DNA from: Ilumatobacter coccineus YM16-304
GTDB taxonomy: Bacteria; Actinomycetota; Acidimicrobiia; Acidimicrobiales; Ilumatobacteraceae
Length of the DNA stretch: 64,000 nucleotides
Assembly: GCF_000348785.1 (NCBI RefSeq)
Contig: NC_020520.1
Location: 3,162,001 to 3,226,000 of the forward strand
Reading direction: 5' to 3'
Shown here: piece by piece, positions 1 through 64,000 of the stretch
Numbering within the stretch: position 1 is the stretch's first letter
How the letters are laid out: every line of letters starts with the position of its first letter
Position numbers and translations under genes: made by a program
Notes under the pieces: generated by a model
The model's input: the letters and a program-made list of their open reading frames with translations, nothing else
What the model was told of the DNA's origin: nothing
The model's database searches: none

Positions 1-1180
1 CGAGTGCGAACGCCGCGAGGTTGCCGAGCAGACCCGACTGTGCACCGACGGGAGCGCCGTCGAGCGTGACCGAACCAGCGAAGTCCTGGAAGCTCCAGTC
101 CTCCCACGACGAGTACGGGAGCTTCTGGTTGTTGAACTCGTCGGCACGGGTGTCGAACGAGCGGAACGGCGCTTCGAGCGGGACGATGCGACCCTCGAGC
201 GTGGTGTCGTCGTCGTTCTTCTCGAGGTAGCCGACCACGTCGAGCGTGACGTCGATCTCGCCGAAGCGGTTGTAGAGCCAGAAGCTGCCGTCGTCGTTGA
301 GCGGCACCATCACGTGGTTCGACTTGATGTCACCGGCGACGAAGTTGCCGTTCGCCGTGTCGGCATCGTCGGCGCCGTCAGCGACCTTGTCGGGGCTGGC
401 GGCGAGGTACGTGCGAGCGCTCGGACGGATGCCGGCCATGTTGAGGATGACGCCGGTGACGGCATCGGTGTCGGGAACGCCGGCTTCGCCGCGGACCTGG
501 ATCTCGACCGATTCCTGCTCGCCGAGCGCCGAGTCGGTGGCGTCGCCTGCGGGCGGCTGACCGGCACGGGTGTCGAGGAGACGTTCGGGCGTCTGGGTGA
601 CGACGCGTGCGCCGTCGGCCTCGTCGGGCGTGGTGACGCCGTCGCCGTCGTAGTTGGAGGTGGCGACCCAGCCGAACACGTCGACCGCGACGTGAGCGTT
701 GCCGCCGCCCGGGGCGACGAGTTCGATGGTGAGCTTGCCTTCGGAGCCGACGCCCACGATGGCGAAGTTCGGCACCACTTGACCCTGCTTGAAGTTGAGC
801 AGCGTGGTCGGTTCGTCGGTGGCTGCCGGTTCGAAGTCGGACGGACGCATCGACAGGTAGCCGTTGCCCGGCGCGTTGATGACCGTGACGTTGACGGCGA
901 CCGCCAGAACGTCGTCGGCCGGAACGCCGGCGACACCGACGACGTCGAGGTCGAACGTGGCGTTGGCGGGCTTGGCGCCGGCGGGCGACACGTCGAGGTC
1001 GGCGTCGCGAGTGTCGAGGATGCGCATCGGCGTCACGGGGAAGAATTCGCCACCGGCGCCGACGTCGTCAGCCTGCGCTGACACGGTCGGAGCGGAAGAG
1101 CCCACGGCCGGCACGATGCCAACCGATGCAGCCGCCACTAGGAGCGCTGTGGTGCGTCGTGTCCACTGTTTTGAGATCAT
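1..1180 (-). CDS. secreted LDTR-repeat protein, truncated by the window edge
   Basis: Reading leftwards from ATG at 1180 (a GTG at 1183 is an alternative), about 393 codons are open to the window edge, so the C-terminus is missing. The first ~42 residues are a signal peptide: a basic start (KQWTRR), a hydrophobic stretch and an Ala-rich end near SAQA. At least three similar modules follow, each opening with an (L/F)DTR motif (RILDTR ~50, RLLDTR ~195, SFDTR ~340). The first two end in a VDVFGW or LDVVGY motif, which suggests repeated beta-rich extracellular domains. Proteins of this kind are frequent in secreted actinobacterial proteomes but their function is unknown to me. A TACGAT hexamer lies 8 bases upstream of the ATG. 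Identity as an exported protein is well supported; any specific role is not. Confidence 0.75.
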   Translation of the reverse strand, partial: MISKQWTRRTTALLVAAASVGIVPAVGSSAPTVSAQADDVGAGGEFFPVTPMRILDTRDADLDVSPAGAKPANATFDLDVVGVAGVPADDVLAVAVNVTVINAPGNGYLSMRPSDFEPAATDEPTTLLNFKQGQVVPNFAIVGVGSEGKLTIELVAPGGGNAHVAVDVFGWVATSNYDGDGVTTPDEADGARVVTQTPERLLDTRAGQPPAGDATDSALGEQESVEIQVRGEAGVPDTDAVTGVILNMAGIRPSARTYLAASPDKVADGADDADTANGNFVAGDIKSNHVMVPLNDDGSFWLYNRFGEIDVTLDVVGYLEKNDDDTTLEGRIVPLEAPFRSFDTRADEFNNQKLPYSSWEDWSFQDFAGSVTLDGAPVGAQSGLLGNLAAFAL

Positions 1181-1367
1181 CACTACCAATCGTAACCCGT
1201 TCGTCACATCTCGCGCGGTCAGGCGTCGAATTCCGTGGTGGAACCCACCGCTGGTGACCGCACGCACATTTGCTGTTCCTCCGTCATCGGCACGTCCGAT
1301 GAGCGTCTTGAGTCGAAATTCCCCGATCCCGGTCGCGACGATTCGGGTCGTGCCCCGGCTCGGCCGA

Positions 1368-1604
1368 TCAGTCGGCGAACGTCGGCGCGATGCCGTCGCT
1401 CTCGACGATCTGCATCAGGCGATCGTGCTCGGCGGCGTCGACCGTCGTGGCCTCGTCGATCAGCATGACCGGGATGCCGTCGCGCACGGCGTAGGTGCGG
1501 GTGAGGCGCGGGTTGTACAGCACCGATTCGGACTCGATGTAGTACAGCGGTCCGTGATCGTCGGGGCAGGCGAGGATCGAGAGCAGGTCTGCGGAGAGTG
1601 TCAC
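1368..1604 (-). CDS. Trm112 family protein
   Basis: A 78-residue protein with the small Trm112/UPF0434 fold signature: LLSILACPDDHGPL near the N-terminus, then a Leu/Tyr-rich strand (YYIESESVLYNPRL) and the conserved end TYAVRDGIPVMLIDEA. In bacteria these proteins are small zinc-ribbon-like partners, and some activate methyltransferases. Only one Cys is visible here, so zinc binding is doubtful. The start is GTG at 1604 with an AAGGA ribosome site 6 bases upstream. That is one of the few clear Shine-Dalgarno starts in the window and suits a downstream gene of an operon. It lies 89 bp after the phosphomannomutase gene and is probably co-transcribed with it. Confidence 0.85.
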   Translation of the reverse strand: MTLSADLLSILACPDDHGPLYYIESESVLYNPRLTRTYAVRDGIPVMLIDEATTVDAAEHDRLMQIVESDGIAPTFAD

Positions 1605-1693
1605 GTCGGGTCCTTGTTGGATGAGTCGGGTGTACGTCGGTGGGCTGACGGTGCGGGTGGGGCTGATGGTGGGGATGACGGTGCGGATCGCGC

Positions 1694-3055
1694 TCAGGCG
1701 GTGATGAGCGCGAGCAGTTCGGCGACCCGATCATCGCACGCATCGCGAGTGGGTGCTTCGAGGTTGAGACGCAACAGCGGCTCCGTGTTGGACGGGCGCA
1801 GGTTGAACCACCACGACCCGCAGTCGACGGTCAGTCCGTCGAGGTCGTCTTGATCGAACTCGGCGTAGTGCTCGCTGATCGAAGCGATCACCGCTGCTGC
1901 GTCGTCGACCTCGGTGTTGATCTCACCGCTCGAGGCGTAGCGCTCGAACGGCTTGCGCACGATCGAGAGCGGCTGTCCGGATCGGCTGACCTCGGCCATC
2001 ACGAGCAGCGAGGCGATGAGGCCGCTGTCGGCGTTGAAGTTGCGCGCGAAGTAGTAGTGCGCCGAGTGCTCGCCGCCGAACACGGCACCGGTCTCGGCCA
2101 TGACCTGCTTGATGTACGAATGCCCGACTCGGGTTCGCATCGGCGTGCCGCCGTGTTCGTCGATGACCTCGGGGACCGACCGGGAGCAGATGAGGTTGTG
2201 CAGGATCGTGGCCTCGGGCTGGTCGCGCAGTGTGGCGGCGGCGAGCAGCGCCGTCGTCGTCGAGCCGCTGAGCCCCTCGCCGAGTTCGTCGACCACGAAC
2301 ACGCGGTCGGCGTCGCCGTCGAACGCGAGGCCGAGATCGAACCCGCCGCTCACCACACGGGCCCGGAGGTCCTTCTGGTTGGCGGGCTGCAACGGGTCGG
2401 CCGGGTGGTTGGGGAACGTGCCGTCGAGTTCGGGATACATGATCTCGTACTCGACGTTGTCGAGTCGATCGAGCACGGCCGGCACGACGAGGCCGCCCAT
2501 GCCGTTGGCCGTGTCGGCCACGATCTTCAGCGGGGCGATCGCCGAGGTGTCGACGAACGTGAGCACGTGCTCGACGAAGTCGTCGAGCATCGACTGCTCG
2601 GAGCGCTCCCCCGGCCGATCGGCGACGGGAGGCGGGTTGCCGTCGAGCACCGCCTGGGCCGTCTCCTTGACCTGGTCGAGGCCGGTGTCGGCGCCGACGG
2701 GACGAGCTCCGGCCAGGCACAGCTTGATCCCGTTGTAGCCGGCGGGGTTGTGCGAGGCCGTGAACATGGCGCCCGGCACGTCGAGCGTGCCCGAGGCGAA
2801 GTACATCAGGTCGGTCGACGCAAGCCCGATGTCGACGACGTCGATGCCGTGTTCCATCACGCCGCGAGCGAAGCCGTCGACGAGGGTGGGTCCCGACGGT
2901 CGCATGTCGCGAGCGATGACGATGCGGGTGACACCCTGCGCTGAGATGAAGGTGGCGAAGCCGACACCGAGAGCATGCGCGACGTCGACGTTCAACTGGT
3001 CGTGCACGGTTCCGCGGATGTCGTACGCCTTAACGATCTGGTCCAAGACTGACAT
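1694..3055 (-). CDS. manB: phosphomannomutase/phosphoglucomutase
   Basis: This 453-residue enzyme of the alpha-D-phosphohexomutase family interconverts mannose-6-P and mannose-1-P (and often glucose-6-P and glucose-1-P), feeding GDP-mannose synthesis. Visible motifs are the phosphoserine loop TASHNP (99-104, Ser101), the metal site DGDADR (246-251), the sugar-binding loop GGEHSAHYYF (~330) and the phosphate-binding loop RPSNTEPLLRL (~428). Length matches the family. It supplies the precursor for Gmd (17266-18252) and probably for the glycosyltransferases of this window. A TAGCGT hexamer lies 9 bases upstream of the ATG. The neighbourhood manB, DUF3499, DUF5719 and GT2 recurs in other actinobacteria as far as I recall. 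Sugar specificity cannot be fixed from the sequence. Confidence 0.92.
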   Translation of the reverse strand: MSVLDQIVKAYDIRGTVHDQLNVDVAHALGVGFATFISAQGVTRIVIARDMRPSGPTLVDGFARGVMEHGIDVVDIGLASTDLMYFASGTLDVPGAMFTASHNPAGYNGIKLCLAGARPVGADTGLDQVKETAQAVLDGNPPPVADRPGERSEQSMLDDFVEHVLTFVDTSAIAPLKIVADTANGMGGLVVPAVLDRLDNVEYEIMYPELDGTFPNHPADPLQPANQKDLRARVVSGGFDLGLAFDGDADRVFVVDELGEGLSGSTTTALLAAATLRDQPEATILHNLICSRSVPEVIDEHGGTPMRTRVGHSYIKQVMAETGAVFGGEHSAHYYFARNFNADSGLIASLLVMAEVSRSGQPLSIVRKPFERYASSGEINTEVDDAAAVIASISEHYAEFDQDDLDGLTVDCGSWWFNLRPSNTEPLLRLNLEAPTRDACDDRVAELLALITA

Positions 3056-3150
3056 GTCAACGGCACGCTATCGCCGTGCTGTGAACGCCTCGTGCGCGTT
3101 TCGCGATGGAACGGTGACAGACGCGCTGCATCGTCCGCAGCCAGCGAACC

Positions 3151-6132
3151 TCAGCGCTCGGGTTCCCCACCGTCGGGTTCGGCGTCGAAGTCGGCGTCGA
3201 GATCGGCGTCGAGCGGGCGGTCGACCTCGCCGGTCGGTTCCATCGTCGTGATCGCGGCGACATCGTGATGGCCGGAGTCATCGCCGGCGGCATCGACACC
3301 ACCAGGGTCGGTCTCGTGAACGGGTTCGGCGCCGACGGATGCATCGGCCTCGGCCTCGGCGTGAGCGCCGCCGACGACCACGAACTCGTCGCCGTCGACG
3401 GAGGCGGGCGCAGAGGTCTCGGCGACCCGAGCCGACGGGACGAGTCCGGCATGGACGACGTCACCCCGTCGCCGCCACAGGAAACACAGTCCGATACCCA
3501 CGGCGGTGAGCAGGTAGAAGAACCAGTCGAGCGCGGCACGCGAGTCGTAGCTCATCGTGACCTCGGTGCTCGTCGGCACCACGACCATGTGGTTGGCACC
3601 GGCGCGGTACGGCCCGTCGGCACCTTCGACCTGCCAGTTGGGGAAGTAGCTGACCTTGACCATGACCGGCACACCGATCTGGTCGACGGTGAAGTGCAGC
3701 GACTGCTGCTCGATCACGACGTCGGACACCGTGATCGTCGGCAGGATCGCCGGGTCGATCGGCTCGGTCGGCTCGACGTAGTCGACCTTGCGGCGTTGGT
3801 CGTCGAACGGTTCGACCCGCTCGGCCTCGACGATCTCGGCGGTCACCCGCTGCCAGTCGTCGGGGCCCTCGTCGACCGGCACGGCCGGCCAGTCGTCACG
3901 GTTCTGGAACCAACTGGTGCCGAGTTCGAGGTTGCGTTCGCGGTCGTCGCCCGGGTTGAAGCGCTCGATGCCGTCGGCGTGGTCGACCACGACCGGCTCG
4001 ACCGCCAGGGGCTCGACGATGTTGGAGTCCTGGACTTCGTAGATGTCCCACGTGCCGGACGTGGTGACGAACTCCAACCCGTCGGCGAGGGCTGCTTCGG
4101 CCTTGGCCGGATCGGTGCGCACCATGAGGTAGCGCACGCCGAGGTCGCGCATGTGGCGAACGCCCAGCTCGGCGTCGTTGTTGGTGTAGCGGAGTTGGCG
4201 CACCGGGTTCGACGACGACTCGGAGACCGCCGCGGCGGTGATGAAGTGGTAGTTCGTCGAGGCGGTCGCTTCGAAGAACAGGCCTTCCATCGATCCGATA
4301 CAGCCGTCGGTCCAGTGCGGCAGCAGCATCAGCGCCATGGTGGTGCCGTACTCGCTGTTGGAACCGTTGTTCTCCCACAGCGCTCGGCCACAGCCACGAT
4401 CGTCGCCGATCTCGTCCATCGTCGTGACGACGTCGTTGTAGGCGGCATACGACGGTCGCCCTTCGTACCCGGTCCAGTTGTAGCGAGTCCAACCGTCGGC
4501 GACCGCACGGCCTGCCGTCGGGGTCTTGCGCAGCGGACCCCATGCGTAGACGCTCACCTCCTCCCCGCTCGAGTTCGTCTCGGTGCGGGTTCCGTCGAAC
4601 GGCAGCACTTCGTACATCCAGCCGAACACCAGGAGGATCGAGAGGCCGATCACGGCGAAGGCGCCGACGCTCTCGTACTCGTCGAGCGACCGGTTGGCGA
4701 GACGTGCCCGACCGGCGTTGATCACCCAGGTGACCAGCTCGAGTGCCCCGATCACCATGAGCAGGTAGCGGGCGAGATAGAAGAACGGCAGCAGACGCGG
4801 GTTCCACAGCAGTCCGATGACAGGGAGACTGTCGCGAGCGACCCAGACGCCGACGGCTGCGGCCACGCAGATCAATCCGAGCGCGGTGCCCGTCAGTTGG
4901 CGGCGCATGATCATCGCGCCGAAACCGATCACGGCGAGCGACGTGATCAGGATGTCGAGGGCCGGCGTGAGCGGAAAGTACATGTCCCAGAACGAGTCGG
5001 TCGCACTGTTGGGACGGAACCCGTACTTCATGTCGGTCATGAACTCGTGACCGAGCAGGAACGGACCGACCCACCACGCCGAGAGCAGGATCATCGTGAG
5101 GCCGGTGGTGACGGCGTACACGAGGCGTGTGCGGTCGATCCAGACCAGACAGATCAGCAGCGCAGCGACGGCGACGAAGATCAGCACGATGCCGTGCGAC
5201 ACGGCGGCCAGCGACAGCACGACGGCGGCCCACACGCGGTACTTGCCGGTGCGCAGGCCGTTGGCGAGCAGCCCGAGCCCGAACATCGCCAGCGTCAGTG
5301 CGATCGAGAACGAGTACTCCCCCGCCATCGTCGACTTGACGTTGCCACCGTAGATCTCGAAGCTCTCGTCGAGCAGGAAGCACATGCCGCCGAAGGCGAA
5401 CAGCTCCGGGATCGGGTGCCGGAACGCGGCGAGGCGTCCGAACGACCAGCAGGCCAGCGGGAACAGCACGAGCCCCGACATGGCGACGAGCTTGAAGGCC
5501 ACGCCGTACGGCAGGATCACGTCGAACGCCACGATCAGCAGCGCCGGGATCACCATGTAGAAGCGATACAACGGCAGCCCGCCGTACCAGTCCATGGTCC
5601 ACCCCGAGATCTGCCCGTTGGGCAGCAGGTGGTCGCGGAGGAAGGCGGGCGCCCAGACGTGGGCGCCCATGTCACCACCGGTCGGAGTGGTGTCGTCGAA
5701 GATCAGGTCGCGAGACGGCGACAGCGGATTGAAGTGGACGACCATCATCATGATGACCGTCGTGGCGACCAGCGCCGTCGAGGTGACCACCACTCTGGCC
5801 ACGCGTTCGTTGGTCCACGGTGCGTTCCACCAGGCCACGGGCCGACGGACCAGTCGGGTCAGCGCTCGGTCGCCCCAGCTCCGCGTCGGCGCGCCCACGA
5901 CCTCGACGGATTCCGCGGCGCCATCGCTCGCGACCCGGTCGGCATCCTCGGTCGTCGCGCCGTCTCCGTCGGCGTCGGCGTCGGCGACATCCACGTCCTC
6001 GACGGCTTCATCGCCGTCGTGTTCGGAGCCGGCCGAACCGCCCTGTCCGGCGATGGTGTCGGCGTACTCGCGGTCGAACCAGTCGAGGGAGTCGTCGTCG
6101 ACAGCGTCACCGTCGCGGGGGTCGTCGGTCAT
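3151..6132 (-). CDS. large polytopic membrane protein, PTPS-related membrane domain family
   Basis: About 993 residues from ATG at 6132; an in-frame ATG at 6159 would add nine residues. The first ~110 residues are acidic and disordered. A polytopic region of a dozen or more hydrophobic helices follows (~125-520). The segment GDMGAHVWAPAFLRDHL with SGWTMDWYGGLPLYRF is typical of the bacterial membrane family named '6-pyruvoyl-tetrahydropterin synthase-related'. It resembles GT-C glycosyltransferases rather than pterin enzymes. A large extracytoplasmic domain (~530-900) and one more helix (~905-925) precede a long acidic tail. The gene sits between the CPBP protease and manB on the same strand, suggesting a role in envelope glycan assembly. 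That role is inference. Confidence 0.8.
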   Translation of the reverse strand: MTDDPRDGDAVDDDSLDWFDREYADTIAGQGGSAGSEHDGDEAVEDVDVADADADGDGATTEDADRVASDGAAESVEVVGAPTRSWGDRALTRLVRRPVAWWNAPWTNERVARVVVTSTALVATTVIMMMVVHFNPLSPSRDLIFDDTTPTGGDMGAHVWAPAFLRDHLLPNGQISGWTMDWYGGLPLYRFYMVIPALLIVAFDVILPYGVAFKLVAMSGLVLFPLACWSFGRLAAFRHPIPELFAFGGMCFLLDESFEIYGGNVKSTMAGEYSFSIALTLAMFGLGLLANGLRTGKYRVWAAVVLSLAAVSHGIVLIFVAVAALLICLVWIDRTRLVYAVTTGLTMILLSAWWVGPFLLGHEFMTDMKYGFRPNSATDSFWDMYFPLTPALDILITSLAVIGFGAMIMRRQLTGTALGLICVAAAVGVWVARDSLPVIGLLWNPRLLPFFYLARYLLMVIGALELVTWVINAGRARLANRSLDEYESVGAFAVIGLSILLVFGWMYEVLPFDGTRTETNSSGEEVSVYAWGPLRKTPTAGRAVADGWTRYNWTGYEGRPSYAAYNDVVTTMDEIGDDRGCGRALWENNGSNSEYGTTMALMLLPHWTDGCIGSMEGLFFEATASTNYHFITAAAVSESSSNPVRQLRYTNNDAELGVRHMRDLGVRYLMVRTDPAKAEAALADGLEFVTTSGTWDIYEVQDSNIVEPLAVEPVVVDHADGIERFNPGDDRERNLELGTSWFQNRDDWPAVPVDEGPDDWQRVTAEIVEAERVEPFDDQRRKVDYVEPTEPIDPAILPTITVSDVVIEQQSLHFTVDQIGVPVMVKVSYFPNWQVEGADGPYRAGANHMVVVPTSTEVTMSYDSRAALDWFFYLLTAVGIGLCFLWRRRGDVVHAGLVPSARVAETSAPASVDGDEFVVVGGAHAEAEADASVGAEPVHETDPGGVDAAGDDSGHHDVAAITTMEPTGEVDRPLDADLDADFDAEPDGGEPER

Positions 6133-6235
6133 CGGTTCAGCCCATTCACAGGCGCCCATTGTGACAAAGACCGGGCGAACGACGGGGTCACACGGCCGCG
6201 AACCGTTCGCGACATGGTTGGAGGCGTGTTCGGGC

Positions 6236-6982
6236 TCACATCACGCTCAGCAATCCGGTGGCGTTGAAGGCGATGTGGGCGAGGATCGGCATCCCCAACC
6301 GACCGGTCCGCCAGGCACACACGCCGAGCACGAGGCCGATGGCGAACAGACCGGGGAACTCGACCGGACGGAAGTGGATCGCCGCGAAGATCACGGCGAC
6401 GCCGACGACCGCCACCGCTCGGTGCAGTTCGGCTCGCGCCGAACGGAGCAACGAGCGCTGCAACATGCCACGGAAGAACAGTTCCTCCACGATCGGCGCA
6501 CCGATGGCGACGAGCGCGACGAGCAGCACGAGGGTTCCGCCGTCGGCCCGATCGACGAGGTCACGAGCCGTGTCGTCGAGACGGTCGGTGTCGAACGTGT
6601 CGGGCCAGATGGCCTGCAGCGGCACGTACACCAACCAGACCAATCCCAGCTGTGCGGCGACACCGATCGGAATCCCGAGCAGGTCGACCGGAGCGACGCG
6701 GATGCCGTAGTCGGCGACGAAGTCACCGGTACCGGTGCGCTGCGAGGCGAGCCACATACCGGTCAGGTACGCCGACCACAGCCCGAGCAGCGACAGACCG
6801 AGCACACCGATCGGCGCATGGAGCACATCGCCGACACCCACCGGGTCGTCGGGGCGTGACGGAGCGTGGAAGAGCCCCAACGCGATGGACCCGGCGACGA
6901 CGCCGACGATCCAGGTACCGACCCACCAGGTGATCGATGAGGCGGGCGTCGTGTCGGACGCAGGCTCCGGAGCGGTCGTCAT
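6236..6982 (-). CDS. CPBP family intramembrane metalloprotease
   Basis: A 248-residue membrane protein with about seven hydrophobic segments. It carries the three motifs of the CPBP/Abi (CAAX-protease-like) family: EELFFRGMLQRSL (EExxxR), then a helix ending FAAIHF with its single catalytic His, then HIAFNATGL at the C-terminus. These motifs place Glu, Arg and His residues inside the membrane as a glutamate-type or metal-dependent protease. The actinobacterial members are mostly uncharacterised. The start ATG at 6982 has a TAGCGT hexamer 9 bases upstream. The gene precedes the large membrane protein on the same strand with a 100-bp gap, so co-transcription is possible. Confidence 0.88.
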   Translation of the reverse strand: MTTAPEPASDTTPASSITWWVGTWIVGVVAGSIALGLFHAPSRPDDPVGVGDVLHAPIGVLGLSLLGLWSAYLTGMWLASQRTGTGDFVADYGIRVAPVDLLGIPIGVAAQLGLVWLVYVPLQAIWPDTFDTDRLDDTARDLVDRADGGTLVLLVALVAIGAPIVEELFFRGMLQRSLLRSARAELHRAVAVVGVAVIFAAIHFRPVEFPGLFAIGLVLGVCAWRTGRLGMPILAHIAFNATGLLSVM

Positions 6983-7037
6983 GCGGGGGCGACGCTATCT
7001 GGACACCTCGCCGGTGCCGGGGCGAGCGGAAGCGAGG

Positions 7038-7460
7038 TCAGACGGCGATGAGCGCGCCGTGGCGGACGCCGCGCCGATCGTCGAGATGCCACCCGCGAGG
7101 CACCGACAGGCGCTCGGCGTGGCGCAGACACATGTCGTACATGTGCGGCTCGCGCTCGGGGAAGAGATAGTCGATCCAGACCTGCGACTGGCCGTAGTGG
7201 TAGCTGAGCGTGACCGCCGCGGCGTCGGAGCACCCGGTTCGCGAGCACTGTCGGTCGGCGAGGATCGGACGGTCCATCTGCGTCGAGATGTCGGGCGCGG
7301 GCCACGCCCCGGAGCCGTCGAGCAGGATGCCGCCCGGCGCTGCGTCGTCGCTCGACCCCGAGCGACTGAGCTCGGTGGTGACGTCTCCGAGGTCGGCATC
7401 GGCCAGTTCAGCGGCGATGCGATCGAAGATGTTGTCGTTCGAGGTAGGCCCAACTCCCAT
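7038..7460 (-). CDS. DUF3499 family protein
   Basis: A 140-residue protein of unknown function. Its C-terminal half shows the DUF3499 signature: CSRTGCSDAAAVTLSY, then EPHMYDMCLRHAERLSVPRGW. The two CxxxxC/CxxH-like pairs suggest a small metal-binding fold (inference). DUF3499 genes are common in actinobacteria near manB. An open frame continues upstream to 7541, but ATG 7460 is preferred because the hexamer TACGGT ends exactly 7 bases before it. The N-terminal ~60 residues are variable. The gene is divergent from ftsH, and the 242-bp intergenic region holds both promoters and a 10-bp repeat array. Confidence 0.85.
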   Translation of the reverse strand: MGVGPTSNDNIFDRIAAELADADLGDVTTELSRSGSSDDAAPGGILLDGSGAWPAPDISTQMDRPILADRQCSRTGCSDAAAVTLSYHYGQSQVWIDYLFPEREPHMYDMCLRHAERLSVPRGWHLDDRRGVRHGALIAV

Positions 7461-7473
7461 CCGGAAAACCGTA
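7461..7473 (-). promoter_or_regulatory. leaderless -10 element of the DUF3499 gene
   Basis: TACGGT (7473-7468 read on the minus strand) is followed by 7 bases and ATG 7460. This places the start codon at or next to the transcription start. No convincing -35 was seen. Confidence 0.5.
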
Positions 7474-7491
7474 AACCACCGCGCGCGCACG

Positions 7492-7541
7492 GTGGTGGAT
7501 AGTGGTGGAGAGTGATGGATCGTGGTCGAGAGTGACCGCAT
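7492..7541. repeat. 10-bp phased direct repeats in the ftsH/DUF3499 intergenic region
   Basis: Four contiguous 10-mers fit GTGRTSGAKM (units at 7492, 7502, 7512 and 7522), and a fifth, degenerate unit starts GTGACC at 7532. The 10-bp period puts each unit on the same face of the helix, as in a multi-site operator. The array lies about 20 bp upstream of the DUF3499 -10 and 150 bp upstream of ftsH. Confidence 0.55.
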
Positions 7542-7690
7542 GCGGGTCGTGCCGAGCGGACGACGTGGTGCGCGGATCCGTGTTCAGCACGCGCGGTCGT
7601 CGGCGTATTCCCGACACGGCCGTGAAATCTCCCACAGCGGTTTTCGGTGTGTTCAGCGAGCTGTGGACCGCCTTCGCCACCCCCGTCCCG

Positions 7691-7702
7691 TATCATTGGG
7701 GC
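7691..7702 (+). promoter_or_regulatory. leaderless -10 element of ftsH
   Basis: TATCAT (7691-7696) followed by 6 bases and ATG 7703. No Shine-Dalgarno sequence precedes the ATG, so this supports both a leaderless mRNA and the chosen start. Confidence 0.5.
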
Positions 7703-9700
7703 ATGAGTAATCTGCCTCCACCCCCTCCTCCCCCGCCCCCTGGAGGCAGCCGCGGCCGAGGCTCACGCGGTGCCGGCAAGCCGGATCGCCCTGCGCCCCG
7801 CAACGATTTCAAGCCCAAGGGCAACGCCGACGGCGGCGGTTCGGGCGAGGCGAAGTCCGGGTTCCCGAAGTGGGGATTCTGGATCATCGCCGGCGTGGCG
7901 CTCGCCGCGCTGCTCATCCCCAGCTTCTGGCCGAGCAACGACGGTGAGAGCCTCACCTACACCGAGTTCATCAACCAGGTCGAGGCCGGCAACATCGAGA
8001 CCGCCGACGTCAACACCGGTTCGGGCAAGATCACCGGCGAGTTCGCCGCCGGTGGCGACTACAACACGTCGGGCGGTGGCGACCGCGGCCTGTCCGAGGC
8101 CGACGAAGCGCTGTTGCGCGAACGTGGCGTCGATCTCGAGTTCACCCCGCCGAGCAACAACTGGCTGCTCGGACTCCTCGGCTTCATGCTCCCGGTGTTC
8201 CTGATCATCGGCTTCCTCGTCTGGATGCAGCGTCGTGCTGCCGGACAGATGGGTGGCGTGATGTCGATCGGCAAGAGCAAGGCCAAGGCATACACCACCG
8301 ACAAACCGTCGACCACGTTCGCCGACATCGCCGGCTACGAGGGCGTCAAGCAGGAGATCACCGAAGTCGTCGACTTCCTGCGGATGCCCGAACGCTTCAA
8401 GGAGATCGGCGCTCGCGTCCCCAAGGGCATGCTCCTCGTCGGCCCTCCCGGCACCGGCAAGACGCTCTTCGCTCGCGCCGTCGCCGGCGAAGCGGGTGTC
8501 GGCTTCCTCTCGGTCACCGGCTCCGACTTCATGGAGATGTTCGTGGGCGTCGGCGCCAGCCGTGTTCGCGATCTCTTCCAGCAGGCCCGTCGCATGGGTC
8601 GGGCGATCATCTTCATCGACGAGATCGACTCGATCGGTCGCAAGCGCGGCGCCGGCCTCGGCGGCGGTCACGACGAACGTGAGCAGACCCTGAACCAGTT
8701 GCTCGCCGAGATGGACGGCTTCGAGGCCAGCGAAGGCATCGTCATCATGGCGGCGACCAACCGTCCCGACATCCTCGATCCGGCACTGCTGCGTCCCGGT
8801 CGTTTCGACCGCCAGATCGTCGTGCCGCTCCCCGAGTCCGACGAGCGCAAGGCCATCCTCAAGGTCCACAGCCGTGACAAGCGCATGGGCGCCGACGTCG
8901 ACATGGAGACCATGGCGAAGGCCACGGTCGGCATGGCCGGCGCCGATCTCGCCAACCTCGTCAACGAAGCGGCACTCGTCGCCGTGCGTCGCGGCTCGCA
9001 AGAGATCGAACGCATCGATTTCGAGAACGCTCGCGACCGCGTCGTGCTCGGCGCACAGCGCGAGTCGGTCATCATGTCGGCCGAAGAGAAGCGGGCCACG
9101 GCGTACCACGAGGGCGGTCACGCGCTGCTCGCCACGGTGCTGCCCAACGGCGATCCGCTCCACAAGGTCACGATCCTGCCTCGCGGTATGGCGCTCGGCG
9201 TCACGTGGTCGCTTCCGCAGGAGCGGCACACGTACTCGAAGGAGTACTTCGAAGACACGATCTGCAAGGCCATGGGTGGCCGCGTCGCCGAGAAGGTCGT
9301 CTTCGGCCATCTCAACTCCGGTGCCGCCAACGACCTCGAACAAGCCACCGGCATCGCCCGCCGGATGGTGCGTGAGTGGGGCATGTCCGATCGCGTCGGG
9401 CCGCAGGCCTGGAGCGGCCAGCAGGCCACGTTCCTCGGTGACGACCTGATGAGCTCGGGGCGCGAGTACTCCGACGACACGGCGAAGCTGCTCGACGAGG
9501 AGATCTCGAAGCTGCTCACCAACCAGGAGCAGCGGGCCCACGACATCCTCACCCGGCACCGTCGTGGCCTCGAACTCATCGCTGAAGCGTTGCTCGAGCA
9601 CGAGACGATCGACGGCCCGACGGTCGCCAACCTCATCCAGCAGGGCATGATCGAGTCGGGCGAGAGCGCCTCGACGCTCGACGACATCATCGTCCGCTGA
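7703..9700 (+). CDS. ftsH: ATP-dependent zinc metalloprotease FtsH
   Basis: A 665-residue membrane-anchored AAA+ protease that degrades misfolded and regulatory proteins at the inner membrane. A polyproline N-terminus (residues 5-13) leads to the first membrane helix (~57-76), a ~75-residue external loop and the second helix (~154-175). The AAA module shows Walker A GPPGTGKT (247-254), Walker B IIFIDEID (302-309) and the second region of homology with [18 protein letters not shown] (353-370). The peptidase has the zinc motif HEGGH (469-473) and a likely third ligand, Asp544. The frame is open far upstream, but homology and the -10 hexamer 6 bases before it select ATG 7703. The C-terminus lacks a long acidic tail. 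Flanking genes are divergent or convergent, so ftsH is monocistronic. Confidence 0.97.
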
Positions 9701-9707
9701 CGCCGAT

Positions 9708-9738
9708 CGCCCCGTACCGCCCAACGGCGGTCGGGGCG
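9708..9738 (+). terminator. hairpin terminator after ftsH
   Basis: The arm CGCCCCGTACCGCC (9708-9721) pairs with GGCGGTCGGGGCG (9726-9738) with one bulged T and a 4-base loop, 7 bp after the ftsH stop. No T-tract follows. It could also serve the convergent thioredoxin-like gene. Confidence 0.55.
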
Positions 9739-9837
9739 TCTGGCTCACCGCTCGGCCGTTGTGCCGCTCTGTCGGGCTGTTGCAGCGACCACCCGCGTCT
9801 GCGGCCTCGCCGGCGCACCTGTTCGCTCGGGACTGGG

Positions 9838-10293
9838 TCAGGACGGAGCGTGGTTGCCGCAGCCGTCGGGCGTGCTGCCCGGCTCGCGAACTTCGGCGAC
9901 GGCCGCCCACAGGTCGGTGGCGGTCATCGGGCCCAGGAAGCTCTTGCGCGTGACGCCGGCGGCGTCGACGATGACGAGCGTCGGCACCGCGTCGATCCGG
10001 TACCGCTCGTGGAGCTCTCGCTGAGCGAGGAAGTCGATGTTGGCCACGGCCACTTCGTTCGTTTCGAGCACGGCCGCCTTGCTCACGACCTCGGCGCACT
10101 TGTCGCAGGTGTCGGACGAGAAGGTGACGACGAGCCACGGAGCGTCGGGTCGCACGAAGTCGGCGCGGTCGAGTTGTTCGGGCACGTTGAACCGTTGCTG
10201 CGTGGGCGCATCGGGGACGCGCCGACGCTTGACGACCTCTGCGACCGCTGCGGCGAGCAGGATGATCACGACGGCGATCAGCAGGCGAGTCAT
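9838..10293 (-). CDS. membrane-anchored thioredoxin-like protein
   Basis: A 151-residue protein with an N-terminal anchor (residues 4-22, LLIAVVIILLAAAVAEVV) and a thioredoxin fold. The redox motif CDKC (about residues 63-66, SSDTCDKCAEV) replaces the classical WCGPC. The conserved cis-proline segment is DAVPTLVIVD. The fold probably faces the cell exterior and could serve disulfide exchange, but substrate and direction are unknown. The start ATG 10293 has TAGCCT 9 bases upstream. It lies 44 bp downstream of the DUF5719 gene on the same strand and may be read through from it. Confidence 0.85.
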   Translation of the reverse strand: MTRLLIAVVIILLAAAVAEVVKRRRVPDAPTQQRFNVPEQLDRADFVRPDAPWLVVTFSSDTCDKCAEVVSKAAVLETNEVAVANIDFLAQRELHERYRIDAVPTLVIVDAAGVTRKSFLGPMTATDLWAAVAEVREPGSTPDGCGNHAPS

Positions 10294-10337
10294 ACGTCCG
10301 TCAGGCTATCGACACGCCCGGTCGAGCGATGCCGCAC

Positions 10338-11903
10338 TCAGTTGCTGGCGGGCAGCAGGAACGAGCCCGATCGGCCCTCGAGGTCGCCGCCACGGGGCAG
10401 CAAACGCTCGACGAAGACACGACTCGTCGACGAGACGATCAGTTCCTGGCCGAGCACGTCCGGGTCGACCAGGTCGATCGTGATGATCGAACCCGGCGCC
10501 AGCGGGATCTCCGACAGACTCGGCACGACCGACGGACCGCCGGGGCCGACGGCTTCGACCGTGACCGTGGCGTCGGACTGGTCGATGTTGTAGACGACGA
10601 GCGCCTGTTCGGTGGCCACGGTCGGGCCGACACCCATGTGCCACACGCTCGCGACGTACCCGTCGGGCCGGGGCGGGGCACCCATCACGACCGAGGTGGC
10701 AACGGATTCACCGGCCGGACGGGTGAGTACCCGTTCGACCACGATCGACGGCTGCGCCAGCGTCGAGAACACCGTCGAGTGACGGCCGAGCGGAATCTCG
10801 CCGATCGCCGTCGCGAAGTCGACGAACTCGCCGTCGCCACTGCCATCGTCACCGGCCTCGTCGCCGTCCACCGGGGTGAACGCGTCGTCGCCGGCCAGCG
10901 GACCGGTGATGGTGGGGTCGGCGTACGGGTCGAACACGACCACACGCCGTGGCCCGATCACGATCGGGTCGAGATCTTCGACGCCGGCATCGAGCGGCAG
11001 ACCACCGAAGAACACGGTGACCTCGACGTCGTCGTCGGTCGGGTTGTAGATCGAGTAGGTCTCGCTGATCCCGTCGTTGCGTTCACCATCGGCGAACCAC
11101 CACTGGTCGCGAAGTTCGGGCGCTGCCAGCGAGACGTCATACCCGAGTCGTCCGCCTCCGACGTAGTGCTGTGCCCGTCCGACGACGAGACGACCGGCGG
11201 TCGCCTCGACCGACACGGCGATGATCGGTTCGTCACGAGCACCGAGCTCGGCGATCGGGATGGTCCGAACCGTGCGCGGGAGCACGGTGAAGCCCTTGAA
11301 CTGACCGGGTTGCGACTCTCGCTCTTCGGTCGAGAACCGGAGGTTCGCCACCACCGGCTCGTCGAAGGGGTTGGTGAGCACCAACGTGTCGATGCTGCCG
11401 TCGACGGTGAACCCGTCGGCCAGATACCACGTCGGTGACGTGTCGTTGGAGCACGCGGCGACCGAGTTGCCCGCCGGATGGTTGGCGATCTGTTCGACGA
11501 AGCCGCCGCCGCCGTCGATCTCGACGACGATGCTGGCGAACGCGGTCGGGTCGGGCACGGTCGCGTCGACGTCGATGCGGGTCTGCGCCCACGGTCCGAC
11601 GCTGAACTCCCGGTCGGCGACCACACCGTCATCGGTGAGGATCATGTAGCGCCCGACGAGCTGAGCGTCGTCGCGGTTCGACACCACCACGCTGCCACCG
11701 ACACCGGCTTCGCCGGTCGCCGGAACTCCGGGGCAGAACCAGCTGCCGGTGAGGCTGCCGGAGGCGCCGACCGCCGGCATCCAGGTGCCGCCGGTCTCGG
11801 AGAAGAACGGTGTGGGTGCGGGGTCGGTGTCGCGGCCGATCAACACGATGCCGATCATCGACACGACCAACAGGATCGCTGCGGGGAACGCTCGACGGCT
11901 CAT
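10338..11903 (-). CDS. DUF5719 family exported protein
   Basis: 521 residues with a hydrophobic N-terminal segment (~5-23, FPAAILLVVSMIGIVLIG) acting as signal or anchor, followed by an all-beta extracellular region. Motifs such as SWFCPGVPAT (~54) and WYLADGFTVDG (~160) are features I associate with DUF5719. This family typically accompanies a giant GT2 glycosyltransferase in actinobacteria. Here the start ATG overlaps the GT2 stop in an ATGA arrangement, with a GGAGG ribosome site 7 bases upstream, so the two are translationally coupled. Two conserved Cys in the N-terminal part may form a disulfide. Function is unknown; a role beside the glycosyltransferase at the cell surface is inferred from the coupling alone. 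Confidence 0.8.
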   Translation of the reverse strand: MSRRAFPAAILLVVSMIGIVLIGRDTDPAPTPFFSETGGTWMPAVGASGSLTGSWFCPGVPATGEAGVGGSVVVSNRDDAQLVGRYMILTDDGVVADREFSVGPWAQTRIDVDATVPDPTAFASIVVEIDGGGGFVEQIANHPAGNSVAACSNDTSPTWYLADGFTVDGSIDTLVLTNPFDEPVVANLRFSTEERESQPGQFKGFTVLPRTVRTIPIAELGARDEPIIAVSVEATAGRLVVGRAQHYVGGGRLGYDVSLAAPELRDQWWFADGERNDGISETYSIYNPTDDDVEVTVFFGGLPLDAGVEDLDPIVIGPRRVVVFDPYADPTITGPLAGDDAFTPVDGDEAGDDGSGDGEFVDFATAIGEIPLGRHSTVFSTLAQPSIVVERVLTRPAGESVATSVVMGAPPRPDGYVASVWHMGVGPTVATEQALVVYNIDQSDATVTVEAVGPGGPSVVPSLSEIPLAPGSIITIDLVDPDVLGQELIVSSTSRVFVERLLPRGGDLEGRSGSFLLPASN

Positions 11904-14900
11904 GCCGGTACCTCCGGATCGTCATCGGATCCATCGTCATCCGGCGCACCGGGTGCGGCTGGTGCGGAACCGTCTGTGACGTCGGCCGCTGGTGCCGCGT
12001 CGACCGCGTCGGCATCGATCGCGAGATCGACACCGCTCTCACGCTCGGCGGCGAACTCTTCCTCGATCGCCGTCACCGACTCGGCCACGACCGCGTCGGC
12101 ATCCGGGTCGCCATCCGGATCGAAGCCCGGATCGGCGATCACACCGATCGACCCGGTCATGTCGAGCCCGGGGTCGAGACCGACGGGAAGCGGGCTGGCA
12201 GCGTCGTCGAGCGAGATCAAGGTCTCGTCGTCGATCGCGGCCACTCGTCGACGTGCCAACGGCACCGAGACCCGCATGGCAGCGAACAGAGCGAGGAGCC
12301 AGAGCACGATCTGGACGCCGACCAGCAGCGACCGGGAGCCCGGCGACTCGTACGAGAGGGTGCCGACGCCCGGTTCGGTGATGTCGAACGCGGTCGTCAC
12401 GCCGAACGCTCGGCGGGGTTCGATGTCGACGCCGTCGACGGTGAGCTTCCAGTTCGAGTCGTACGGCACCGCCAGGTGCAGGGTTCCGACCTCAAGGTCG
12501 TCGACGGCCTCCGACAGGTGATCGCTCGTGACGAAGGCCGGCGTCGCGTTGGTCAGGTCGGCTCGAACCAGCGACACGTCGCCCGCCGACGTGCTCGCCT
12601 CGGCGGTCGGGCCGGTCAGCAGCGACACCGTCGGCAGCCAGGCGCTGTTCTGGTAGACGTCGACCGTCGGCAGGTCGGGGAACGCGACGACGTCGAGTTG
12701 CTCGTCGATCGCGTCGCTCAGACCGAGCGGCGGTGTCAGCGGATCGGCCGGCGTGGAGATCACACCGTCGAACTTCGGCACGACGACGAACCGGATGCCG
12801 AGCGGAGCGAGCAACCGACCCGCACGCTGGGTCGATCCGGCAGCGATCTGGTCGAGGGCGTCGACGATGATGTCGTCACCACGCGTCGACGGTGCCGCCC
12901 ACCGATCTCGCACGTCGAGGCCGTCGTCGCTGAGCACGTTGTACGAGATGCCGTCGCGGTACTCGGTTCCCTGGAGCGGGAGGATCCGGGCGTCGCCGAG
13001 AACCAGCACGTTGAAGTCACCGTCCCCGTCGGTGTCGTCGACATCGGGCAGCGTGCGGTCGATCAGATCCGCGAGCGTGGTGGTCGGAGCGTTCCACGAC
13101 CCGTCACCGATCGAGTAGACACCGGGTGCCAGGCCGATGAGCACCGCCGTGCTGGCGAGCAACCCGAGCGGCTGGCGCCAACCGAACGTGCCGCCGCGAA
13201 CGTCGAGGTCGAACGCCGCGAGCGCCGCGGCGGCCGACACCGCGAGCCCGACGGCGATCGGGGCCAGGAGCACACCCGCCTCGGGTGCGGCGACGGGCAG
13301 GCTCCCGCGGTCGGCGAGCACAGCGAGTACACCGAAGGTGACGACGATCGCCGCCGAGCGGATCGCCCACGTGAGGCGCCAGGCTCGCCCGAGCAGTACC
13401 GCCGCGAGGACCGGCAGGTAGAGCGCGAGGCCGAGGTAGGCGAAGTCGGTCGGACCGACCTCGAACGCGGCGAGTGCACCGAGTCCGCGTCCAGGATCTC
13501 CGATCGGCGTCGGCCCCGAGATCGACTCCCACGACCACGACGTGATCCACGGGAGGTTGAGCACGGCACCGACCAGAACCGCGAGGCATCCGAGCCCGCC
13601 GTACTGTGCAGCGGTGCGCCACGGCGCGAGCGCCAGCAGGGACGACAGCGCGAGCAGGATCGCGATGACCAACGCGACGATCAGCATCGCCGGTGTGAAC
13701 GCGGCGGCCAGCGCGACCACGATGCCCGCCTGGAGCGTGCGACGAAGTCGTTCGGGCCACGAGAGTTCGAGCAGACCGTCGGCCAGATCGCTGGTGGCGG
13801 TGTCGGGATCGGCGGTGGCCACACCGACGGCGCGGCGCAGCGTGTGGATGATCCACGGCGCCGACGCGTAGGCGACCAGCGTGTCGATCGAACCGATCGC
13901 CATGGCGCCACCAACCAGCGGGCTGGCGGCGTAGACGAGCAGCGCCGCGATCCGGGCGCGCGTCGAGGGGAACACCGTGGCCAGCTTCCACAGCCCGGTG
14001 AGCCCGACGACGACCAGTCCGAGGATGAAGATGGTGTGCAGCAGCCCCATGCGGAACAAGGTCACGGTCGACAGCACCGACAGCGTGCCCCAGCCCGTCG
14101 GATTCGGTGAGGTCGCTCCGAGGCCGTTCGGGTTCCAACCGTTGGTGTAGCTGCTCAGCAGTTCACGCGGGCTCTCGGGGAACGCCAGGAACTCGCCCAC
14201 CGTCGGGATGCCCTCGGCGAACCACGAGCGACTCCCGAAGGCCAGCGCCACCAGCACACCGACCCAGGCGAAGACCGGCGCCGTCGTGCTCTGACGCCAA
14301 CGACGGACGTTGTTCTCGGCACCGACGAACGTGGAGGTCTCACGGCTCCGGAGGAACGAGGCGAGTCGTGCGCTGCCGCGTTGCTGCAGCCCGAGCACCT
14401 CGCGTTCGGGCACCTGACGGACCCCGGCGATCGCACGGCGACGGCTGATGATCGACGGGATGCGCGGAACGAGACCGACCAGCGCTCGCAGCGATGCGAC
14501 CGCCGAGCGGAACCGACCGGTGAAGAGACCGACCACGAGTTCGACGAGGGTGAGCACCACCAGCTCGAGGAGCCGCCCGGGAAGCCTCGCCCGACCGGTG
14601 AGCGTGACGACCGTGCGCACGCGATTGCGGGCGGCGCGCGTCTGGCTCGCCAGATCGGGACGCCGTTCGGCGAACTCGCCCCGATGGCGGACCTTCGCCG
14701 TGGGGGCCACGACGACGCGAGCGCCGCTGTGGTGCGCTCGCCAGCAGAGTTCGAGGTCTTCGCCGGAGAAGTCGATGTCGGGGTCGAAACCTCCGAGCTC
14801 GCGGAACAGGTCGGCTCTGGCCAGGAAGAACGCCGACGGCAGCACGAACACGTCGCGCACGCCGTCGTGCTGCTCCTGATCGACCTCGCCTTCCTCGATC

Positions 14901-15421
14901 GGCTGATCGATCTCACCGAATCGGTCGGAACCGAGCCCGACGGTCTGCAACCGGCTCGGGTCGTCCCAGTCGACGATCTTCGGGCCGACGAGTCCGGCGT
15001 TCGACCGGTAGAGCTCCTCGACGAGCAACCGGACCGCATCGGGCTCGGGAGCGACGTCGTCGTGGCAGAACAGGAAGAACCCGTTCTGACCTTCGACGAG
15101 CCGCAGCACCTCGTTGGCGGCGGCACCGAAACCGGGGTTGGCACCGAGCGACCGGACGAAGGCCTTCGGCAAACGCATCTTGATGACGGTCTCGATGTGC
15201 GACTCGAGCGCGATGCTGCCCGTGTCGTCGTTGTTCGCCGACATCTCCGACGCCGCCTGTTGTTGCGCGGCGACCGACGACTCGGTCAGCAGGAACAGGA
15301 AGCGAAGGTTGGGATAGTCCTGGGCGGCGAACGCGCCGAGCGTCTCCTCGAACCATTCCCCCGGTTCGTGCACGACGACGACCGCCACGACCGGCGGTGC
15401 GTGCTGAGACTCTGGTTCCAC
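11900..15421 (-). CDS. giant GT2 glycosyltransferase with C-terminal polytopic membrane region
   Basis: 1173 residues from GTG 15421; a TTG at 15427 is the upstream alternative. The N-terminal ~260 residues are a GT-A domain: VVVVHEPGEWFEETL at the start, the acidic pair in FCHDDVAPEPDAV (~115) and the GEDLELCWRAH motif (~213) of the acceptor/catalytic-base loop. Amphipathic and hydrophobic segments follow. From ~380 to ~780 there are about a dozen membrane helices, then an extracytoplasmic domain (~800-1040), one more helix and an acidic Asp/Ala-rich cytoplasmic tail. This architecture occurs in actinobacterial envelope biosynthesis beside DUF5719. It probably adds a sugar to a lipid-linked or wall glycan (inference). 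TAACCT lies 9 bases before GTG 15421, which favours that start. Confidence 0.82.
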   Translation of the reverse strand: MEPESQHAPPVVAVVVVHEPGEWFEETLGAFAAQDYPNLRFLFLLTESSVAAQQQAASEMSANNDDTGSIALESHIETVIKMRLPKAFVRSLGANPGFGAAANEVLRLVEGQNGFFLFCHDDVAPEPDAVRLLVEELYRSNAGLVGPKIVDWDDPSRLQTVGLGSDRFGEIDQPIEEGEVDQEQHDGVRDVFVLPSAFFLARADLFRELGGFDPDIDFSGEDLELCWRAHHSGARVVVAPTAKVRHRGEFAERRPDLASQTRAARNRVRTVVTLTGRARLPGRLLELVVLTLVELVVGLFTGRFRSAVASLRALVGLVPRIPSIISRRRAIAGVRQVPEREVLGLQQRGSARLASFLRSRETSTFVGAENNVRRWRQSTTAPVFAWVGVLVALAFGSRSWFAEGIPTVGEFLAFPESPRELLSSYTNGWNPNGLGATSPNPTGWGTLSVLSTVTLFRMGLLHTIFILGLVVVGLTGLWKLATVFPSTRARIAALLVYAASPLVGGAMAIGSIDTLVAYASAPWIIHTLRRAVGVATADPDTATSDLADGLLELSWPERLRRTLQAGIVVALAAAFTPAMLIVALVIAILLALSSLLALAPWRTAAQYGGLGCLAVLVGAVLNLPWITSWSWESISGPTPIGDPGRGLGALAAFEVGPTDFAYLGLALYLPVLAAVLLGRAWRLTWAIRSAAIVVTFGVLAVLADRGSLPVAAPEAGVLLAPIAVGLAVSAAAALAAFDLDVRGGTFGWRQPLGLLASTAVLIGLAPGVYSIGDGSWNAPTTTLADLIDRTLPDVDDTDGDGDFNVLVLGDARILPLQGTEYRDGISYNVLSDDGLDVRDRWAAPSTRGDDIIVDALDQIAAGSTQRAGRLLAPLGIRFVVVPKFDGVISTPADPLTPPLGLSDAIDEQLDVVAFPDLPTVDVYQNSAWLPTVSLLTGPTAEASTSAGDVSLVRADLTNATPAFVTSDHLSEAVDDLEVGTLHLAVPYDSNWKLTVDGVDIEPRRAFGVTTAFDITEPGVGTLSYESPGSRSLLVGVQIVLWLLALFAAMRVSVPLARRRVAAIDDETLISLDDAASPLPVGLDPGLDMTGSIGVIADPGFDPDGDPDADAVVAESVTAIEEEFAAERESGVDLAIDADAVDAAPAADVTDGSAPAAPGAPDDDGSDDDPEVPA

Positions 15422-15475
15422 GATCAAGCGAGGTTAGTGGTGCCGACCTCGGCAAACCGGGCACCCCGACGCCGG

Positions 15476-15488
15476 TAGCGTGTGTCAC
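15476..15488 (+). promoter_or_regulatory. leaderless -10 element of the 71-residue protein gene
   Basis: TAGCGT (15476-15481) followed by 7 bases and ATG 15489, in the short gap divergent from the giant glycosyltransferase gene. Confidence 0.5.
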
Positions 15489-15704
15489 ATGGCCACGTTT
15501 CCGTCGGTGGATCTCACGAATTTCGACCTCGCTCCAACGGTGCGCACCATTCGGTCGATCGGCGGCGCCGTGTCGAGTACCGCTGCCGACAACGCCAAAG
15601 AGGTCACCTACACCGCCGTCGGGCTCGGCGTACTCGCCTATCAGCGTCTCCAGGTCCGTCGCCGTGAGATCGAACGCGCACTGCGCGACCTCGACGAGCG
15701 CTGA
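15489..15704 (+). CDS. small protein of unknown function
   Basis: A 71-residue protein that I do not recognise. It has a mildly hydrophobic centre (VTYTAVGLGVLAYQRLQV) and a strongly charged C-terminus (RRREIERALRDLDER) likely to form an amphipathic or coiled-coil helix. No full-length membrane helix or cysteine is present. An open frame begins three codons earlier, but the leaderless -10 element 7 bases upstream of ATG 15489 decides the start. It lies 45 bp before the flippase gene on the same strand and may be its operon partner. The codon pattern (G/C in third positions) matches the neighbouring real genes, which supports coding. Confidence 0.65.
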   Translation: MATFPSVDLTNFDLAPTVRTIRSIGGAVSSTAADNAKEVTYTAVGLGVLAYQRLQVRRREIERALRDLDER

Positions 15705-15749
15705 GCGACACGCGTCACGCCCGGGCACAGCGATAGCCTCCCTTCTTCC

Positions 15750-17186
15750 GTGACGAGCCAATCCACCAGCCCGAGCGCGCCGAGTCGGAATCGCCTTCCG
15801 GTTCCCGAGGGCACCATTCCCGTCGGCATCGCGCTCATCATCGCGGGCGTCGCGACGTACGCGTTCTTCCTCGTCGGCAAGAGCGCCGTCGGCGGCGACG
15901 AACAGTTCGAGCCGATCGTCTCGCTGTGGTTCGCGACGTTCGCGCTGGCACCTGGCTTCTTCCTCCCGCTCGAACAAGAACTCGGCCGAGCGCTCGCGCA
16001 GCGACGGGCGGTCGGTGACGGCACCAAGCCGGTCATCCAGAAGGTCGTCCGGTTGAGCATCATGCTCGTTGCGGTGATCGTGCTGGCGATTCTCGCCGCC
16101 AGTCCGCTGATCGCGAGCGACTACTTCGACGGCGACTCGATCATGGTCCTTGCGCTGATCGCCACGTTCATCGCGTACGCCCCGGCGCACCTCGCTCGCG
16201 GCGTGTGTTCCGGCAGCGGCCGCTTCCGTGACTACGCGATCATCATGGGTTCCGACGGTGTCGTGCGGATCATCCTCTGTGTGCTGCTCGCCGCCGTGGG
16301 CATCAAAGCCGCCGGCGCCTACGGGTTCGCGGTCGCCGTGTCGCCGCTGTTCGCGGTCGCCTACGTGTGGCGCCGAGGCGCACTCGAACCGATCGCTCGC
16401 CGCCTCCGGCCCGCCACACCCCCACTGCCGGAGGCCGCTGGCCTCACCGACGCCGACGCCCGCCACGACGGCGGCGCGGTCGAGGAGTTCGACGACGGCT
16501 CCCCCGCCGACTGGAACGAGGTCACCCCCAACCTCGGCTGGCTGCTCCTCGGTTCGGTCTTCGCGGCATCGTTGCTCAACGCCGGCCCGATCACCGCGAG
16601 CCTCCTCGCCGCCGACAACGAAGGCGGCTTCGTCACCCGTTTCTCGTACGGCGTGCTGCTCGCCCGTGTGCCGCTGTTCCTCTTCCAGGCGGTGCAGGCC
16701 GCGCTGCTCCCCGGTCTCAGCCGCATGGCGGCGCAGGGCCAGCTCACCGAGTTCCGCACCGGTCTGAAGAAGCTGATGTACGTCGTGCTCGCGGTCGGCG
16801 TCATCGGCACCTCGGGAGCGTTCGTCCTCGGTCCGCTGGCGATCGAGATCGTGTACGACGCCGAGCTCACCGGTCGCACGCTCGCCATGCTCGCCCTCGG
16901 CAGCGCCTGCTACATGATGGCGCTGGCGTTCGCACAGGCGGTGATCGCGCTCAAGGGCCATGCACTGGTCGCAGCCGGATGGGGCATCGGCGTGGTCACG
17001 TTCGTCGTGGTCACCTGGCTGGCGAGCGACGAACTCTTCCGCCGCATCGAGATCGGACTGCTGGCGTCGTCGGTCGCCGCGCTGATCACGTTCGCCGTGG
17101 CCCTTCGCTCACGTCTGCGTTCGGGCGTCATCCCCGACCAGGCCTCGGTGATGGAAGCCATCACCGACCAGCCGTTCGAGAGCTGA
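15750..17186 (+). CDS. polysaccharide flippase-like membrane protein (MOP superfamily)
   Basis: 478 residues with about 12-14 hydrophobic helices and a hydrophilic loop in the middle (~225-260, rich in Asp and Pro). The overall pattern matches Wzx/MurJ-like lipid-linked sugar exporters of the MOP superfamily. Features include an N-terminal pair of helices after a Ser/Pro-rich tail and the segment RVPLFLFQAVQAALLPGLSRMA (~310-331), where a Pro-Gly kink resembles those of flippases. It opens the surface-polysaccharide block and would export undecaprenyl-linked units. The substrate is not predictable. The start is GTG 15750 with TAGCCT 10 bases upstream. Its 3' end faces gmd, with a palindromic repeat pair between them. 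Confidence 0.75.
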   Translation: MTSQSTSPSAPSRNRLPVPEGTIPVGIALIIAGVATYAFFLVGKSAVGGDEQFEPIVSLWFATFALAPGFFLPLEQELGRALAQRRAVGDGTKPVIQKVVRLSIMLVAVIVLAILAASPLIASDYFDGDSIMVLALIATFIAYAPAHLARGVCSGSGRFRDYAIIMGSDGVVRIILCVLLAAVGIKAAGAYGFAVAVSPLFAVAYVWRRGALEPIARRLRPATPPLPEAAGLTDADARHDGGAVEEFDDGSPADWNEVTPNLGWLLLGSVFAASLLNAGPITASLLAADNEGGFVTRFSYGVLLARVPLFLFQAVQAALLPGLSRMAAQGQLTEFRTGLKKLMYVVLAVGVIGTSGAFVLGPLAIEIVYDAELTGRTLAMLALGSACYMMALAFAQAVIALKGHALVAAGWGIGVVTFVVVTWLASDELFRRIEIGLLASSVAALITFAVALRSRLRSGVIPDQASVMEAITDQPFES

Positions 17187-17195
17187 ACCGCCCAT

Positions 17196-17238
17196 CAATT
17201 GGTGTCAGACACCGTCAACCGGTGTCAGACACCAGTTG
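17196..17238. repeat. GGTGTCWGACACC repeat pair arranged as a long inverted repeat
   Basis: Two copies of the palindrome GGTGTCAGACACC (17201-17213 and 17221-17233) lie within a larger inverted repeat with 19-bp arms fitting CAAYTGGTGTCWGACACCG and its complement (17196-17214 and 17220-17238). It sits between the convergent flippase and gmd genes, where a transcript could fold into a strong hairpin and end transcription from both sides. Three further copies occur at 44369, 62494 and 62534. Confidence 0.8.
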
Positions 17239-17265
17239 ACCGTCTCCGGCGTGGCGGCCGGCGGG

Positions 17266-18252
17266 CTAGAGGCCGGCTTTGGCTTTTTCGAGGGCGAGGT
17301 CGTTCTCGACCATCATCTTGACCAACGCAGGGAAGTCGACCTCGGGCTCCCAGCCCAGCTTCTCCTTGGCCTTCGAGGCGTCGCCGATGAGCAGATCGAC
17401 CTCGGCGGGCCGGAAGAACTTCGGGTCCTGTCGGACGTACTTCTGCCAGTCGTCGATACCGACCTCGCCGAACGCCCGCACGACGAGCTCTTCGATCGAG
17501 TGCGTCTCGCCGGTCGCGAGGACGTAGTCGTCGGGCTCGTCTTGCTGCAGCATGAGCCACATGCCCTTGACGTAGTCGCCGGCGTAGCCCCAGTCGCGCT
17601 TCGAGTCGAGGTTGCCCATCACCAGTTCGTGTTGCAGACCCAGGCTGATGCGAGCAGCCGCGTTGGTGACCTTGCGGGTGACGAACTCGATACCGCGCCG
17701 CGGTCCCTCGTGGTTGAACAGGATGCCCGACGAGGCGTGCAGGCCGTACGACTCCCGGTAGTTGACGACGATGTCGTGGCCGAACACCTTGGCGCAGCCA
17801 TACGGCGAACGGGGGTGGAACGGCGTCAACTCGGTCTGCGGGGTCTCGCGTACCTCGCCGAACATCTCGGACGACGACGCCTGGTAGAACCGGATCGGGT
17901 TGTCTCGGGTGCCGCCGACCATGCGGATCGCCTCGAGCATGCGCAGCACGCCCAACCCGGTGATGTTGGCCGTGAGCTCGGCTTGCGAGAACGAGAGCGC
18001 CACGAAGCTGATCGCACCCAGGTTGTACACCTCGTCGGGCTGCGCCTGCTGCAGCGCCGCGACGAGCGACGGCAGGTCGGCGAGGTCTCCCGAGATCAAC
18101 TCGACGAACGGCATCTCCTCCTGGAGCTTGCTCGCCCGAGGGTTGTTCTGCCCCTTGATCATCCCGTAGACGTCGTAGCCCCGACCGTGCAGGAACTCCG
18201 CGAGGTGCTGGCCGTCTTGGCCCGTGATTCCGGTGATGAAGGCGCGTGGCAT
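17266..18252 (-). CDS. gmd: GDP-mannose 4,6-dehydratase
   Basis: A 328-residue extended SDR enzyme that converts GDP-mannose to GDP-4-keto-6-deoxymannose, the entry to GDP-fucose, GDP-rhamnose or related sugars. It has the Rossmann motif GITGQDG (8-14), the active-site region QASSSEMFG (~123-131) and catalytic YGCAK (~150-154). The family segments NHEGPRRG and SKRDWGYAGDYV are also clear. Length matches short bacterial GMD. No GDP-fucose synthase or perosamine synthase is present nearby, so the final sugar is uncertain; the epimerase at 20415-21335 is a candidate partner. ATG 18252 has TAGACT 9 bases upstream. Substrate supply comes from ManB and perhaps the nucleotidyltransferase at 21386-22384. 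Confidence 0.93.
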   Translation of the reverse strand: MPRAFITGITGQDGQHLAEFLHGRGYDVYGMIKGQNNPRASKLQEEMPFVELISGDLADLPSLVAALQQAQPDEVYNLGAISFVALSFSQAELTANITGLGVLRMLEAIRMVGGTRDNPIRFYQASSSEMFGEVRETPQTELTPFHPRSPYGCAKVFGHDIVVNYRESYGLHASSGILFNHEGPRRGIEFVTRKVTNAAARISLGLQHELVMGNLDSKRDWGYAGDYVKGMWLMLQQDEPDDYVLATGETHSIEELVVRAFGEVGIDDWQKYVRQDPKFFRPAEVDLLIGDASKAKEKLGWEPEVDFPALVKMMVENDLALEKAKAGL

Positions 18253-18326
18253 AGGGCCGGGAGTCTAGGAGGGGGATCACCCGAGCACTGTCTCGGCCGT
18301 GGTCGGGAGCCGGCCGGGTCGAACGG

Positions 18327-18339
18327 TACGATCCTCGTC
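18327..18339 (+). promoter_or_regulatory. leaderless -10 element of the GT4/cofD operon
   Basis: TACGAT (18327-18332) followed by 7 bases and GTG 18340. It fixes the start of a glycosyltransferase whose reading frame is open for more than a kilobase upstream. Confidence 0.5.
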
Positions 18340-19461
18340 GTGGTCACCGTGGCGATCGACGAGGGCCCGCTCCACGGGCCTCGGACAGGTGTCGGCAACG
18401 CGGTCGACTGGTTGCTCCGGTCGCTCGACGAGTCCGGCTCCGACCTCACACTCGCCCCGTATCTCACGTCGACACGCGCGACGGTCACTCCCCCGACACG
18501 CCGCCTCCCACTCCCGGCCGCAGCGGCACATCGCCTGTGGGCCAAGGCGTCGTGGCCCAAGCTCGACCGCTGGCTCGGACGCCCCGACGTCGTCCACGGG
18601 ACCAACTACGTCGTTCCTCCGACCCGCTGCCCGAGCATCGTGTCGGTCTACGACTGCTGGTTCCTCGACCACCCCGGCGACGCGGATCCGGTGGTCGCTC
18701 GGGCCGGCGAGGTGCTGACCGCCTCGATCGGCCGCGGCACTCACGTCGTCACCTCGTCGCAGGCCACTGCCGACCGTGTACGTGACCTGTTCGACACCGA
18801 TCGCGTGTCGGTCATCCACCTGGGGCCGCCGCTCGCAACGCTCGACGAACCGCCGGCCGGAGCGGCCTCCGAACCACCCGCCGCCCCTCCCCGTCTCGCC
18901 GGCCTCGACAGCACGCCCTTCGTGCTGAGCCTCGGCACACTCGAACGCCGCAAGAACGTCCCGAAGCTGCTCGACGCCTTCGCACGGGTCGCCGCCGAGC
19001 ACCCCACGGTGCGGTTGGTGATCGCGGGCGGAGCGGGCGACGACGCAGCGACGATCGACCGCACGATCGAGTCGCTCGACGCGGCGGTGACCGACCGCAT
19101 CCATCGCCTCGGCCGGGTGAGCGACGTCGAGAAGCGCTGGCTCCTGGCCGAGGCACGAGCGCTGGCCTACCCGTCGCTCGACGAAGGCTTCGGCTTTCCG
19201 ATTCTCGAAGCGCAGCTCGCCGGCACCGCCGTGGCCGCCTCGTCGGCCGGCTCGATCCCCGAGATCGCCGGCACCGGGGCATTGCTGAGCCCGCCCAACG
19301 ACGCCGACGCCCTGGCCGCCAATCTCCACTGGATCGTCACCAGCGACCGTCGGCACGACGAACTCGTCGCCAAGGGCCACGCCAACGCCGACCGATTCTC
19401 GTGGACGACCACATCCGCCGCCTACCTCGACCTCTACCGGAAAGTCGCGAACGACGCATGA
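18340..19461 (+). CDS. GT4 family glycosyltransferase
   Basis: A 373-residue GT-B glycosyltransferase. The C-terminal nucleotide-sugar domain shows LSLGTLERRKNVPKLLDAF (~190) and the GT4 EX7E motif EGFGFPILE (~286-294), followed by the GSIPEIAG segment. The N-terminal acceptor domain contains DVVHGTNYVVPP and SIVSVYDCWFLDHP, typical of mannosyl- or rhamnosyl-transferases of polysaccharide loci. The reading frame is open far upstream into gmd antisense DNA, but similarity begins at VTVAIDEGPLHGPRTG, which follows GTG 18340. The last codon overlaps cofD in an ATGA junction, so expression of the two is coupled. Confidence 0.9.
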   Translation: MVTVAIDEGPLHGPRTGVGNAVDWLLRSLDESGSDLTLAPYLTSTRATVTPPTRRLPLPAAAAHRLWAKASWPKLDRWLGRPDVVHGTNYVVPPTRCPSIVSVYDCWFLDHPGDADPVVARAGEVLTASIGRGTHVVTSSQATADRVRDLFDTDRVSVIHLGPPLATLDEPPAGAASEPPAAPPRLAGLDSTPFVLSLGTLERRKNVPKLLDAFARVAAEHPTVRLVIAGGAGDDAATIDRTIESLDAAVTDRIHRLGRVSDVEKRWLLAEARALAYPSLDEGFGFPILEAQLAGTAVAASSAGSIPEIAGTGALLSPPNDADALAANLHWIVTSDRRHDELVAKGHANADRFSWTTTSAAYLDLYRKVANDA

Positions 19462-20432
19462 GCACCAGCACCGACCGCATCGCCGTCATCTCGGGTGGCG
19501 TCGGCGCCGCCAGATTCCTCCGTGCCGTCATCTCGGCGGTCGACCCCGAACGCATCGACGCCGTCGTCAACACCGGCGACGACACCGTGTTGCACGGTCT
19601 GTCGATCTCCCCCGATCTCGACACGGTCACGTACACGCTGGCCAACGCGATCGACCCGGTACGCGGCTGGGGCCTCGTCGACGAGACCTGGACGGCGATG
19701 GCCGCCCTCGAGCGGTACGAGGAGGTGCGCCCGGACGGATCGAGCGCCGCTCCTCGCTGGTTCGGGCTCGGCGACCAGGACCTGGCCACGCACTTCTATC
19801 GCACTGCTCGACTCGCGGAAGGTGCCACCCTCACCGAAGTGACCGAGGAGATACGGCGAGCGTGGACCGTGCCGATCCGGCTGATTCCGATGTCGGACGA
19901 GCGATGCTCCACGATGGTCACGCTGGCCGACGACGGTACGGAGGTGTCGTTCCAGGACTACTTCGTGCGACTCCACCACTCGGTACCGGTGTCGAGCGTC
20001 CGCTTCGACGGCGAGGCCGACCTGGGCCCCTCGGCTCACGATGCGATCGCGTCGGCGTCGGTGGTGATGATCGCGCCCTCCAACCCGCTCGTGTCGATCG
20101 GACCGATCCGGTCGCTCCCCGGAGCAGAGGACCTGCTGGCATCACGCCGCGACGACTGCGTCGCGATCTCGCCGATCGTCGGTGGGGCGGCGCTCAAGGG
20201 CCCGGCCGACCGGATGCTCACCGAGCTCGGCCACGAGCCGACGGTGGTCGGCGTCGCACGGCTCTACGCGCCGATCGCGAGCGTGCTCGTGATCGACCCC
20301 GCCGACGCCGCGCTCGCCGACGCGGTCGAAGCCGAAGGCCTACGCTGCGTGGTGCAACCCTCGATCATGTCGGAGCCCCAGGTCGCCTACGACCTGGCGA
20401 TGGCGGCGTTGCACTCAGTCGGAGCCGGCTGA
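19458..20432 (+). CDS. cofD: 2-phospho-L-lactate transferase CofD
   Basis: A 324-residue enzyme (FbiA in mycobacteria) that joins the phospholactate or phosphoenolpyruvate moiety to the deazaflavin Fo, making the backbone of coenzyme F420. Family motifs are the N-terminal SGGVGAARFLRAV (~14-26), NTGDDTVLHGLSISPDLDTV (~45-64) and the central SPIVGGAALKGPADRML. Length agrees with the family. The start ATG overlaps the glycosyltransferase stop. The 3' end overlaps the convergent epimerase by 18 bp. No other F420 gene (cofC, cofE/fbiB, fbiC) is in the window, so the cofactor pathway is completed elsewhere. Its place inside a polysaccharide locus looks like an operon accident rather than a shared pathway (inference). 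Confidence 0.93.
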   Translation: MSTSTDRIAVISGGVGAARFLRAVISAVDPERIDAVVNTGDDTVLHGLSISPDLDTVTYTLANAIDPVRGWGLVDETWTAMAALERYEEVRPDGSSAAPRWFGLGDQDLATHFYRTARLAEGATLTEVTEEIRRAWTVPIRLIPMSDERCSTMVTLADDGTEVSFQDYFVRLHHSVPVSSVRFDGEADLGPSAHDAIASASVVMIAPSNPLVSIGPIRSLPGAEDLLASRRDDCVAISPIVGGAALKGPADRMLTELGHEPTVVGVARLYAPIASVLVIDPADAALADAVEAEGLRCVVQPSIMSEPQVAYDLAMAALHSVGAG

Positions 20433-21335
20433 TCGCAGGCGGGCGAGTCCCGTCGCCAGGTCGGTCCACGGCGACCAGCCCAGATGGATCCGCGCCCGCA
20501 CGGGCGACACCGCGAACCGAGGAAGATCGTCGCTCGCCGGGGGCGCCGTCTCGGGCGGGAGCCCGGCGCCGCCGCTCACCAGTGTCCAGAGCTCGCGCAC
20601 CGTGGTCTGCTCGCCGGTGCCGATGTTGATGACCAGCCCGCTCCCCCGCTCGCCGGCTCGCACGAGTGCGTCGACCACGTCGTCGACGTAGATCAGATCG
20701 CGACTCTGGCGACCGTCGCCATGGAACGTCGGTGCCACTCCGGTCGACGCGGCGTGATGGAACGCGGCGACCACACCGCCGTCCGGACGCTGTCGGGGGC
20801 CGTACACCGTCGCCAGCGCCATCGCGCTGAACTCGATCATGTCGCGCTCGCGGTACGTCGACATCAGGTCGACCACCGCTCGCGCCACGACACCGCGCAC
20901 GCCGCGAGGAGCGAGTTCGCTCTCCTTGATCGGCAGCGCCGACGCAGGTGGCTGCCCGTAGAGCGACGAGGCCGGCACGGCGGCAACGACCTTGGCCACG
21001 CCATGACGTCGCGCCGCTTCCATGGTCGCCAGCGCAGCGTCGAAACCGCGGCCCTGGCTTCTCGCCGACCGATCGGCACGCGAGAAGAGCGCCAACTGGT
21101 AGACCAGCGCGGGTCGCCGCATGCCGAACAGCGAGTCGGCTTCGTCGGAGAGCGCGTCGAGATGATGGATCTTGAGCTGTCCGCCGGTCGAGCTCATCGC
21201 CCGAGCGTCGGCCAGGTTGCCGAGCGTGCCGGTCGACAGGTCGTCGATCACATCGACGGTGTGCCCCTCGGCGAGGAGCCGATCGACGAGGTGTGAGCCG
21301 ATGAAGCCGGCACCTCCGATCACCACGATGTTCAT
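20415..21335 (-). CDS. NAD-dependent sugar-nucleotide epimerase/dehydratase
   Basis: A 306-residue extended SDR. It has the Rossmann motif GGAGFIGSH (7-15), the nucleotide acidic loop IDDLSTG (~34-40) and a segment YGQPPASALPIKE in the place of the usual post-active-site loop. The expected YxxxK is not obvious: the conserved region reads ARAVVDLMSTYRER, so Tyr-Lys catalysis may be altered. It resembles UDP-glucose 4-epimerases and CDP- or GDP-sugar epimerases, but substrate and even catalysis are unsure. The leaderless -10 TAGCTT 6 bases before ATG 21335 supports the start. It lies downstream of the nucleotidyltransferase on the same strand with a 50-bp gap, so it can also be read from the upstream operon. 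Confidence 0.8.
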   Translation of the reverse strand: MNIVVIGGAGFIGSHLVDRLLAEGHTVDVIDDLSTGTLGNLADARAMSSTGGQLKIHHLDALSDEADSLFGMRRPALVYQLALFSRADRSARSQGRGFDAALATMEAARRHGVAKVVAAVPASSLYGQPPASALPIKESELAPRGVRGVVARAVVDLMSTYRERDMIEFSAMALATVYGPRQRPDGGVVAAFHHAASTGVAPTFHGDGRQSRDLIYVDDVVDALVRAGERGSGLVINIGTGEQTTVRELWTLVSGGAGLPPETAPPASDDLPRFAVSPVRARIHLGWSPWTDLATGLARLRSAGSD

Positions 21336-21347
21336 CGAAGCAAGCTA
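21336..21347 (-). promoter_or_regulatory. leaderless -10 element of the epimerase gene
   Basis: TAGCTT (21347-21342 on the minus strand) followed by 6 bases and ATG 21335. Confidence 0.45.
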
Positions 21348-21385
21348 CTTCCGTCGGGTTCGAGAACCCGCCCCGACGACCGGGG

Positions 21386-22384
21386 TCAATCGACTTCGGG
21401 CAGGGTCGAGTACGCCAGGTGATCGTCGTCGTCGAGCGTTCCGTCGGCACCGATGATCGACTCGATCACCGTGGCATCGGCGCCAACGCGTCCCATGATC
21501 AGCGACGACTCCACCTGCGCTCGAGCACCGATGTGAGCGCCCGGCAAGATGACCGAATCGACCACGGTCGTACCGGCCTCGATTCTCGCTCCGGCACCGA
21601 CCAGCGTGTTGGTCACGGTCGCCGCCGGGTCGACGTCGGCCCCGGGGGCGAAGGCCTCGGCGGATTCGTGGACGCGGCGGCCACCGAGCAGGTCGAGGTT
21701 CGCCGCCCGGTAGAGGTCGGGCACGCCGGCATCGATCCAGTAGTCGTCGGTCGAGTGTCCGAACATGCCGCCGTCGGCGACGATGCTGGGGAACGTCTCA
21801 CGCTCGATCGACACGCGGACTCCCGACGGGATCCGAGCGAGCACCGAGGGCTCGAACACGTACGTACCGGCGTTGATCAGGTTGCTCGGTTCGGTTCCGC
21901 GCGCCGGCTTCTCGACGAACTGGCGGATCGATCCGTCGTCGGCTATCTCGACGACACCGAACGCCGACGGGTCGTCGACACCGATGAGGTGCACGGTCGC
22001 TTCGGCGCCGGCTGCGCGGTGTGTGGCGACGAGGCCGGCGACGTCGAGGTCGGTCATGACGTCGCCGTTGGCGACGACGAACGTGTCGTCGATCCCTGCC
22101 GCTTCTGCGGCGAACCGGATCGCCCCGGCGGTGTCGAGGGGTTCGGGTTCGACCGCGTAGGTGAGCGAGACGTCACCGCATCGGCCGTCGGGGAACGCTT
22201 CGATGAACGGCTCGGGCTTGAACCCGAGCGCCAGGACGACGTCGGTGACGCCACCGCGAGCGAGCCGGTCGATGAGTCGGGCGATCATCGGGCGATGACC
22301 GACCGGCAGCATCGGCTTGGGCACCGTGTTCGTCAGCGGCCGCAGACGGGTGCCGAAGCCGCCGACGAGGACGACGGCGCGCAT
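21386..22384 (-). CDS. sugar-phosphate nucleotidyltransferase (mannose-1-phosphate guanylyltransferase-like)
   Basis: 332 residues. The N-terminal catalytic domain has VLVGGFGTRLRPLT (5-18) and KPMLPVGHRPM (~22-32), the signature of NTP-transferases, and VANGDVMTDLD (~106-116) carries the metal-binding Asp. The C-terminal ~90 residues hold hexapeptide-repeat (left-handed beta-helix) turns. This two-domain form is typical of GDP-mannose pyrophosphorylases of the eukaryotic/actinobacterial type, so it likely makes GDP-mannose from the ManB product for Gmd and the mannosyltransferases. Specificity for GTP and mannose is inferred from context. Its ATG shares one base with the TGA of the upstream gene (TGATG), indicating coupled translation. 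Confidence 0.88.
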   Translation of the reverse strand: MRAVVLVGGFGTRLRPLTNTVPKPMLPVGHRPMIARLIDRLARGGVTDVVLALGFKPEPFIEAFPDGRCGDVSLTYAVEPEPLDTAGAIRFAAEAAGIDDTFVVANGDVMTDLDVAGLVATHRAAGAEATVHLIGVDDPSAFGVVEIADDGSIRQFVEKPARGTEPSNLINAGTYVFEPSVLARIPSGVRVSIERETFPSIVADGGMFGHSTDDYWIDAGVPDLYRAANLDLLGGRRVHESAEAFAPGADVDPAATVTNTLVGAGARIEAGTTVVDSVILPGAHIGARAQVESSLIMGRVGADATVIESIIGADGTLDDDDHLAYSTLPEVD

Positions 22385-23328
22385 CAGGAATCGGCGTCGG
22401 TCGTGGCCGGTTCGTCGGCCGCATCCGTCGTCGCCGGCTCCTCGGAGTCGGCATCGCCGGCGTCGGTGGTGGCCGGTTCGTCGGCGTCATCGGTGTCGTC
22501 GACGGCGGGGCCGACGTCGTCGGGCGTCAGTTCTTCACCGTCGTCGGTGGTGATGTTGCCGTCTTCGTCGACGTTGGCACCGGGGAACAACTCGTTGCTG
22601 CTCAGCTGACCGCCGTCGATCTGCGCTCGCTCCTCGAGTTCGGGCGCCCACGGCGGCATCGTGACGTCTTCGTCGTCGGTGACGAAGGCGATCGCCACGA
22701 CCATGGCGTCTTGATCGAGTCGGATGTTGTCGTAGTCGGCGATCACGGTGTCGCCGCTGTCGGTGTCGGAGAAGTTCTCCCACACGACGGCCTTGAGTTC
22801 GCCCGTTTCACCGTTGCACTCGGTCTCACCGTTCTCGAACACGCCGTCTTCCTGCTGGTACGGCAGGAACGGGCGCTGTTCTTCGGGGAACTCGAGCTTG
22901 GTGGTGCTGATGTCGACGTCGTACACGTCGAGGAACACGCCGAGGCGGGCGCGGCTCCCGATCGACACCGACGAGAACGGGTGCCAGTGGATGATGCCGT
23001 CGTCGTGGCTGTGGATGCCGCTGCGGGCGTACTGCACGTTGGTCGGGCGACCGTTGACGTCGAGCGCCTCGCCGTCACCTTCGAGCTGGAACCACGTGTC
23101 ACAGAGGTAGAAGCCGTACACGTGGTGCCAGTGGTCGTCGATCCGCGGCGCCGACGCATCGGCCGCCGGGCGGCTCTGGCGCGCGTAGATCACCAGCGCG
23201 AGTCCGAGGACGATCACGATGGCAACGGCCATGGGGAACAACGTTCCGCCCTGGAAACGGACCTTCTGCCCCTTGCCCTTCTGAGCAAGACGAGCGGCCT
23301 TCTTGGTTGATGACGAGGAGGGTGCCAC
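22384..23328 (-). CDS. single-pass membrane protein of unknown function
   Basis: 314 residues that I do not recognise. After a basic N-terminus (~1-27, Lys-rich) comes one membrane helix (~30-48, LFPMAVAIVIVLGLALVIYA). The external domain is rich in His and acidic residues, notably HWHHVYGFYLCDTW (~66-79) and GIHSHDDGIIHWHPF (~103-117). That clustering suggests a metal site. Two Cys (in LCDTW and TECNG) could form a disulfide. The last ~60 residues are Asp/Glu/Thr/Pro repeats containing EPATTDA three times, a likely disordered tail. It is translationally coupled to the nucleotidyltransferase, placing it in the polysaccharide locus. The start is GTG 23328 with TAGCCT 8 bases upstream. Confidence 0.7.
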   Translation of the reverse strand: MAPSSSSTKKAARLAQKGKGQKVRFQGGTLFPMAVAIVIVLGLALVIYARQSRPAADASAPRIDDHWHHVYGFYLCDTWFQLEGDGEALDVNGRPTNVQYARSGIHSHDDGIIHWHPFSSVSIGSRARLGVFLDVYDVDISTTKLEFPEEQRPFLPYQQEDGVFENGETECNGETGELKAVVWENFSDTDSGDTVIADYDNIRLDQDAMVVAIAFVTDDEDVTMPPWAPELEERAQIDGGQLSSNELFPGANVDEDGNITTDDGEELTPDDVGPAVDDTDDADEPATTDAGDADSEEPATTDAADEPATTDADS

Positions 23329-23382
23329 GGATCGGCAGGCTAGCGGGGGCGGCGCACAAAGGCAGGTCGCCCGTCGGAGTTG

Positions 23383-24654
23383 TCAGCGCCGCAAACGCTC
23401 GATCAGCGTGCTGTACATCTCGCCGACCGCCGCCGGAGAGGCGTTGGCGACCACCCAGTCTCGCCCGCCCGCACCGGCGCTACGAGCTGCATCACCGTCG
23501 TCGATCATGGCGCGGAGTGCCGCGATGAACGACGCAGCGTCGTCGGGAGGTACCGCCACACCGCCACCCGACTCCTCGAGCATCACCGGAACCGCCGTGT
23601 CCGGGTCGATCGCCGCGACGACCGGCCGCCCTGCCGCCATGATCGAGTAGGTCTTCGACGGCACCGACACCCGGCCGAGACCGGCCTTGAGCGGCACCAC
23701 GTGCACGTCACCGGTCGCGAGTAGTTCGCCGAGTCGGTGCGCTTCGATGTATCCCGCGAAGTGCAGGTTGTCGAGGTGCGACCCCGCTGCTTCGAGCGAG
23801 GCCCTGGCAGCGCCGTCACCGTTGATCAGGAACGTCACGTCGGGCATCGCCTCGGCGGCCGCCAGGACCAGGTCGAGCGACTGGGAGAACCCGACGTTGC
23901 CCCCGTAGAGCACGACCGGACCGTCGCCGAGCCCGAGTTCGGCCCGGTACGGCGTCGCCCGATCGCCGGGCTGGATCGCCTCGGTGTCGACGAAGTTCGG
24001 GATCACGTGCACCGACGCGTGATGACGGTCGGCGAGCTTGCCCCGGACGTTGTCGGCGAGGTCGATCGACAGCACCGTGACCGCATCGGCCAACCGGTAA
24101 CTCCATCGTTCGAGCATCTTCGCCGCGCCGATCACGGTCCGGTTGGTGATGGCGCCCGTCTCGATCGCGGCATCGGGAAACACGTCTTGGATGTTGAAGA
24201 TCGTCGACGAACGCCGGAGGCGTGCGACGAGCCACCCGGTGATGCCGAGGGTGAGCGGCGGCGACATCGCGATGACACAGTCGGCCCGCCGGAACCAGCC
24301 TCCGGCTCGCAGGCCGTGGAGACCGGCGAGCGCGGAGTAGGCGACGAAGCCTGCGGCTCGCCGCGGCAGATTCGACTTGTCGCCACCGGGGAACGGGTGC
24401 AGACGGGTGATCGACCCCCACGCGGTGTCTTCTCGTCGCACGAGCTTGCCGGTCCAACCGGCCTCGATCTCGTGGTTGCGATACCACGGCAGCGACGTGA
24501 CGACGTGGACTCGGTGACCGCGTTCGACGAGTTCGTCGACGATGCGGGTCATCACGGTGCCGGTCGGCGCGTTGTCGGGCGCGAAGTGCGGGCAGAGGAC
24601 GATGACGCCGACGCCCGTGTCGGGCGCCGCAGCGCTGGTGTGCGGCACGGTCAC
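23383..24654 (-). CDS. GT4 family glycosyltransferase (WbuB/WcaI-like)
   Basis: A 423-residue GT-B glycosyltransferase. The N-terminus VLCPHFAPDNAPTGTVM with LVERGHRVHVVTSLPWYRNH matches the WbuB/WcaI-like subgroup that transfers amino sugars or fucose in O-antigen and capsule loci. A membrane-associated hydrophobic segment (~140-155) is usual in that subgroup. The donor domain includes VLYGGNVGFSQSLDLVL (~245) and the sequence GLGRVSVPSKTYSIMAAGRPVV (~330) in place of the classical EX7E loop. The start is GTG 24654, overlapping the previous gene's stop by four bases (GTGA). It is the last of three glycosyltransferase genes in one transcript. Confidence 0.88.
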   Translation of the reverse strand: MTVPHTSAAAPDTGVGVIVLCPHFAPDNAPTGTVMTRIVDELVERGHRVHVVTSLPWYRNHEIEAGWTGKLVRREDTAWGSITRLHPFPGGDKSNLPRRAAGFVAYSALAGLHGLRAGGWFRRADCVIAMSPPLTLGITGWLVARLRRSSTIFNIQDVFPDAAIETGAITNRTVIGAAKMLERWSYRLADAVTVLSIDLADNVRGKLADRHHASVHVIPNFVDTEAIQPGDRATPYRAELGLGDGPVVLYGGNVGFSQSLDLVLAAAEAMPDVTFLINGDGAARASLEAAGSHLDNLHFAGYIEAHRLGELLATGDVHVVPLKAGLGRVSVPSKTYSIMAAGRPVVAAIDPDTAVPVMLEESGGGVAVPPDDAASFIAALRAMIDDGDAARSAGAGGRDWVVANASPAAVGEMYSTLIERLRR

Positions 24655-25853
24655 GCGTCGATGGTCGCTGCGAGTCGGTAGGCCTGCGCCAAGCCCTCCC
24701 CCGACTTCGCCGAGGTGAACTGTGCGGCTCGCCGACGACCGGCGGCGCGCATGTCGGACGCGTTGGCCGCGACGTGATCGAGTGCTCCGGCCCAGGCGTC
24801 GACCTCGCGCGGCAGGACCAGTGCCGCGTCGCCGACGACTTCGGCGAGCGCGGCCTGGTCGGAACAGACGACCGGTGTGCCCAGGGCCATGGCTTCGACG
24901 ACCGGCGCTCCGAACCCTTCGTACTCGCTCGGGAACACCAGGGCGTCGGCGAGGCTGACCAGGCCGTCGCGGTGGCTGTCGGGCACGCGCCCCGGACGTA
25001 CGACCCGGCGCTGCAGGTCGAGCTTCTCGATCATCGCCATGACGTCGGCGTCGGCGACCCCGGCGCCACCGAGCATCACCAACCGCAGGTCGGGATCGTC
25101 CCAGTACCGGCGCATCACCTCGAGCAGGAACAGGTGGCCCTTGTGAGGGTGTGTGATCGCCGGGAACACGATGACTCGTCCGCTTCCGAGGCCGTAGTCA
25201 CGACGCAGTTCGAACTCGCTGGGAGCCCCGGAACCGATCGTCGGCTCGACGCCGTGGCGGACGACGACGACCCGCGACGGGTCGATCGAGAACCGATCGA
25301 CGACGGTCGAGCGCACGTACTCGGTCGGCACGGTCACGACGGAGGCGCGGGCGACCGATCGGGGCATGACCGCTCGGAGGTACTTGAGCTTCGTCGCACT
25401 CGTGTACTCCGGGTAGGTCTCGTACTGCAGGTCGTGAACGGTGAGCACGATCGGGCCGCCACCGAGACGCGGCGCCGTGCCGCCACCGTGGTGCACGATG
25501 TCGGCCGACCGAGTACGCCGCGCAAGCCAGGTGTGTTCGGCGAACACGCGTCGGGGCCGATCGGTCCCGGTGATCTTGGCGGTGACCATCGGGTACAACC
25601 GGGCGAGCTCGGGATGTGCATCGACGAACGCCGGGAGGCAGTAGATGGTCGGAACGAACTCGGCGGGTTGCGATGCGAGGCCGAGGAGCTGTCGCACGAG
25701 GTACTGCTCGGAACCGCCGACCTCACCGGGCACGCACCACAGCAGGTTGACGCCGACGTTGGTGGCCGACAGCCGAGCGCCGACGGCCGGTGCGCCGCTC
25801 GGCGCGTCGAAATCGTCGGGCCGCTGCTCGTCGATCACGGTCGGGTCGGTCAT
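24651..25853 (-). CDS. GT4 family glycosyltransferase
   Basis: A 400-residue GT-B glycosyltransferase. An unconserved N-terminal ~30 residues precede NVGVNLLWCVPGEVGGSEQYL (~32), a loop for acceptor and donor phosphate binding. The donor domain holds FPAITHPHKGHLFLLEV (~225) and the catalytic EX7E motif EGFGAPVVE (~320). The region TVPTEYVRSTVVDRFSIDP is typical of mannosyltransferases acting on polyprenyl-linked chains, though sugar specificity is not determined. It overlaps both neighbours by four bases, so the three glycosyltransferases form one coupled operon starting at 26944. Confidence 0.9.
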   Translation of the reverse strand: MTDPTVIDEQRPDDFDAPSGAPAVGARLSATNVGVNLLWCVPGEVGGSEQYLVRQLLGLASQPAEFVPTIYCLPAFVDAHPELARLYPMVTAKITGTDRPRRVFAEHTWLARRTRSADIVHHGGGTAPRLGGGPIVLTVHDLQYETYPEYTSATKLKYLRAVMPRSVARASVVTVPTEYVRSTVVDRFSIDPSRVVVVRHGVEPTIGSGAPSEFELRRDYGLGSGRVIVFPAITHPHKGHLFLLEVMRRYWDDPDLRLVMLGGAGVADADVMAMIEKLDLQRRVVRPGRVPDSHRDGLVSLADALVFPSEYEGFGAPVVEAMALGTPVVCSDQAALAEVVGDAALVLPREVDAWAGALDHVAANASDMRAAGRRRAAQFTSAKSGEGLAQAYRLAATIDA

Positions 25854-26944
25854 GATGCCACCTCACGGTAGACCGCCAACGTGCGTTCGGCGGCCACACC
25901 CCACGTCATTTCTGCGGCTCGTCGCCTCCCGCGCTCGACCATCGCCTCCGAATCGTCGAGCGCCGTGGCGATGCCCGCCTCGATCGACTCGACGTCGAAC
26001 GGATCGACGAGGACGGCGGCGCCACCGGCGACCTCCTCGGTGGACGTGCCCCGACTGGTCACCACCGGGCACCCTCGGGCCATCGCTTCGAGCACCGGCA
26101 GACCGAATCCCTCCCGCTCACTGGGGTAGGCGAAGACCGTGGCGGCGGCGTAGAGCGCGTGGAGTTCGTCGTCGGTCCGGAATCCGACGAAGCGCACGTC
26201 GGCGTCGGTCGACACCTCGACGTCGCCCCACCCGTCGGCGCCGCAGACGACGAGCGGCAACGCATCGTCACAGGTGCGTTGGATCGCGGCCATCGCCTCG
26301 GAGAGCCGCCGGAGGTTCTTGCGCGGCTCGATCGTGCCGACGAACAACACGAACCGCTCGGGGAGGTCGAGCGCCTGCCGCACCCGCGCCACGGCGTCGT
26401 CGTCGATCACGACGTTCGCGTCGACGCCGAGGGGCACGAGTCGCAACCGGTCGGCAGCGACGCCGAGGTCGACGAGGTCGTCGAACGTCGCCTGGCTCGA
26501 ACACACGATCTTGGCCGCCCGGCGCCGCATGACGGCGAGGCTGCGCTGCATCACCCGCGCTCCGTGTTTCGTGAACTTCTCGGGGCTGTGCACGAACGCG
26601 ACGTCGTGCAGGGTCACCACGAGTGGGCTGGCGGTCGCCGCCGGGATCAGCCCGGTCGCGTGCACGACGTCGACGGCGCCGGTGACCGACTCGACCTTGG
26701 GCCAGTTGAGGCGGGTCCATGCCTCGTAGAGCCACGGGCGTGCGAGGGGCAACATCGCGACCGGACCGCCGGGAACGTACGGAGGGCGAGGCGGGACGGG
26801 ATGCTTGCCCGCGACGAAGCGCAGGTCGACGTCGTCACGGCGGAGGAGTTCGTCGGCCACCGCGAGCGCTGCGACCGCTGTGCCGCCCGGCGTGTCGTGC
26901 CAACACTGCTCGACGGCATAGGCCACGCGGATCGGAGCGCTCAC
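25850..26944 (-). CDS. GT4 family glycosyltransferase
   Basis: A 364-residue GT-B glycosyltransferase, first gene of the three-gene run. It contains QCWHDTPGGTAVAALAVADEL (~13), the donor-domain start FVLFVGTIEPRKNLRRLSEAM (~205) and the EX7E motif EGFGLPVLE (~290), followed by GTSTEEVAGGAAVLVDPFD. The architecture resembles the glycosyltransferase at 18340-19461. The start is GTG 26944. A weak hexamer CAGACT lies 6 bases upstream, compatible with a leaderless start but poorer than the others in this window. The 115-bp gap to the mug gene holds no recognisable feature besides this. Confidence 0.9.
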   Translation of the reverse strand: MSAPIRVAYAVEQCWHDTPGGTAVAALAVADELLRRDDVDLRFVAGKHPVPPRPPYVPGGPVAMLPLARPWLYEAWTRLNWPKVESVTGAVDVVHATGLIPAATASPLVVTLHDVAFVHSPEKFTKHGARVMQRSLAVMRRRAAKIVCSSQATFDDLVDLGVAADRLRLVPLGVDANVVIDDDAVARVRQALDLPERFVLFVGTIEPRKNLRRLSEAMAAIQRTCDDALPLVVCGADGWGDVEVSTDADVRFVGFRTDDELHALYAAATVFAYPSEREGFGLPVLEAMARGCPVVTSRGTSTEEVAGGAAVLVDPFDVESIEAGIATALDDSEAMVERGRRRAAEMTWGVAAERTLAVYREVAS

Positions 26945-27059
26945 CGTTGCAGTCTGGCAGTTGCGAGTCCGAATGATCGCGACGACGTCGTCGCAGGCTG
27001 CTCACCACGTCGGACCCGACCACCGTCGACGTCGGCCCGGCTGCCGCGATCGGGTGAGT

Positions 27060-27623
27060 TCAGATGACGCCGGCGGCGCGCGCTGCCTCGGCGTACTTCG
27101 CTGCAAGCGTCTCGACCGTTTCGTGGGCGTTGAGTCCGCTGGGATTCGGCACGAGCCACAAACTGCTTCCCTCGAAACCGTCGGGCTGCTCCCCCATCAC
27201 CGCTCGCGGTTGACGAAAGGCGGTCCGGAACGCCGTGATACCGGCCACGGCGACGACCACGGGGCGGTGCTCGCGGACGAACCGACGAAGCGTTTCGCCG
27301 CCTTCGCGCAGTTCGTCGGCGGTGAGCTCGCTCGCCTTCGCCGTCGCCCGGTGCGCGACGTTCGTGATGCCGATGCCACGCTCGAGCAGATGGCGACGAT
27401 CGACGTCGGACATCCCGCGGCCGCGATCGATGTCGCGTTCGATGATCCCCGCGAGCGACAGCGCCGGGTAGAAGCGGTTGCCGGGGTGAGCGAAGTGCGT
27501 GGCGGTCGCCGCCGTCCAGAGGCCGGGGTTGATCCCGACGAACAACAGCTTCAGGTCGGGGCCGACGAGATCGTCGACGTGTGAACCGATGTACGACTCG
27601 AGTTCGGCGCGCGTGAATCCCAT
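27060..27623 (-). CDS. mug: mismatch-specific uracil/thymine-DNA glycosylase
   Basis: A 187-residue DNA repair enzyme of uracil-DNA glycosylase family 2 (MUG/TDG). It removes U or T opposite G, and ethenocytosine. The catalytic motif GINPG (in LLFVGINPGLWTAAT, ~32) carries the Asn that activates water. The second motif, VPNPSGLNAHET (~155), supplies the intercalating loop. Length matches the bacterial family. An in-frame start 16 codons upstream is possible, but MGFTRAELESYI at 27623 begins the conserved part. It begins 7 bp after the stop of the PEP-utiliser gene, so it belongs to the rmlD transcript without an evident functional link. Confidence 0.9.
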   Translation of the reverse strand: MGFTRAELESYIGSHVDDLVGPDLKLLFVGINPGLWTAATATHFAHPGNRFYPALSLAGIIERDIDRGRGMSDVDRRHLLERGIGITNVAHRATAKASELTADELREGGETLRRFVREHRPVVVAVAGITAFRTAFRQPRAVMGEQPDGFEGSSLWLVPNPSGLNAHETVETLAAKYAEAARAAGVI

Positions 27624-27630
27624 GACGTCG

Positions 27631-29397
27631 CTAGTCGGGCAGGGCGATGATCGTGACCGTGCCGGCACCACCGTCGACTTCGATCAGTGCTCCGTCCGGG
27701 ATCCGGCGCGTGGCGTCCTGCACCGAGATGGCGCACGGGATGCCGAGTTCTCGGCTCACGATGACGGCGTGACTCATCGAGGCGCCGACGTCGACGACCA
27801 CCGCGTCGGCGGGCACGAACAACGGGGTCCAGCTCGGGTCGGTGAGCGGGGCGACGAGGACGTCACCGGGTTCGAGTCCTCGGGGGTCGCCGGGGTGCAG
27901 CACCACGCGAGCGATCCCGCGGGCGACGCCGGCACACCCGCCGAGCCCGGTGATGGTCTCGCCGACCACGACCGGTTCGAGCTGGTTGGAACGAAGCTCC
28001 CACTCGCTGATCGGCGGAATCGTGCCGTCGAAGTAGAACGGCGGGATGCGCTCGGCGAGTTCGGCGTGCACGCGGCGCCGCTCGGCGATCGTGTCGCTGA
28101 ACGATCCGGGATCGGCCACGTAGTCGTCGAGTTCTTCCTCGATGAGATACCAGAGGTCGCCGCGCTCGCCGCCCGACTTGGCCGCGAGGCGCCGGTCGAG
28201 TTCCTGGCTGCCGAGTCGTGCACCGTGGATCGCCTTGACGATCGTCGTCTTCGCCCGCTCTCGCGCCTGCATGTGGAACCGAGCCGAGCGGAGCACGCGG
28301 GCGAACATCTTGCGCGTGGGCCAGCGCAGCTGCGACAGCACGTCGGCTTCGAGTGCCGCTCGTTCGGCAGCGAGCCGCTCGTGTTGCACGGTCGGAGCGT
28401 GCGATTCGTCGGTGAGCCGCATCCGGTCGATGAGGACGAGCGCGAGTTCGGGGTCGGTCTCCCACGTGTCGAACGCCGTGTCCCACTCGTTCGGGCCGCG
28501 CGAACCGAACTCGTCGAGAAAGGCACCGAACCGGGACTCGAACGCCGCCACGTCGCCGGCGTCGTCGTCCCGCAATCGCTCCACGATCCCTGCCACGCCT
28601 CGATCGAAGTGCGCCGTGAGCGTGGGCGACGAGCGGATCATCCGGCCGAGGTCCCACATGGCTGCCGACGGCGCCGCCGAGTCGACGTCGCCGAGTCCCG
28701 ACATCAGGCGGGTCGCGATCGTCGGGTCGCCGAGTTGCTTCTCGCACATCTGGGTGAGCAGTGCCATCAGCGCACCGGCCCCGAACGACACGACGAGATG
28801 GGTCTCGAACCAGCCGCTGAAGCGCTCGATCAACTCGGCGGTCGAGGAGCCTCGCAGTTCGAGATCGGATGCCGTCTCACGGTCGGGCACCGACGCGAGG
28901 TACTCGGCGATTTCGGCCTCGTCGGCGTCGAGTTCGGGGATCTCGGTCCGCCCGGTGAGCTTCAGGATGTATCGGAGTCCGGCCAGCGACGCGCGGAGGT
29001 TCTTCTCGCCCGGCAGCGGGACGTGCGGGGGCGGGTCGCCCGCACCGAGAAAGCCCTGGTCGGCATCCAGCGCATCGCCTCCGGGAACGCGGGCCGCCGC
29101 GCGCCGTTGGATGCTGAGGTTGAGGTACGCGTAGCCGCCGAACACGCCGCTCCCGACCGCCGTGCTCAGAGGAATGCCGTCGAGTTCGTCGGGGCGGATC
29201 AGGCCACTCGTGAGGATGGCCCGACGCATCGCTCGCTCGCTCGCCTCCTGCGCGATCGAGAAACTGAGCGGCCGGTACACGAGGGGATACACCTCACCGG
29301 CGTTGCCGCGCGTGTAGATCGGGAACCGGTCGCTTGCGTCGGTACCCACCCAGACGCCGTCACCCGATTGCTCACCGACACGTTTCCACGGACCCAT
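27631..29397 (-). CDS. PEP-utilising enzyme, phosphohistidine-domain protein without an ATP-grasp module
   Basis: 588 residues from ATG 29397. The C-terminal ~90 residues are a swivelling phosphohistidine domain: GVARGIARVVLHPGDP, VLVAPLTDPSWTPLF and the catalytic loop GASMSHAVIVSRELGIPC with its phosphorylated His. The N-terminus (RFPIYTRGNAGEVYPLVYRPLS) resembles the central part of rifampicin phosphotransferase and PEP synthase-like proteins. The ATP-grasp domain that phosphorylates the His in those enzymes is absent here. It may work with a separate ATP-grasp protein or act in a different way; function is unknown. A TACCGT hexamer 6 bases before ATG 29397 fixes the start, although the frame is open for 170 more codons. 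It follows rmlD. Confidence 0.8.
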   Translation of the reverse strand: MGPWKRVGEQSGDGVWVGTDASDRFPIYTRGNAGEVYPLVYRPLSFSIAQEASERAMRRAILTSGLIRPDELDGIPLSTAVGSGVFGGYAYLNLSIQRRAAARVPGGDALDADQGFLGAGDPPPHVPLPGEKNLRASLAGLRYILKLTGRTEIPELDADEAEIAEYLASVPDRETASDLELRGSSTAELIERFSGWFETHLVVSFGAGALMALLTQMCEKQLGDPTIATRLMSGLGDVDSAAPSAAMWDLGRMIRSSPTLTAHFDRGVAGIVERLRDDDAGDVAAFESRFGAFLDEFGSRGPNEWDTAFDTWETDPELALVLIDRMRLTDESHAPTVQHERLAAERAALEADVLSQLRWPTRKMFARVLRSARFHMQARERAKTTIVKAIHGARLGSQELDRRLAAKSGGERGDLWYLIEEELDDYVADPGSFSDTIAERRRVHAELAERIPPFYFDGTIPPISEWELRSNQLEPVVVGETITGLGGCAGVARGIARVVLHPGDPRGLEPGDVLVAPLTDPSWTPLFVPADAVVVDVGASMSHAVIVSRELGIPCAISVQDATRRIPDGALIEVDGGAGTVTIIALPD

Positions 29398-29409
29398 GCG
29401 GAGACGGTA
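29398..29409 (-). promoter_or_regulatory. leaderless -10 element of the PEP-utiliser gene
   Basis: TACCGT (29409-29404 on the minus strand) followed by 6 bases and ATG 29397, within the 55-bp gap after rmlD. It suggests the gene has its own promoter in addition to any read-through. Confidence 0.45.
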
Positions 29410-29452
29410 GCCCGTCGCCGCGAACGCCTGAGCAGGGGCGCCGCTCGGGTCG

Positions 29453-30304
29453 TCAGAGGCGCTCGACGAGTTCGAGCAACGGCTCGCGATGATGTCGCAG
29501 CGGGCTGTTGCCGAGCGCCACCCACCGAGCGTTGTCGAGCACGCTGTTCGCCGGTCGCGGTGCCGGGCGCGGTGGGTCGAGCTCGTCGGTCGCGATCGGG
29601 CTGACGAGGCCGGGGTCGTAGCCGGAGGCTTCGAGGATCTCGGCGACGAACTCGTACCAGCTGACCGCGCCACCGTTGGTGAGGTGGAGCACGCCGCCCG
29701 GGCGTTGACCGGCGACGGCGACAAGGGCCTCGGCGAGGTCGGCGGTGAACGTCGGGCAGCCGCGCTGATCGTCGACGAACGCCATCGGGTTGCCGGCGGC
29801 CCCGAGCCGGCGGACGAGCTTGACCATGTTGTTGCCGTGTTCTCCGCACACCCACGACGCGCGCACGACGGTTGCGGCATCGCCCAACACGTCGCGAGCC
29901 GCGAGTTCACCGGCGAGCTTCGAGCGGCCGTAGACCGACTGTGGGTTCGTGGCGTCGTCGTCGCGGTACGGCCGGTCGAGGCGGCCGTCGAACACGTAGT
30001 CGGTGCTGATGTGGATCAGATGGGCGCCGACATCGGCACACGCCTGCGCGAGTCGGCGGACGCCGTACTCGTTCACCTCGTGTGCGGCCTCGACATCGGT
30101 TTCGCATGCGTCGACGGCGGTGTAGGCCGCGCAGTTGACCACCACGTCGGGGCGCGTCGCCGCGATCCCGTGCTCGACCGAGTCGGCGTCGGCGAGGTCG
30201 AGTTCGGCACGGGCGAGGCCCGTCACGTCGGCACCGGATGCGGTGAACGCCGCGACGGCGTCGGATCCGAGTTGACCTGCTGCTCCTGTCACCGTGACTC
30301 TCAC
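29453..30304 (-). CDS. rmlD: dTDP-4-dehydrorhamnose reductase
   Basis: A 283-residue extended SDR that catalyses the last step of dTDP-L-rhamnose synthesis, reducing dTDP-4-keto-L-rhamnose with NAD(P)H. It has the Rossmann motif VTGAAGQLGSD (4-14), the DVVVNCAAYTAVDACE region (~54-69), which is diagnostic of RmlD, and STDYVFDG (~99-106). The catalytic site is YGRSKLAGE (~130). Length is as expected. It is transcribed divergently from rmlABC across a 109-bp region with a -10 for each side, so the four-step pathway is complete. The start is GTG 30304, directly preceded by a leaderless promoter. Confidence 0.95.
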   Translation of the reverse strand: MRVTVTGAAGQLGSDAVAAFTASGADVTGLARAELDLADADSVEHGIAATRPDVVVNCAAYTAVDACETDVEAAHEVNEYGVRRLAQACADVGAHLIHISTDYVFDGRLDRPYRDDDATNPQSVYGRSKLAGELAARDVLGDAATVVRASWVCGEHGNNMVKLVRRLGAAGNPMAFVDDQRGCPTFTADLAEALVAVAGQRPGGVLHLTNGGAVSWYEFVAEILEASGYDPGLVSPIATDELDPPRPAPRPANSVLDNARWVALGNSPLRHHREPLLELVERL

Positions 30305-30316
30305 GCTGGCAGGCTA
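30305..30316 (-). promoter_or_regulatory. leaderless -10 element of rmlD
   Basis: TAGCCT (30316-30311 on the minus strand) followed by 6 bases and GTG 30304. Confidence 0.5.
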
Positions 30317-30399
30317 GGCGCCGGGGCGGCGTCGGCGGTCGTACCGTCGGCGCTCGGCACCTCCCGACCCGCCAACCCCTGGAGTGGGGGTCGTGGCAC

Positions 30400-30413
30400 T
30401 AGCCTGCCGACCT
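30400..30413 (+). promoter_or_regulatory. -10 element of rmlABC
   Basis: TAGCCT (30400-30405), the same hexamer as on the rmlD side, followed by 8 bases and GTG 30414. The transcript would have at most a two-base leader. Confidence 0.45.
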
Positions 30414-31295
30414 GTGAAGGGGATCATTCTCGCCGGTGGTACCGGTTCTCGGCTTCATCCGGTCACGTTGGGCACTTCGAAGCAGTTGCTTCCGGTGTAC
30501 GACAAGCCGATGATCTACTACCCGTTGTCGATCCACATGTTGGCGGGGATTCGTGAGGTGTTGATCATCACCACGCCGGAGGATCGGGCGGCCTTCGAGC
30601 GGCTGTTGGGCGACGGGAGCCAGTGGGGTCTCGATCTGGAGTACGCGGTGCAGCCGAGCCCGGATGGGTTGGCGCAGGCGTTCTTGATCGGGGCGGAGTT
30701 CTTGGACGGCGATGGTGCGTCGTTGGTGTTGGGTGACAACATGTTCTACGGCGCGGGGTTCGCGCAGTTGGTTCGGTCGGCGGCGGCTCGTCCGTCGGGT
30801 GCGACGGTGTTCGGGTATCACGTGAAGGATCCGGAGCGGTACGGCATCGTCGAGCTCGATGCCGACGAGCGTCCGGTGTCGATCGAGGAGAAGCCGACCA
30901 GTCCGCGTTCGAACTGGGCGGTGACGGGTCTGTACTACTTCGACGAGCGGGTGGTCGAGGCGGCGAGCGCGGTGACGCCGTCCGCGCGTGGCGAACTCGA
31001 GATCACGTCGGTGATCGACTACTACCTGTCGCGTGGCGAGTTGACGGTGGAGCAACTCGATCGTGGCTATGCGTGGCTCGACACCGGCACGTTCGACTCG
31101 ATGGTCGAAGCGTCGGAGTTCGTGCGGGTCATCCAGCATCGCCAGAACCGTCAGATCGCGTGTCTCGAAGAGATCGCGTGGGAGAACGGTTGGATCGACG
31201 ACGACACGATGCGTGCCGCGGGCACCGCGATGGAGAAGAACACGTACGGCCGTTATCTGCTCGAACGCCTCGACGGCACCCTGGGAGCGCACTGA
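30414..31295 (+). CDS. rmlA: glucose-1-phosphate thymidylyltransferase
   Basis: A 293-residue enzyme that makes dTDP-glucose from glucose-1-P and dTTP, the first step to dTDP-rhamnose. The nucleotidyltransferase signature [15 protein letters not shown] opens the protein. [18 protein letters not shown] follows, and [13 protein letters not shown] (~103) holds the metal-binding Asp. The start is GTG 30414, although the frame is open for ten more codons upstream. Its last codon overlaps rmlB (TGATG). Base use differs from rmlB and rmlC: leucine is often TTG and glycine often GGT, while rmlC uses almost only CTC. That suggests a different origin for this gene. Confidence 0.96.
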
Positions 31296-32326
31296 TGAAG
31301 GTGCTCGTCACCGGCGGCAAAGGGTTCATCGGCTCGGCGGTGGTCCGCCATCTGATCGGCTCGACCGATCACGAGGTCGTCAACGTCGACAAGATGACGT
31401 ACGCCGCGACCGAGGGCAGCACACAGGTGGTGGCCGACGATCGTCGCTACACCTTCGAGCAGGCCGACATCTGCGATCCCGATCGGCTCACCGAGATCTT
31501 CTCGACGCATCAGCCCGACGCGGTCATGCACCTCGCTGCTGAGTCGCACGTCGACCGCTCGATCGACGGACCGGCTGCGTTCATCCACACGAATCTGATC
31601 GGCACGTTCACGATGCTCGAAGTCGCGCGAGCCGCCGGCGTCTCGAAGTTTCATCACATCTCGACCGACGAGGTGTTCGGCAGCCTCGGCCCGAACGATC
31701 CCGGCTTCACCGAAACCACCCCGTACGATCCGCGGTCGCCGTACTCGGCATCCAAAGCCGGATCCGACCACCTCGTTCGGGCGTGGGGCGAGACCTACGG
31801 GTTGCCCGTCGTGCTCACGAACTGCTCCAACAACTACGGGCCGTTCCACTTCCCCGAGAAGCTGATCCCGCTCGTCACGATCCGCGCGCTCCACGGCGAA
31901 CCGCTCCCCGTCTACGGCGACGGCCAACAGATCCGTGACTGGCTCCACGTCGACGACCACGCCACCGCGCTCGTCACCGTGATGGAACACGGTGTGCCCG
32001 GCGAGACCTACAACATCGGTGGCAAATCCGAACGCACCAACCTCGCGGTCGTCGAATCGCTCTGCGACCTCGTCGACGAACTCGCCCCACCACTCGCGTC
32101 GGGCGAACCCCGCCGATCGCTGATCACCTTCGTCGCCGACCGCCCCGGCCACGACCAGCGCTACGCGATCGACCAGACCAAGATCCAACGCGAACTCGGC
32201 TGGGAACCCGCCCACACCTTCGACACCGGGCTGCGCAGCACCGTCCAGTGGTACCTCGACAACGAGACCTGGTGGAAACCCCTGCGTGAACGCAACGCCA
32301 CCGACCGCGTCGGACTGAAGAAGTAG
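31295..32326 (+). CDS. rmlB: dTDP-glucose 4,6-dehydratase
   Basis: A 343-residue extended SDR, the second enzyme of dTDP-rhamnose synthesis. It converts dTDP-glucose to the 4-keto-6-deoxy intermediate with tightly bound NAD. It has the Rossmann motif [11 protein letters not shown] (4-14; Lys replaces the common Ala), [13 protein letters not shown] (~82-94), [10 protein letters not shown] (~126-135) with the catalytic Asp-Glu pair, and [12 protein letters not shown] (~152-163). [18 protein letters not shown] is the classic RmlB segment. Length is typical. It overlaps rmlA by one base and lies 12 bp before rmlC, so the three genes form one operon. Confidence 0.96.
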
Positions 32327-32338
32327 CACCAACCGATC

Positions 32339-32893
32339 ATGGACTTCGTTCCCACCACCATCGCCGACGTCATCGAGATCCGCCCCCGCCGCCACGGCGA
32401 CAACCGCGGCTGGTTCGCCGAGACCTTCAAACAGGCCGCGCTCCTCGAACACGGCATCGACCTCGAGTTCACGCAAGACAACGAATCGTTCTCCGCCCCA
32501 GCGGGCACGCTGCGCGGCCTCCACTACCAGACCGACCCCCACGCCCAGGCCAAGATCGTCCGAGTCGTCCGCGGCTCGATCCTCGACGTCGCCGTCGACA
32601 TCCGCCGCACCTCCCCCACCTTCGGCCAACATGTCGCCGTCACCCTCACCGCAGACGCCGGCAACCAACTCCTCGTCCCCGTCGGCTTCGCACACGGCTT
32701 CTGCACCCTCGAACCCGACGTCCAAGTCGCGTACAAGGTCACCGGCGCCTACGCCCCCGACTGCGAACGATCACTCCGCTGGGACGACCCCACCATCGCC
32801 GTCGACTGGCCCGACTTCGGACCCGACGGCCCCGTCATGTCCGACAAAGACCTCGACGCACCCCTCCTCACCGACCAACCCGATCTCTTCTGA
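32339..32893 (+). CDS. rmlC: dTDP-4-dehydrorhamnose 3,5-epimerase
   Basis: A 184-residue cupin enzyme, third in the dTDP-rhamnose pathway. It contains RPRRHGDNRGWFAETFK (~17-33), the LRGLHYQTDPHAQAKIVRV segment (~59-77) with the catalytic His, and VPVGFAHGFCTLEPDVQVAYKVT (~104-126) around the conserved Tyr. The C-terminus DKDLDAPLLTDQPDLF is the usual RmlC end. Third codon positions are almost entirely C, even more than in rmlB and in sharp contrast to rmlA. It ends 45 bp from the convergent LCP gene; that gap shows no clear terminator. Confidence 0.95.
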   Translation: MDFVPTTIADVIEIRPRRHGDNRGWFAETFKQAALLEHGIDLEFTQDNESFSAPAGTLRGLHYQTDPHAQAKIVRVVRGSILDVAVDIRRTSPTFGQHVAVTLTADAGNQLLVPVGFAHGFCTLEPDVQVAYKVTGAYAPDCERSLRWDDPTIAVDWPDFGPDGPVMSDKDLDAPLLTDQPDLF

Positions 32894-32938
32894 CCACGCG
32901 GCCACCCGGTCGACCGAAGGCGTCGAGTTGCGCCAGGC

Positions 32939-34003
32939 TCAGCCGGGAACGGTGGTGGTGGGCGTTGGTAGCGGGCCCACGCCGCGGAAGTAGTCGAGCG
33001 TCGCCTGCGACTCGGCGTTGTCGATCAGCAGCAGCACCGAGTTGCCGTTGATCGTGGTCCCCTCGACCGGGAGTTGGAACGTGGTGAGGCCCGAGCTGAA
33101 CGCCTTGCGGAGCGTGCCGGCGGCACCGAGCGGGTCGAGGTTCGGGTCGAGGCGCAGCGAGTCGGTGGTCGCCTGGATGAGGTCGGAGGCGAGGAACGGG
33201 TCGGATTGCAGCCGCTCGATCGTCTGATTGACCGTGGTCGAGATGAAGTTCTGCTGTCGCTTGATGCGGCCGAGGTCGCCGGTGCCGTCGGTCTGCCAGT
33301 CGCCATCTCGCCACTCCTGGTACTTGCGGCTGCGGGCGTAGGCGAGCGCCTGCGTTCCGTCGAGCAGGTTGCAGCCGGGCGGCTGGTCGAGTCCGGTGTT
33401 GGTGTCACGCGTCTGGTACTCGAAGCAGATCGTGGTGCCGCCGATCTCGTCGACGAGCGCCTTGAAGCCGAAGAAGTCGACGTCGACGACGTGGTTGATC
33501 GGGATGCCGAACTCGCGCGACACCGTTGCTGCAAGCACGTCGGCACCGCGGTTGTAGGCGGAGTTGATGCGCTGCGGGTTGCCGGTGTCGGCGATGGTGA
33601 CCCAGAGATCTCGTGGCAGCGAGAGGATCGCGGCACCGTTGCCGTCGCGTTCTTGTCGCAGCAGCATGATCGTGTCGCTACGTCGGCCCTGGACGGCACT
33701 CTGGTCGCCGATGCTCCCGAAGTCGGTCGAGGTGGGGTCGGATCCGTCACGCGTGTCGGAACCGATGATGAGGTAGTTGACCGCCGGCCCGTCGACCGCG
33801 ACGAGCACGTCGCCGAGTTCAGCACGTCGTTCTGGGTCGTCGAACTCCGACAGACGCGTCACGTCACCGACCTGTCGATCGGCCGCGCTGATGATCCCCG
33901 TCGCTCCGGCGACGGCGACGGCGACCGCGAAGAACAGGCCGAGCGGAGCCGAACTCCGCCGCCGAGGGCGTGATGGTCCGGGTTGGTCCGGCATCGGCTG
34001 CAT
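32939..34003 (-). CDS. LytR-CpsA-Psr (LCP) family wall-glycan transferase
   Basis: A 354-residue protein with an N-terminal membrane anchor (~19-38, APLGLFFAVAVAVAGATGII) and an extracytoplasmic LCP domain. Visible motifs are YLIIGSDTR (~74), RSDTIMLLR (~108) and AILSLPRDLWV (~123-133) with the catalytic Arg. Further motifs are RINSAYNRGA, the lipid-pocket region VVDVDFFGFKALVDEIGG, and LAYARSRK. LCP proteins move lipid-linked polymers onto peptidoglycan, a fitting last step for the polysaccharide made by this locus. The LytR_C domain is absent. ATG 34003 is preceded by TAGCGT and 6 bases. Confidence 0.92.
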   Translation of the reverse strand: MQPMPDQPGPSRPRRRSSAPLGLFFAVAVAVAGATGIISAADRQVGDVTRLSEFDDPERRAELGDVLVAVDGPAVNYLIIGSDTRDGSDPTSTDFGSIGDQSAVQGRRSDTIMLLRQERDGNGAAILSLPRDLWVTIADTGNPQRINSAYNRGADVLAATVSREFGIPINHVVDVDFFGFKALVDEIGGTTICFEYQTRDTNTGLDQPPGCNLLDGTQALAYARSRKYQEWRDGDWQTDGTGDLGRIKRQQNFISTTVNQTIERLQSDPFLASDLIQATTDSLRLDPNLDPLGAAGTLRKAFSSGLTTFQLPVEGTTINGNSVLLLIDNAESQATLDYFRGVGPLPTPTTTVPG

Positions 34004-34015
34004 CCCGTGACGCTA
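34004..34015 (-). promoter_or_regulatory. leaderless -10 element of the LCP gene
   Basis: TAGCGT (34015-34010 on the minus strand) followed by 6 bases and ATG 34003. Confidence 0.5.
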
Positions 34016-34069
34016 GACCGGGTGAGCGCTCGACCCGCGGCACCCCACCGTGTGTCGTGTGCCTCGCCG

Positions 34070-34106
34070 ACCTGGTTATTTCCATCCCGGATGGAAATAA
34101 CCAGGT
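34070..34106. repeat. 37-bp perfect palindrome, copy 1
   Basis: The left arm ACCTGGTTATTTCCATCC (34070-34087), one central C and the fully complementary right arm (34089-34106) form an 18-bp perfect inverted repeat. It lies 2 bp after the birA stop and 54 bp upstream of the LCP -10. An identical copy with one more pair is at 58362-58400. The AT-rich stem is unlike the surrounding DNA. It may act as the birA terminator. Confidence 0.85.
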
Positions 34107-34108
34107 GG

Positions 34109-34933
34109 TCAGGTTCGGCGGGCGTGGATCACGTCGCCGACGTCGAACGTCTCGATGCTGCCGTCGACGTCAAGCAGCAGGCGTCCGTCGTCGTCGACGT
34201 CGACCGCGGTACCGCTCACCGTCCGGTCACCGGGCAACTCCATCCGCACGGTCTCGCCGAGCGTCAACAGTCGCTGGCGGTAGCGAGCGGCGACGTGTTG
34301 CCGTCCGTCGGGATGCCGGAGCATCTCGTCGACGTGCCCGAGCATCGAGCGCAGCAGGTCGGCAGGTCGGATGTCGAGTCCGAGGTCGCGGGCGATGCAC
34401 CCGCCGGTCTCCGGCGACCACGACACGTTGATGCCGATACCGACCACCGTCGAACCGTTCACCGAGCTCCGCTGGGCCAGCATCCCGGCGAGCTTCCGGT
34501 CGTCGAGCAGCAGGTCGTTCGGCCACTTCAGACCGAGTCGCTCGGGCATCGTCGTGCCGGCGAGCGTCTCGATCGCGTCGACCGCAGCGAGCGACACGAC
34601 CGTCATGAACGGGTAGGTCGTGTCCGGGACCGCGGCGAAGAGCAGCGAGGTCAGCAGGTTGACACCAGGCGGGGCCTCCCACCGTCGGTCGAGTCGTCCG
34701 CGCCCGGCGGTCTGGTGGTCGGCAGCGAGCACGGTGCGGTCGCCCGCTTCACCGCGGTCGGCCGCTGCGAGCAGATCGGTGTTGGTGCTCCCCGTTTCGG
34801 CGACGTGTCGAACCGACCACCCAGCCGGCCAGCCGGTGGTCGACCAGGCATCGGCGTGAGGCGGTTGCCCGGGTGCTTCGTTCGGGGCTTTTTCGGTCGA
34901 AGGTTCCCCTGGAATGCCGTGATCTGAGTCCAC
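34109..34933 (-). CDS. birA: biotin--[acetyl-CoA-carboxylase] ligase
   Basis: A 274-residue enzyme that activates biotin with ATP and attaches it to the lysine of biotin carboxyl carrier domains. Motifs are ETGSTNTDLL (~46-55), the biotinyl-AMP loop QTAGRGRLDRRW (~77-88) and KWPNDLLLDDRKLAGML (~140). The C-terminal SH3-like domain ends in VDDDGRLLLDVDGSIETFDVGDV. No N-terminal HTH is present, so it is the non-regulatory type. The start GTG 34933 is chosen because it leaves a 19-bp gap to the divergent biotin carboxylase gene, its substrate. Longer starts would run into that gene. Confidence 0.92.
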   Translation of the reverse strand: MDSDHGIPGEPSTEKAPNEAPGQPPHADAWSTTGWPAGWSVRHVAETGSTNTDLLAAADRGEAGDRTVLAADHQTAGRGRLDRRWEAPPGVNLLTSLLFAAVPDTTYPFMTVVSLAAVDAIETLAGTTMPERLGLKWPNDLLLDDRKLAGMLAQRSSVNGSTVVGIGINVSWSPETGGCIARDLGLDIRPADLLRSMLGHVDEMLRHPDGRQHVAARYRQRLLTLGETVRMELPGDRTVSGTAVDVDDDGRLLLDVDGSIETFDVGDVIHARRT

Positions 34934-34952
34934 GCCACCTACATTTGCATCC
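34934..34952. promoter_or_regulatory. 19-bp bidirectional leaderless promoter of birA and the biotin carboxylase gene
   Basis: On the plus strand TACATT (34940-34945) is followed by 7 bases and GTG 34953. On the minus strand AAATGT (34946-34941) is followed by 7 bases and GTG 34933. The two -10 elements share five base pairs, so polymerase cannot occupy both at once. Confidence 0.5.
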
Positions 34953-36728
34953 GTGCTGAAGAAGATCCTGATCGCCAACCGAGGCGAAATCGCTGTCCGT
35001 GTCATCCGCGCTGCCCGAGAGATGGGCATCTCGACGGTGGCGGTCTACTCCGAACTCGATCGCGACGCGCTTCACGTGCGACTCGCCGACGAGGCGTTCG
35101 CCCTCGGCGGACAGACTGCAGCCGAGAGCTACATCGACAGCGACAAGCTGCTCGATGCGATCCGCACCAGCGGCGCCGACGGCGTGCACCCCGGCTACGG
35201 CTTCTTCAGTGAGAACGCCGACTTCGCCCGAGCCGTTGCCGAGATGGGCGTCGAGTTCATCGGCCCGCCGCCCGAAGCGATGGACGAGATGTCCGACAAG
35301 GTCTCGAGTCGCCAGGCCGCGATCCGCGGTGGCGCTCCGATCGTTCCGGGCACCACCGAGTTCGCTCAGGGGCCCGACGAGATCCGTGCGTTCGGCAACG
35401 AGCACGGTTGGCCGGCAGTCATCAAGGCGGCCTTCGGCGGCGGCGGTCGCGGCATGAAGGTCGTGCACGGTCCCGACGAGGTCGACGATGCGTGGGCGTC
35501 GGCACAGCGTGAGGCCAAGAGCTTCTTCGGTCGCGACGAGGTGTACGTCGAGCGCTACCTGACGTGGCCGCGCCACGTCGAGATCCAGTTGGTCGGCGAC
35601 AAGCAGGGCAACTGCGTCTGGATCTCCAGCCGTGACTGCTCGGCGCAGCGTCGCCACCAGAAGCTCATCGAAGAGGCGCCGGCCCCGATGCTCCCCGAGG
35701 GCGTCGAAGCCGCCATGGGTGAAGCTGCGGTCAAGGCCGCCAAGGCCGTCGGCTACTACGGCGCCGGCACCGTCGAGTTCATCTACCAGGACGGCGAGTT
35801 CTTCTTCCTCGAGATGAACACCCGCCTGCAGGTCGAGCACCCGGTGAGCGAGATGATCACCGACATCGACCTCGTCGAGTGGCAGATCCGTGTCGCGGCC
35901 GGCGAAGAGCTCCCGATGACGCAGGCCGAGGTCGACGCATGTCGTCGGGGCCACTCGATCGAGGTGCGCATCAACGCCGAAGATCCGACCGACGGCAAGT
36001 TCCTGCCCGCCCCCGGCCCGATCTCGAAGGTCGTCCCGCCGGACGGCTTCGGCGTTCGTTGGGACACCGGTTACCTGTCGGGCGACGAGATCAGCCAGTT
36101 CTACGACAACCTGGTCGGCAAGCTGGTCGTGTGGGGACGCACTCGGGAGGTGGCGATCGCCCGCACGATCCGTGCCCTCGAAGAGCTCGTCGTCGAAGGT
36201 GTGGCGACCACGATTCCGGCCGATCTCGAGATCTTGAAGCACCCCGACTTCGCGGCGATGACGTTCTCGACGAAGTGGGTCGAGGAGAAGCTCGACCTGA
36301 GTGGCATCTCGGTCGGCCCGCCGCCGGCACCGAGTTCGGACGACGACGATGCTCCCGAGCTGGTGCGTCGCAACACCACGGTCGAGGTCAACGGCAAGCG
36401 GTTCGACGTGTCGATGTGGGTTCCCGATCAGCCGGTGGTTGCCGCAGGTGCGGCACCGGCGAAGAAGCGTGAGAAGCGTGCTGCCTCGGGCGGCGGCGGC
36501 AGCGCTGGTTCGGGCAAGATCGAAGCGCCCATGCAGGGCACCATCGTCAAGCTGCTCGTCGAAGAGGGCGCAACGGTCGAGGCCGGTGCCGGCCTCGTCG
36601 TGCTCGAAGCGATGAAGATGGAGAACCAGATCAACGCCGACATCGCCGGCACGGTGAAGGAGATCAAGGTCGCCGCTGGCGACACGGTCGGCGGTGGCGA
36701 CATCCTCGCCGTCATCGAACCGGCCTGA
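34953..36728 (+). CDS. acyl-CoA carboxylase alpha subunit (biotin carboxylase + BCCP)
   Basis: A 591-residue biotin-dependent subunit of acetyl-/propionyl-CoA carboxylase that carboxylates its own biotin using ATP and bicarbonate. The biotin carboxylase domain starts KKILIANRGEIAVRVIRAARE. It has the Gly-rich ATP loop AAFGGGGRGMKVV (~161), the EMNTRLQVEHPVSE motif (~287) with catalytic Glu and Arg, and the C-terminal cap to ~450. A Gly/Ser-rich linker (~510) leads to a biotinyl domain with EAMKMEN (552-558, biotinylated Lys555). The carboxyltransferase beta subunit is not in the window. Divergence from birA ties the ligase to its substrate. Methylmalonyl-CoA mutase at 60839-62413 would fit a propionyl-CoA pathway (inference). 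Confidence 0.95.
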   Translation: MLKKILIANRGEIAVRVIRAAREMGISTVAVYSELDRDALHVRLADEAFALGGQTAAESYIDSDKLLDAIRTSGADGVHPGYGFFSENADFARAVAEMGVEFIGPPPEAMDEMSDKVSSRQAAIRGGAPIVPGTTEFAQGPDEIRAFGNEHGWPAVIKAAFGGGGRGMKVVHGPDEVDDAWASAQREAKSFFGRDEVYVERYLTWPRHVEIQLVGDKQGNCVWISSRDCSAQRRHQKLIEEAPAPMLPEGVEAAMGEAAVKAAKAVGYYGAGTVEFIYQDGEFFFLEMNTRLQVEHPVSEMITDIDLVEWQIRVAAGEELPMTQAEVDACRRGHSIEVRINAEDPTDGKFLPAPGPISKVVPPDGFGVRWDTGYLSGDEISQFYDNLVGKLVVWGRTREVAIARTIRALEELVVEGVATTIPADLEILKHPDFAAMTFSTKWVEEKLDLSGISVGPPPAPSSDDDDAPELVRRNTTVEVNGKRFDVSMWVPDQPVVAAGAAPAKKREKRAASGGGGSAGSGKIEAPMQGTIVKLLVEEGATVEAGAGLVVLEAMKMENQINADIAGTVKEIKVAAGDTVGGGDILAVIEPA

Positions 36729-36738
36729 TCCGTCGCTT

Positions 36739-36764
36739 CGCTGGCTGGGTCAGACCTGCCAGCG
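36739..36764. terminator. bidirectional hairpin between the carboxylase gene and a small ORF
   Basis: CGCTGGC (36739-36745) pairs with GCCAGCG (36758-36764), with an inner GGTC-A-GACC stem. The hairpin lies between two converging genes and covers the stop codon of the minus-strand 49-residue ORF. Confidence 0.55.
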
Positions 36765-36899
36765 GCGTTCGATGATGCCGAGGTCGAGGCGCGGGTCGCC
36801 GGTGCGCCGCTGACCTGCGGTGTCGGCTGGCGCGTCGAAGGTGCTGGTGCGGCGCTTCCGAGCGGGAAGCAGGCGGCTGAGGGTGTTCATCGCGATCAT
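36750..36899 (-). CDS. putative 49-residue basic protein
   Basis: A short reading frame from ATG 36899 encodes a very basic peptide: N-terminus MIAMNTLSRLLPARKRRTS, middle DAPADTAGQRRTG, end DLGIIERRWQV. I know no homologue. Support comes from a TAGCGT hexamer exactly 7 bases before the ATG, the same signature as the established genes here. Further support is the divergent arrangement with the Lrp gene and the hairpin at its stop. The length is close to chance, so expression evidence would matter. A longer frame to 36935 exists, but its start has no such signal. Confidence 0.45.
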   Translation of the reverse strand: MIAMNTLSRLLPARKRRTSTFDAPADTAGQRRTGDPRLDLGIIERRWQV

Positions 36900-36912
36900 G
36901 CACCCAACGCTA
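36900..36912 (-). promoter_or_regulatory. leaderless -10 element of the 49-residue ORF
   Basis: TAGCGT (36912-36907 on the minus strand) followed by 7 bases and ATG 36899. Confidence 0.4.
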
Positions 36913-37008
36913 CGAACGGTCGACAGGCCAAGCACTTACGTCGCAACGTTCTTCGGGGATGTTGTGATCGATTCACCATCGAAACCAAAGCACGAGCGAC
37001 GATCTGGT

Positions 37009-37021
37009 TACGATTCCACAG
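37009..37021 (+). promoter_or_regulatory. leaderless -10 element of the Lrp/AsnC gene
   Basis: TACGAT (37009-37014) followed by 7 bases and ATG 37022. About 35 bp upstream, GTGATCGATTCAC (36964-36976) is a weak dyad that could be an autoregulatory site. Confidence 0.45.
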
Positions 37022-37486
37022 ATGTACGTGTTGGATGACATCAATCGCGATCTCCTCGACCTCTTGCAGACCGACGGGCGGATGTCGTTCAAGGAACTCG
37101 GTGACCGCATCGGCCTGACGGCGCCGGCGGTCGCGGAACGAGTCCGCAAGCTCGAAGACGCCGGGGTCATCAAGGGGTATCGAGCGGTCGTCGACTACGA
37201 GGCGCTCGGTTTCCCGATCCTCAGCATCGTGCGCGTGAAGGCACCGATCGCCGGTCGCGCTGTCGACGAGAAGATCGCCGCGCTGCCGAACGTGATCGAA
37301 GCGAACCGTGTGACCGGCTCCGACTCGCACGTGATCCGAGCTCGCCTGCGAACGACGCGCGACATCGAGGATCTGCTCGCCGATGTGTGGGAGGACGGCG
37401 AGACCATCACGAACCTGGTCACGAGTTCCCCGGTCCCACGGCGGCCGATGAACCTCAAGGCGACGAACGCCGGCCGGGCGTCGTGA
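37022..37486 (+). CDS. Lrp/AsnC family transcriptional regulator
   Basis: A 154-residue DNA-binding protein. The N-terminal winged helix-turn-helix spans LDDINRDLLDLLQTDGRMSF to VAERVRKLEDAGVIKGYRAVV (~4-58), the classic Lrp/AsnC region. The C-terminal RAM ligand domain runs from ~65 to 140 and includes LPNVIEANRVTGSDSHVIRAR. Members bind amino acids and regulate amino-acid metabolism as octamers. The effector here is unknown, though lysine, serine and glycine genes (dapD, thrH-like, ACT protein) occur elsewhere in the window. It is divergent from the 49-residue ORF, which it might control. It converges on the HTH gene with 12 bp between stops. Confidence 0.92.
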   Translation: MYVLDDINRDLLDLLQTDGRMSFKELGDRIGLTAPAVAERVRKLEDAGVIKGYRAVVDYEALGFPILSIVRVKAPIAGRAVDEKIAALPNVIEANRVTGSDSHVIRARLRTTRDIEDLLADVWEDGETITNLVTSSPVPRRPMNLKATNAGRAS

Positions 37487-37498
37487 GCCGGCGACTGC

Positions 37499-37864
37499 TC
37501 ACCATGCGGTGAGCGAACCCGTCGTTGCCGCATCGTCGGCATCTCGCTCGCGTCGGAACTGCGCGACGACCGCTCGACGTTCCGCCTCGACCTCGGACTG
37601 CTCGGTCGCCGGCAAGCTCGGCGGCAAGAGTGCGCCCACGGGCGCCACGCCGCCGAACCGCTTGCGCACCGCTTGGCGGCTCCGGCCCAACAGTCGGCCG
37701 ATCCGAGCCCAGTCTCGGCCGCTGCGGCGTGCGCGCAGCACCGCCGAGCGTTCGAGCCACGGCAGATAGTCGTCCTGCAGTATCCGCAGGCACGCCAACG
37801 ACATCGCGATGTCGTCGCCCAGCACGCCGTCGATCAGCCACCGCACCTCACGTTCCACGCTCAT
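37499..37864 (-). CDS. small HTH-containing protein
   Basis: 121 residues from ATG 37864; the frame continues upstream to 37945 into a region with poor coding signal. An N-terminal helical part (EVRWLIDGVLGDDIAMSLACLRILQDDYLPWLER) precedes a probable helix-turn-helix, SGRDWARIGRLLGRSRQAVRKRF (~52-75; WARIG...GRSRQAVRKRF is the recognition-helix pattern). The tail is Arg/Glu/Ala-rich. It is a plausible DNA-binding protein of an actinobacterial family without assigned function. CATGGT 6 bases before ATG 37864 is a weak leaderless element. Upstream of it begins the long repeat-rich non-coding tract. Confidence 0.7.
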   Translation of the reverse strand: MSVEREVRWLIDGVLGDDIAMSLACLRILQDDYLPWLERSAVLRARRSGRDWARIGRLLGRSRQAVRKRFGGVAPVGALLPPSLPATEQSEVEAERRAVVAQFRRERDADDAATTGSLTAW

Positions 37865-38076
37865 ACGCCCACCATGCCAGCACCCTGCTTCAGAGTTCCG
37901 GTCCCCCTCGCCCCCCCCACTCCCCCACGACCGGGTCGCGTGCACGGCCTCAGGTCTGCCCAGGTCCTTTGACCGGCCGAATCATTCGTCTCCCCGAATC
38001 GCTCGTCTCCCCGAGTGCCACGTGTCCCGGACCGGTCGGCGATCAACGCTCCCCGCCGCAACCGGTCGTTCACCAA

Positions 38077-38394
38077 CGTCGACTCACGGGCCACACCCGC
38101 GCCGACCGTCACGATGACGCGAGCAACGGGGTTCACACCGCGCTCTCGAGTGCGATGCCTGCCACACCGTCTCGGACCCGAACGTCCGGCAGTCGACGAG
38201 CCCGAGCCTCCCAGGCGTCCAGGTGTGTGTCCAGGCGTCGACTCACGGGCCACACCCGCGCCGACCGTCACGATGACGCGAGCAACGCGGCTCGCACTGC
38301 GCTCTCGAGCGCGATGCCTGCCACACCGTCTCGGACCCGAACGGTTCGGGAGTCGATGAGCCCGAGCCGCCCGGGCGCTCAGTTGTGCAGGCGT
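38077..38394. repeat. 159-bp tandem duplication, two copies
   Basis: Copy 1 begins at 38077 and copy 2 at 38236, both with CGTCGACTCACGGGCCACAC. They stay nearly identical for the first ~55 bp, then diverge slightly and share the ACACCGTCTCGGACCCGAAC block and a GAGCCCGAGCC end. The period of 159 is divisible by three, but the translated frames carry no recognised domain. Confidence 0.8.
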
Positions 38395-38440
38395 TCAGGC
38401 GTCCAGTTGCATGCTGTCGGATGCATGGTGTCGAATTGCG

Positions 38441-38485
38441 GTGTCGGATGTCCAGGTGTCCGACGTGCAGGTGTCGGACGTCCGG
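38441..38485. repeat. 15-bp tandem repeats, three units
   Basis: Units start at 38441, 38456 and 38471 and fit GTGTCSGAYGTSCRG. A shorter related unit precedes them at about 38429. Confidence 0.65.
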
Positions 38486-38565
38486 GTGTTTGGTTCCGAC
38501 CATGGAACAGCGGCCGCGGTGCCGGCATACGTCGAAGTGCGCTGGGGACGGCCCCTCGCCAGCGT

Positions 38566-38602
38566 GACAACCTGGGTTGCGCCCCTGACAACCCAGGTTG
38601 TC
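38566..38602. repeat. GACAACC palindrome pair forming a 14-bp stem
   Basis: GACAACCTGGGTTG (38566-38579) and its exact complement CAACCCAGGTTGTC (38589-38602) are separated by nine bases. The second half, 38587-38602, is itself the palindrome GACAACC-CA-GGTTGTC. The motif recurs twice at 39118-39154. Confidence 0.75.
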
Positions 38603-38680
38603 GCTCCACCGAGTGCGCGCCCCACGCACCCCACGGCCACGCGAGCTGTCATCACTGCCGAAAGGGCGCCGGGATCGGCC

Positions 38681-38716
38681 CGGTCATCACGGTCATCACG
38701 GTCATCTCGGTCATCT
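38681..38716. repeat. 9-bp tandem repeats, four units
   Basis: CGGTCATCA occurs twice and CGGTCATCT twice without a gap, a simple-sequence array prone to slippage. Confidence 0.75.
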
Positions 38717-39117
38717 CGGCTCGCCTCAGCACAGGCCGGGCCGGACCAGCTCAAACCGGGTCGGCTCAGCACAGACCGGGTCCGATCGGGCGGGTTCACG
38801 TCCGACCGGTTTCGGCCTAGCTCCGGTCGACTCAGCTCAGCTCTGGTCGGCACGACTCAGCTCCCACGGAGGGGCCCGGACCGGGACGACATGCGTCGGC
38901 TCAGCCAGCGCGACGCCGGACAGCCCGGGTGAGAGTGAAGCCGGACGGCCCTGGCGGCTCCGGGCCGCACGGCTCGGCGCGGGTCGGCTCAGAGGGTCGA
39001 TTCGACTCCGGTCCAGCCGGCACCGCTCAGGGCGGAGTGGCCGGGGCGGAGCGGGCTCGGCTCGGCGCGGGCGGTGGTCGGCAGCTTGGTGAGCTGCGGA
39101 TGCGATTGCCGGTCGTT

Positions 39118-39154
39118 GACAACCTGGGTTGTCGGGTTGACAACCTGGGTTGTC
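39118..39154. repeat. two direct copies of the palindrome GACAACC-TG-GGTTGTC
   Basis: Identical 16-bp palindromes at 39118-39133 and 39139-39154, 21 bp apart (two helical turns). Such spacing is typical of paired operator sites. Confidence 0.75.
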
Positions 39155-39226
39155 ACGTCCGTGAACGCGAGCCCCAGACACTTGCCGTGCGACCGTCTGC
39201 AGCGCTCCGCACCACTTTTGCCGCGG

Positions 39227-39372
39227 CGCTCGACATCACGGCGCTCGACATCATGGCCGCTCGACGCCACAGCTGCTCGGCACCACTGCCGCTCGATGCC
39301 ACAGCCGCTCGGCATCATGGCCGCTCGACATCACGGCGCTCGACGCCACAGCCGCTCGACGCAACTGCCGCC
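39227..39372. repeat. 15-16-bp minisatellite, about nine degenerate units
   Basis: Units begin with CGCTCG and read CGCTCGACATCACGG or CGCTCGACGCCACAGC with variants. The units differ by a few bases and one base in length, so no reading frame is kept through the array. Confidence 0.65.
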
Positions 39373-39620
39373 TGCGATCGCGGCGACGAATGACGTGCCG
39401 AAGCGATGGTGGTCGGTGGTCGGCGGTCAACCGCCTCACCAGGTTTTCGCCAGGTCCTCGCGAGACCAGGGCCGTCCGCTCCAGCTCGATGCGAGGTCGA
39501 TGCCAGGACGAGGCAAGTGGGCCAGTGTTGGGCTGGTCTCACCGGCAGGTCGGTGGACCCGGTGGACCGGTGAACCCGATGGACCGGTGGACCGGTGACC
39601 CGACGGTGGCTAGTCGGTGG

Positions 39621-41009
39621 CTATTCGGCGGCTTCGGCGAGGGCTTCGCTGAGCGCCGGGTGAACGAGGATCGACTCGACGATGTCGGTCACGGTGAGCC
39701 CAGCGGTGACAGCGACGGCGATGACCGAGATCAACTCGGCTGCATGCCGCCCCACGATCGACCCCCCGAGGATCACGCCGGTCGCCGGATCGGAGATGAT
39801 CTTGACGAACCCGCGGGTGTCGTTGTTGATCATCGCTTTGGCCGTGGCCGAGAACGGCACCTTCGTGACCCGGATCTTCCGACCCGACGCAAACGCCTCC
39901 GCCTCGGCGAGGCCGACGTCGGCGATCTCGGGTTCGGTGAAGATCGCCGATGCCGCCTTGTCGTAGTCGAGGTGACGGTGGCTGCGCGTGTGCAGGCCCA
40001 TGACGTGTTCGGCCACCTTGCGCCCCTGGATCGAGGCGACCGACGACAGCGGCAACTTGCCCGAGATGTCACCAGCCGCGTAGATGTGCGGGACGTTGGT
40101 GACGCAGTGATGGTTGATGTCGACGTAGCCCCAGCGGTTCACCTCGACACCTGCTCGGTCGAGACCGATGTCGGCGGTGTTGGGAACCGAACCGATGGCC
40201 AGCACCGCATGCGACGACGTGACCGAACGACCGTCGTCGCAGCGGACGATGACCTGGCTGCCGTCGGGGTCGGGGTTGCCGTCGGCATCGATGCGCTCGA
40301 TCGCCTCGGCACGAGCCCCCATCAGGAGCTTGACACCGCGGTCCATGAACTCCTGCTCGAGCACCGCCGCGACCTCTGGGTCCTTGCCCGGAAGCACCTG
40401 CTGTCGGCTGACGACCAGGGTGACCTTGGCGCCGAACGACGAGAACATGTGGACGAACTCCACACCGGTCACACCCGACCCGACCACGGTGACGCTGTCG
40501 GGGAAGACCGTCGGCGGGTAGCAGTCGCGGGTGGTCAGGATGCGTTCGCCGTCGGGATGGCACCAGTCGGGGATGCGCGGTTGCGATCCGGTCGACACGA
40601 GCGCCGAGTCGAACTCGATCGTCTCGGTGCCCTCTGCGGTGGTGACCTCGACCGAGTTGGCGCTGGTGAACGCTCCGGTCCCACGGATGAGACGGACGTT
40701 CTGGCTCTCCAACAACTGCGTCGTGTTGTCACGCATGTTGGCCTTGATCTGGTCGATCCGGCCGGTGAGCCCGCCGGTGTCGATCACGGGATCTTCCTGC
40801 TCCAGGCCCATTCCCTGCGAGCGCCGCATGAAGCTCATCGCTCCGCCGGTGGCGATCATCGACTTCGACGGGATGCAGTCCCACAGGTGCGCAGCACCAC
40901 CGATCACGTCACGCTCGATCACGGTCACCTCGGCACCGAGTCGGGCTGCGTACGTCGCCGCGACATTGCCTGCCGGGCCTCCACCGATGATCACAAAGCG
41001 TTCTGGCAC
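39621..41009 (-). CDS. lpdA: LpdA-type NAD(P)H quinone reductase
   Basis: A 462-residue FAD flavoprotein of the pyridine nucleotide-disulfide oxidoreductase family. It has the FAD motif VIIGGGPAGNVAA near the N-terminus, an NAD(P) site at VVGSGVTGVEFVHMFSSFG (~175) and a dimerisation domain from ~340. The active-site loop reads GGAAHLWDCIPSK: the first Cys of the usual CxxxxC pair is missing. Mycobacterial LpdA (Rv3303c) also lacks a functional Cys pair and reduces quinones rather than dihydrolipoamide. ATG 41018 gives three more residues, but GTG 41009 sits 7 bases after a TAGCAT hexamer and is preferred. The E2 enzyme partners of a true Lpd are absent. Confidence 0.88.
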   Translation of the reverse strand: MPERFVIIGGGPAGNVAATYAARLGAEVTVIERDVIGGAAHLWDCIPSKSMIATGGAMSFMRRSQGMGLEQEDPVIDTGGLTGRIDQIKANMRDNTTQLLESQNVRLIRGTGAFTSANSVEVTTAEGTETIEFDSALVSTGSQPRIPDWCHPDGERILTTRDCYPPTVFPDSVTVVGSGVTGVEFVHMFSSFGAKVTLVVSRQQVLPGKDPEVAAVLEQEFMDRGVKLLMGARAEAIERIDADGNPDPDGSQVIVRCDDGRSVTSSHAVLAIGSVPNTADIGLDRAGVEVNRWGYVDINHHCVTNVPHIYAAGDISGKLPLSSVASIQGRKVAEHVMGLHTRSHRHLDYDKAASAIFTEPEIADVGLAEAEAFASGRKIRVTKVPFSATAKAMINNDTRGFVKIISDPATGVILGGSIVGRHAAELISVIAVAVTAGLTVTDIVESILVHPALSEALAEAAE

Positions 41010-41022
41010 GCCGACCATGCTA
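41010..41022 (-). promoter_or_regulatory. leaderless -10 element of lpdA
   Basis: TAGCAT (41022-41017 on the minus strand) followed by 7 bases and GTG 41009. The hexamer itself contains most of the alternative ATG at 41018. Confidence 0.4.
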
Positions 41023-41054
41023 CGGGTCTCCCGCGGAACGGCGGGAGAATGCCG

Positions 41055-42614
41055 TCACTCGTGGTGCTCGGCGACGAGACCGGCGTCGGCGAAGAGCGTC
41101 GCTCGTTCCGTGGCCTCGACGGGAAGCGGCGCATCGGGATCGGTGAAGGCGTTGTCGGCCACGATGTTCTCGCAGAACCGCGACGGGTACGGCAGCTGAT
41201 CGCGCCGCTCACCGACGAACTCGAAGTGCATGCCGTCGGGGGTCAGGAAGTTGCCACCCCAGGCGAATCCGTGCTTGCGGAAGATCCGCACGGTTCGACA
41301 GTCGAGGTCGGGCGGCGCGCATCCCTGGCACGATCCGATGGTGTTGGTGTCGATGGCCATCGCCCACGTGTGGCGTGACAGGAAGCCGATCGAACTGTTC
41401 ACCGCGAGTCGGTTGAAGCGCGGGTTGTAGCACCCACCCGCCCGGTTGGCGTCGTACACGTTGATCGTGTAGCTCAGGCCGTTGGCGGCCACTTCGGCGA
41501 GGGCGGCACGCAGCGCCGGTTCGATCAGATTGTGACATCGAGCGATGATCTGCACGTTCGAGTCGAGCAAGCGACGGCCGGACGGCAGGTTCTCGCTCGT
41601 CCACGCGCTGTCGATCGACACCGACCCGTCGGCGTTCACACGGTAGGCGAACTCGCCGAGCAACGACTTCGCCGCGGCCATGCCCAGCGTCGAGTCGGGG
41701 TCTGCAGGGTCCCAACCCCGGCGGATGCGGATGCTGTTCGACACCAGGGCGTTGTCGGCGAGCGAACGATCGATGGTGGCCCGGTCGGGGAAGTTCCACA
41801 TGATCACGCTGCTCTTGCGGTCGAGGCCGACCCGGTCGGCGGCCTCCGGTGACAGGAGCAGTTCGGTCCCGCCGGTGATCGCGTCGGACACGACGGCGGC
41901 GATGGTGAACACCACGGGTGCGCCCGAGGCCGACACGAGCGTGACCTCGTCGCCGGCGACCGCCCCGCGCAACGAGGCCGTGAGCGAACTCATGACGATG
42001 TCGGTGGCGGTGAGGACCTCGGCAACGGTCTCGCTCATCAGCGCCTCGACGGCCGTGGGGTCGAGCACCGTCGTTCCCATCGGGTAGGCATAGCCGGCAG
42101 GCGCCGCCTGCACAGTGGTGCCCCGGCGACTCACCAGTGTCATGCCCATCGACGCGGCGTGGCTCACGGCATAGTCGGCGTCGGCCTGCACGGCCGCGGC
42201 GATCGCTCGCGACTCGGTCGAGAACGTGAGGGCTCCGCTGTTGTAGACGCTCACGACGTCGGTCTGCTCGGGCACGACGCGCACGGCTTGCGCCTCGACG
42301 ACGGCCAGCGCAGGGAACGGCACCTGCGTCGTCGTCGTGGTGGTGGTGGTCGACGTCGTGGAACTCGTGTCGGGCGTCGTGCTGTCAGGCGTCGTGCTGT
42401 CAGGCGTCGTGCTGTCTGGCACCGTGCTGTCGGGTGTCGTGCTCGACGAACTCGGTGCCGATGCTCGCAGGGTGTCGGGGTCGCTGTCGGGCCGGCCGAG
42501 CGTCAGGAGCGGCACCAGCACGATCACGCTGAGCGCTGCCCACATCACCCGCCGCGCGACGTTCGCGTCCGCGGGCACGGCGGAGTCAGTGGCAGACGGA
42601 TCGTGGGAGGACAC
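41055..42614 (-). CDS. membrane-anchored M15 family metallopeptidase-like protein
   Basis: 519 residues. One membrane segment (~24-40) is followed by a Ser/Thr/Pro/Asp linker built of TPDST repeats (~53-95), typical of a wall-spanning stalk, then ~220 residues with no recognised domain. The C-terminal ~130 residues are an M15-like (VanY/D-Ala-D-Ala carboxypeptidase) domain. It shows SRHTWAMAIDTN with the first two zinc ligands and TPDGMHFEFVG with the third His. The conserved fold suggests peptidoglycan cleavage outside the membrane. The start is GTG 42614 with TAATAT, the best -10 of the window, 6 bases upstream. It is divergent from lysS. Confidence 0.82.
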   Translation of the reverse strand: MSSHDPSATDSAVPADANVARRVMWAALSVIVLVPLLTLGRPDSDPDTLRASAPSSSSTTPDSTVPDSTTPDSTTPDSTTPDTSSTTSTTTTTTTTQVPFPALAVVEAQAVRVVPEQTDVVSVYNSGALTFSTESRAIAAAVQADADYAVSHAASMGMTLVSRRGTTVQAAPAGYAYPMGTTVLDPTAVEALMSETVAEVLTATDIVMSSLTASLRGAVAGDEVTLVSASGAPVVFTIAAVVSDAITGGTELLLSPEAADRVGLDRKSSVIMWNFPDRATIDRSLADNALVSNSIRIRRGWDPADPDSTLGMAAAKSLLGEFAYRVNADGSVSIDSAWTSENLPSGRRLLDSNVQIIARCHNLIEPALRAALAEVAANGLSYTINVYDANRAGGCYNPRFNRLAVNSSIGFLSRHTWAMAIDTNTIGSCQGCAPPDLDCRTVRIFRKHGFAWGGNFLTPDGMHFEFVGERRDQLPYPSRFCENIVADNAFTDPDAPLPVEATERATLFADAGLVAEHHE

Positions 42615-42626
42615 GCGGGCATATTA
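42615..42626 (-). promoter_or_regulatory. leaderless -10 element of the M15 peptidase gene
   Basis: TAATAT (42626-42621 on the minus strand) followed by 6 bases and GTG 42614. An inverted repeat ATCGAG...CTCGAT (42629-42649) lies immediately upstream over the -35 region. Confidence 0.5.
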
Positions 42627-42655
42627 CGATCGAGTGACACACTCTCGATGGCATG

Positions 42656-42671
42656 TCGAGAAATTTCTCGA
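42656..42671. promoter_or_regulatory. 16-bp perfect palindrome, putative operator
   Basis: TCGAGAAATTTCTCGA is a perfect AT-centred palindrome in the 187-bp gap between the M15 and lysS genes, about 30 bp upstream of the M15 -10. It has the form of a dimeric repressor site. No matching regulator is identified. Confidence 0.5.
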
Positions 42672-42801
42672 ATCGGCGGCCCGGCCGCCGCGGTTCGGCC
42701 CCGGCCGCCGCGAAGCCTCCGACAGAAATCCGGCGTCCGTGCGGCGCCAACTGCAATCCGGTGTTTCTGCGGCCCCGGAAGCTGGCTACGGTCATGCAAC
42801 C

Positions 42802-44355
42802 GTGAGCGACTCCTCCACACCCAGCAACCCGGCTGCCGACGCAGCGCCCGGCGACACCGCCGACGACGTGCTGTCCGGCAGCGGCCTGGAAGCGGAGAAG
42901 GCGCGTCGTCTGGCGCTCGTCGACGAGATGCGCAACGCAGGCGCCAACCCCTATCCGTACCGCTTCGACCGGACGCACACGCTCGGCGAGGTCCGGTCGA
43001 GCTGGGGCGAACTCGAACCCGGCGTCGAGACCGACGATGCGGTGAGCGTGGCCGGTCGCATCATGCTCAAGCGCGATTCCGGAAAACTCGTCTTCGCCAC
43101 GATCCGTGACCGTTCGGGCGACATCCAACTCTTCATCTCCAAGGCGGTTGTCGGCGACGATGCGTTCGCTGCCGTGAAAGCCCTCGACCTCGGCGACTGG
43201 GTCGGCGTCGACGGCACGGTCATGACCACTCGCAAGGGCGAACTGTCGGTCAAGCCCGATCGCGTCGAACTGCTGTCGAAGGCCATCCGGCCGCTTCCCG
43301 ACAAATGGCACGGCCTGTCCGACGTCGACACCCGGTTCCGTCAGCGCTACGCCGACCTGATCGTCAACGACGCGGCACGACGCAACTTCGAGATCCGCCA
43401 CGAGACGGTGGCCAGCTTCCGTCGCACGCTCGCCGCGCACGGGTTCATCGAAGTCGAGACACCGGTGCTGCACCCGGAGGTCGGCGGCGCTCACGCACGC
43501 CCCTTCACGACGCACCACAACTCCCTCGACATGCAGCTCTACCTGCGCATCGCGGTCGAGCTGTATCTGAAGCGCCTGATCGTCGGCGGCATGGAGCGCG
43601 TCTACGAGATCGCACGCACGTTCCGCAACGAGGGCACGTCGACGCGGCACAACCCCGAGTTCACGATGATGGAGCTCTACCAGGCGTTCGGCGACTGGAA
43701 CGACGTGATGGACATCACCGAAGAGCTCATCACCACCGCCGCCCGTGACGCTCTCGGCACCACCGTCGTCGAGATCCGCGGCGAATCGATCGACCTCGCC
43801 GACCCGTGGCCGCGCAAGCGCATGATCGACTACGCGTCGGAGGGCACCGGCGTCGAACTGCATCCGTCGATGCCGGTCGCCGACGTCCGCAAGGTCGCCG
43901 CCGACCACGACGTGTTCGTCGAGGAACGTTGGGGTTCGGGCAAGATCATCGAGGAGATCTTCGAGAAGACCTCCGAGTCCGCCATCGTGCGGCCGACGTT
44001 CGTCACCGGCCACCCCGTCGAGATCTCACCGCTCGCACGGCAGGACCGCAACGACCCGTTCCTCACCGAGCGCTTCGAACTGTTCGTCGACGGACGAGAA
44101 CTCGCCAACGGCTACTCCGAGCTCAACGACCCAGTCGAACAGCGGGCACGTTTCGAAGACGAACAAGCGGCGAAGGAAGCCGGCGATGCCGAAGCCGGCA
44201 CCGTCGACGAGGACTACATCCGGGCGCTCGAGTACGGCATGCCGCCGACCGGCGGCCTCGGCATCGGCATCGATCGTCTGGCGATGCTGCTCGCCGGCGT
44301 CGATTCGATCAAGGAAGTCATCCTCTTCCCGACGCTGCGCCCAGAAGCCCCCTGA
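42802..44355 (+). CDS. lysS: lysyl-tRNA synthetase, class II
   Basis: A 517-residue enzyme that charges tRNA-Lys. A ~45-residue acidic tail precedes the OB-fold anticodon-binding domain (~50-155, with FATIRDRSGDIQLFI). Class II motif 1 is near FEIRHETVASFRRTLAAHGF (~196), motif 2 is FRNEGTSTRHNPEFTMMELY (~274-293) and motif 3 is GGLGIGIDRLAMLL (~488). The lysine-specific loop ANGYSELNDPVEQ is present. GTG 42802 is used; the frame is open upstream but lacks similarity there, and TACGGT lies 9 bases before GTG. A strong palindrome after the stop separates it from dapD. Confidence 0.95.
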   Translation: MSDSSTPSNPAADAAPGDTADDVLSGSGLEAEKARRLALVDEMRNAGANPYPYRFDRTHTLGEVRSSWGELEPGVETDDAVSVAGRIMLKRDSGKLVFATIRDRSGDIQLFISKAVVGDDAFAAVKALDLGDWVGVDGTVMTTRKGELSVKPDRVELLSKAIRPLPDKWHGLSDVDTRFRQRYADLIVNDAARRNFEIRHETVASFRRTLAAHGFIEVETPVLHPEVGGAHARPFTTHHNSLDMQLYLRIAVELYLKRLIVGGMERVYEIARTFRNEGTSTRHNPEFTMMELYQAFGDWNDVMDITEELITTAARDALGTTVVEIRGESIDLADPWPRKRMIDYASEGTGVELHPSMPVADVRKVAADHDVFVEERWGSGKIIEEIFEKTSESAIVRPTFVTGHPVEISPLARQDRNDPFLTERFELFVDGRELANGYSELNDPVEQRARFEDEQAAKEAGDAEAGTVDEDYIRALEYGMPPTGGLGIGIDRLAMLLAGVDSIKEVILFPTLRPEAP

Positions 44356-44361
44356 CCCAAA

Positions 44362-44388
44362 GTCATTCGGTGTCAGACACCGAATGAC
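44362..44388. repeat. GGTGTCWGACACC repeat after lysS, with 13-bp perfect arms
   Basis: GTCATTCGGTGTC (44362-44374), a central A and the complementary arm (44376-44388) form a perfect hairpin 7 bp after the lysS stop and 23 bp before dapD. It is likely the lysS terminator or a processing site. Confidence 0.8.
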
Positions 44389-44410
44389 GGCAATCTTCCA
44401 AGGAGAACAC

Positions 44411-45361
44411 ATGACCCGCATGGCATGGGGCGCTGGCCTCGCAACCGTCGACTCGAACGGCTCCACCCTCGACACCTGGTACCGCTGGCTCGGTTGGGGT
44501 GAGTTCGGCAACACCGAGATGACCGCCAAGGGAACGCTCGACCAGATCGAGAACAACCTCGGCATGCGCGACACGACCGACGAGGTCCGCAAGGTCACGA
44601 TCCGCCCGGTGCGGATCTCGATCGACGTCGACGAGGCGCCGGCGTCGGCCGAAGACGCGTACCTCCGGCTGCATCTCCTGTCGCATCGACTCGCCGCACC
44701 TCGCACGATCAACATGGACGGCACGTTCGGCGCGCTCAACAACGTCGCGTGGACGAACCTCGGGCCGGTCGCCGTCTCCGACCTCGACGATGTGCGTCTC
44801 GGCGTCAAGAAGAACGGTGGGGTGTTGAACGTCCAGGGGCTCGACAAGTTCCCACGGATGACCGACTACGTCGTGCCGACGGGTATCCGTATCGCCGACG
44901 CCGACCGGGTGCGACTCGGCGCGCACCTCGCCGAAGGCACCACGGTGATGCACGAAGGGTTCTGCAACTTCAACGCCGGCACGCTCGGCACTTCGATGGT
45001 CGAAGGACGCATCTCGGCCGGTGTCACCGTCGGCGACGGTTCCGACATCGGTGGCGGTGCGTCGATCATGGGCTCGCTGAGCGGTGGCGGCACCGAGGTC
45101 ATCTCGGTCGGCGAACGATGCCTGCTCGGCGCGAACTCCGGCATCGGCATCAGCCTCGGCGACGACTGCGCGGTCGAGGCCGGGCTGTACGTCACGGCGT
45201 CGACGCCCGTCCTGACACCCGACGGCGTGAAGAAGGCCAAGGAGATCTCGGGGATGGGCGGCCTGCTGTTCATCCGTGACGGCCAGTCGGGCCAGGTCAT
45301 CGCTCGGCCACGCAACAAGACGTGGGGCGAACTCAACGCCGAACTCCACACCGGCCAGTAG
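44411..45361 (+). CDS. dapD: tetrahydrodipicolinate N-succinyltransferase, actinobacterial type
   Basis: A 316-residue acyltransferase that transfers succinyl from succinyl-CoA to tetrahydrodipicolinate in the succinylase branch of lysine and meso-diaminopimelate synthesis. The N-terminal half (WGAGLATVDSNGSTLDTWY) is specific to the actinobacterial DapD subgroup. The C-terminal half is a left-handed beta-helix with hexapeptide turns (VMHEGFCNFNAGTLGTSMVEG, ~175-195; GGGASIMGSLSGGG, ~212-225). ATG 44411 has AAGGAG 5 bases upstream, one of the few strong ribosome sites in the window. That suggests translation from a transcript with a leader, perhaps read-through from lysS. Neighbouring lysS also concerns lysine. 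Confidence 0.95.
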   Translation: MTRMAWGAGLATVDSNGSTLDTWYRWLGWGEFGNTEMTAKGTLDQIENNLGMRDTTDEVRKVTIRPVRISIDVDEAPASAEDAYLRLHLLSHRLAAPRTINMDGTFGALNNVAWTNLGPVAVSDLDDVRLGVKKNGGVLNVQGLDKFPRMTDYVVPTGIRIADADRVRLGAHLAEGTTVMHEGFCNFNAGTLGTSMVEGRISAGVTVGDGSDIGGGASIMGSLSGGGTEVISVGERCLLGANSGIGISLGDDCAVEAGLYVTASTPVLTPDGVKKAKEISGMGGLLFIRDGQSGQVIARPRNKTWGELNAELHTGQ

Positions 45362-45445
45362 AGGCCGAGTCCTGTCGTCGCTCCGGCGACCGCAGCAGGC
45401 CGGCCCGGCCCCGCCCGAGCAGCTGAGTGCATCCTCGGTGTCAGC

Positions 45446-46420
45446 TCAGAACGCGTCGATGCCGGTCAACTCGGCAGACAGCGCCCAGAGCTTCGCTGCC
45501 TCGTCGCGATCGACCGCGTGCGGGTTCACGCCTCGGAAGCGAGCGAACGGGCCGTCGAGATCGACCGGGTCGGCGATGTCACAGTCTTCGCAGTACACAC
45601 CGCCCATGCCGTCGAGTTGCGGCGACGTTGCCGCCCACACCGACGTTGCGGCACCCTGCTCGGGCGTCTTGAACCGATCGTCGACGTTCCCCTGGTCGTC
45701 CATCCACCCCATGGCGATCATCTCCTGCTTCGGGAGGTGGCGTTGGAGTTCGGTCATGATCCCGCCGGGATGCACGGCAAAGGCGCGTACGCCGGCCGAC
45801 TGGCCCAGCGCATCGAGCTGCACGGCGAACAGGGAGTTGGCGGTCTTGGCCTGGCCGTAGGCGACCCACTTGTCGTAACCCGATTCGAACTGGACGTCGT
45901 CCCACCGGATCGGCGACAGCTTGTGCCCGGTCGACGAGAGCGACACGACACGCGCTCCCCCATCGGCGGCGAGTACCGGCCACATCGCGTTGGTCATGGC
46001 GAAGTGGCCGAGATGGTTGGTCGCGAACTGTGCTTCCCAGCCGGGGTCGATACGTGTCTCCGGGCAGGCCATGATCGCAGCGTTGTTGACGAGGATGCCG
46101 ACCGAACGCCCGGCGTCGGCGACGCGCCGGCCGAACCCGATCGCGCTGGCGACGTCGCCGAGGTCCATCTCGTCGACGGTGATCGACCCGGCGGTCGAGC
46201 CGAGCCCACCGAGCACCTCGCGTGCGTGATCCGGACGACGCGCCGGAACGATGACGTCAGCGCCGGCCTCGGCCAGCCCCTTCGTCGTCTCGAGACCGAG
46301 CCCCGAGTAGCCGCCGGTCACCACGGCCAACGTGCCGCTCAGGTCGGCGCCGGCGATCACCTCGCTCGGCGTCGATCGCATGCCGAATCCCGAACCGAGT
46401 GCCTGCTGCTGCGTCGTCAT
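45446..46420 (-). CDS. short-chain dehydrogenase/reductase
   Basis: A 324-residue classical SDR with the cofactor motif TGGYSGLG (~35-42), NNAAIMACPE (~116) and the catalytic YGQAK (~190-194), preceded by SLSSTGHKLSP with its catalytic Ser. The longer form and the segment MGGVYCEDCDIADP near the C-terminus place it with retinol-dehydrogenase-like/oxidoreductase subgroups of wide actinobacterial distribution, whose substrates are unknown. The frame opens eight codons earlier, but ATG 46420 follows a TACGGT hexamer by 6 bases and is chosen. It is transcribed towards dapD, converging with it. Confidence 0.88.
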   Translation of the reverse strand: MTTQQQALGSGFGMRSTPSEVIAGADLSGTLAVVTGGYSGLGLETTKGLAEAGADVIVPARRPDHAREVLGGLGSTAGSITVDEMDLGDVASAIGFGRRVADAGRSVGILVNNAAIMACPETRIDPGWEAQFATNHLGHFAMTNAMWPVLAADGGARVVSLSSTGHKLSPIRWDDVQFESGYDKWVAYGQAKTANSLFAVQLDALGQSAGVRAFAVHPGGIMTELQRHLPKQEMIAMGWMDDQGNVDDRFKTPEQGAATSVWAATSPQLDGMGGVYCEDCDIADPVDLDGPFARFRGVNPHAVDRDEAAKLWALSAELTGIDAF

Positions 46421-46432
46421 GGCCGGACCGTA
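46421..46432 (-). promoter_or_regulatory. leaderless -10 element of the SDR gene
   Basis: TACGGT (46432-46427 on the minus strand) followed by 6 bases and ATG 46420, just after the metallopeptidase stop. It marks a separate transcription unit. Confidence 0.5.
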
Positions 46433-46465
46433 GCCGCGCGACACCGCTCCAGGCGGCGCCGAGGA

Positions 46466-47575
46466 TCAGTCGACGGCTGCAGCGGACACGGCGTGATGCA
46501 CGAAGTCGAGTTTCTCGATCACCGTGTCGGACAGCACGAACGGGTACAGGTCGTCCTGGCCGATCGAGCGCGACATGCCGTTGAGCGCGAGGGTCAATGC
46601 AAGCCACGATTCGATCGTCGGACCGATCTCGCGGTCGACGTCGGATTGGAACGCCTCGTGCGCTGCGCTGCGCACCGGCTCGCCGAGTCGGAGCCCGAAC
46701 GATTCGGCGGTCTCGAGCCCACCCTGGATGTGGAGGTAGTGCGCGAAGGTCTCGGCCCAGTCTTCCCAGGGATGCATCGTGGCGTACCGGCTCACGTGCG
46801 TGTCGACCCAGGTCGTCTCCTGCTCGTCGGGGTCGTCGGCGTAGTGCCCGGCGAGCGCGTCTTCGTACGACACCCGCTCGTCGCCGAACAACGCCCTGAA
46901 CTCGTCGATCCGTCCCGCGTCCTCGACGAGATGCGGCCAGTAGTAGTGGCCGATCTCGTGGCGAAGGTGGCCGAGCACGGTGCGATACGGCTCGCCCAGT
47001 TGCTGACGGACGAACTCGCGATGCGCGTCGTCGGACTCCGACAGATCGAGCGTGATCACGCCACTGGCGTGGCCGGTGGTGACCGATCGATTCCGCGATG
47101 ACAGGAACTCGAACGTCACCCCGCGTTCTTCGTCGACGGCCCGGTCAATGATCGGAAGCGACAGCGACGTGAGTTGGTGGATGAGCCGACGCTTGCTCAG
47201 CTCGGCGTCGGCCCAGCCGGCGAGACCTGCCTCGTCGTCATCGTTCGGTCTGATCGACGTGAGTCGACAGCTCGTGCACAGCGGGTTGTCGTCACGCTCG
47301 TCGACCAGCCAGTTGCACGAGACGGCACGACGGTTCTCGCACCGACGGAAGGTGACGTCGTCGAGCCCCACCAGCGACACTGCGACATCGCCGTCGAGTT
47401 TCACGGCTCGGGGCTCATCGGTGTCGTCTCCCGCATCGAACGTCGTTCCGGCCTCGATCAGCGCGTCGAGCGCGAGCCGATCGGGGTCGTACCCCAGCGT
47501 CGACGCGCACCGCAGACAGGTGGTGTTGTGGAAGAACAGCAGTTGCCCACACACCGAACACGAGAAGGGAATCAC
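46466..47575 (-). CDS. putative zinc-binding metallopeptidase with N-terminal zinc ribbon
   Basis: 369 residues. The N-terminus holds a zinc ribbon CSVCG (Cys6, Cys9) with CLRC (Cys20, Cys23), and a second Cys set (Cys79, Cys87, Cys100, Cys103). The metallopeptidase core has HEIGHYYW (206-213), an HExxH site, and HPWEDWAETFAHYLHI (~267-282), supplying the likely third ligand and conserved Trp-Glu. This matches the family labelled 'putative zinc-binding metallo-peptidase' (Peptidase_Mx). It is the last gene of the ATP-grasp/transglutaminase run, 10 bp after the preceding stop. It may process a peptide product of that run (inference). The start is GTG 47575. Confidence 0.85.
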   Translation of the reverse strand: MIPFSCSVCGQLLFFHNTTCLRCASTLGYDPDRLALDALIEAGTTFDAGDDTDEPRAVKLDGDVAVSLVGLDDVTFRRCENRRAVSCNWLVDERDDNPLCTSCRLTSIRPNDDDEAGLAGWADAELSKRRLIHQLTSLSLPIIDRAVDEERGVTFEFLSSRNRSVTTGHASGVITLDLSESDDAHREFVRQQLGEPYRTVLGHLRHEIGHYYWPHLVEDAGRIDEFRALFGDERVSYEDALAGHYADDPDEQETTWVDTHVSRYATMHPWEDWAETFAHYLHIQGGLETAESFGLRLGEPVRSAAHEAFQSDVDREIGPTIESWLALTLALNGMSRSIGQDDLYPFVLSDTVIEKLDFVHHAVSAAAVD

Positions 47576-47585
47576 GGCTCACACG

Positions 47586-50500
47586 TCATTTCTGTTCAGG
47601 CCGCGTCGAGCGGCGGAGGTCGAGCGTCCGCGGGTACTCGCGGGGAAGGTGGGCGGCCATCTCGTCGAGTGCGGCCACGTCGATGCGGCCGGGCGTGTGC
47701 CCGACTCGTCCGAACCGACTGGCTCGCCGGGTCTCGGCGGCTGCGGCGTTGACGGGGAAGTCGTCGTACATGCGCCCGCCCGGGTGCGACACGTCGTAGG
47801 TCGCACCGCCGAGCGACCGGCCGGTCCAGCGGTCGACGAGGTCGAAGACCAGTCGACTCTGCGCGTCGATGGTGGGGTGCAGCGCCGACCACGGTGCCCA
47901 CGCCTTGAATCGCACCCCCGCCACGCTGCTGCCGTTCTGCTCGGTCGGATGCAGCGGCACGGGGACCCCGTTGCACGTCATGACGTGGCGATCGGCGTTG
48001 ATGCCGTCGACCAGCACCTGGAGCCGCTCGACGGACGAGTCGACGTAGCGGGCCGTACCCGACCCACCGACCTCTTCGCCGAGCACGTGCCACGGTTCGA
48101 TCGCCCGGCGCAGCTCGACTCGGACCCCGTCGACGGTGTACTCCCCGATCAGCGGGAATCGGAACTCGAGGAACGGTTCGAGCCACGCGATGTCGAAATC
48201 GATCCCGTGATCGTTCAGGTCACGAACGACGTCGTGCACGTCGCTGCGAACGAACCACGGCAGCATGTAGCGGTCGGTCAGATCGGTCCCCCAGCGAACC
48301 AGCTGCCCGGTGTACGGCTCGTCCCAGAACCGGGTGACGAGCGAGCGCACGAGCAGCGCCTGGACGAGTGCCATCTGCGGATGAGGCGGCATCTCGAACG
48401 CGCGCAACTCCAGAATGCCGAGGCGGCCGCGTTCGGAGTCGGGGCTGAACAGTTTGTCGATGCAGAACTCCGACCGGTGCGTGTTGCCCGTCAGGTCGAC
48501 CAGCAGGTGTCGGAGCAGCCGGTCGACCATCCACGGGGCGAGGTCGTCGCCGGCGCGGTCCATCTCGGCGAACGCGATCTCGAGCTCGTAGATGGTGTCG
48601 GCGCGCCCTTCGTCGACGCGCGGTGCCTGGCTGGTCGGTCCGATGAACTGGCCCGAGAACAGATACGACAACGACGGGTGCTGCTGCCAGTACGCGACCA
48701 TGCTGCGAAGCAGGTCGGGGCGACGCAGCAGCGGGCTGTCGGCGGGCGTGGCGCCGCCGAGGGTGACGTGGTTGCCGCCGCCGGTTCCGGTGTGCGTGCC
48801 GTCGAGCGCGAACTTCTCGGTGCCGAGGCGGGTGAGACGGGCCTCTTCGTAGAGCGTCTCGACGATCGTGCGCATCTCCGACCACGACGAGCTGGGTTGC
48901 ACGTTGACTTCGATCACGCCGGGGTCGGGCGTGACGATCAGCGTGTTGAAGCGAGGGTCACGCGGCAGCGCGTAGCCCTCCAACACGACCGGCGTCGACA
49001 GTTCGTCGGCGACGCTCTCGATCGCGGCCAACAGTTCGATGGCACGCTCGGCGTGCTCGATCGGCGGGAGGAAAACTGCCACGTGACCGTTGCGCAGCTC
49101 GGTCGTGACCGACGTGGGGGCTGCGGTGCGAGCGTCGACGACCTCGGCGGGCTCGGGGCGTTCGGCCACGGCCGGGAGCGGCTGACGCGGCTCGAACGGT
49201 GAGCGTTCGAACGTGCCGGGGTGCGGCACCCACGTGAGCGAGTCGATCGGCAGTCGGAGCCCGATCGGGGAATCGCCGCCGATCAGGAACAGCTGACCGC
49301 GACGGAGATGCCAGGTGGAGGTGGCCCACTGGTCGGCGTCGTCGGACTCGTGGAGCGGAAGGGCGTAGCCCGTCGGTTCTCCGATGTCGCCGCGCAGACG
49401 ACCGAGCAGGCGTTCGCGCACCCCGGCATCGCCGAGGTCGGCGAGTTCGTCGTCGCTGACGTCGCGCTCGGGAGGCGGACCCACCGGCAGGCGCGCTTCG
49501 CGCCACACGTCCTCGATCGGATCCTCGTAGGCCGGGATGACCGCCGACGTGTCGATGCCGAAGCGTTCGGCGATCCCTTCGATCATGCGGCGAGCGTCGT
49601 CACGACTCGCCGTTCCCTCGGTCGTCGGGTCGGCGAGCAGTGTCTGGTCACTCCACAGCGGCACCTCGTCTCGTCGCCACACGATGCCCATCTGCCAGCG
49701 CGGCAGCGGCTCGCCGGGATACCACTTGCCCTGTCCGTGCTGCACCACACCGCCGACCGAGAACCGGTCGCGGAGTCGCAGCGTGAGCTGATGCGCGAGG
49801 CTGCGCTTGGCGGCACCGTCGGCTGCGATGTTCCACTCGTCGCCGTCCATGTCGTCGATCGACACGAACGTCGGCTCGCCGCCCATGGTCAGGCGCACGT
49901 CGCCGTCGGCGAGGCGCTCGTCGACGTGCTCACCGAGCAGGTCGATCCGCTCCCACTGCTCAGGCGTGTACGGCAGCGTGACCCGCGGGTCCTCCCGCAC
50001 GCGGCGCACGATGTTGGCGTACTCGAACTCGACCTCGGTCTTGCCGGTCGCCCCCGAGATCGGCGCCGCCGACATCGGGTGCGGGGTGCAGGCGAGTGGA
50101 ATGTGTCCCTCTCCGGCGAACAGACCCGACGTCGGGTCGAGGCCGATCCAGCCCGCTCCGGGCACGTAGACCTCGGCCCAGGCGTGGAGGTCGGTGAAGT
50201 CGTCGTCCGGTCCATCCGGGCCGTCGAGCGCTTCCTGGTCGGCTGCCAACTGCACGAGATATCCCGACACGAAGCGCGCGGCGAGGCCGAGATGTCGAAG
50301 CGCTTCGACGAGCAGCCAACCGGTGTCGCGACACGAGCCGATACCGCGTTCGAGCGTCTGCTCCGGGGTCTGCACGCCCGGCTCCATGCGCACGGAGTAG
50401 GCGATGTCGGCGTAGAGCCGCTGGTTCAGTTCGACGAGGTAGTCCTCGATGCGCTTCGGCCCGCTCGTGGCGACTCCGCTGAGCCACTTGCGCAACAGCG

Positions 50501-50876
50501 GGCCGGCTGGGGCATCGGGCTTGAGATACGACTCGAGGTCGTTGAACGTCCGCGGCTCGTAGGCGAACGGGTACTGCTCGGCCGATTCCTCGACGAAGAA
50601 GTCGAACGGGTTGACGGTGGCCATGTCGGCGACGAGGTCGACCCTGATGTCGAGCGTGTCGGCCGGTTCCGGAAACACGAGGCGAGCGAGGTGGTTGCCG
50701 AACGGGTCCTGCTGCCAGTTGAGGAAGTGATCGTCGGGTTCGACGGTGAGGCTGTACGACAAGATGGGCGTGCGCGAGTGCGCCGCCGGGCGGAGCCGGA
50801 GGACGTGGGGATGGATGGTGGTGACCCGGTCGAACTTGTAGGTCGTCCGGTGTTCGATCGCAATGTTGATGCCCAA
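47586..50876 (-). CDS. transglutaminase-DUF2126 fusion protein
   Basis: A 1096-residue cytoplasmic protein. Residues 1-90 are the bacterial transglutaminase N-terminal domain, and a transglutaminase core carries Cys182 (GSCRDTGW), His231 (DLHAWAEV) and Asp247 (GWIGLDPTSG). The remaining ~800 residues are DUF2126, with MGGEPTFVS (~332), VIEVNVQPSSSWSEM (~650), GTGGGNHVTLGG (~690) and HRSEFCIDKLF (~800). The last three carry conserved Glu, Asn, His and Arg residues like an amidoligase site (inference). The start is TTG 50876 with AAGGA 5 bases upstream. Such proteins accompany alpha-E and circularly permuted ATP-grasp genes in many bacteria, but no reaction has been shown to my knowledge. Confidence 0.9.
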   Translation of the reverse strand: MGINIAIEHRTTYKFDRVTTIHPHVLRLRPAAHSRTPILSYSLTVEPDDHFLNWQQDPFGNHLARLVFPEPADTLDIRVDLVADMATVNPFDFFVEESAEQYPFAYEPRTFNDLESYLKPDAPAGPLLRKWLSGVATSGPKRIEDYLVELNQRLYADIAYSVRMEPGVQTPEQTLERGIGSCRDTGWLLVEALRHLGLAARFVSGYLVQLAADQEALDGPDGPDDDFTDLHAWAEVYVPGAGWIGLDPTSGLFAGEGHIPLACTPHPMSAAPISGATGKTEVEFEYANIVRRVREDPRVTLPYTPEQWERIDLLGEHVDERLADGDVRLTMGGEPTFVSIDDMDGDEWNIAADGAAKRSLAHQLTLRLRDRFSVGGVVQHGQGKWYPGEPLPRWQMGIVWRRDEVPLWSDQTLLADPTTEGTASRDDARRMIEGIAERFGIDTSAVIPAYEDPIEDVWREARLPVGPPPERDVSDDELADLGDAGVRERLLGRLRGDIGEPTGYALPLHESDDADQWATSTWHLRRGQLFLIGGDSPIGLRLPIDSLTWVPHPGTFERSPFEPRQPLPAVAERPEPAEVVDARTAAPTSVTTELRNGHVAVFLPPIEHAERAIELLAAIESVADELSTPVVLEGYALPRDPRFNTLIVTPDPGVIEVNVQPSSSWSEMRTIVETLYEEARLTRLGTEKFALDGTHTGTGGGNHVTLGGATPADSPLLRRPDLLRSMVAYWQQHPSLSYLFSGQFIGPTSQAPRVDEGRADTIYELEIAFAEMDRAGDDLAPWMVDRLLRHLLVDLTGNTHRSEFCIDKLFSPDSERGRLGILELRAFEMPPHPQMALVQALLVRSLVTRFWDEPYTGQLVRWGTDLTDRYMLPWFVRSDVHDVVRDLNDHGIDFDIAWLEPFLEFRFPLIGEYTVDGVRVELRRAIEPWHVLGEEVGGSGTARYVDSSVERLQVLVDGINADRHVMTCNGVPVPLHPTEQNGSSVAGVRFKAWAPWSALHPTIDAQSRLVFDLVDRWTGRSLGGATYDVSHPGGRMYDDFPVNAAAAETRRASRFGRVGHTPGRIDVAALDEMAAHLPREYPRTLDLRRSTRPEQK

Positions 50877-50937
50877 GGGAATCCTTCGTTCGTTTCGATG
50901 GCGATGTTGGTGGTCAGTGTGCCGTCGGCCGCGCCGT

Positions 50938-51858
50938 TCAGTTGCGGCTGCGTCCCGATTCGGCCGCCGGCGACGGTGACACGCGTGACACGTCGACGGC
51001 GACGGTCATGATCTGTTGTGCGCTCGGGCCGAGCACCACGCCGCGCACGGGTGCCACGTCGGCGTAGTCGCGCCCCCATCCGACCGTCACGTGGCGTTCG
51101 GGTGGCAGTTGGTCGTTGGTCGGATCGAAGTCGAGCCAGCCGTGTTCGGGGATCCACGTCGAGCACCATGCGTGCGAGGCGTCGGCGCCGATCGACTTCG
51201 GCTGCCCGGGCGGTGGTTCGGTCTCGATGTAGCCGCTGATGTACGAGCCGGGAAGGCCGACGCGTCGAAGCACCGCCACGGCGAGGTGGGCGAAGTCTTG
51301 ACACACGCCGCGTCGCTGTTCGAGCACCGTGTCGACCGGGGTGGCCCAGTCGGTCGCGGTCGAGTCGAAGACGAACGACTCGAATATCTCGTGCGACAGC
51401 GCGTGGACCGCCTCGACGATCGGACGGTTGCGGAGAAAGATCTTGTCGGCGAGGGCGTCGAGGAGATCATGTCGGCGCACCGGGGTCGACGCCGACGTCG
51501 ACGCCCGATACGGCCCGACCGCGAGACTCTCGGCGCCGCGGAGTACGGCTGCTCGCCGGGCGACCTCCTCCCACGACCAGGCGACGTCGGGCACGTCCTG
51601 CACGCCGACGTCGACCGTGCTCGTGGCGGTGATGTCGAACGCATCGTGGCGATGGTGTACCCCGATCTGCACGATCCGATTGCCGAACACGTCGAGCAGT
51701 TCGTCGAGTTCGTCGGGGACCGGGTCGGTGATGACCCGAGCGTCGACGACCTCCTGGTGCGGACGCGGTCGAGGGAGCAGACACGCCACCGAGTAGGCGT
51801 CGTTGACCGCGAGCCCGTAGCGGTACGACGTGCGGTGGCTCACGCGATAGCGCGTCAT
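50938..51858 (-). CDS. transglutaminase-like cysteine protease family protein
   Basis: A 306-residue protein. The bacterial transglutaminase N-terminal domain (RYRVSHRTSYRYG, residues 3-15, on to ~95) precedes a papain-fold core with the triad Cys186 (RRGVCQDFAHLA), His229 (ASHAWCSTW) and Asp245 (WLDFDPTN). Such proteins act as peptidases or form amide cross-links. The frame runs upstream into the ATP-grasp gene, but conservation starts at MTRYRVSH. The ATG overlaps the upstream stop (ATGA), so it is translated together with the fusion gene. The two transglutaminase domains in adjacent genes differ in sequence and are not a recent duplication. Confidence 0.92.
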   Translation of the reverse strand: MTRYRVSHRTSYRYGLAVNDAYSVACLLPRPRPHQEVVDARVITDPVPDELDELLDVFGNRIVQIGVHHRHDAFDITATSTVDVGVQDVPDVAWSWEEVARRAAVLRGAESLAVGPYRASTSASTPVRRHDLLDALADKIFLRNRPIVEAVHALSHEIFESFVFDSTATDWATPVDTVLEQRRGVCQDFAHLAVAVLRRVGLPGSYISGYIETEPPPGQPKSIGADASHAWCSTWIPEHGWLDFDPTNDQLPPERHVTVGWGRDYADVAPVRGVVLGPSAQQIMTVAVDVSRVSPSPAAESGRSRN

Positions 51859-54077
51859 GCGACCGCTCCCGGATCGACGGTGCGCGGGCGCACCGGTGTG
51901 GCGTGCGGCGGAGCCACCAGCCGCGTCGACGTCAGCTCGGCGGCGAGCGTGTGCAACCGTTCGATGATGTCGTCGAAGTCGCCCTTCGGGCTCTGCGGGC
52001 CGATCGCGGCGATGTCGTCGCCGACCGATTCGATGCGCTCGATGCCGGCGTTCCATCCGATGGCCGTGGCGTTGCGGACGAGCCCGGCGACCGAGGCCGC
52101 AGCCGATCTGGGGTTGCGATCGTCGTGCAGCAGCAGACGCAACACGGCGTCGAGTTCGACGTCGCTGCGGTGCCGGCGACGATACGCGACCAGGCTGTCG
52201 TTCGCAGCGAGCACCGACTCGAGGCCTCGCCGCCGGTCGGGGTCGGAGAGCGAGGCGTCAGCGTTGGTGGCCGACGCGGCAGCGGCGCTGGTGAGCGACA
52301 CCACCGTGCGTTCGTAGCGCTTGGCGAAGTCACCGAAGTACCAGGCCGGGCCACGTACCACGCTCTCGCTCCACAGACCGCCGAAGGCCGACAACTCGAC
52401 GAGCAGCGAGTCGAGTTCGTCGACGTCACCCGGATGATCGGAGAGACGGCTGCGCGTGGTGGCGAGTTCACCGAGCACTCGCCCGGTGGTCGTCGACAAG
52501 AACTCCCGGACGCTCGCGGCTTCGGCCAGCATCGAGCCGATGTGGAACTCGAGCGAGGCGACCCCCGCGACCACGGCTTCTCTCCGCAGGTCGCCGGCGC
52601 TGGCCCATCCGTCGAGCCAATCGGGGCCTGCACCGATCAACTCGCGAAGCAGGCGCATCGCCGGTGTCGCTGCCGAGGCGCCGACCGACGGCGTCGCTGC
52701 GGCGACGACGCGAGCGGCACGTGCCACCACCTCCGACCGCTCGGACGCGCGTCCCATCCAATACAGCGAGTCGGCGGCCCGGGTGGGCACCGAGGTGATG
52801 AAGTCGACCTGTGGCGCCGACACCGCCGCCGGTCGCGCCGACACCGGCTCGTCGCCGAGCACCCACACGTCCTTCGCCCGGCACGGTGTTGGCCTGATCG
52901 GGTCGTCGTGCGCCTCGATCACCCGCCCGTTGCCGCCCGGCATCACCGTGATGCCGTCGTCGCTGGCGACCGCATGGAATCGGATCACGATGGGGTGATC
53001 GACGAGTTGGCCGTCGACGAGGCACGGCACGCGCTCCGCAGGAGCCTCGAGCAGATCGTCGACCCGCGTCGAACCTCGCGCCACGCGCGGCGAGTTCATC
53101 GTGAGCCACGGCGCCTCGCCCGTGAGCGCTTCGCCCACACGGTCCCACGACCCCAGCAACGATGGGTCCTGGAGGACGCCGGAACCGTGCGCGTTGGTGA
53201 TGGCGAGCGCCGACTTCTCGTCGGCGAGCAACACCGCCGGGATACCCGCCGACCCGTAGGTGTTGGTTTCGAGCGGATCGAGCTGACGGTCGGCGATCTG
53301 ACGGTGCAGGACGTCGACGCGTTCGAGACCGCCGAGTGTCTGGAGCCAGAGGCAGTGGTCGCGCACCACCAGGTCGGGTCCTTCGACCACGTTGAAGCCG
53401 AGTTGCGTCGCCATGTACGCGTGCTCGACGTACGCCGGGTGATCGATGCCACTCGTCAGCATCACGACCCGCGGACCGACCACGTCGGTGGTGTCGATCA
53501 GCGCCTTGCGCAGCCAGTGCAGCGATGGTTCCAACGATCGCACCGGCTCGGCGGGCACGTCGGCGACCTGCTCGTGGACGCGCCGATCGAGCAGCATGTA
53601 CCCGACGCCGACGCTGGTGTCGACGAGGTCGGCGATCGCGAACCATGCACCGTCCGCTCGGCGCACGACATCGACCGCGTAGGTCGACAGCCACCGCTTC
53701 TGGTTGCGACGCTCGGCGGCACCGACCGCAGCGAGCCGATAGTCGGTGCTCCCCCACAGCATCGCCGGGTCGATCTGGCCGTCGGCGACGAGCGAGCGTT
53801 CACCGTAGAGATCGTCGAGGATTGCTTCGAGCATTCGCATGCGGCGAGCGACCGCCTCTTCGAGCCAGACGAACTCGTCGGCGCTCACCACGTACGGGAT
53901 CGGATCGAGACGCCACGGTCGACTGGCGAGCGTGACGTTTCGTCCGTCGGCGCGCGCCGGCAGGTCGTGCACCACGTGGCCCGCACCCTCCGCCATCAAC
54001 AGTCGGTCGATCGCCGTCTGCTGCCGAGCGAGGTGAGCGGGGTCGCCGAGGCCGAAGGCTCCCGCGGTGGCGCCCAT
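51855..54077 (-). CDS. circularly permuted ATP-grasp/alpha-E fusion protein
   Basis: 740 residues. The first ~430 residues align by pattern with the circularly permuted ATP-grasp protein at 55020-56525 (the DDLYGER segment near 90, TSGIDHPAYVEHAYMATQLG near 208, the VVEGPDLVV segment near 231). Key loops are changed, though: LEDNLRVPSG is IADLVDTSVG here (148-157) and no Lys-Pro-x-x-x-Ser-Gly-Gly loop is visible. ATP binding is therefore doubtful. From ~431 (TRAADSLYWMGRASERSEVVARAARVV) to the end is an alpha-E domain, all helical and of unknown function. ATG 54077 shares a base with the upstream stop; a TTG at 54080 is a one-codon-longer alternative. This protein may be a non-catalytic partner of the true ATP-grasp (inference). 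Confidence 0.88.
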   Translation of the reverse strand: MGATAGAFGLGDPAHLARQQTAIDRLLMAEGAGHVVHDLPARADGRNVTLASRPWRLDPIPYVVSADEFVWLEEAVARRMRMLEAILDDLYGERSLVADGQIDPAMLWGSTDYRLAAVGAAERRNQKRWLSTYAVDVVRRADGAWFAIADLVDTSVGVGYMLLDRRVHEQVADVPAEPVRSLEPSLHWLRKALIDTTDVVGPRVVMLTSGIDHPAYVEHAYMATQLGFNVVEGPDLVVRDHCLWLQTLGGLERVDVLHRQIADRQLDPLETNTYGSAGIPAVLLADEKSALAITNAHGSGVLQDPSLLGSWDRVGEALTGEAPWLTMNSPRVARGSTRVDDLLEAPAERVPCLVDGQLVDHPIVIRFHAVASDDGITVMPGGNGRVIEAHDDPIRPTPCRAKDVWVLGDEPVSARPAAVSAPQVDFITSVPTRAADSLYWMGRASERSEVVARAARVVAAATPSVGASAATPAMRLLRELIGAGPDWLDGWASAGDLRREAVVAGVASLEFHIGSMLAEAASVREFLSTTTGRVLGELATTRSRLSDHPGDVDELDSLLVELSAFGGLWSESVVRGPAWYFGDFAKRYERTVVSLTSAAAASATNADASLSDPDRRRGLESVLAANDSLVAYRRRHRSDVELDAVLRLLLHDDRNPRSAAASVAGLVRNATAIGWNAGIERIESVGDDIAAIGPQSPKGDFDDIIERLHTLAAELTSTRLVAPPHATPVRPRTVDPGAVA

Positions 54078-55018
54078 CAACCACCGTCGATGCTGAGATA
54101 CCGGTCGGTGATCGCGTCGTTGACCTTGCCGATGAGCGTCTGCACCCAGTCCATCGCCTGGTCGAGGTCAGCGCCGTCGGCGGTGGTCCCCATCGTGGCG
54201 ATCAGCGCGTCACGCGCGTTGGCGACGGTGCGGCGGACCGAATCGGGGCGCGTGAGCGTGTCGAGCGAGCGGTCGATCTCGTCGAGACAGAACCTGATCG
54301 AGCGAGGAAAGCGCGAGTCGAACAGCAGGAAGCGCACGACCGACGTCGCCTCGATCGGCCCGCGGGTCGAGCGCTGGTACATCTGCAGCGCCGACAACGC
54401 GCGCAGCACACCCATCCACTGGACCTCGTCGTACTTCAGGGCGTCTTCGCGTCGCGTCATCAGCGACGCCGCACGCACCCCGACGAACCGCGACGTCATG
54501 TCGGCGCGTTCGAGGTAGCGCCCGATGCGCCACATCTGGAACGCAGCGTCGCGGGTCATCGACGAGGTCAGGATGCCGTCGAGTCGCCGGCTGTCGTTGG
54601 TGACTCGACCGAGGACGTGACTGCGGAAACGGCGATCCTCCGCTCGGTTGGCGTCTGAGTCCATGAACAGCGAGAGGTCGTTGACCGTGTGCCACGCTTC
54701 GCGCGGCAGCACCTCGCGCGTCGTGCGGAGGTTGGACCGAGCAGCAGCGACGCACGCCGCGACGCTGCCCGGCTGTTCGGGATCGCACACCAACGTACGA
54801 ACCACGTCGCGTTCGGTCGCATCGCTGGCGAGCAACGACCGGTCGCCGCACACAGCGAGCAGCGGCGCCCATCGCCGATCGGTCTCGTCGGGATCGTCGA
54901 TCGGCATGTCGTCGAAGAGTTCGCCGAACTGCTGCACCAGCCGAGAGGTGTCTTCGGCTCGTTCGAGATAGCGAGCCGCCCAGAACAGTCGGTCGGCGTT
55001 GCGCGAGAGCAGCACCAT
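54077..55018 (-). CDS. alpha-E domain protein
   Basis: 313 residues, entirely helical, opening with the alpha-E signature LLSRNADRLFWAARYLERAEDTSRLV (~3-28). Repeated Arg/Asp-rich helices follow, such as RIGRYLERADMTSRFVGVRAASLM (~166-189). The repeat of the YLERA(D/E)xTSR pattern at ~19 and ~171 points to an internal duplication. No catalytic residue set is known. Alpha-E proteins always travel with circularly permuted ATP-grasp proteins in my knowledge and are thought to be partners. ATG 55018 follows the ATP-grasp stop by one base. Confidence 0.9.
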   Translation of the reverse strand: MVLLSRNADRLFWAARYLERAEDTSRLVQQFGELFDDMPIDDPDETDRRWAPLLAVCGDRSLLASDATERDVVRTLVCDPEQPGSVAACVAAARSNLRTTREVLPREAWHTVNDLSLFMDSDANRAEDRRFRSHVLGRVTNDSRRLDGILTSSMTRDAAFQMWRIGRYLERADMTSRFVGVRAASLMTRREDALKYDEVQWMGVLRALSALQMYQRSTRGPIEATSVVRFLLFDSRFPRSIRFCLDEIDRSLDTLTRPDSVRRTVANARDALIATMGTTADGADLDQAMDWVQTLIGKVNDAITDRYLSIDGG

Positions 55019-55019
55019 G

Positions 55020-56525
55020 TCAGGCCTCCCCGCCGTTGCTCGATTGTGACTGCGATTGCGATTGCGATTGGGATTGGGATTGGGATGATCTCGCCGACGG
55101 TGGTCTGCCCCCGGTGTCGACGATCCACGTGTCTTTGCTGCCGCCGCCTTGAGAGGAGTTGACGATCAGCGACCCTTCCTGCAGTGCGACTCGAGTGAGC
55201 CCGCCCGCGGTCACGTAACTCGACGCCCCGGTGAGGATGAAGGGGCGCAGGTCGACGTGACGCGGCTGCAACTCGCCGTCGATGAGTGTCGGCACGGTCG
55301 ACAGGTTGATGATCGGCTGGGCGACCCAGTTGCGAGGATCGGCCAGGATCGCTTCGGCGCAGGCCGTCAACTCGTCTTCGGTCGCCCGGCTGCCGATCGT
55401 GATGCCGTAGCCGCCGCTCTCGTTCGCCGGCTTGGTGACGAGTTCGTCGAGGTGCGCGAGCACGTACTCGCGCTCGTCTTCGTACATGCAGCGATAGGTC
55501 GGCACGTTCGCGATCTTCGGCTCCTCGTCGAGGTAGTAGCGGATGATGTCGGGCATCCATGCGTAGACGCACTTGTCGTCGGCGACGCCGGCGCCCGGCG
55601 CGTTGGCGATGCCGACGTTGCCCGCCTTCCACGCCCGCATGAGCCCGGCGGCGCCGAGCAGGGAGTCGGGACGGAAGGCGTCGGGGTCGATGAACAGGTC
55701 GTCGATCCGTCGGTAGATCACGTGGACGCGTTCGCGCCCTTCGACGGTGTGCATGTAGACGCAGTCGTCGTCACCGACCACGAGGTCGCTGCCCTCCACC
55801 AACTCCGCACCCATCCGCTGCGCCAGGAACGAGTGCTCGAAGTAGGCGGAGTTGAAGATGCCGGGGGTGAGCACCGCCAGCGTCGGGTCGTCGACCCCGT
55901 CGGGGGCGAGCGAGGTGAGCAACTTGTTGAGTTCGTCGGTGTAGGTGTCGACGGGCCGGATGCGGTTCTGACCGAAGAGTTCGGGGAACGCCCGCTTGGT
56001 CACCGCGCGGTTCTCGATCACGTAGCTGACGCCCGACGGGACTCGCAGATTGTCTTCGAGCACGTAGAACGTGCCGTCGTCGTCGCGCACCAGGTCGGAC
56101 CCGGAGATGTGCGCCCACACGCCGAACTTGGGCTTGGCCCCGACGCACTCCGGGCGGAAGTTGACCGAGTCCTCGAGCAGTTCGGCCGGAAACACGCCAT
56201 CGGCGACGATGCGCTGCTCGTTGTAGATGTCGTCGATGAACATGTTGACCGCTCGCAGCCGTTGCGCCAGACCAGCTTCGACCTGCGTCCACTCGTCGCC
56301 GTCGATGATGCGCGGAACGACGTCGAACGGCCACGCACGGTCGATGTTCTCACCGTCGCTGTACACGGTGAAGGTGATGCCCATCGTGAGGATGTCGAGC
56401 TCGGTGGCGGCTTGACGGGCCTCGATCTCGTCGGGGCCGAGCTGCTCGAGGAGCGACCACAACGCCGCGGCAGAGGCTCTCGGAGTGTGATCGTCGTGCA
56501 GCAGTTCATCCACGTGTACATGCAT
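55020..56525 (-). CDS. circularly permuted type 2 ATP-grasp protein
   Basis: 501 residues, first gene of the run. The circularly permuted ATP-grasp fold shows YVLEDNLRVPSGVSY (~154-168) with metal-binding acidic and Asn residues, GNVGIANAPGAGVADDK (~302-318), and the nucleotide loop KPANESGGYG (365-374). RRIDDLFIDPDAF (~272) is also conserved. Such enzymes are predicted to form amide bonds between a carboxylate and an amine, for example in peptide tagging; acceptor and donor are unknown. The C-terminus ends in a Ser-Gln repeat encoded by hexanucleotides. It is divergent from the ligD-like gene across 51 bp. No clear -10 element was found at ATG 56525. Confidence 0.92.
   Translation of the reverse strand: MHVHVDELLHDDHTPRASAAALWSLLEQLGPDEIEARQAATELDILTMGITFTVYSDGENIDRAWPFDVVPRIIDGDEWTQVEAGLAQRLRAVNMFIDDIYNEQRIVADGVFPAELLEDSVNFRPECVGAKPKFGVWAHISGSDLVRDDDGTFYVLEDNLRVPSGVSYVIENRAVTKRAFPELFGQNRIRPVDTYTDELNKLLTSLAPDGVDDPTLAVLTPGIFNSAYFEHSFLAQRMGAELVEGSDLVVGDDDCVYMHTVEGRERVHVIYRRIDDLFIDPDAFRPDSLLGAAGLMRAWKAGNVGIANAPGAGVADDKCVYAWMPDIIRYYLDEEPKIANVPTYRCMYEDEREYVLAHLDELVTKPANESGGYGITIGSRATEDELTACAEAILADPRNWVAQPIINLSTVPTLIDGELQPRHVDLRPFILTGASSYVTAGGLTRVALQEGSLIVNSSQGGGSKDTWIVDTGGRPPSARSSQSQSQSQSQSQSQSSNGGEA
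55044..55085 (-). repeat. hexanucleotide repeat encoding seven Ser-Gln pairs
   Basis: Seven in-frame TCNCAR units (three TCCCAA, two TCGCAA, then TCGCAG and TCACAA) at the 3' end of the ATP-grasp gene. Copy changes would alter the tail length without shifting the frame. Confidence 0.85.
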
Positions 56526-56564
56526 ACCTCAATCTGCGGACTCGAAACAGGCGTTCGTGGGGTC

Positions 56565-56576
56565 TACGGTGCAGAA
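56565..56576 (+). promoter_or_regulatory. leaderless -10 element of the LigD polymerase gene
   Basis: TACGGT (56565-56570) followed by 6 bases and ATG 56577. Confidence 0.5.
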
Positions 56577-57626
56577 ATGGCCGCGAAGGATGAGTTCGGC
56601 GAACCGATCGAGCTCGACACTGGCACCCGTGTCGTGCGCATCACCAACCCGCACAAACCGATGTTTCCGTCGGTCGGACCCGCAAAAGAGGAGCGGACGA
56701 AGATCGACCTGGCCCGCTATTACCTGGCCGTCGGCGAGCCCATCATGCGCACACTGCGCGACCGACCGGTCCTGCTCGAGCGCTACCCCAACGGCGTGCG
56801 CGGCACGTCGTTCTTCCAGAAGCGAATTCCCGCGTCGGCACCCGACTGGCTCGCGACCACGACGGTCGAGACCATCAACGGCACCCCGTCGCGTGCGTTG
56901 GTGATCCCCGACCTCGCACACGTGCTGTGGGCCGCGAACCAGGGCGTGCTCGGGCTCCACGTGTGGCCGTTCCGTGCGTCGACGCCCGACGACGCCGACG
57001 AGATGCGCATCGACCTCGACCCCTCCCCCGGGGTCACGTTCGACATGACACGCGAGGCTGCCGCGCACACACGCGATCTGCTGGCCGAACTCGGCATGCT
57101 CGGCTTTCCCAAGACCACCGGGTCGAAGGGCATCCACATCTACGTTCGCGTCGAGCCGGGATGGGATTCGTTCGCGGTGCGCGGCGCGGTGGTGGCGCTC
57201 GCTCGCATCCTCGCCGAGCGACACCCCGACCTCATCACCGACAAGTGGTGGAAGGAAGAGCGCGGCGAGCGGGTGTTCGTCGACTTCAACCAGAATGCGC
57301 CGCACAAGAACATGTTCGGGGCCTGGGGCGTGCGCCCACGTGTCGGCGCGCAGGTGTCGACACCGTTCCGCTGGGACGAACTCGACTCGATCGACCCGGA
57401 GCAGTGCACGATCGACACCGTTCCCGACCGACTCGCCGAGCAGGGCGATCCGTGGGAGTTGATGGACGAGGCTCCCTGTTCGATCGTTCCACTGGTGGAG
57501 CGGTTCGCCGACGATCTCGCCGACGGTGTGCCCGATGCGCCGTGGCCGCCGGTGTATCCGAAGATGCCCAACGAAGCACCTCGTGTCCAACCCAGTCGAG
57601 CCCGCAAGCCCGACGACGAGCACTGA
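56577..57626 (+). CDS. stand-alone LigD polymerase domain (archaeo-eukaryotic primase type)
   Basis: 349 residues homologous to the polymerase/primase domain of LigD, which fills gaps and adds ribonucleotides in non-homologous end joining. Motifs are RITNPHKPMFP (~20-30), the metal-binding DLDPSPG (~144-150), TTGSKGIHIYV (~182-192) and the FVDFNQNAPHKNM segment (~230-242) with the third acidic residue. The ligase and phosphoesterase domains of full LigD are absent. Several actinobacteria carry such separate polymerase genes. No Ku gene is in the window. It begins 51 bp from the divergent ATP-grasp gene; a functional link is unlikely. Confidence 0.93.
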   Translation: MAAKDEFGEPIELDTGTRVVRITNPHKPMFPSVGPAKEERTKIDLARYYLAVGEPIMRTLRDRPVLLERYPNGVRGTSFFQKRIPASAPDWLATTTVETINGTPSRALVIPDLAHVLWAANQGVLGLHVWPFRASTPDDADEMRIDLDPSPGVTFDMTREAAAHTRDLLAELGMLGFPKTTGSKGIHIYVRVEPGWDSFAVRGAVVALARILAERHPDLITDKWWKEERGERVFVDFNQNAPHKNMFGAWGVRPRVGAQVSTPFRWDELDSIDPEQCTIDTVPDRLAEQGDPWELMDEAPCSIVPLVERFADDLADGVPDAPWPPVYPKMPNEAPRVQPSRARKPDDEH

Positions 57627-57750
57627 GCCTCGCTCGGTCGGAGCCTCGGCGCCGTCAGTCGGCCAGCGCGCCGGTCGTCGGCCGGCGGCTGACGAGCATC
57701 AGCGAACGCCGTGCTGTGATCGATGGACGGCGCCGTGCAAGGCTGCAGTC

Positions 57751-58347
57751 ATGACCGATGCGTTCGGAACGATGGAAGACGGCGACTCGCGATACGAGTG
57801 GTTCGCTCACCTGGTCCGACAGCGACGAACGTCGATGTTCGTCGACCCCGACCGTGAGGTCGATCCGGCGATGGTCCAGGAGTTGTGCGGGCTCGCCACG
57901 TGGGCCCCCAACCACAAGAAGACCTGGCCGTGGCGCTTCGCCTACTTCACCGGAGACGGCCGAGCACGCCTCGGCGAGACGATGGTCGCCGACATGATCG
58001 AGGCTGACTTCGGTGACGAGGTCAAGCGGGAGAAGACCCGCACGAAGTACCTGCGCACGCCGGGCATTCTCGTCGTCGGTTGCGAGCCCCACGAGAACGA
58101 CACACTCCATCACGAGAACCGCGACGCCGTCGCCGCCGGCATCCAGAACCTGCTGCTGGGTGCCACGGCGCTCGGCCTCGCGAGCTTCTGGTCGACACCG
58201 GCGCTGCTCCAGCCGCCACGAGTCCTCGATCTCTGCGGGTTCGGCGCCGACGACCGTGTCATCGGCGTCATCTACCTGGGCTGGGAAGACCGGCCGTGCC
58301 CGCCACCCGAGCGGCCGCCACTCCCCATCACCCTCGTCACCCACTGA
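57751..58347 (+). CDS. nitroreductase family protein
   Basis: A 198-residue FMN-dependent oxidoreductase. The nitroreductase signature VRQRRTSMFVDPDREVD (~20-36), AGLATWAPNHKKTWPWRF-like FMN loop (~47-62) and GIQNLLLGATALGLASFWST (~133-152) are clear. The C-terminal VIGVIYLGWED segment matches the family. It is a short form, related to RutE/HadB-like or YdjA-like enzymes. The substrate is unknown. The frame is open upstream, but the conserved part begins near MTDAFGTMEDGDSRYEW at ATG 57751. No -10 or ribosome site stands out before it. A palindromic repeat lies 15 bp after the stop. Confidence 0.88.
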   Translation: MTDAFGTMEDGDSRYEWFAHLVRQRRTSMFVDPDREVDPAMVQELCGLATWAPNHKKTWPWRFAYFTGDGRARLGETMVADMIEADFGDEVKREKTRTKYLRTPGILVVGCEPHENDTLHHENRDAVAAGIQNLLLGATALGLASFWSTPALLQPPRVLDLCGFGADDRVIGVIYLGWEDRPCPPPERPPLPITLVTH

Positions 58348-58361
58348 ACCTCGGTGCGTCT

Positions 58362-58400
58362 CACCTGGTTATTTCCATCCCGGATGGAAATAACCAGGTG
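58362..58400. repeat. 39-bp perfect palindrome, copy 2
   Basis: The left arm CACCTGGTTATTTCCATCC (58362-58380), one central C and the complementary right arm (58382-58400) match the 37-bp palindrome at 34070-34106 exactly, plus one further base pair. It lies between the nitroreductase and ACT-domain genes, 18 bp before the latter's start, a position where it could affect both termination and translation. Confidence 0.85.
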
Positions 58401-58418
58401 GCGCGCGAGACTCTGGGC

Positions 58419-58958
58419 ATGGCAACCGTGGTGCTCTCCGTTCTCGGCGATGATCGACCCGGGCTCGTCGATGCCGTCGCCCAGGTGGTCGCCGATCACG
58501 GCGGGAGCTGGGATCGCAGCCACATGTCGCGTCTCGCCGGAAAGTTCGCCGGCATCGTGGTCGTCACGATCGCCGACGACGACGCGCAGGCACTGATCGA
58601 CGGCCTCGGCCCGATCCGGGCCGATGGGCTCCTCGAGGTCACGGCGTCGATCGCCACCGACCCCGATGCCGACTCCGACCCCACCCCAGGGGCCGTCGAG
58701 CCGATCGAGCTGCAACTCGTCGGCGCCGACCGTCCGGGCATCGTCCGTGAGATCGCCTCGGTGCTGGCGGCGAACGACGTGAGCATCATCGAACTCGTCA
58801 CGGCCACCACGAGCGCACCGATGGCAGGTGAGCCGCTGTTCGAAGCATCGCTCTCGCTCAACGTGCCGCCCTCACTCGACCTCGATCGACTCCGCGCAGC
58901 GCTCGAAGACCTCGCCAACGAGTTGATGGTCGACATCGACCTCGACACGGCTCGCTAG
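58419..58958 (+). CDS. double ACT-domain protein (GcvR-like)
   Basis: A 179-residue protein with two ACT domains: VLSVLGDDRPGLVDAVAQVVADHGGSWDRS (~5-34) and LQLVGADRPGIVREIASVLAANDVSIIEL (~105-133). Each has the ligand-binding DRPG turn. This is the form of GcvR, the glycine-cleavage repressor partner of Proteobacteria, and of related amino-acid sensors. No enzymatic domain is attached. The target in actinobacteria is unknown. The open frame extends upstream through the palindromic repeat, but conservation begins at MATVVLSVLGDD. It precedes the thrH-like gene by 117 bp on the same strand. Confidence 0.88.
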   Translation: MATVVLSVLGDDRPGLVDAVAQVVADHGGSWDRSHMSRLAGKFAGIVVVTIADDDAQALIDGLGPIRADGLLEVTASIATDPDADSDPTPGAVEPIELQLVGADRPGIVREIASVLAANDVSIIELVTATTSAPMAGEPLFEASLSLNVPPSLDLDRLRAALEDLANELMVDIDLDTAR

Positions 58959-59075
58959 CTCGGCGTCACCGATCCGGCCAGCACCGGTCGGAGCCACGCA
59001 TCCGAGGCGACGCATCTCGGCGCGCCCGGCATCGTCGTCTGAACTCCGGTCGCCCGGAGCGGCAATACTGGCGCT

Positions 59076-59696
59076 GTGCCAGCGAACGCCGACGCCACTC
59101 AGACCATCGTCACGCTCGACCTCGAAGGGGTGTTGATTCCCGAAGTGTGGGTCGCCGTGGCCGAACGAACCGGCATCGACGGTCTGCTGCGCACGACGCG
59201 CGACGAGCCCGACTACGACGTGTTGATGCGGTACCGCCTCGATCTTCTCGCCGAACACGGCCTGACGATGTCGCTGATCGAAGAGGTCATCTCCGGGCTC
59301 GCTCCCCTCGACGGCGCCAAGGACTTCCTCGACGAACTCCGATCGCACACACAGGTGATCATCCTGTCCGACACGTTCGAGCAGTTCGCCAGGCCGTTCA
59401 TGCGGCAACTCGGCTGGCCGACCGTGTTCTGCCATCGCCTCCTCGTCGACGACGATCGCATCGTCGACTACCGCCTTCGCCAGCACGACCAGAAGCGCAA
59501 GTCGGTGCAGGCCTTCCATCAGCTCAACTACCGGGTGTTCGCGGCCGGCGATTCGTACAACGACACGACGATGTTGGCCGAAGCCGACACCGGGTTCCTG
59601 TTCCGCTCGCCCGACAACGTCATCGCCGAGTTCCCACAGTTCCGGGCGATGACCGAGTTCAGCGACCTCCTCGACGCATTCCTCGCCGAACTCTGA
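59076..59696 (+). CDS. thrH: ThrH-like HAD phosphatase (phosphoserine phosphatase/homoserine phosphotransferase)
   Basis: A 206-residue HAD-superfamily enzyme. Motif I is VTLDLEGVLIPE (DLEG replaces the usual DxDxT, as in ThrH, where the first Asp is the nucleophile). Motif II is VIILSDTFEQF with its Ser, and motif III/IV is KRKSVQAF...VFAAGDSYNDTTML with the metal-binding Asp pair. ThrH dephosphorylates phosphoserine and moves phosphate to homoserine; the activity here is inferred from similarity. The start is GTG 59076 after an AATACT hexamer 6 bases upstream. The 3' end and following hairpin are duplicated 123 bp downstream. Confidence 0.88.
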   Translation: MPANADATQTIVTLDLEGVLIPEVWVAVAERTGIDGLLRTTRDEPDYDVLMRYRLDLLAEHGLTMSLIEEVISGLAPLDGAKDFLDELRSHTQVIILSDTFEQFARPFMRQLGWPTVFCHRLLVDDDRIVDYRLRQHDQKRKSVQAFHQLNYRVFAAGDSYNDTTMLAEADTGFLFRSPDNVIAEFPQFRAMTEFSDLLDAFLAEL

Positions 59697-59739
59697 CCAA
59701 CCTGGTTACGTTGCTCCCGGAGCGATGTAACCAACTTTG
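59697..59739. repeat. hairpin repeat, subtype 2, copy 1
   Basis: GGTTACGTTGCTCC (59704-59717), a central C at 59718 and GGAGCGATGTAACC (59719-59732) form a stem with two G-T pairs, plus weaker outer pairs to 59739. It begins one base after the thrH stop and probably terminates that gene. Confidence 0.75.
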
Positions 59740-59821
59740 GTCGCTCGGTCCCGGGCTACCTGGGCTTTTCCGGTCGCGGACGGGCCCGACCCCTCGACGC
59801 GTTCGTCGCCGAACGCTGACG

Positions 59822-59860
59822 AACCTGATTACGTTGCTCCCGGAGCGATGTAACCAGGTT
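59822..59860. repeat. hairpin repeat, subtype 2, copy 2, forming the end of the PAP2 gene
   Basis: AACCTGATTACGTTGCTCC (59822-59840) pairs around C 59841 with GGAGCGATGTAACCAGGTT (59842-59860) with one mismatch and two G-T pairs. On the minus strand it supplies the last nine codons and the stop of the PAP2 gene. Confidence 0.8.
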
Positions 59861-60719
59861 GTTGGTCGGGGGTGGGGTGGTCGTCGGTGTCCGTGGTGTC
59901 CGGCTCGTCGTGCGACGGCAGGCGACGCGCTCGGATCAGGCGGCGGATTCCTTCGTCGATCGCGAGGCCGACTCCGAGCAGGAGCAGGGCGACGATGCCG
60001 TCGAGCCACCAGTGGTGGCCGGTGGCCGACACGACGAAGATCGTGAGCGGCAGGTGCGCGGCGAACAACCACTTCCACCGCGAGGTCGAGGCGGCGACGA
60101 TGCCGAGCCCCACCACGCCGGCCCAGGCGACGTGGATCGACGGCATCGCGACGAACTGGCCCGACACCCCGGTGCCGACCGGCCCGTAGACGTCCATGTC
60201 GTGGATGACGGTGACGTCGATGAACCCGAGGTCGGGCAGGTACCGGGGCGGAGCGACCCGCCAGAACCGGATCACCAGACACCCGGCGGTCACCAGCGCC
60301 AACGCGTTGCGCCAACGGTCGTAGTGATCGCGATGCCGCCAGAACATCCAGATGAGGAACGCGAAGATGCTCGGCACGTGCACGACGACGTAGTACGCCG
60401 ACGAAAGCCACCCGAGCCAGTCGTTGTCGACCGCCCACCGATTGACCGTGAGCTCCGACGGCAGCCACATCGCCTCCTGCACGTCGACGATCGTGCGGGC
60501 ACGCTCGATCGCCCCGTCGGTCTGCGCGAGCGGGAGTTTGCGAGCCGTCCGCCACAGACCGTAGAGCGCCGTGAGGATGCCGAACTCTCGCACGGCGGGC
60601 AGCGCGATCTCGATCGCCTTCGACGGACGCACCCGACGAAGCACCAGGTAGACGACAATGCACAGCACCGTGGTGACCCACGCCTGCTGCCAGGTGGGCC
60701 AGGCCATCTGGGCGATCAC
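59829..60719 (-). CDS. PAP2 family membrane phosphatase/inositolphosphotransferase-like protein
   Basis: A 296-residue polytopic protein with about six membrane helices. It carries the PAP2-family motifs PSIHVAWAG (~196) and GHHWWLDG (~232) with the two catalytic His, in the arrangement of the Aur1/Ipt1-like subgroup (PAP2_3). These act on inositol phospholipids or lipid phosphates. The cytoplasmic tail (~260-296) is Asp/Thr/Pro-rich. Its final residues PGYIAPGAT and the stop come from the palindromic repeat at 59822-59860. The start is GTG 60719 (ATG at 60707 is an alternative). It converges with the thrH-like gene. Confidence 0.85.
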   Translation of the reverse strand: MIAQMAWPTWQQAWVTTVLCIVVYLVLRRVRPSKAIEIALPAVREFGILTALYGLWRTARKLPLAQTDGAIERARTIVDVQEAMWLPSELTVNRWAVDNDWLGWLSSAYYVVVHVPSIFAFLIWMFWRHRDHYDRWRNALALVTAGCLVIRFWRVAPPRYLPDLGFIDVTVIHDMDVYGPVGTGVSGQFVAMPSIHVAWAGVVGLGIVAASTSRWKWLFAAHLPLTIFVVSATGHHWWLDGIVALLLLGVGLAIDEGIRRLIRARRLPSHDEPDTTDTDDHPTPDQQPGYIAPGAT

Positions 60720-60763
60720 GGATCAGTGCTCCGCCGTGCGCGAACGCCCCGGCGACGACCGCT

Positions 60764-60800
60764 CGTCGCGCCCTGCCACCTCGGAGGTGGACGCGCGACG
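60764..60800 (-). terminator. hairpin terminator after the mutase gene
   Basis: CCACCTC (60776-60782), G, GAGGTGG (60784-60790) make a perfect inner stem. CGTCGCG (60764-60770) and CGCGACG (60794-60800) add an outer stem. It lies 39 bp after the mutase stop, between that gene and PAP2, both on the minus strand. Confidence 0.6.
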
Positions 60801-60838
60801 TCGTGCGCGAGTGTCGCCGAGACAGTCGCGCACGTCGA

Positions 60839-62413
<1,575 letters not shown>

Positions 62414-62426
62414 GGCCCCGATCGTA
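62414..62426 (-). promoter_or_regulatory. leaderless -10 element of the mutase gene
   Basis: TACGAT (62426-62421 on the minus strand) followed by 7 bases and ATG 62413. Confidence 0.5.
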
Positions 62427-62483
62427 TTCCGGCCGACCCCGACCGACCTGATCCGCGACCAATCCCTCCGCGCATCATGTCTC

Positions 62484-62563
62484 GCGGTCATCGGGTGTCT
62501 GACACCGTTTGACGGGCGGCGTTGCGGTCACCGGGTGTCTGACACCGTTTGACGTGCGCAGTT
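62484..62563. repeat. 40-bp tandem repeat carrying two GGTGTCTGACACC palindromes
   Basis: Units 62484-62523 and 62524-62563 share GCGGTCAYCGGGTGTCTGAC and the block ACACCGTTTGACG, with palindromes at 62494-62506 and 62534-62546. They lie between the RidA gene stop and the mutase promoter, both on the minus strand. A partial third unit begins at 62564. Confidence 0.85.
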
Positions 62564-62573
62564 GCAGCGGTGT

Positions 62574-62966
62574 TCAGCGGGCGGCGACGATCGCCACTTC
62601 CATCCGCCACTGGGGCTGCGCCAGCTCGGGCACGGTCACGAGCGTCGATGCGGCGCGATGCTCTCCGAGGAACGCGTCACGCGCGGCCATCACGGGGGCC
62701 AACGGCTCGCCGGCGACGACGTAGGTCGTGACCGACACGATGTCGTCGGCTCCCATCTCGGCATCGACGAGCATGGCGGCGATGTTCCGCCACACCACCA
62801 CCGCCTGCTCCCCCACCTCGTCCGGTGTCGTCCCGTCGGGTGCGGTCGGCACCACCCCCGACGTGTGCAGCCAGCGTTCGGGTGCCACGGTGAGCACGGC
62901 GTGTGCGTAGTTCGCCGCCGGGGCGGCGATCGACGAGGGATTGATCTGACGGTTCACGCTCGACAT
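62574..62966 (-). CDS. RidA family protein
   Basis: A 130-residue protein of the YjgF/YER057c/UK114 family. Conserved landmarks are HTSGVVPTAPDG (~34), VVVWRNIAAMLVDAEMGADDIVSVTTYV (~56-83) and the C-terminal WRMEVAIVAAR. The key Arg of active enamine/imine deaminases (in an IEIEARA-type end, here MEVAIVAAR) is not placed in the usual sequence, so activity may differ. Members form trimers and remove reactive imines. It is a single gene on the minus strand with repeats after its stop. No -10 or ribosome site stands out upstream of ATG 62966. Confidence 0.85.
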   Translation of the reverse strand: MSSVNRQINPSSIAAPAANYAHAVLTVAPERWLHTSGVVPTAPDGTTPDEVGEQAVVVWRNIAAMLVDAEMGADDIVSVTTYVVAGEPLAPVMAARDAFLGEHRAASTLVTVPELAQPQWRMEVAIVAAR

Positions 62967-63013
62967 CTTGGCGGATCACGGCCGCTCGCGGTGCGCTCGT
63001 CGCCTCCGACCGG

Positions 63014-63097
63014 TCAGCCCGGGATCACGTCGAACATCGAGACCGAGGCCATGTTGCCGCGGTAGTCGCGGAGGACGAGTTCGGCGAATCGACGCAC
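63014..63097 (-). other. 27-codon open frame, possible gene remnant
   Basis: Read on the minus strand from GTG 63097, the peptide ends VLRDYRGNMASVSMFDVIPG. It has natural composition and could be the 3' remnant of a lost gene or a small ORF. No family is recognised and no promoter signal was found. Confidence 0.2.
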
Positions 63098-63129
63098 CGC
63101 GATCGGTCGTCGTCGGGCAAGATGGCCCG

Positions 63130-64000
63130 GTGCAGGCCGCTCCGACACCTCAGGGTCCGATCAGTCGCTGGCTGAGCACGGCGCAACCCGAAGCGTTGTT
63201 CGTCCTGTCGGCCGTGGCGCAGTACGTCGGTGCTGCGCTGGCCGTGGTGTTGTTCGACGAAGTCGAACCGCAGACGGTCGCCTGGTTCCGCATCATCGGC
63301 GCGGCCGCCGCCCTGCTCCTGGTGTCACGCGGCTGGTGGCGAGGCTGGACCCGGCGCCAACTCGTCGGCGTGGCGGTGTTCGGTCTCGCGACGTCGTTGA
63401 TGAACATCTTCTTCTACCTGGCGATCAACCGCATCGACCTCGGCAAGGGCGTCACCATCGAGTTCATCGGCCCGATCGCTGTGGCCGCGGCAACGACGAG
63501 ATCCGGTCGCAATGCGTTGGCGTTGGCGTTCGCGATCGCCGGTGTCGCCGTGCTCGGCGGGGTCGAACTCGCCGACAACGCCGTCGGGCTCGTCTACATC
63601 CTCATCGCATCGGCGCTCTGGGCGGCGTACATCGTCGTCGGGTCGCGCGTGGCCCAGGTCGACCGCGGTGTGGCCGGGCTCGGTCTCGGGCTGGCGATCG
63701 GATCGATCCTCACCGCGCCGATCGGTGCGCCGTGGAGCGGACCGGTCTGGGTGGCGCCATCGCTGCTGGCGATGTGTCTGCTCGTCGGCGTGTTCTCCAA
63801 CGCGATCGGGTACGGCATCGACCAGTTCACGATGCGCCGCATCCCGATTCGACGCTTCTCCCTGCTCCTCGCGCTGCTCCCGGTCACCGCGTCACTCATC
63901 GGCTGGATCGCGCTCGATCAGCGGCCGACCACCATCGACCTGCTCGGTATCGCCCTGGTCCTGGTCGGCGTGACGGTGCAAGAGCGCGACCAGATCGAAC
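63130..64000 (+). CDS. EamA/RhtA-like exporter, truncated by the window edge
   Basis: 290 codons are open from GTG 63130 to the window edge. The protein has about ten membrane helices in two EamA repeats: one from SAVAQYVGAALAVVLFDEVEP (~27), the second from GLVYILIASALWAAYIVVGS (~150). NIFFYLAINRIDLGKGVTIEF (~92-112) and the repeat-2 analogue PVTASLIGWIALDQ are characteristic of RhtA-type threonine/homoserine exporters. It may export an amino acid or related metabolite. A CAAGAT hexamer 6 bases upstream of GTG is a weak leaderless element. Only the last few residues appear to be missing. Confidence 0.85.
   Translation, partial: MQAAPTPQGPISRWLSTAQPEALFVLSAVAQYVGAALAVVLFDEVEPQTVAWFRIIGAAAALLLVSRGWWRGWTRRQLVGVAVFGLATSLMNIFFYLAINRIDLGKGVTIEFIGPIAVAAATTRSGRNALALAFAIAGVAVLGGVELADNAVGLVYILIASALWAAYIVVGSRVAQVDRGVAGLGLGLAIGSILTAPIGAPWSGPVWVAPSLLAMCLLVGVFSNAIGYGIDQFTMRRIPIRRFSLLLALLPVTASLIGWIALDQRPTTIDLLGIALVLVGVTVQERDQIE

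Follow-up and report, generated by a model that had tools for sequence, protein, structure and literature searches.

In mycobacteria, birA is divergent from an acyl-CoA carboxylase gene, and the partner there is a carboxyltransferase subunit, not a biotin acceptor. Promoters with a shared symmetrical -10 element that act in both directions were reportedly described by Warman et al. in 2021. At bidirectional promoters one symmetrical -10 serves both strands, and the two transcription start sites (TSSs) are most often spaced by 18 bp, according to the excerpted text of a later study (Warman et al., 2026; PMC12825309). For five of five E. coli promoters, the same excerpts report basal firing too low for steric competition, which set in only after one direction had been strengthened or strongly activated (Warman et al., 2026; PMC12825309). 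In Mycobacterium tuberculosis, most primary TSSs have a TAnnnT motif and no -35 consensus, and the divergent pair prpD/Rv1129c is leaderless in both directions (Cortes et al., 2013; PMC3898074, in the excerpts used here). Bidirectional promoters are common in start-site maps, and evidence that one of them is kept by selection is valuable. Among the papers listed by an open-licence library, with subscription journals mostly outside its reach, we found none on the locus presented below or on leaderless bidirectional pairs as a class.

The window, by which we mean the whole stretch of 64,000 nucleotides analysed here, comes from the genome of Ilumatobacter coccineus YM16-304, a single contig of 4,830,181 bases (GC 0.67 in the sampled part). 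It carries a biotin protein ligase gene and a biotin carboxylase-BCCP fusion gene facing away from each other (Table 1). Positions 34931-34933 read CAC, which is GTG on the minus strand, and the plus-strand GTG occupies 34953-34955; both codons are in frame with their genes and were also picked by a coding-score gene finder blind to promoters. Within the gap, the hexamers TACATT and AAATGT, on opposite strands, have five bases in common (34941-34945). The start codons, the 19-bp gap and the five-base overlap had been given in a preliminary description of this DNA and are exact in the sequence; absent from it was the symmetry of the arrangement, with 7 nt between each hexamer and its own GTG. 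At base pairs 34941 and 34945, A-11 and T-7 of one direction are T-7 and A-11 of the other, which is the overlap that characterises bidirectional promoters. We consider it quite probable that this one pseudo-symmetrical -10 drives two leaderless mRNAs, engaged either way by RNA polymerase carrying the housekeeping sigma factor.

The identities proposed for the two genes, a ligase and a biotin acceptor, were confirmed by domain matches. The ligase scored 122.3 bits against TIGR00121 (cut-off 83.1) and matched PF03099 and PF02237 above their curated cut-offs, as a biotin protein ligase should, and all four families in the carboxylase fusion were likewise above cut-off. No HTH family matched the ligase at E 0.001, the domain matches starting at residue 49 (Pfam) or 41 (TIGR00121), so that the protein looks like a monofunctional biotin protein ligase; autoregulation by a bifunctional, BirA-type repressor was rejected since the N-terminal HTH is missing. 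The carboxylase fusion had also been called the substrate of the ligase. It does have a biotin carrier domain, and yet the wording is too narrow, as the genome encodes three carrier domains (window/L238, L241 and L242) whose MKM motif is of biotinyl type, next to three of lipoyl type. Because PF03099 has a single match in the whole genome, namely the window ligase, this enzyme should probably serve proteins beyond its divergent partner.

A sigma70 scan requiring a -35 element found none between 33500 and 36500 (0.2 expected). An AGGTGG ending one base before GTG 34933 was rejected as a Shine-Dalgarno sequence for the ligase, being too near for the usual spacing, and no purine-rich run was seen by eye before GTG 34953. 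At 34082-34108, after the ligase stop and before the minus-strand gene that follows, we noticed by eye an inverted repeat, TTATTTCCATC...GATGGAAATAA (about 34075-34101), which is perhaps the terminator of the ligase transcript. Further along the window, 37700-39600 holds many overlapping ORFs and repeated-looking runs with few convincing genes, bordered by an AsnC-type regulator (37022-37486) and a flavoprotein-like ORF at 39621.

Table 1. Features of the window locus, candidate ATC-start ligase genes in relatives, and other divergent pairs of the host genome.
Feature	Location	Strand	Evidence or remark
Biotin protein ligase gene, monofunctional in appearance, 274 aa, start GTG 34933	window 34109..34933	-	TIGR00121, PF03099, PF02237
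Biotin carboxylase-BCCP fusion gene, 591 aa, start GTG 34953	window 34953..36728	+	PF00289, PF02786, PF02785, PF00364; EAMKM biotin site
Putative shared promoter core (gap between start codons, 19 bp)	window 34934..34952	.	sequence; gap size kept in relatives
Putative carboxylase-direction -10, TACATT, full TAnnnT	window 34940..34945	+	sequence; position of the genome-wide leaderless signal
Putative ligase-direction -10, AAATGT, A-11 and T-7 present, T-12 absent	window 34941..34946	-	sequence; nAnnnT kept in 87/87
Putative TG of extended -10 (TGC-AAATGT), ligase direction	window 34948..34949	-	conservation; TGn enrichment genome-wide
Predicted carboxylase mRNA start	window 34952..34953	+	from -10 spacing
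Predicted ligase mRNA start	window 34933..34934	-	from -10 spacing
Candidate ATC-start ligase gene	L045:1501-2172	-	
Candidate ATC-start ligase gene	L047:1501-2181	-	
Candidate ATC-start ligase gene	L049:1510-2202	+	
Candidate ATC-start ligase gene	L039:580-1269	-	
Divergent pair	L141 16062-17975/17995-19356		19 bp; TAGGTTA
Divergent pair	L141 9867-11030/11052-12590		21 bp; TACGGTA
Divergent pair	L106 14593-15300/15323-15895		22 bp; centred on palindromic CTATAG
Divergent pair	L133:11327-13344		overlapping -10s; gap within 19-23 bp

The spacing of both hexamers in the window is that expected of leaderless genes, and such genes appear to be a major class in the host genome. In a sample made of the window and 80 further 20-kb stretches of the same genome (1.664 Mb; 1389 genes and 205 divergent pairs, called by a simple coding score that ignores promoters), 84, 63, 45 and 21 of the 994 first genes have a TAnnnT that starts 12, 13, 14 and 15 nt ahead of their start codon, respectively, compared with about 3 genes at each of the other positions. 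When codons close to gene 5' ends are counted, the motif stands 12-14 nt before 185 of 1185 ATG and 101 of 1226 GTG codons, compared with 189 of 46656 (0.4%) for codons other than ATG, GTG and TTG pooled. The carboxylase side of the window shows this signal, TACATT beginning 13 nt before GTG 34953 (range 12-15). The ligase side does not, since AAATGT has no T-12; a TGn-nAnnnT form is found there instead. In the sampled genome, TGn precedes 63 of 214 hexamers lacking T-12 at -12 to -15 (80/1420 in a control zone 21-60 nt upstream) and 3 of 236 full TAnnnT hexamers at the same place (6/131 in the control zone). Because TGn is enriched in this way before hexamers lacking T-12, and TGC precedes AAATGT, the ligase side looks like an extended -10 in which TGn compensates for the missing T-12.

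At a single locus, such a hexamer pair is unremarkable: 2.5% of 19-mers drawn with the composition of the genome, and 6.6% of shuffles of the window gap, carry nAnnnT at -12 to -15 both ways and a full TAnnnT in one direction or both, so that the pair alone is weak evidence and not significant. We compared the locus across the family, using 95 of the 113 family genomes that had a match; these and one other gave 96 loci, or 95 after leaving out L025, in which the carboxylase is missing from the contig. The carboxylase is divergent from the ligase in all 95, and the gap between starts is 19 bp in 66, 18 bp in 14 and 22 bp in 7, i.e. 87/95 with a close gap. All nine loci of the window's own genus, window included, have a gap of 19, and 23 of the 26 sampled genera have at least one locus at 18 or 19. 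The frame rule alone places the ligase start at 16-24 bp in 76/95 (58 at 19, 8 at 18, 7 at 22, 2 at 24 and 1 at 16); the figure of 87 was reached by position, after shifting the carboxylase start of eight g22 loci (g22 being one of the genera) by 12 or 24 nt and using visible starts where the script had stopped short. Two loci at 24 by rule (L214 and L215) also have an ATG at 18, which was used, and L169 includes unread bases. The misfits are eight: seven loci of genus g21, including L165, which was set aside with them at 16 by the frame rule, and L030 (genus g8), where the core and a TG are kept and the ligase frame does not open at that point.

All 87 close-gap family loci have nAnnnT at -12 to -15 both ways (mean 15.0, maximum 26 in 500 rounds of gap shuffling), and 53 carry a full TAnnnT in one direction or both (6.8 on average and 17 at most in the shuffles). 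Across these relatives, conservation lifts the hexamer pair beyond chance, and this evidence is strong; the loci are kin by descent and not independent draws, hence we give no P value for conservation. The claim that the two genes share a 19-bp promoter with overlapping -10 elements is thus supported both by the sequence and by conservation, the keeping of the gap in relatives having been named beforehand as a check, with a positive outcome. On the ligase strand of the 58 gap-19 loci, the commonest bases of the gap are T at position 4 (56 loci), G at 5 (53), A at 8 (48), A at 9 (56), T at 10 (52) and T at 12 (54). Counting all lengths, TG stands at gap positions 4-5 in 67 of 88 close-gap family loci, and in 79 of 88 the ligase -10 has the complete TAnnnT form or else a TGn in front of it.

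A control trial with two proteins of the L141 pairs in 61 family genomes found one in 23, mostly as partial glycosyltransferase matches, and the other in 2; because these gave no baseline, the ligase N-terminus served as internal conservation control. In the 84 loci measured, 19 different distances separate the ligase start from the STN motif, the shortest being 16 aa and the longest 47 aa. Over 66 gap-19 loci, ligase codons 2-15 hold 0.35 bits per site, gap positions 4-13 hold 1.26 and the carboxylase 5' end 1.32.

Genus g21 provides a natural split of the pair. In six of its loci (L014, L017, L019, L020, L024 and L185) the distance from the carboxylase to the ligase start is 66-100 bp, and inspection by eye shows a separate TAGnnT 6-7 nt ahead of that start. 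None of the six has TG at gap positions 4-5, and L165 lacks it too. The absence of the TG where the g21 ligase has a promoter of its own ties the TG to the putative ligase promoter.

Outside the family, we took one locus from each of 65 of the 135 genomes of the order that had a match, most of them high-scoring; L243-L246 were chosen into this set for a stop reported inside the match. An ATG or GTG ligase start lies 15-22 bp from the carboxylase start in 22 of these loci, ATC is found there in 8, and 35/65 do not fit by the script rule. A hexamer is present both ways in 17 of the 30 close-gap loci (shuffles mean 2.7, maximum 7). A contig scan of named relatives (Acidimicrobiales and other actinobacteria) gave 13 loci. 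In eight of them (L068-L075) the 3-kb flank held no divergent match to the carboxylase; L068 does have a carboxylase-like ORF at a distance of one gene, as judged by eye from its translation. The polarity of the putative shared -10 element varies between lineages: of the 30 close-gap loci of other families, 28 have the full TAnnnT directed at the ligase and 1 at the carboxylase, and of the 87 inside the family, 31 have it directed at the carboxylase and 22 at the ligase.

Taken together, RNA polymerase with the housekeeping sigma factor would engage the -10 of the gap in either orientation, using the full TAnnnT in the plus direction and, T-12 being absent, the upstream TGn in the minus direction. 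Because the predicted starts (Table 1) lie at each GTG or one base before it, 18-20 bp apart, both mRNAs would be leaderless and the promoter core would fill the entire gap. T-12, TGn and the quality of the start codons, and not mutual exclusion of polymerases, would most likely determine the ratio between directions, and a single melting site would make ligase and carboxylase follow the same general conditions.

The simplest challenge to such a two-way promoter is that only the carboxylase uses the gap, the ligase having its main promoter within the carboxylase gene and the second hexamer being incidental. The missing T-12 of AAATGT and the separate ligase promoter of g21 suit this view, and the symmetry of a -10 makes a match on the reverse strand partly automatic. 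However, the ligase-side TG goes together with the close gap and is missing from the six g21 loci whose starts are distant, the ligase start codon holds its distance while the N-terminus is rebuilt, and in other families it is the ligase that the full TAnnnT nearly always faces (28/30); we therefore regard exclusive use by the carboxylase as unlikely. We consider it highly improbable that the gap serves chiefly as the operator of some regulator of biotin or fatty-acid genes, its promoter likeness being secondary. The core is indeed conserved about as well as the coding start of the carboxylase (1.26 vs 1.32 bits), but in relatives it becomes CAATCTT or TATGGTT with the -10 positions unchanged, and the ligase has no HTH match. 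Moreover, a regulon sharing the 12-mer core TGCAAATGTAGG was rejected at a stringency of up to one mismatch, at which the genome has a single copy of the core.

The preliminary description had gone further than a shared promoter and proposed that polymerase starting in one direction blocks the other, which would balance the ligase against the acceptor; this is a stronger form of the bidirectional reading that we favour. Two polymerases could not melt both elements at once where the -10s overlap by five bases, and competition was seen in E. coli once one direction had been strengthened (PMC12825309, excerpts). Yet all five E. coli bidirectional promoters were too weak at basal level in the same excerpts (PMC12825309), and because firing of that order is too low for competition, we rate the balancing mechanism as quite improbable. 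The other likely substrates of the ligase also weigh against it, as does the fact that g21 lives with no close overlap of starts.

In nine genomes of five other families (L039, L045, L047, L049, L055, L243, L244, L245 and L321) the ligase frame apparently begins with an ATC that has TATGGT or TATCGT 6 nt in front of it and that would be the +1 of a leaderless mRNA. An in-frame TAG lies two codons upstream in 8/9 (the exception is L039), no ATG, GTG or TTG precedes the DSTN motif in L039, L045, L047 and L049, and in L040 and L043 an ATG takes the place of the ATC. In the other five (L055, L243, L244, L245 and L321) a canonical codon follows slightly downstream. ATC gave no signal as a general leaderless start in genome G127 (2/118, one being the ligase gene) or in the window genome (8/1284). 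The isoleucine may be merely a conserved residue, because in L337 and L340 RIDWDVRR is inside a longer frame that extends upstream to an ATG. These nine relatives may start their ligase with AUC.

A broader reading, which we offer as speculative and rather doubtful, is that the gap acts as a hard-wired ratio setter across much of the order: two leaderless mRNAs would share one -10, with the T-12 strong side toward the carboxylase in the window genus and toward the ligase in other families, and ligase output would be kept low by weak initiation. This reading would include a branch of nine genomes with ligase AUC at the predicted +1, which would mean that a single gene has conserved leaderless translation from a start codon that is neither AUG nor GUG.

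Among the 205 divergent pairs of the host sample there is no sharp mode at 19 bp, so we claim no excess of short gaps. Paired -10s were found in 4/6 short divergent gaps versus 35/199 others (P = 0.013, one of eight comparisons, with promoter-blind starts), and a looser variant accepting any TAnnnT gave P 0.22-0.37; the enrichment is suggestive only. With re-scored starts, 8/9 pairs at 19-26 bp had paired -10s, a biased count as the -10 was part of the start score. The pairs of L141, L106 and L133 with 19-23 bp gaps and overlapping -10s (Table 1) include glycosyltransferase and HTH-cupin genes.

Like the mycobacterial birA gene, the window ligase is divergent from an acyl-CoA carboxylase gene; the partner in the window differs in being a biotin acceptor. 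Here a ligase and one of its likely acceptors share a predicted -10 in a gap that hardly varies across 23 of the 26 genera sampled, and the genus in which the pair is split makes it possible to probe the benefit of promoter sharing. The leaderless genes of M. tuberculosis resemble the predicted ones of the window in having TAnnnT, no -35 consensus and a start codon at or near +1, whereas the ligase side of the window would use TGn in place of T-12; in the excerpts of that study, prpD/Rv1129c is not described as sharing one -10 (PMC3898074). As at the bidirectional promoters of the excerpted E. coli work, one -10 lies on both strands, A-11 of one direction being T-7 of the other, and the predicted starts of the window are about 18 bp apart, the commonest spacing there; in contrast to those promoters, no -35 was found by our scan at the window (PMC12825309). 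A further difference from them is that the start codons of the window lie at the predicted +1, so that the predicted core is the whole intergenic region (PMC12825309, excerpts), leaderless mRNAs being what would let a promoter core occupy it completely. The best reading of the window gap is therefore of a probable new instance of the known bidirectional-promoter kind.
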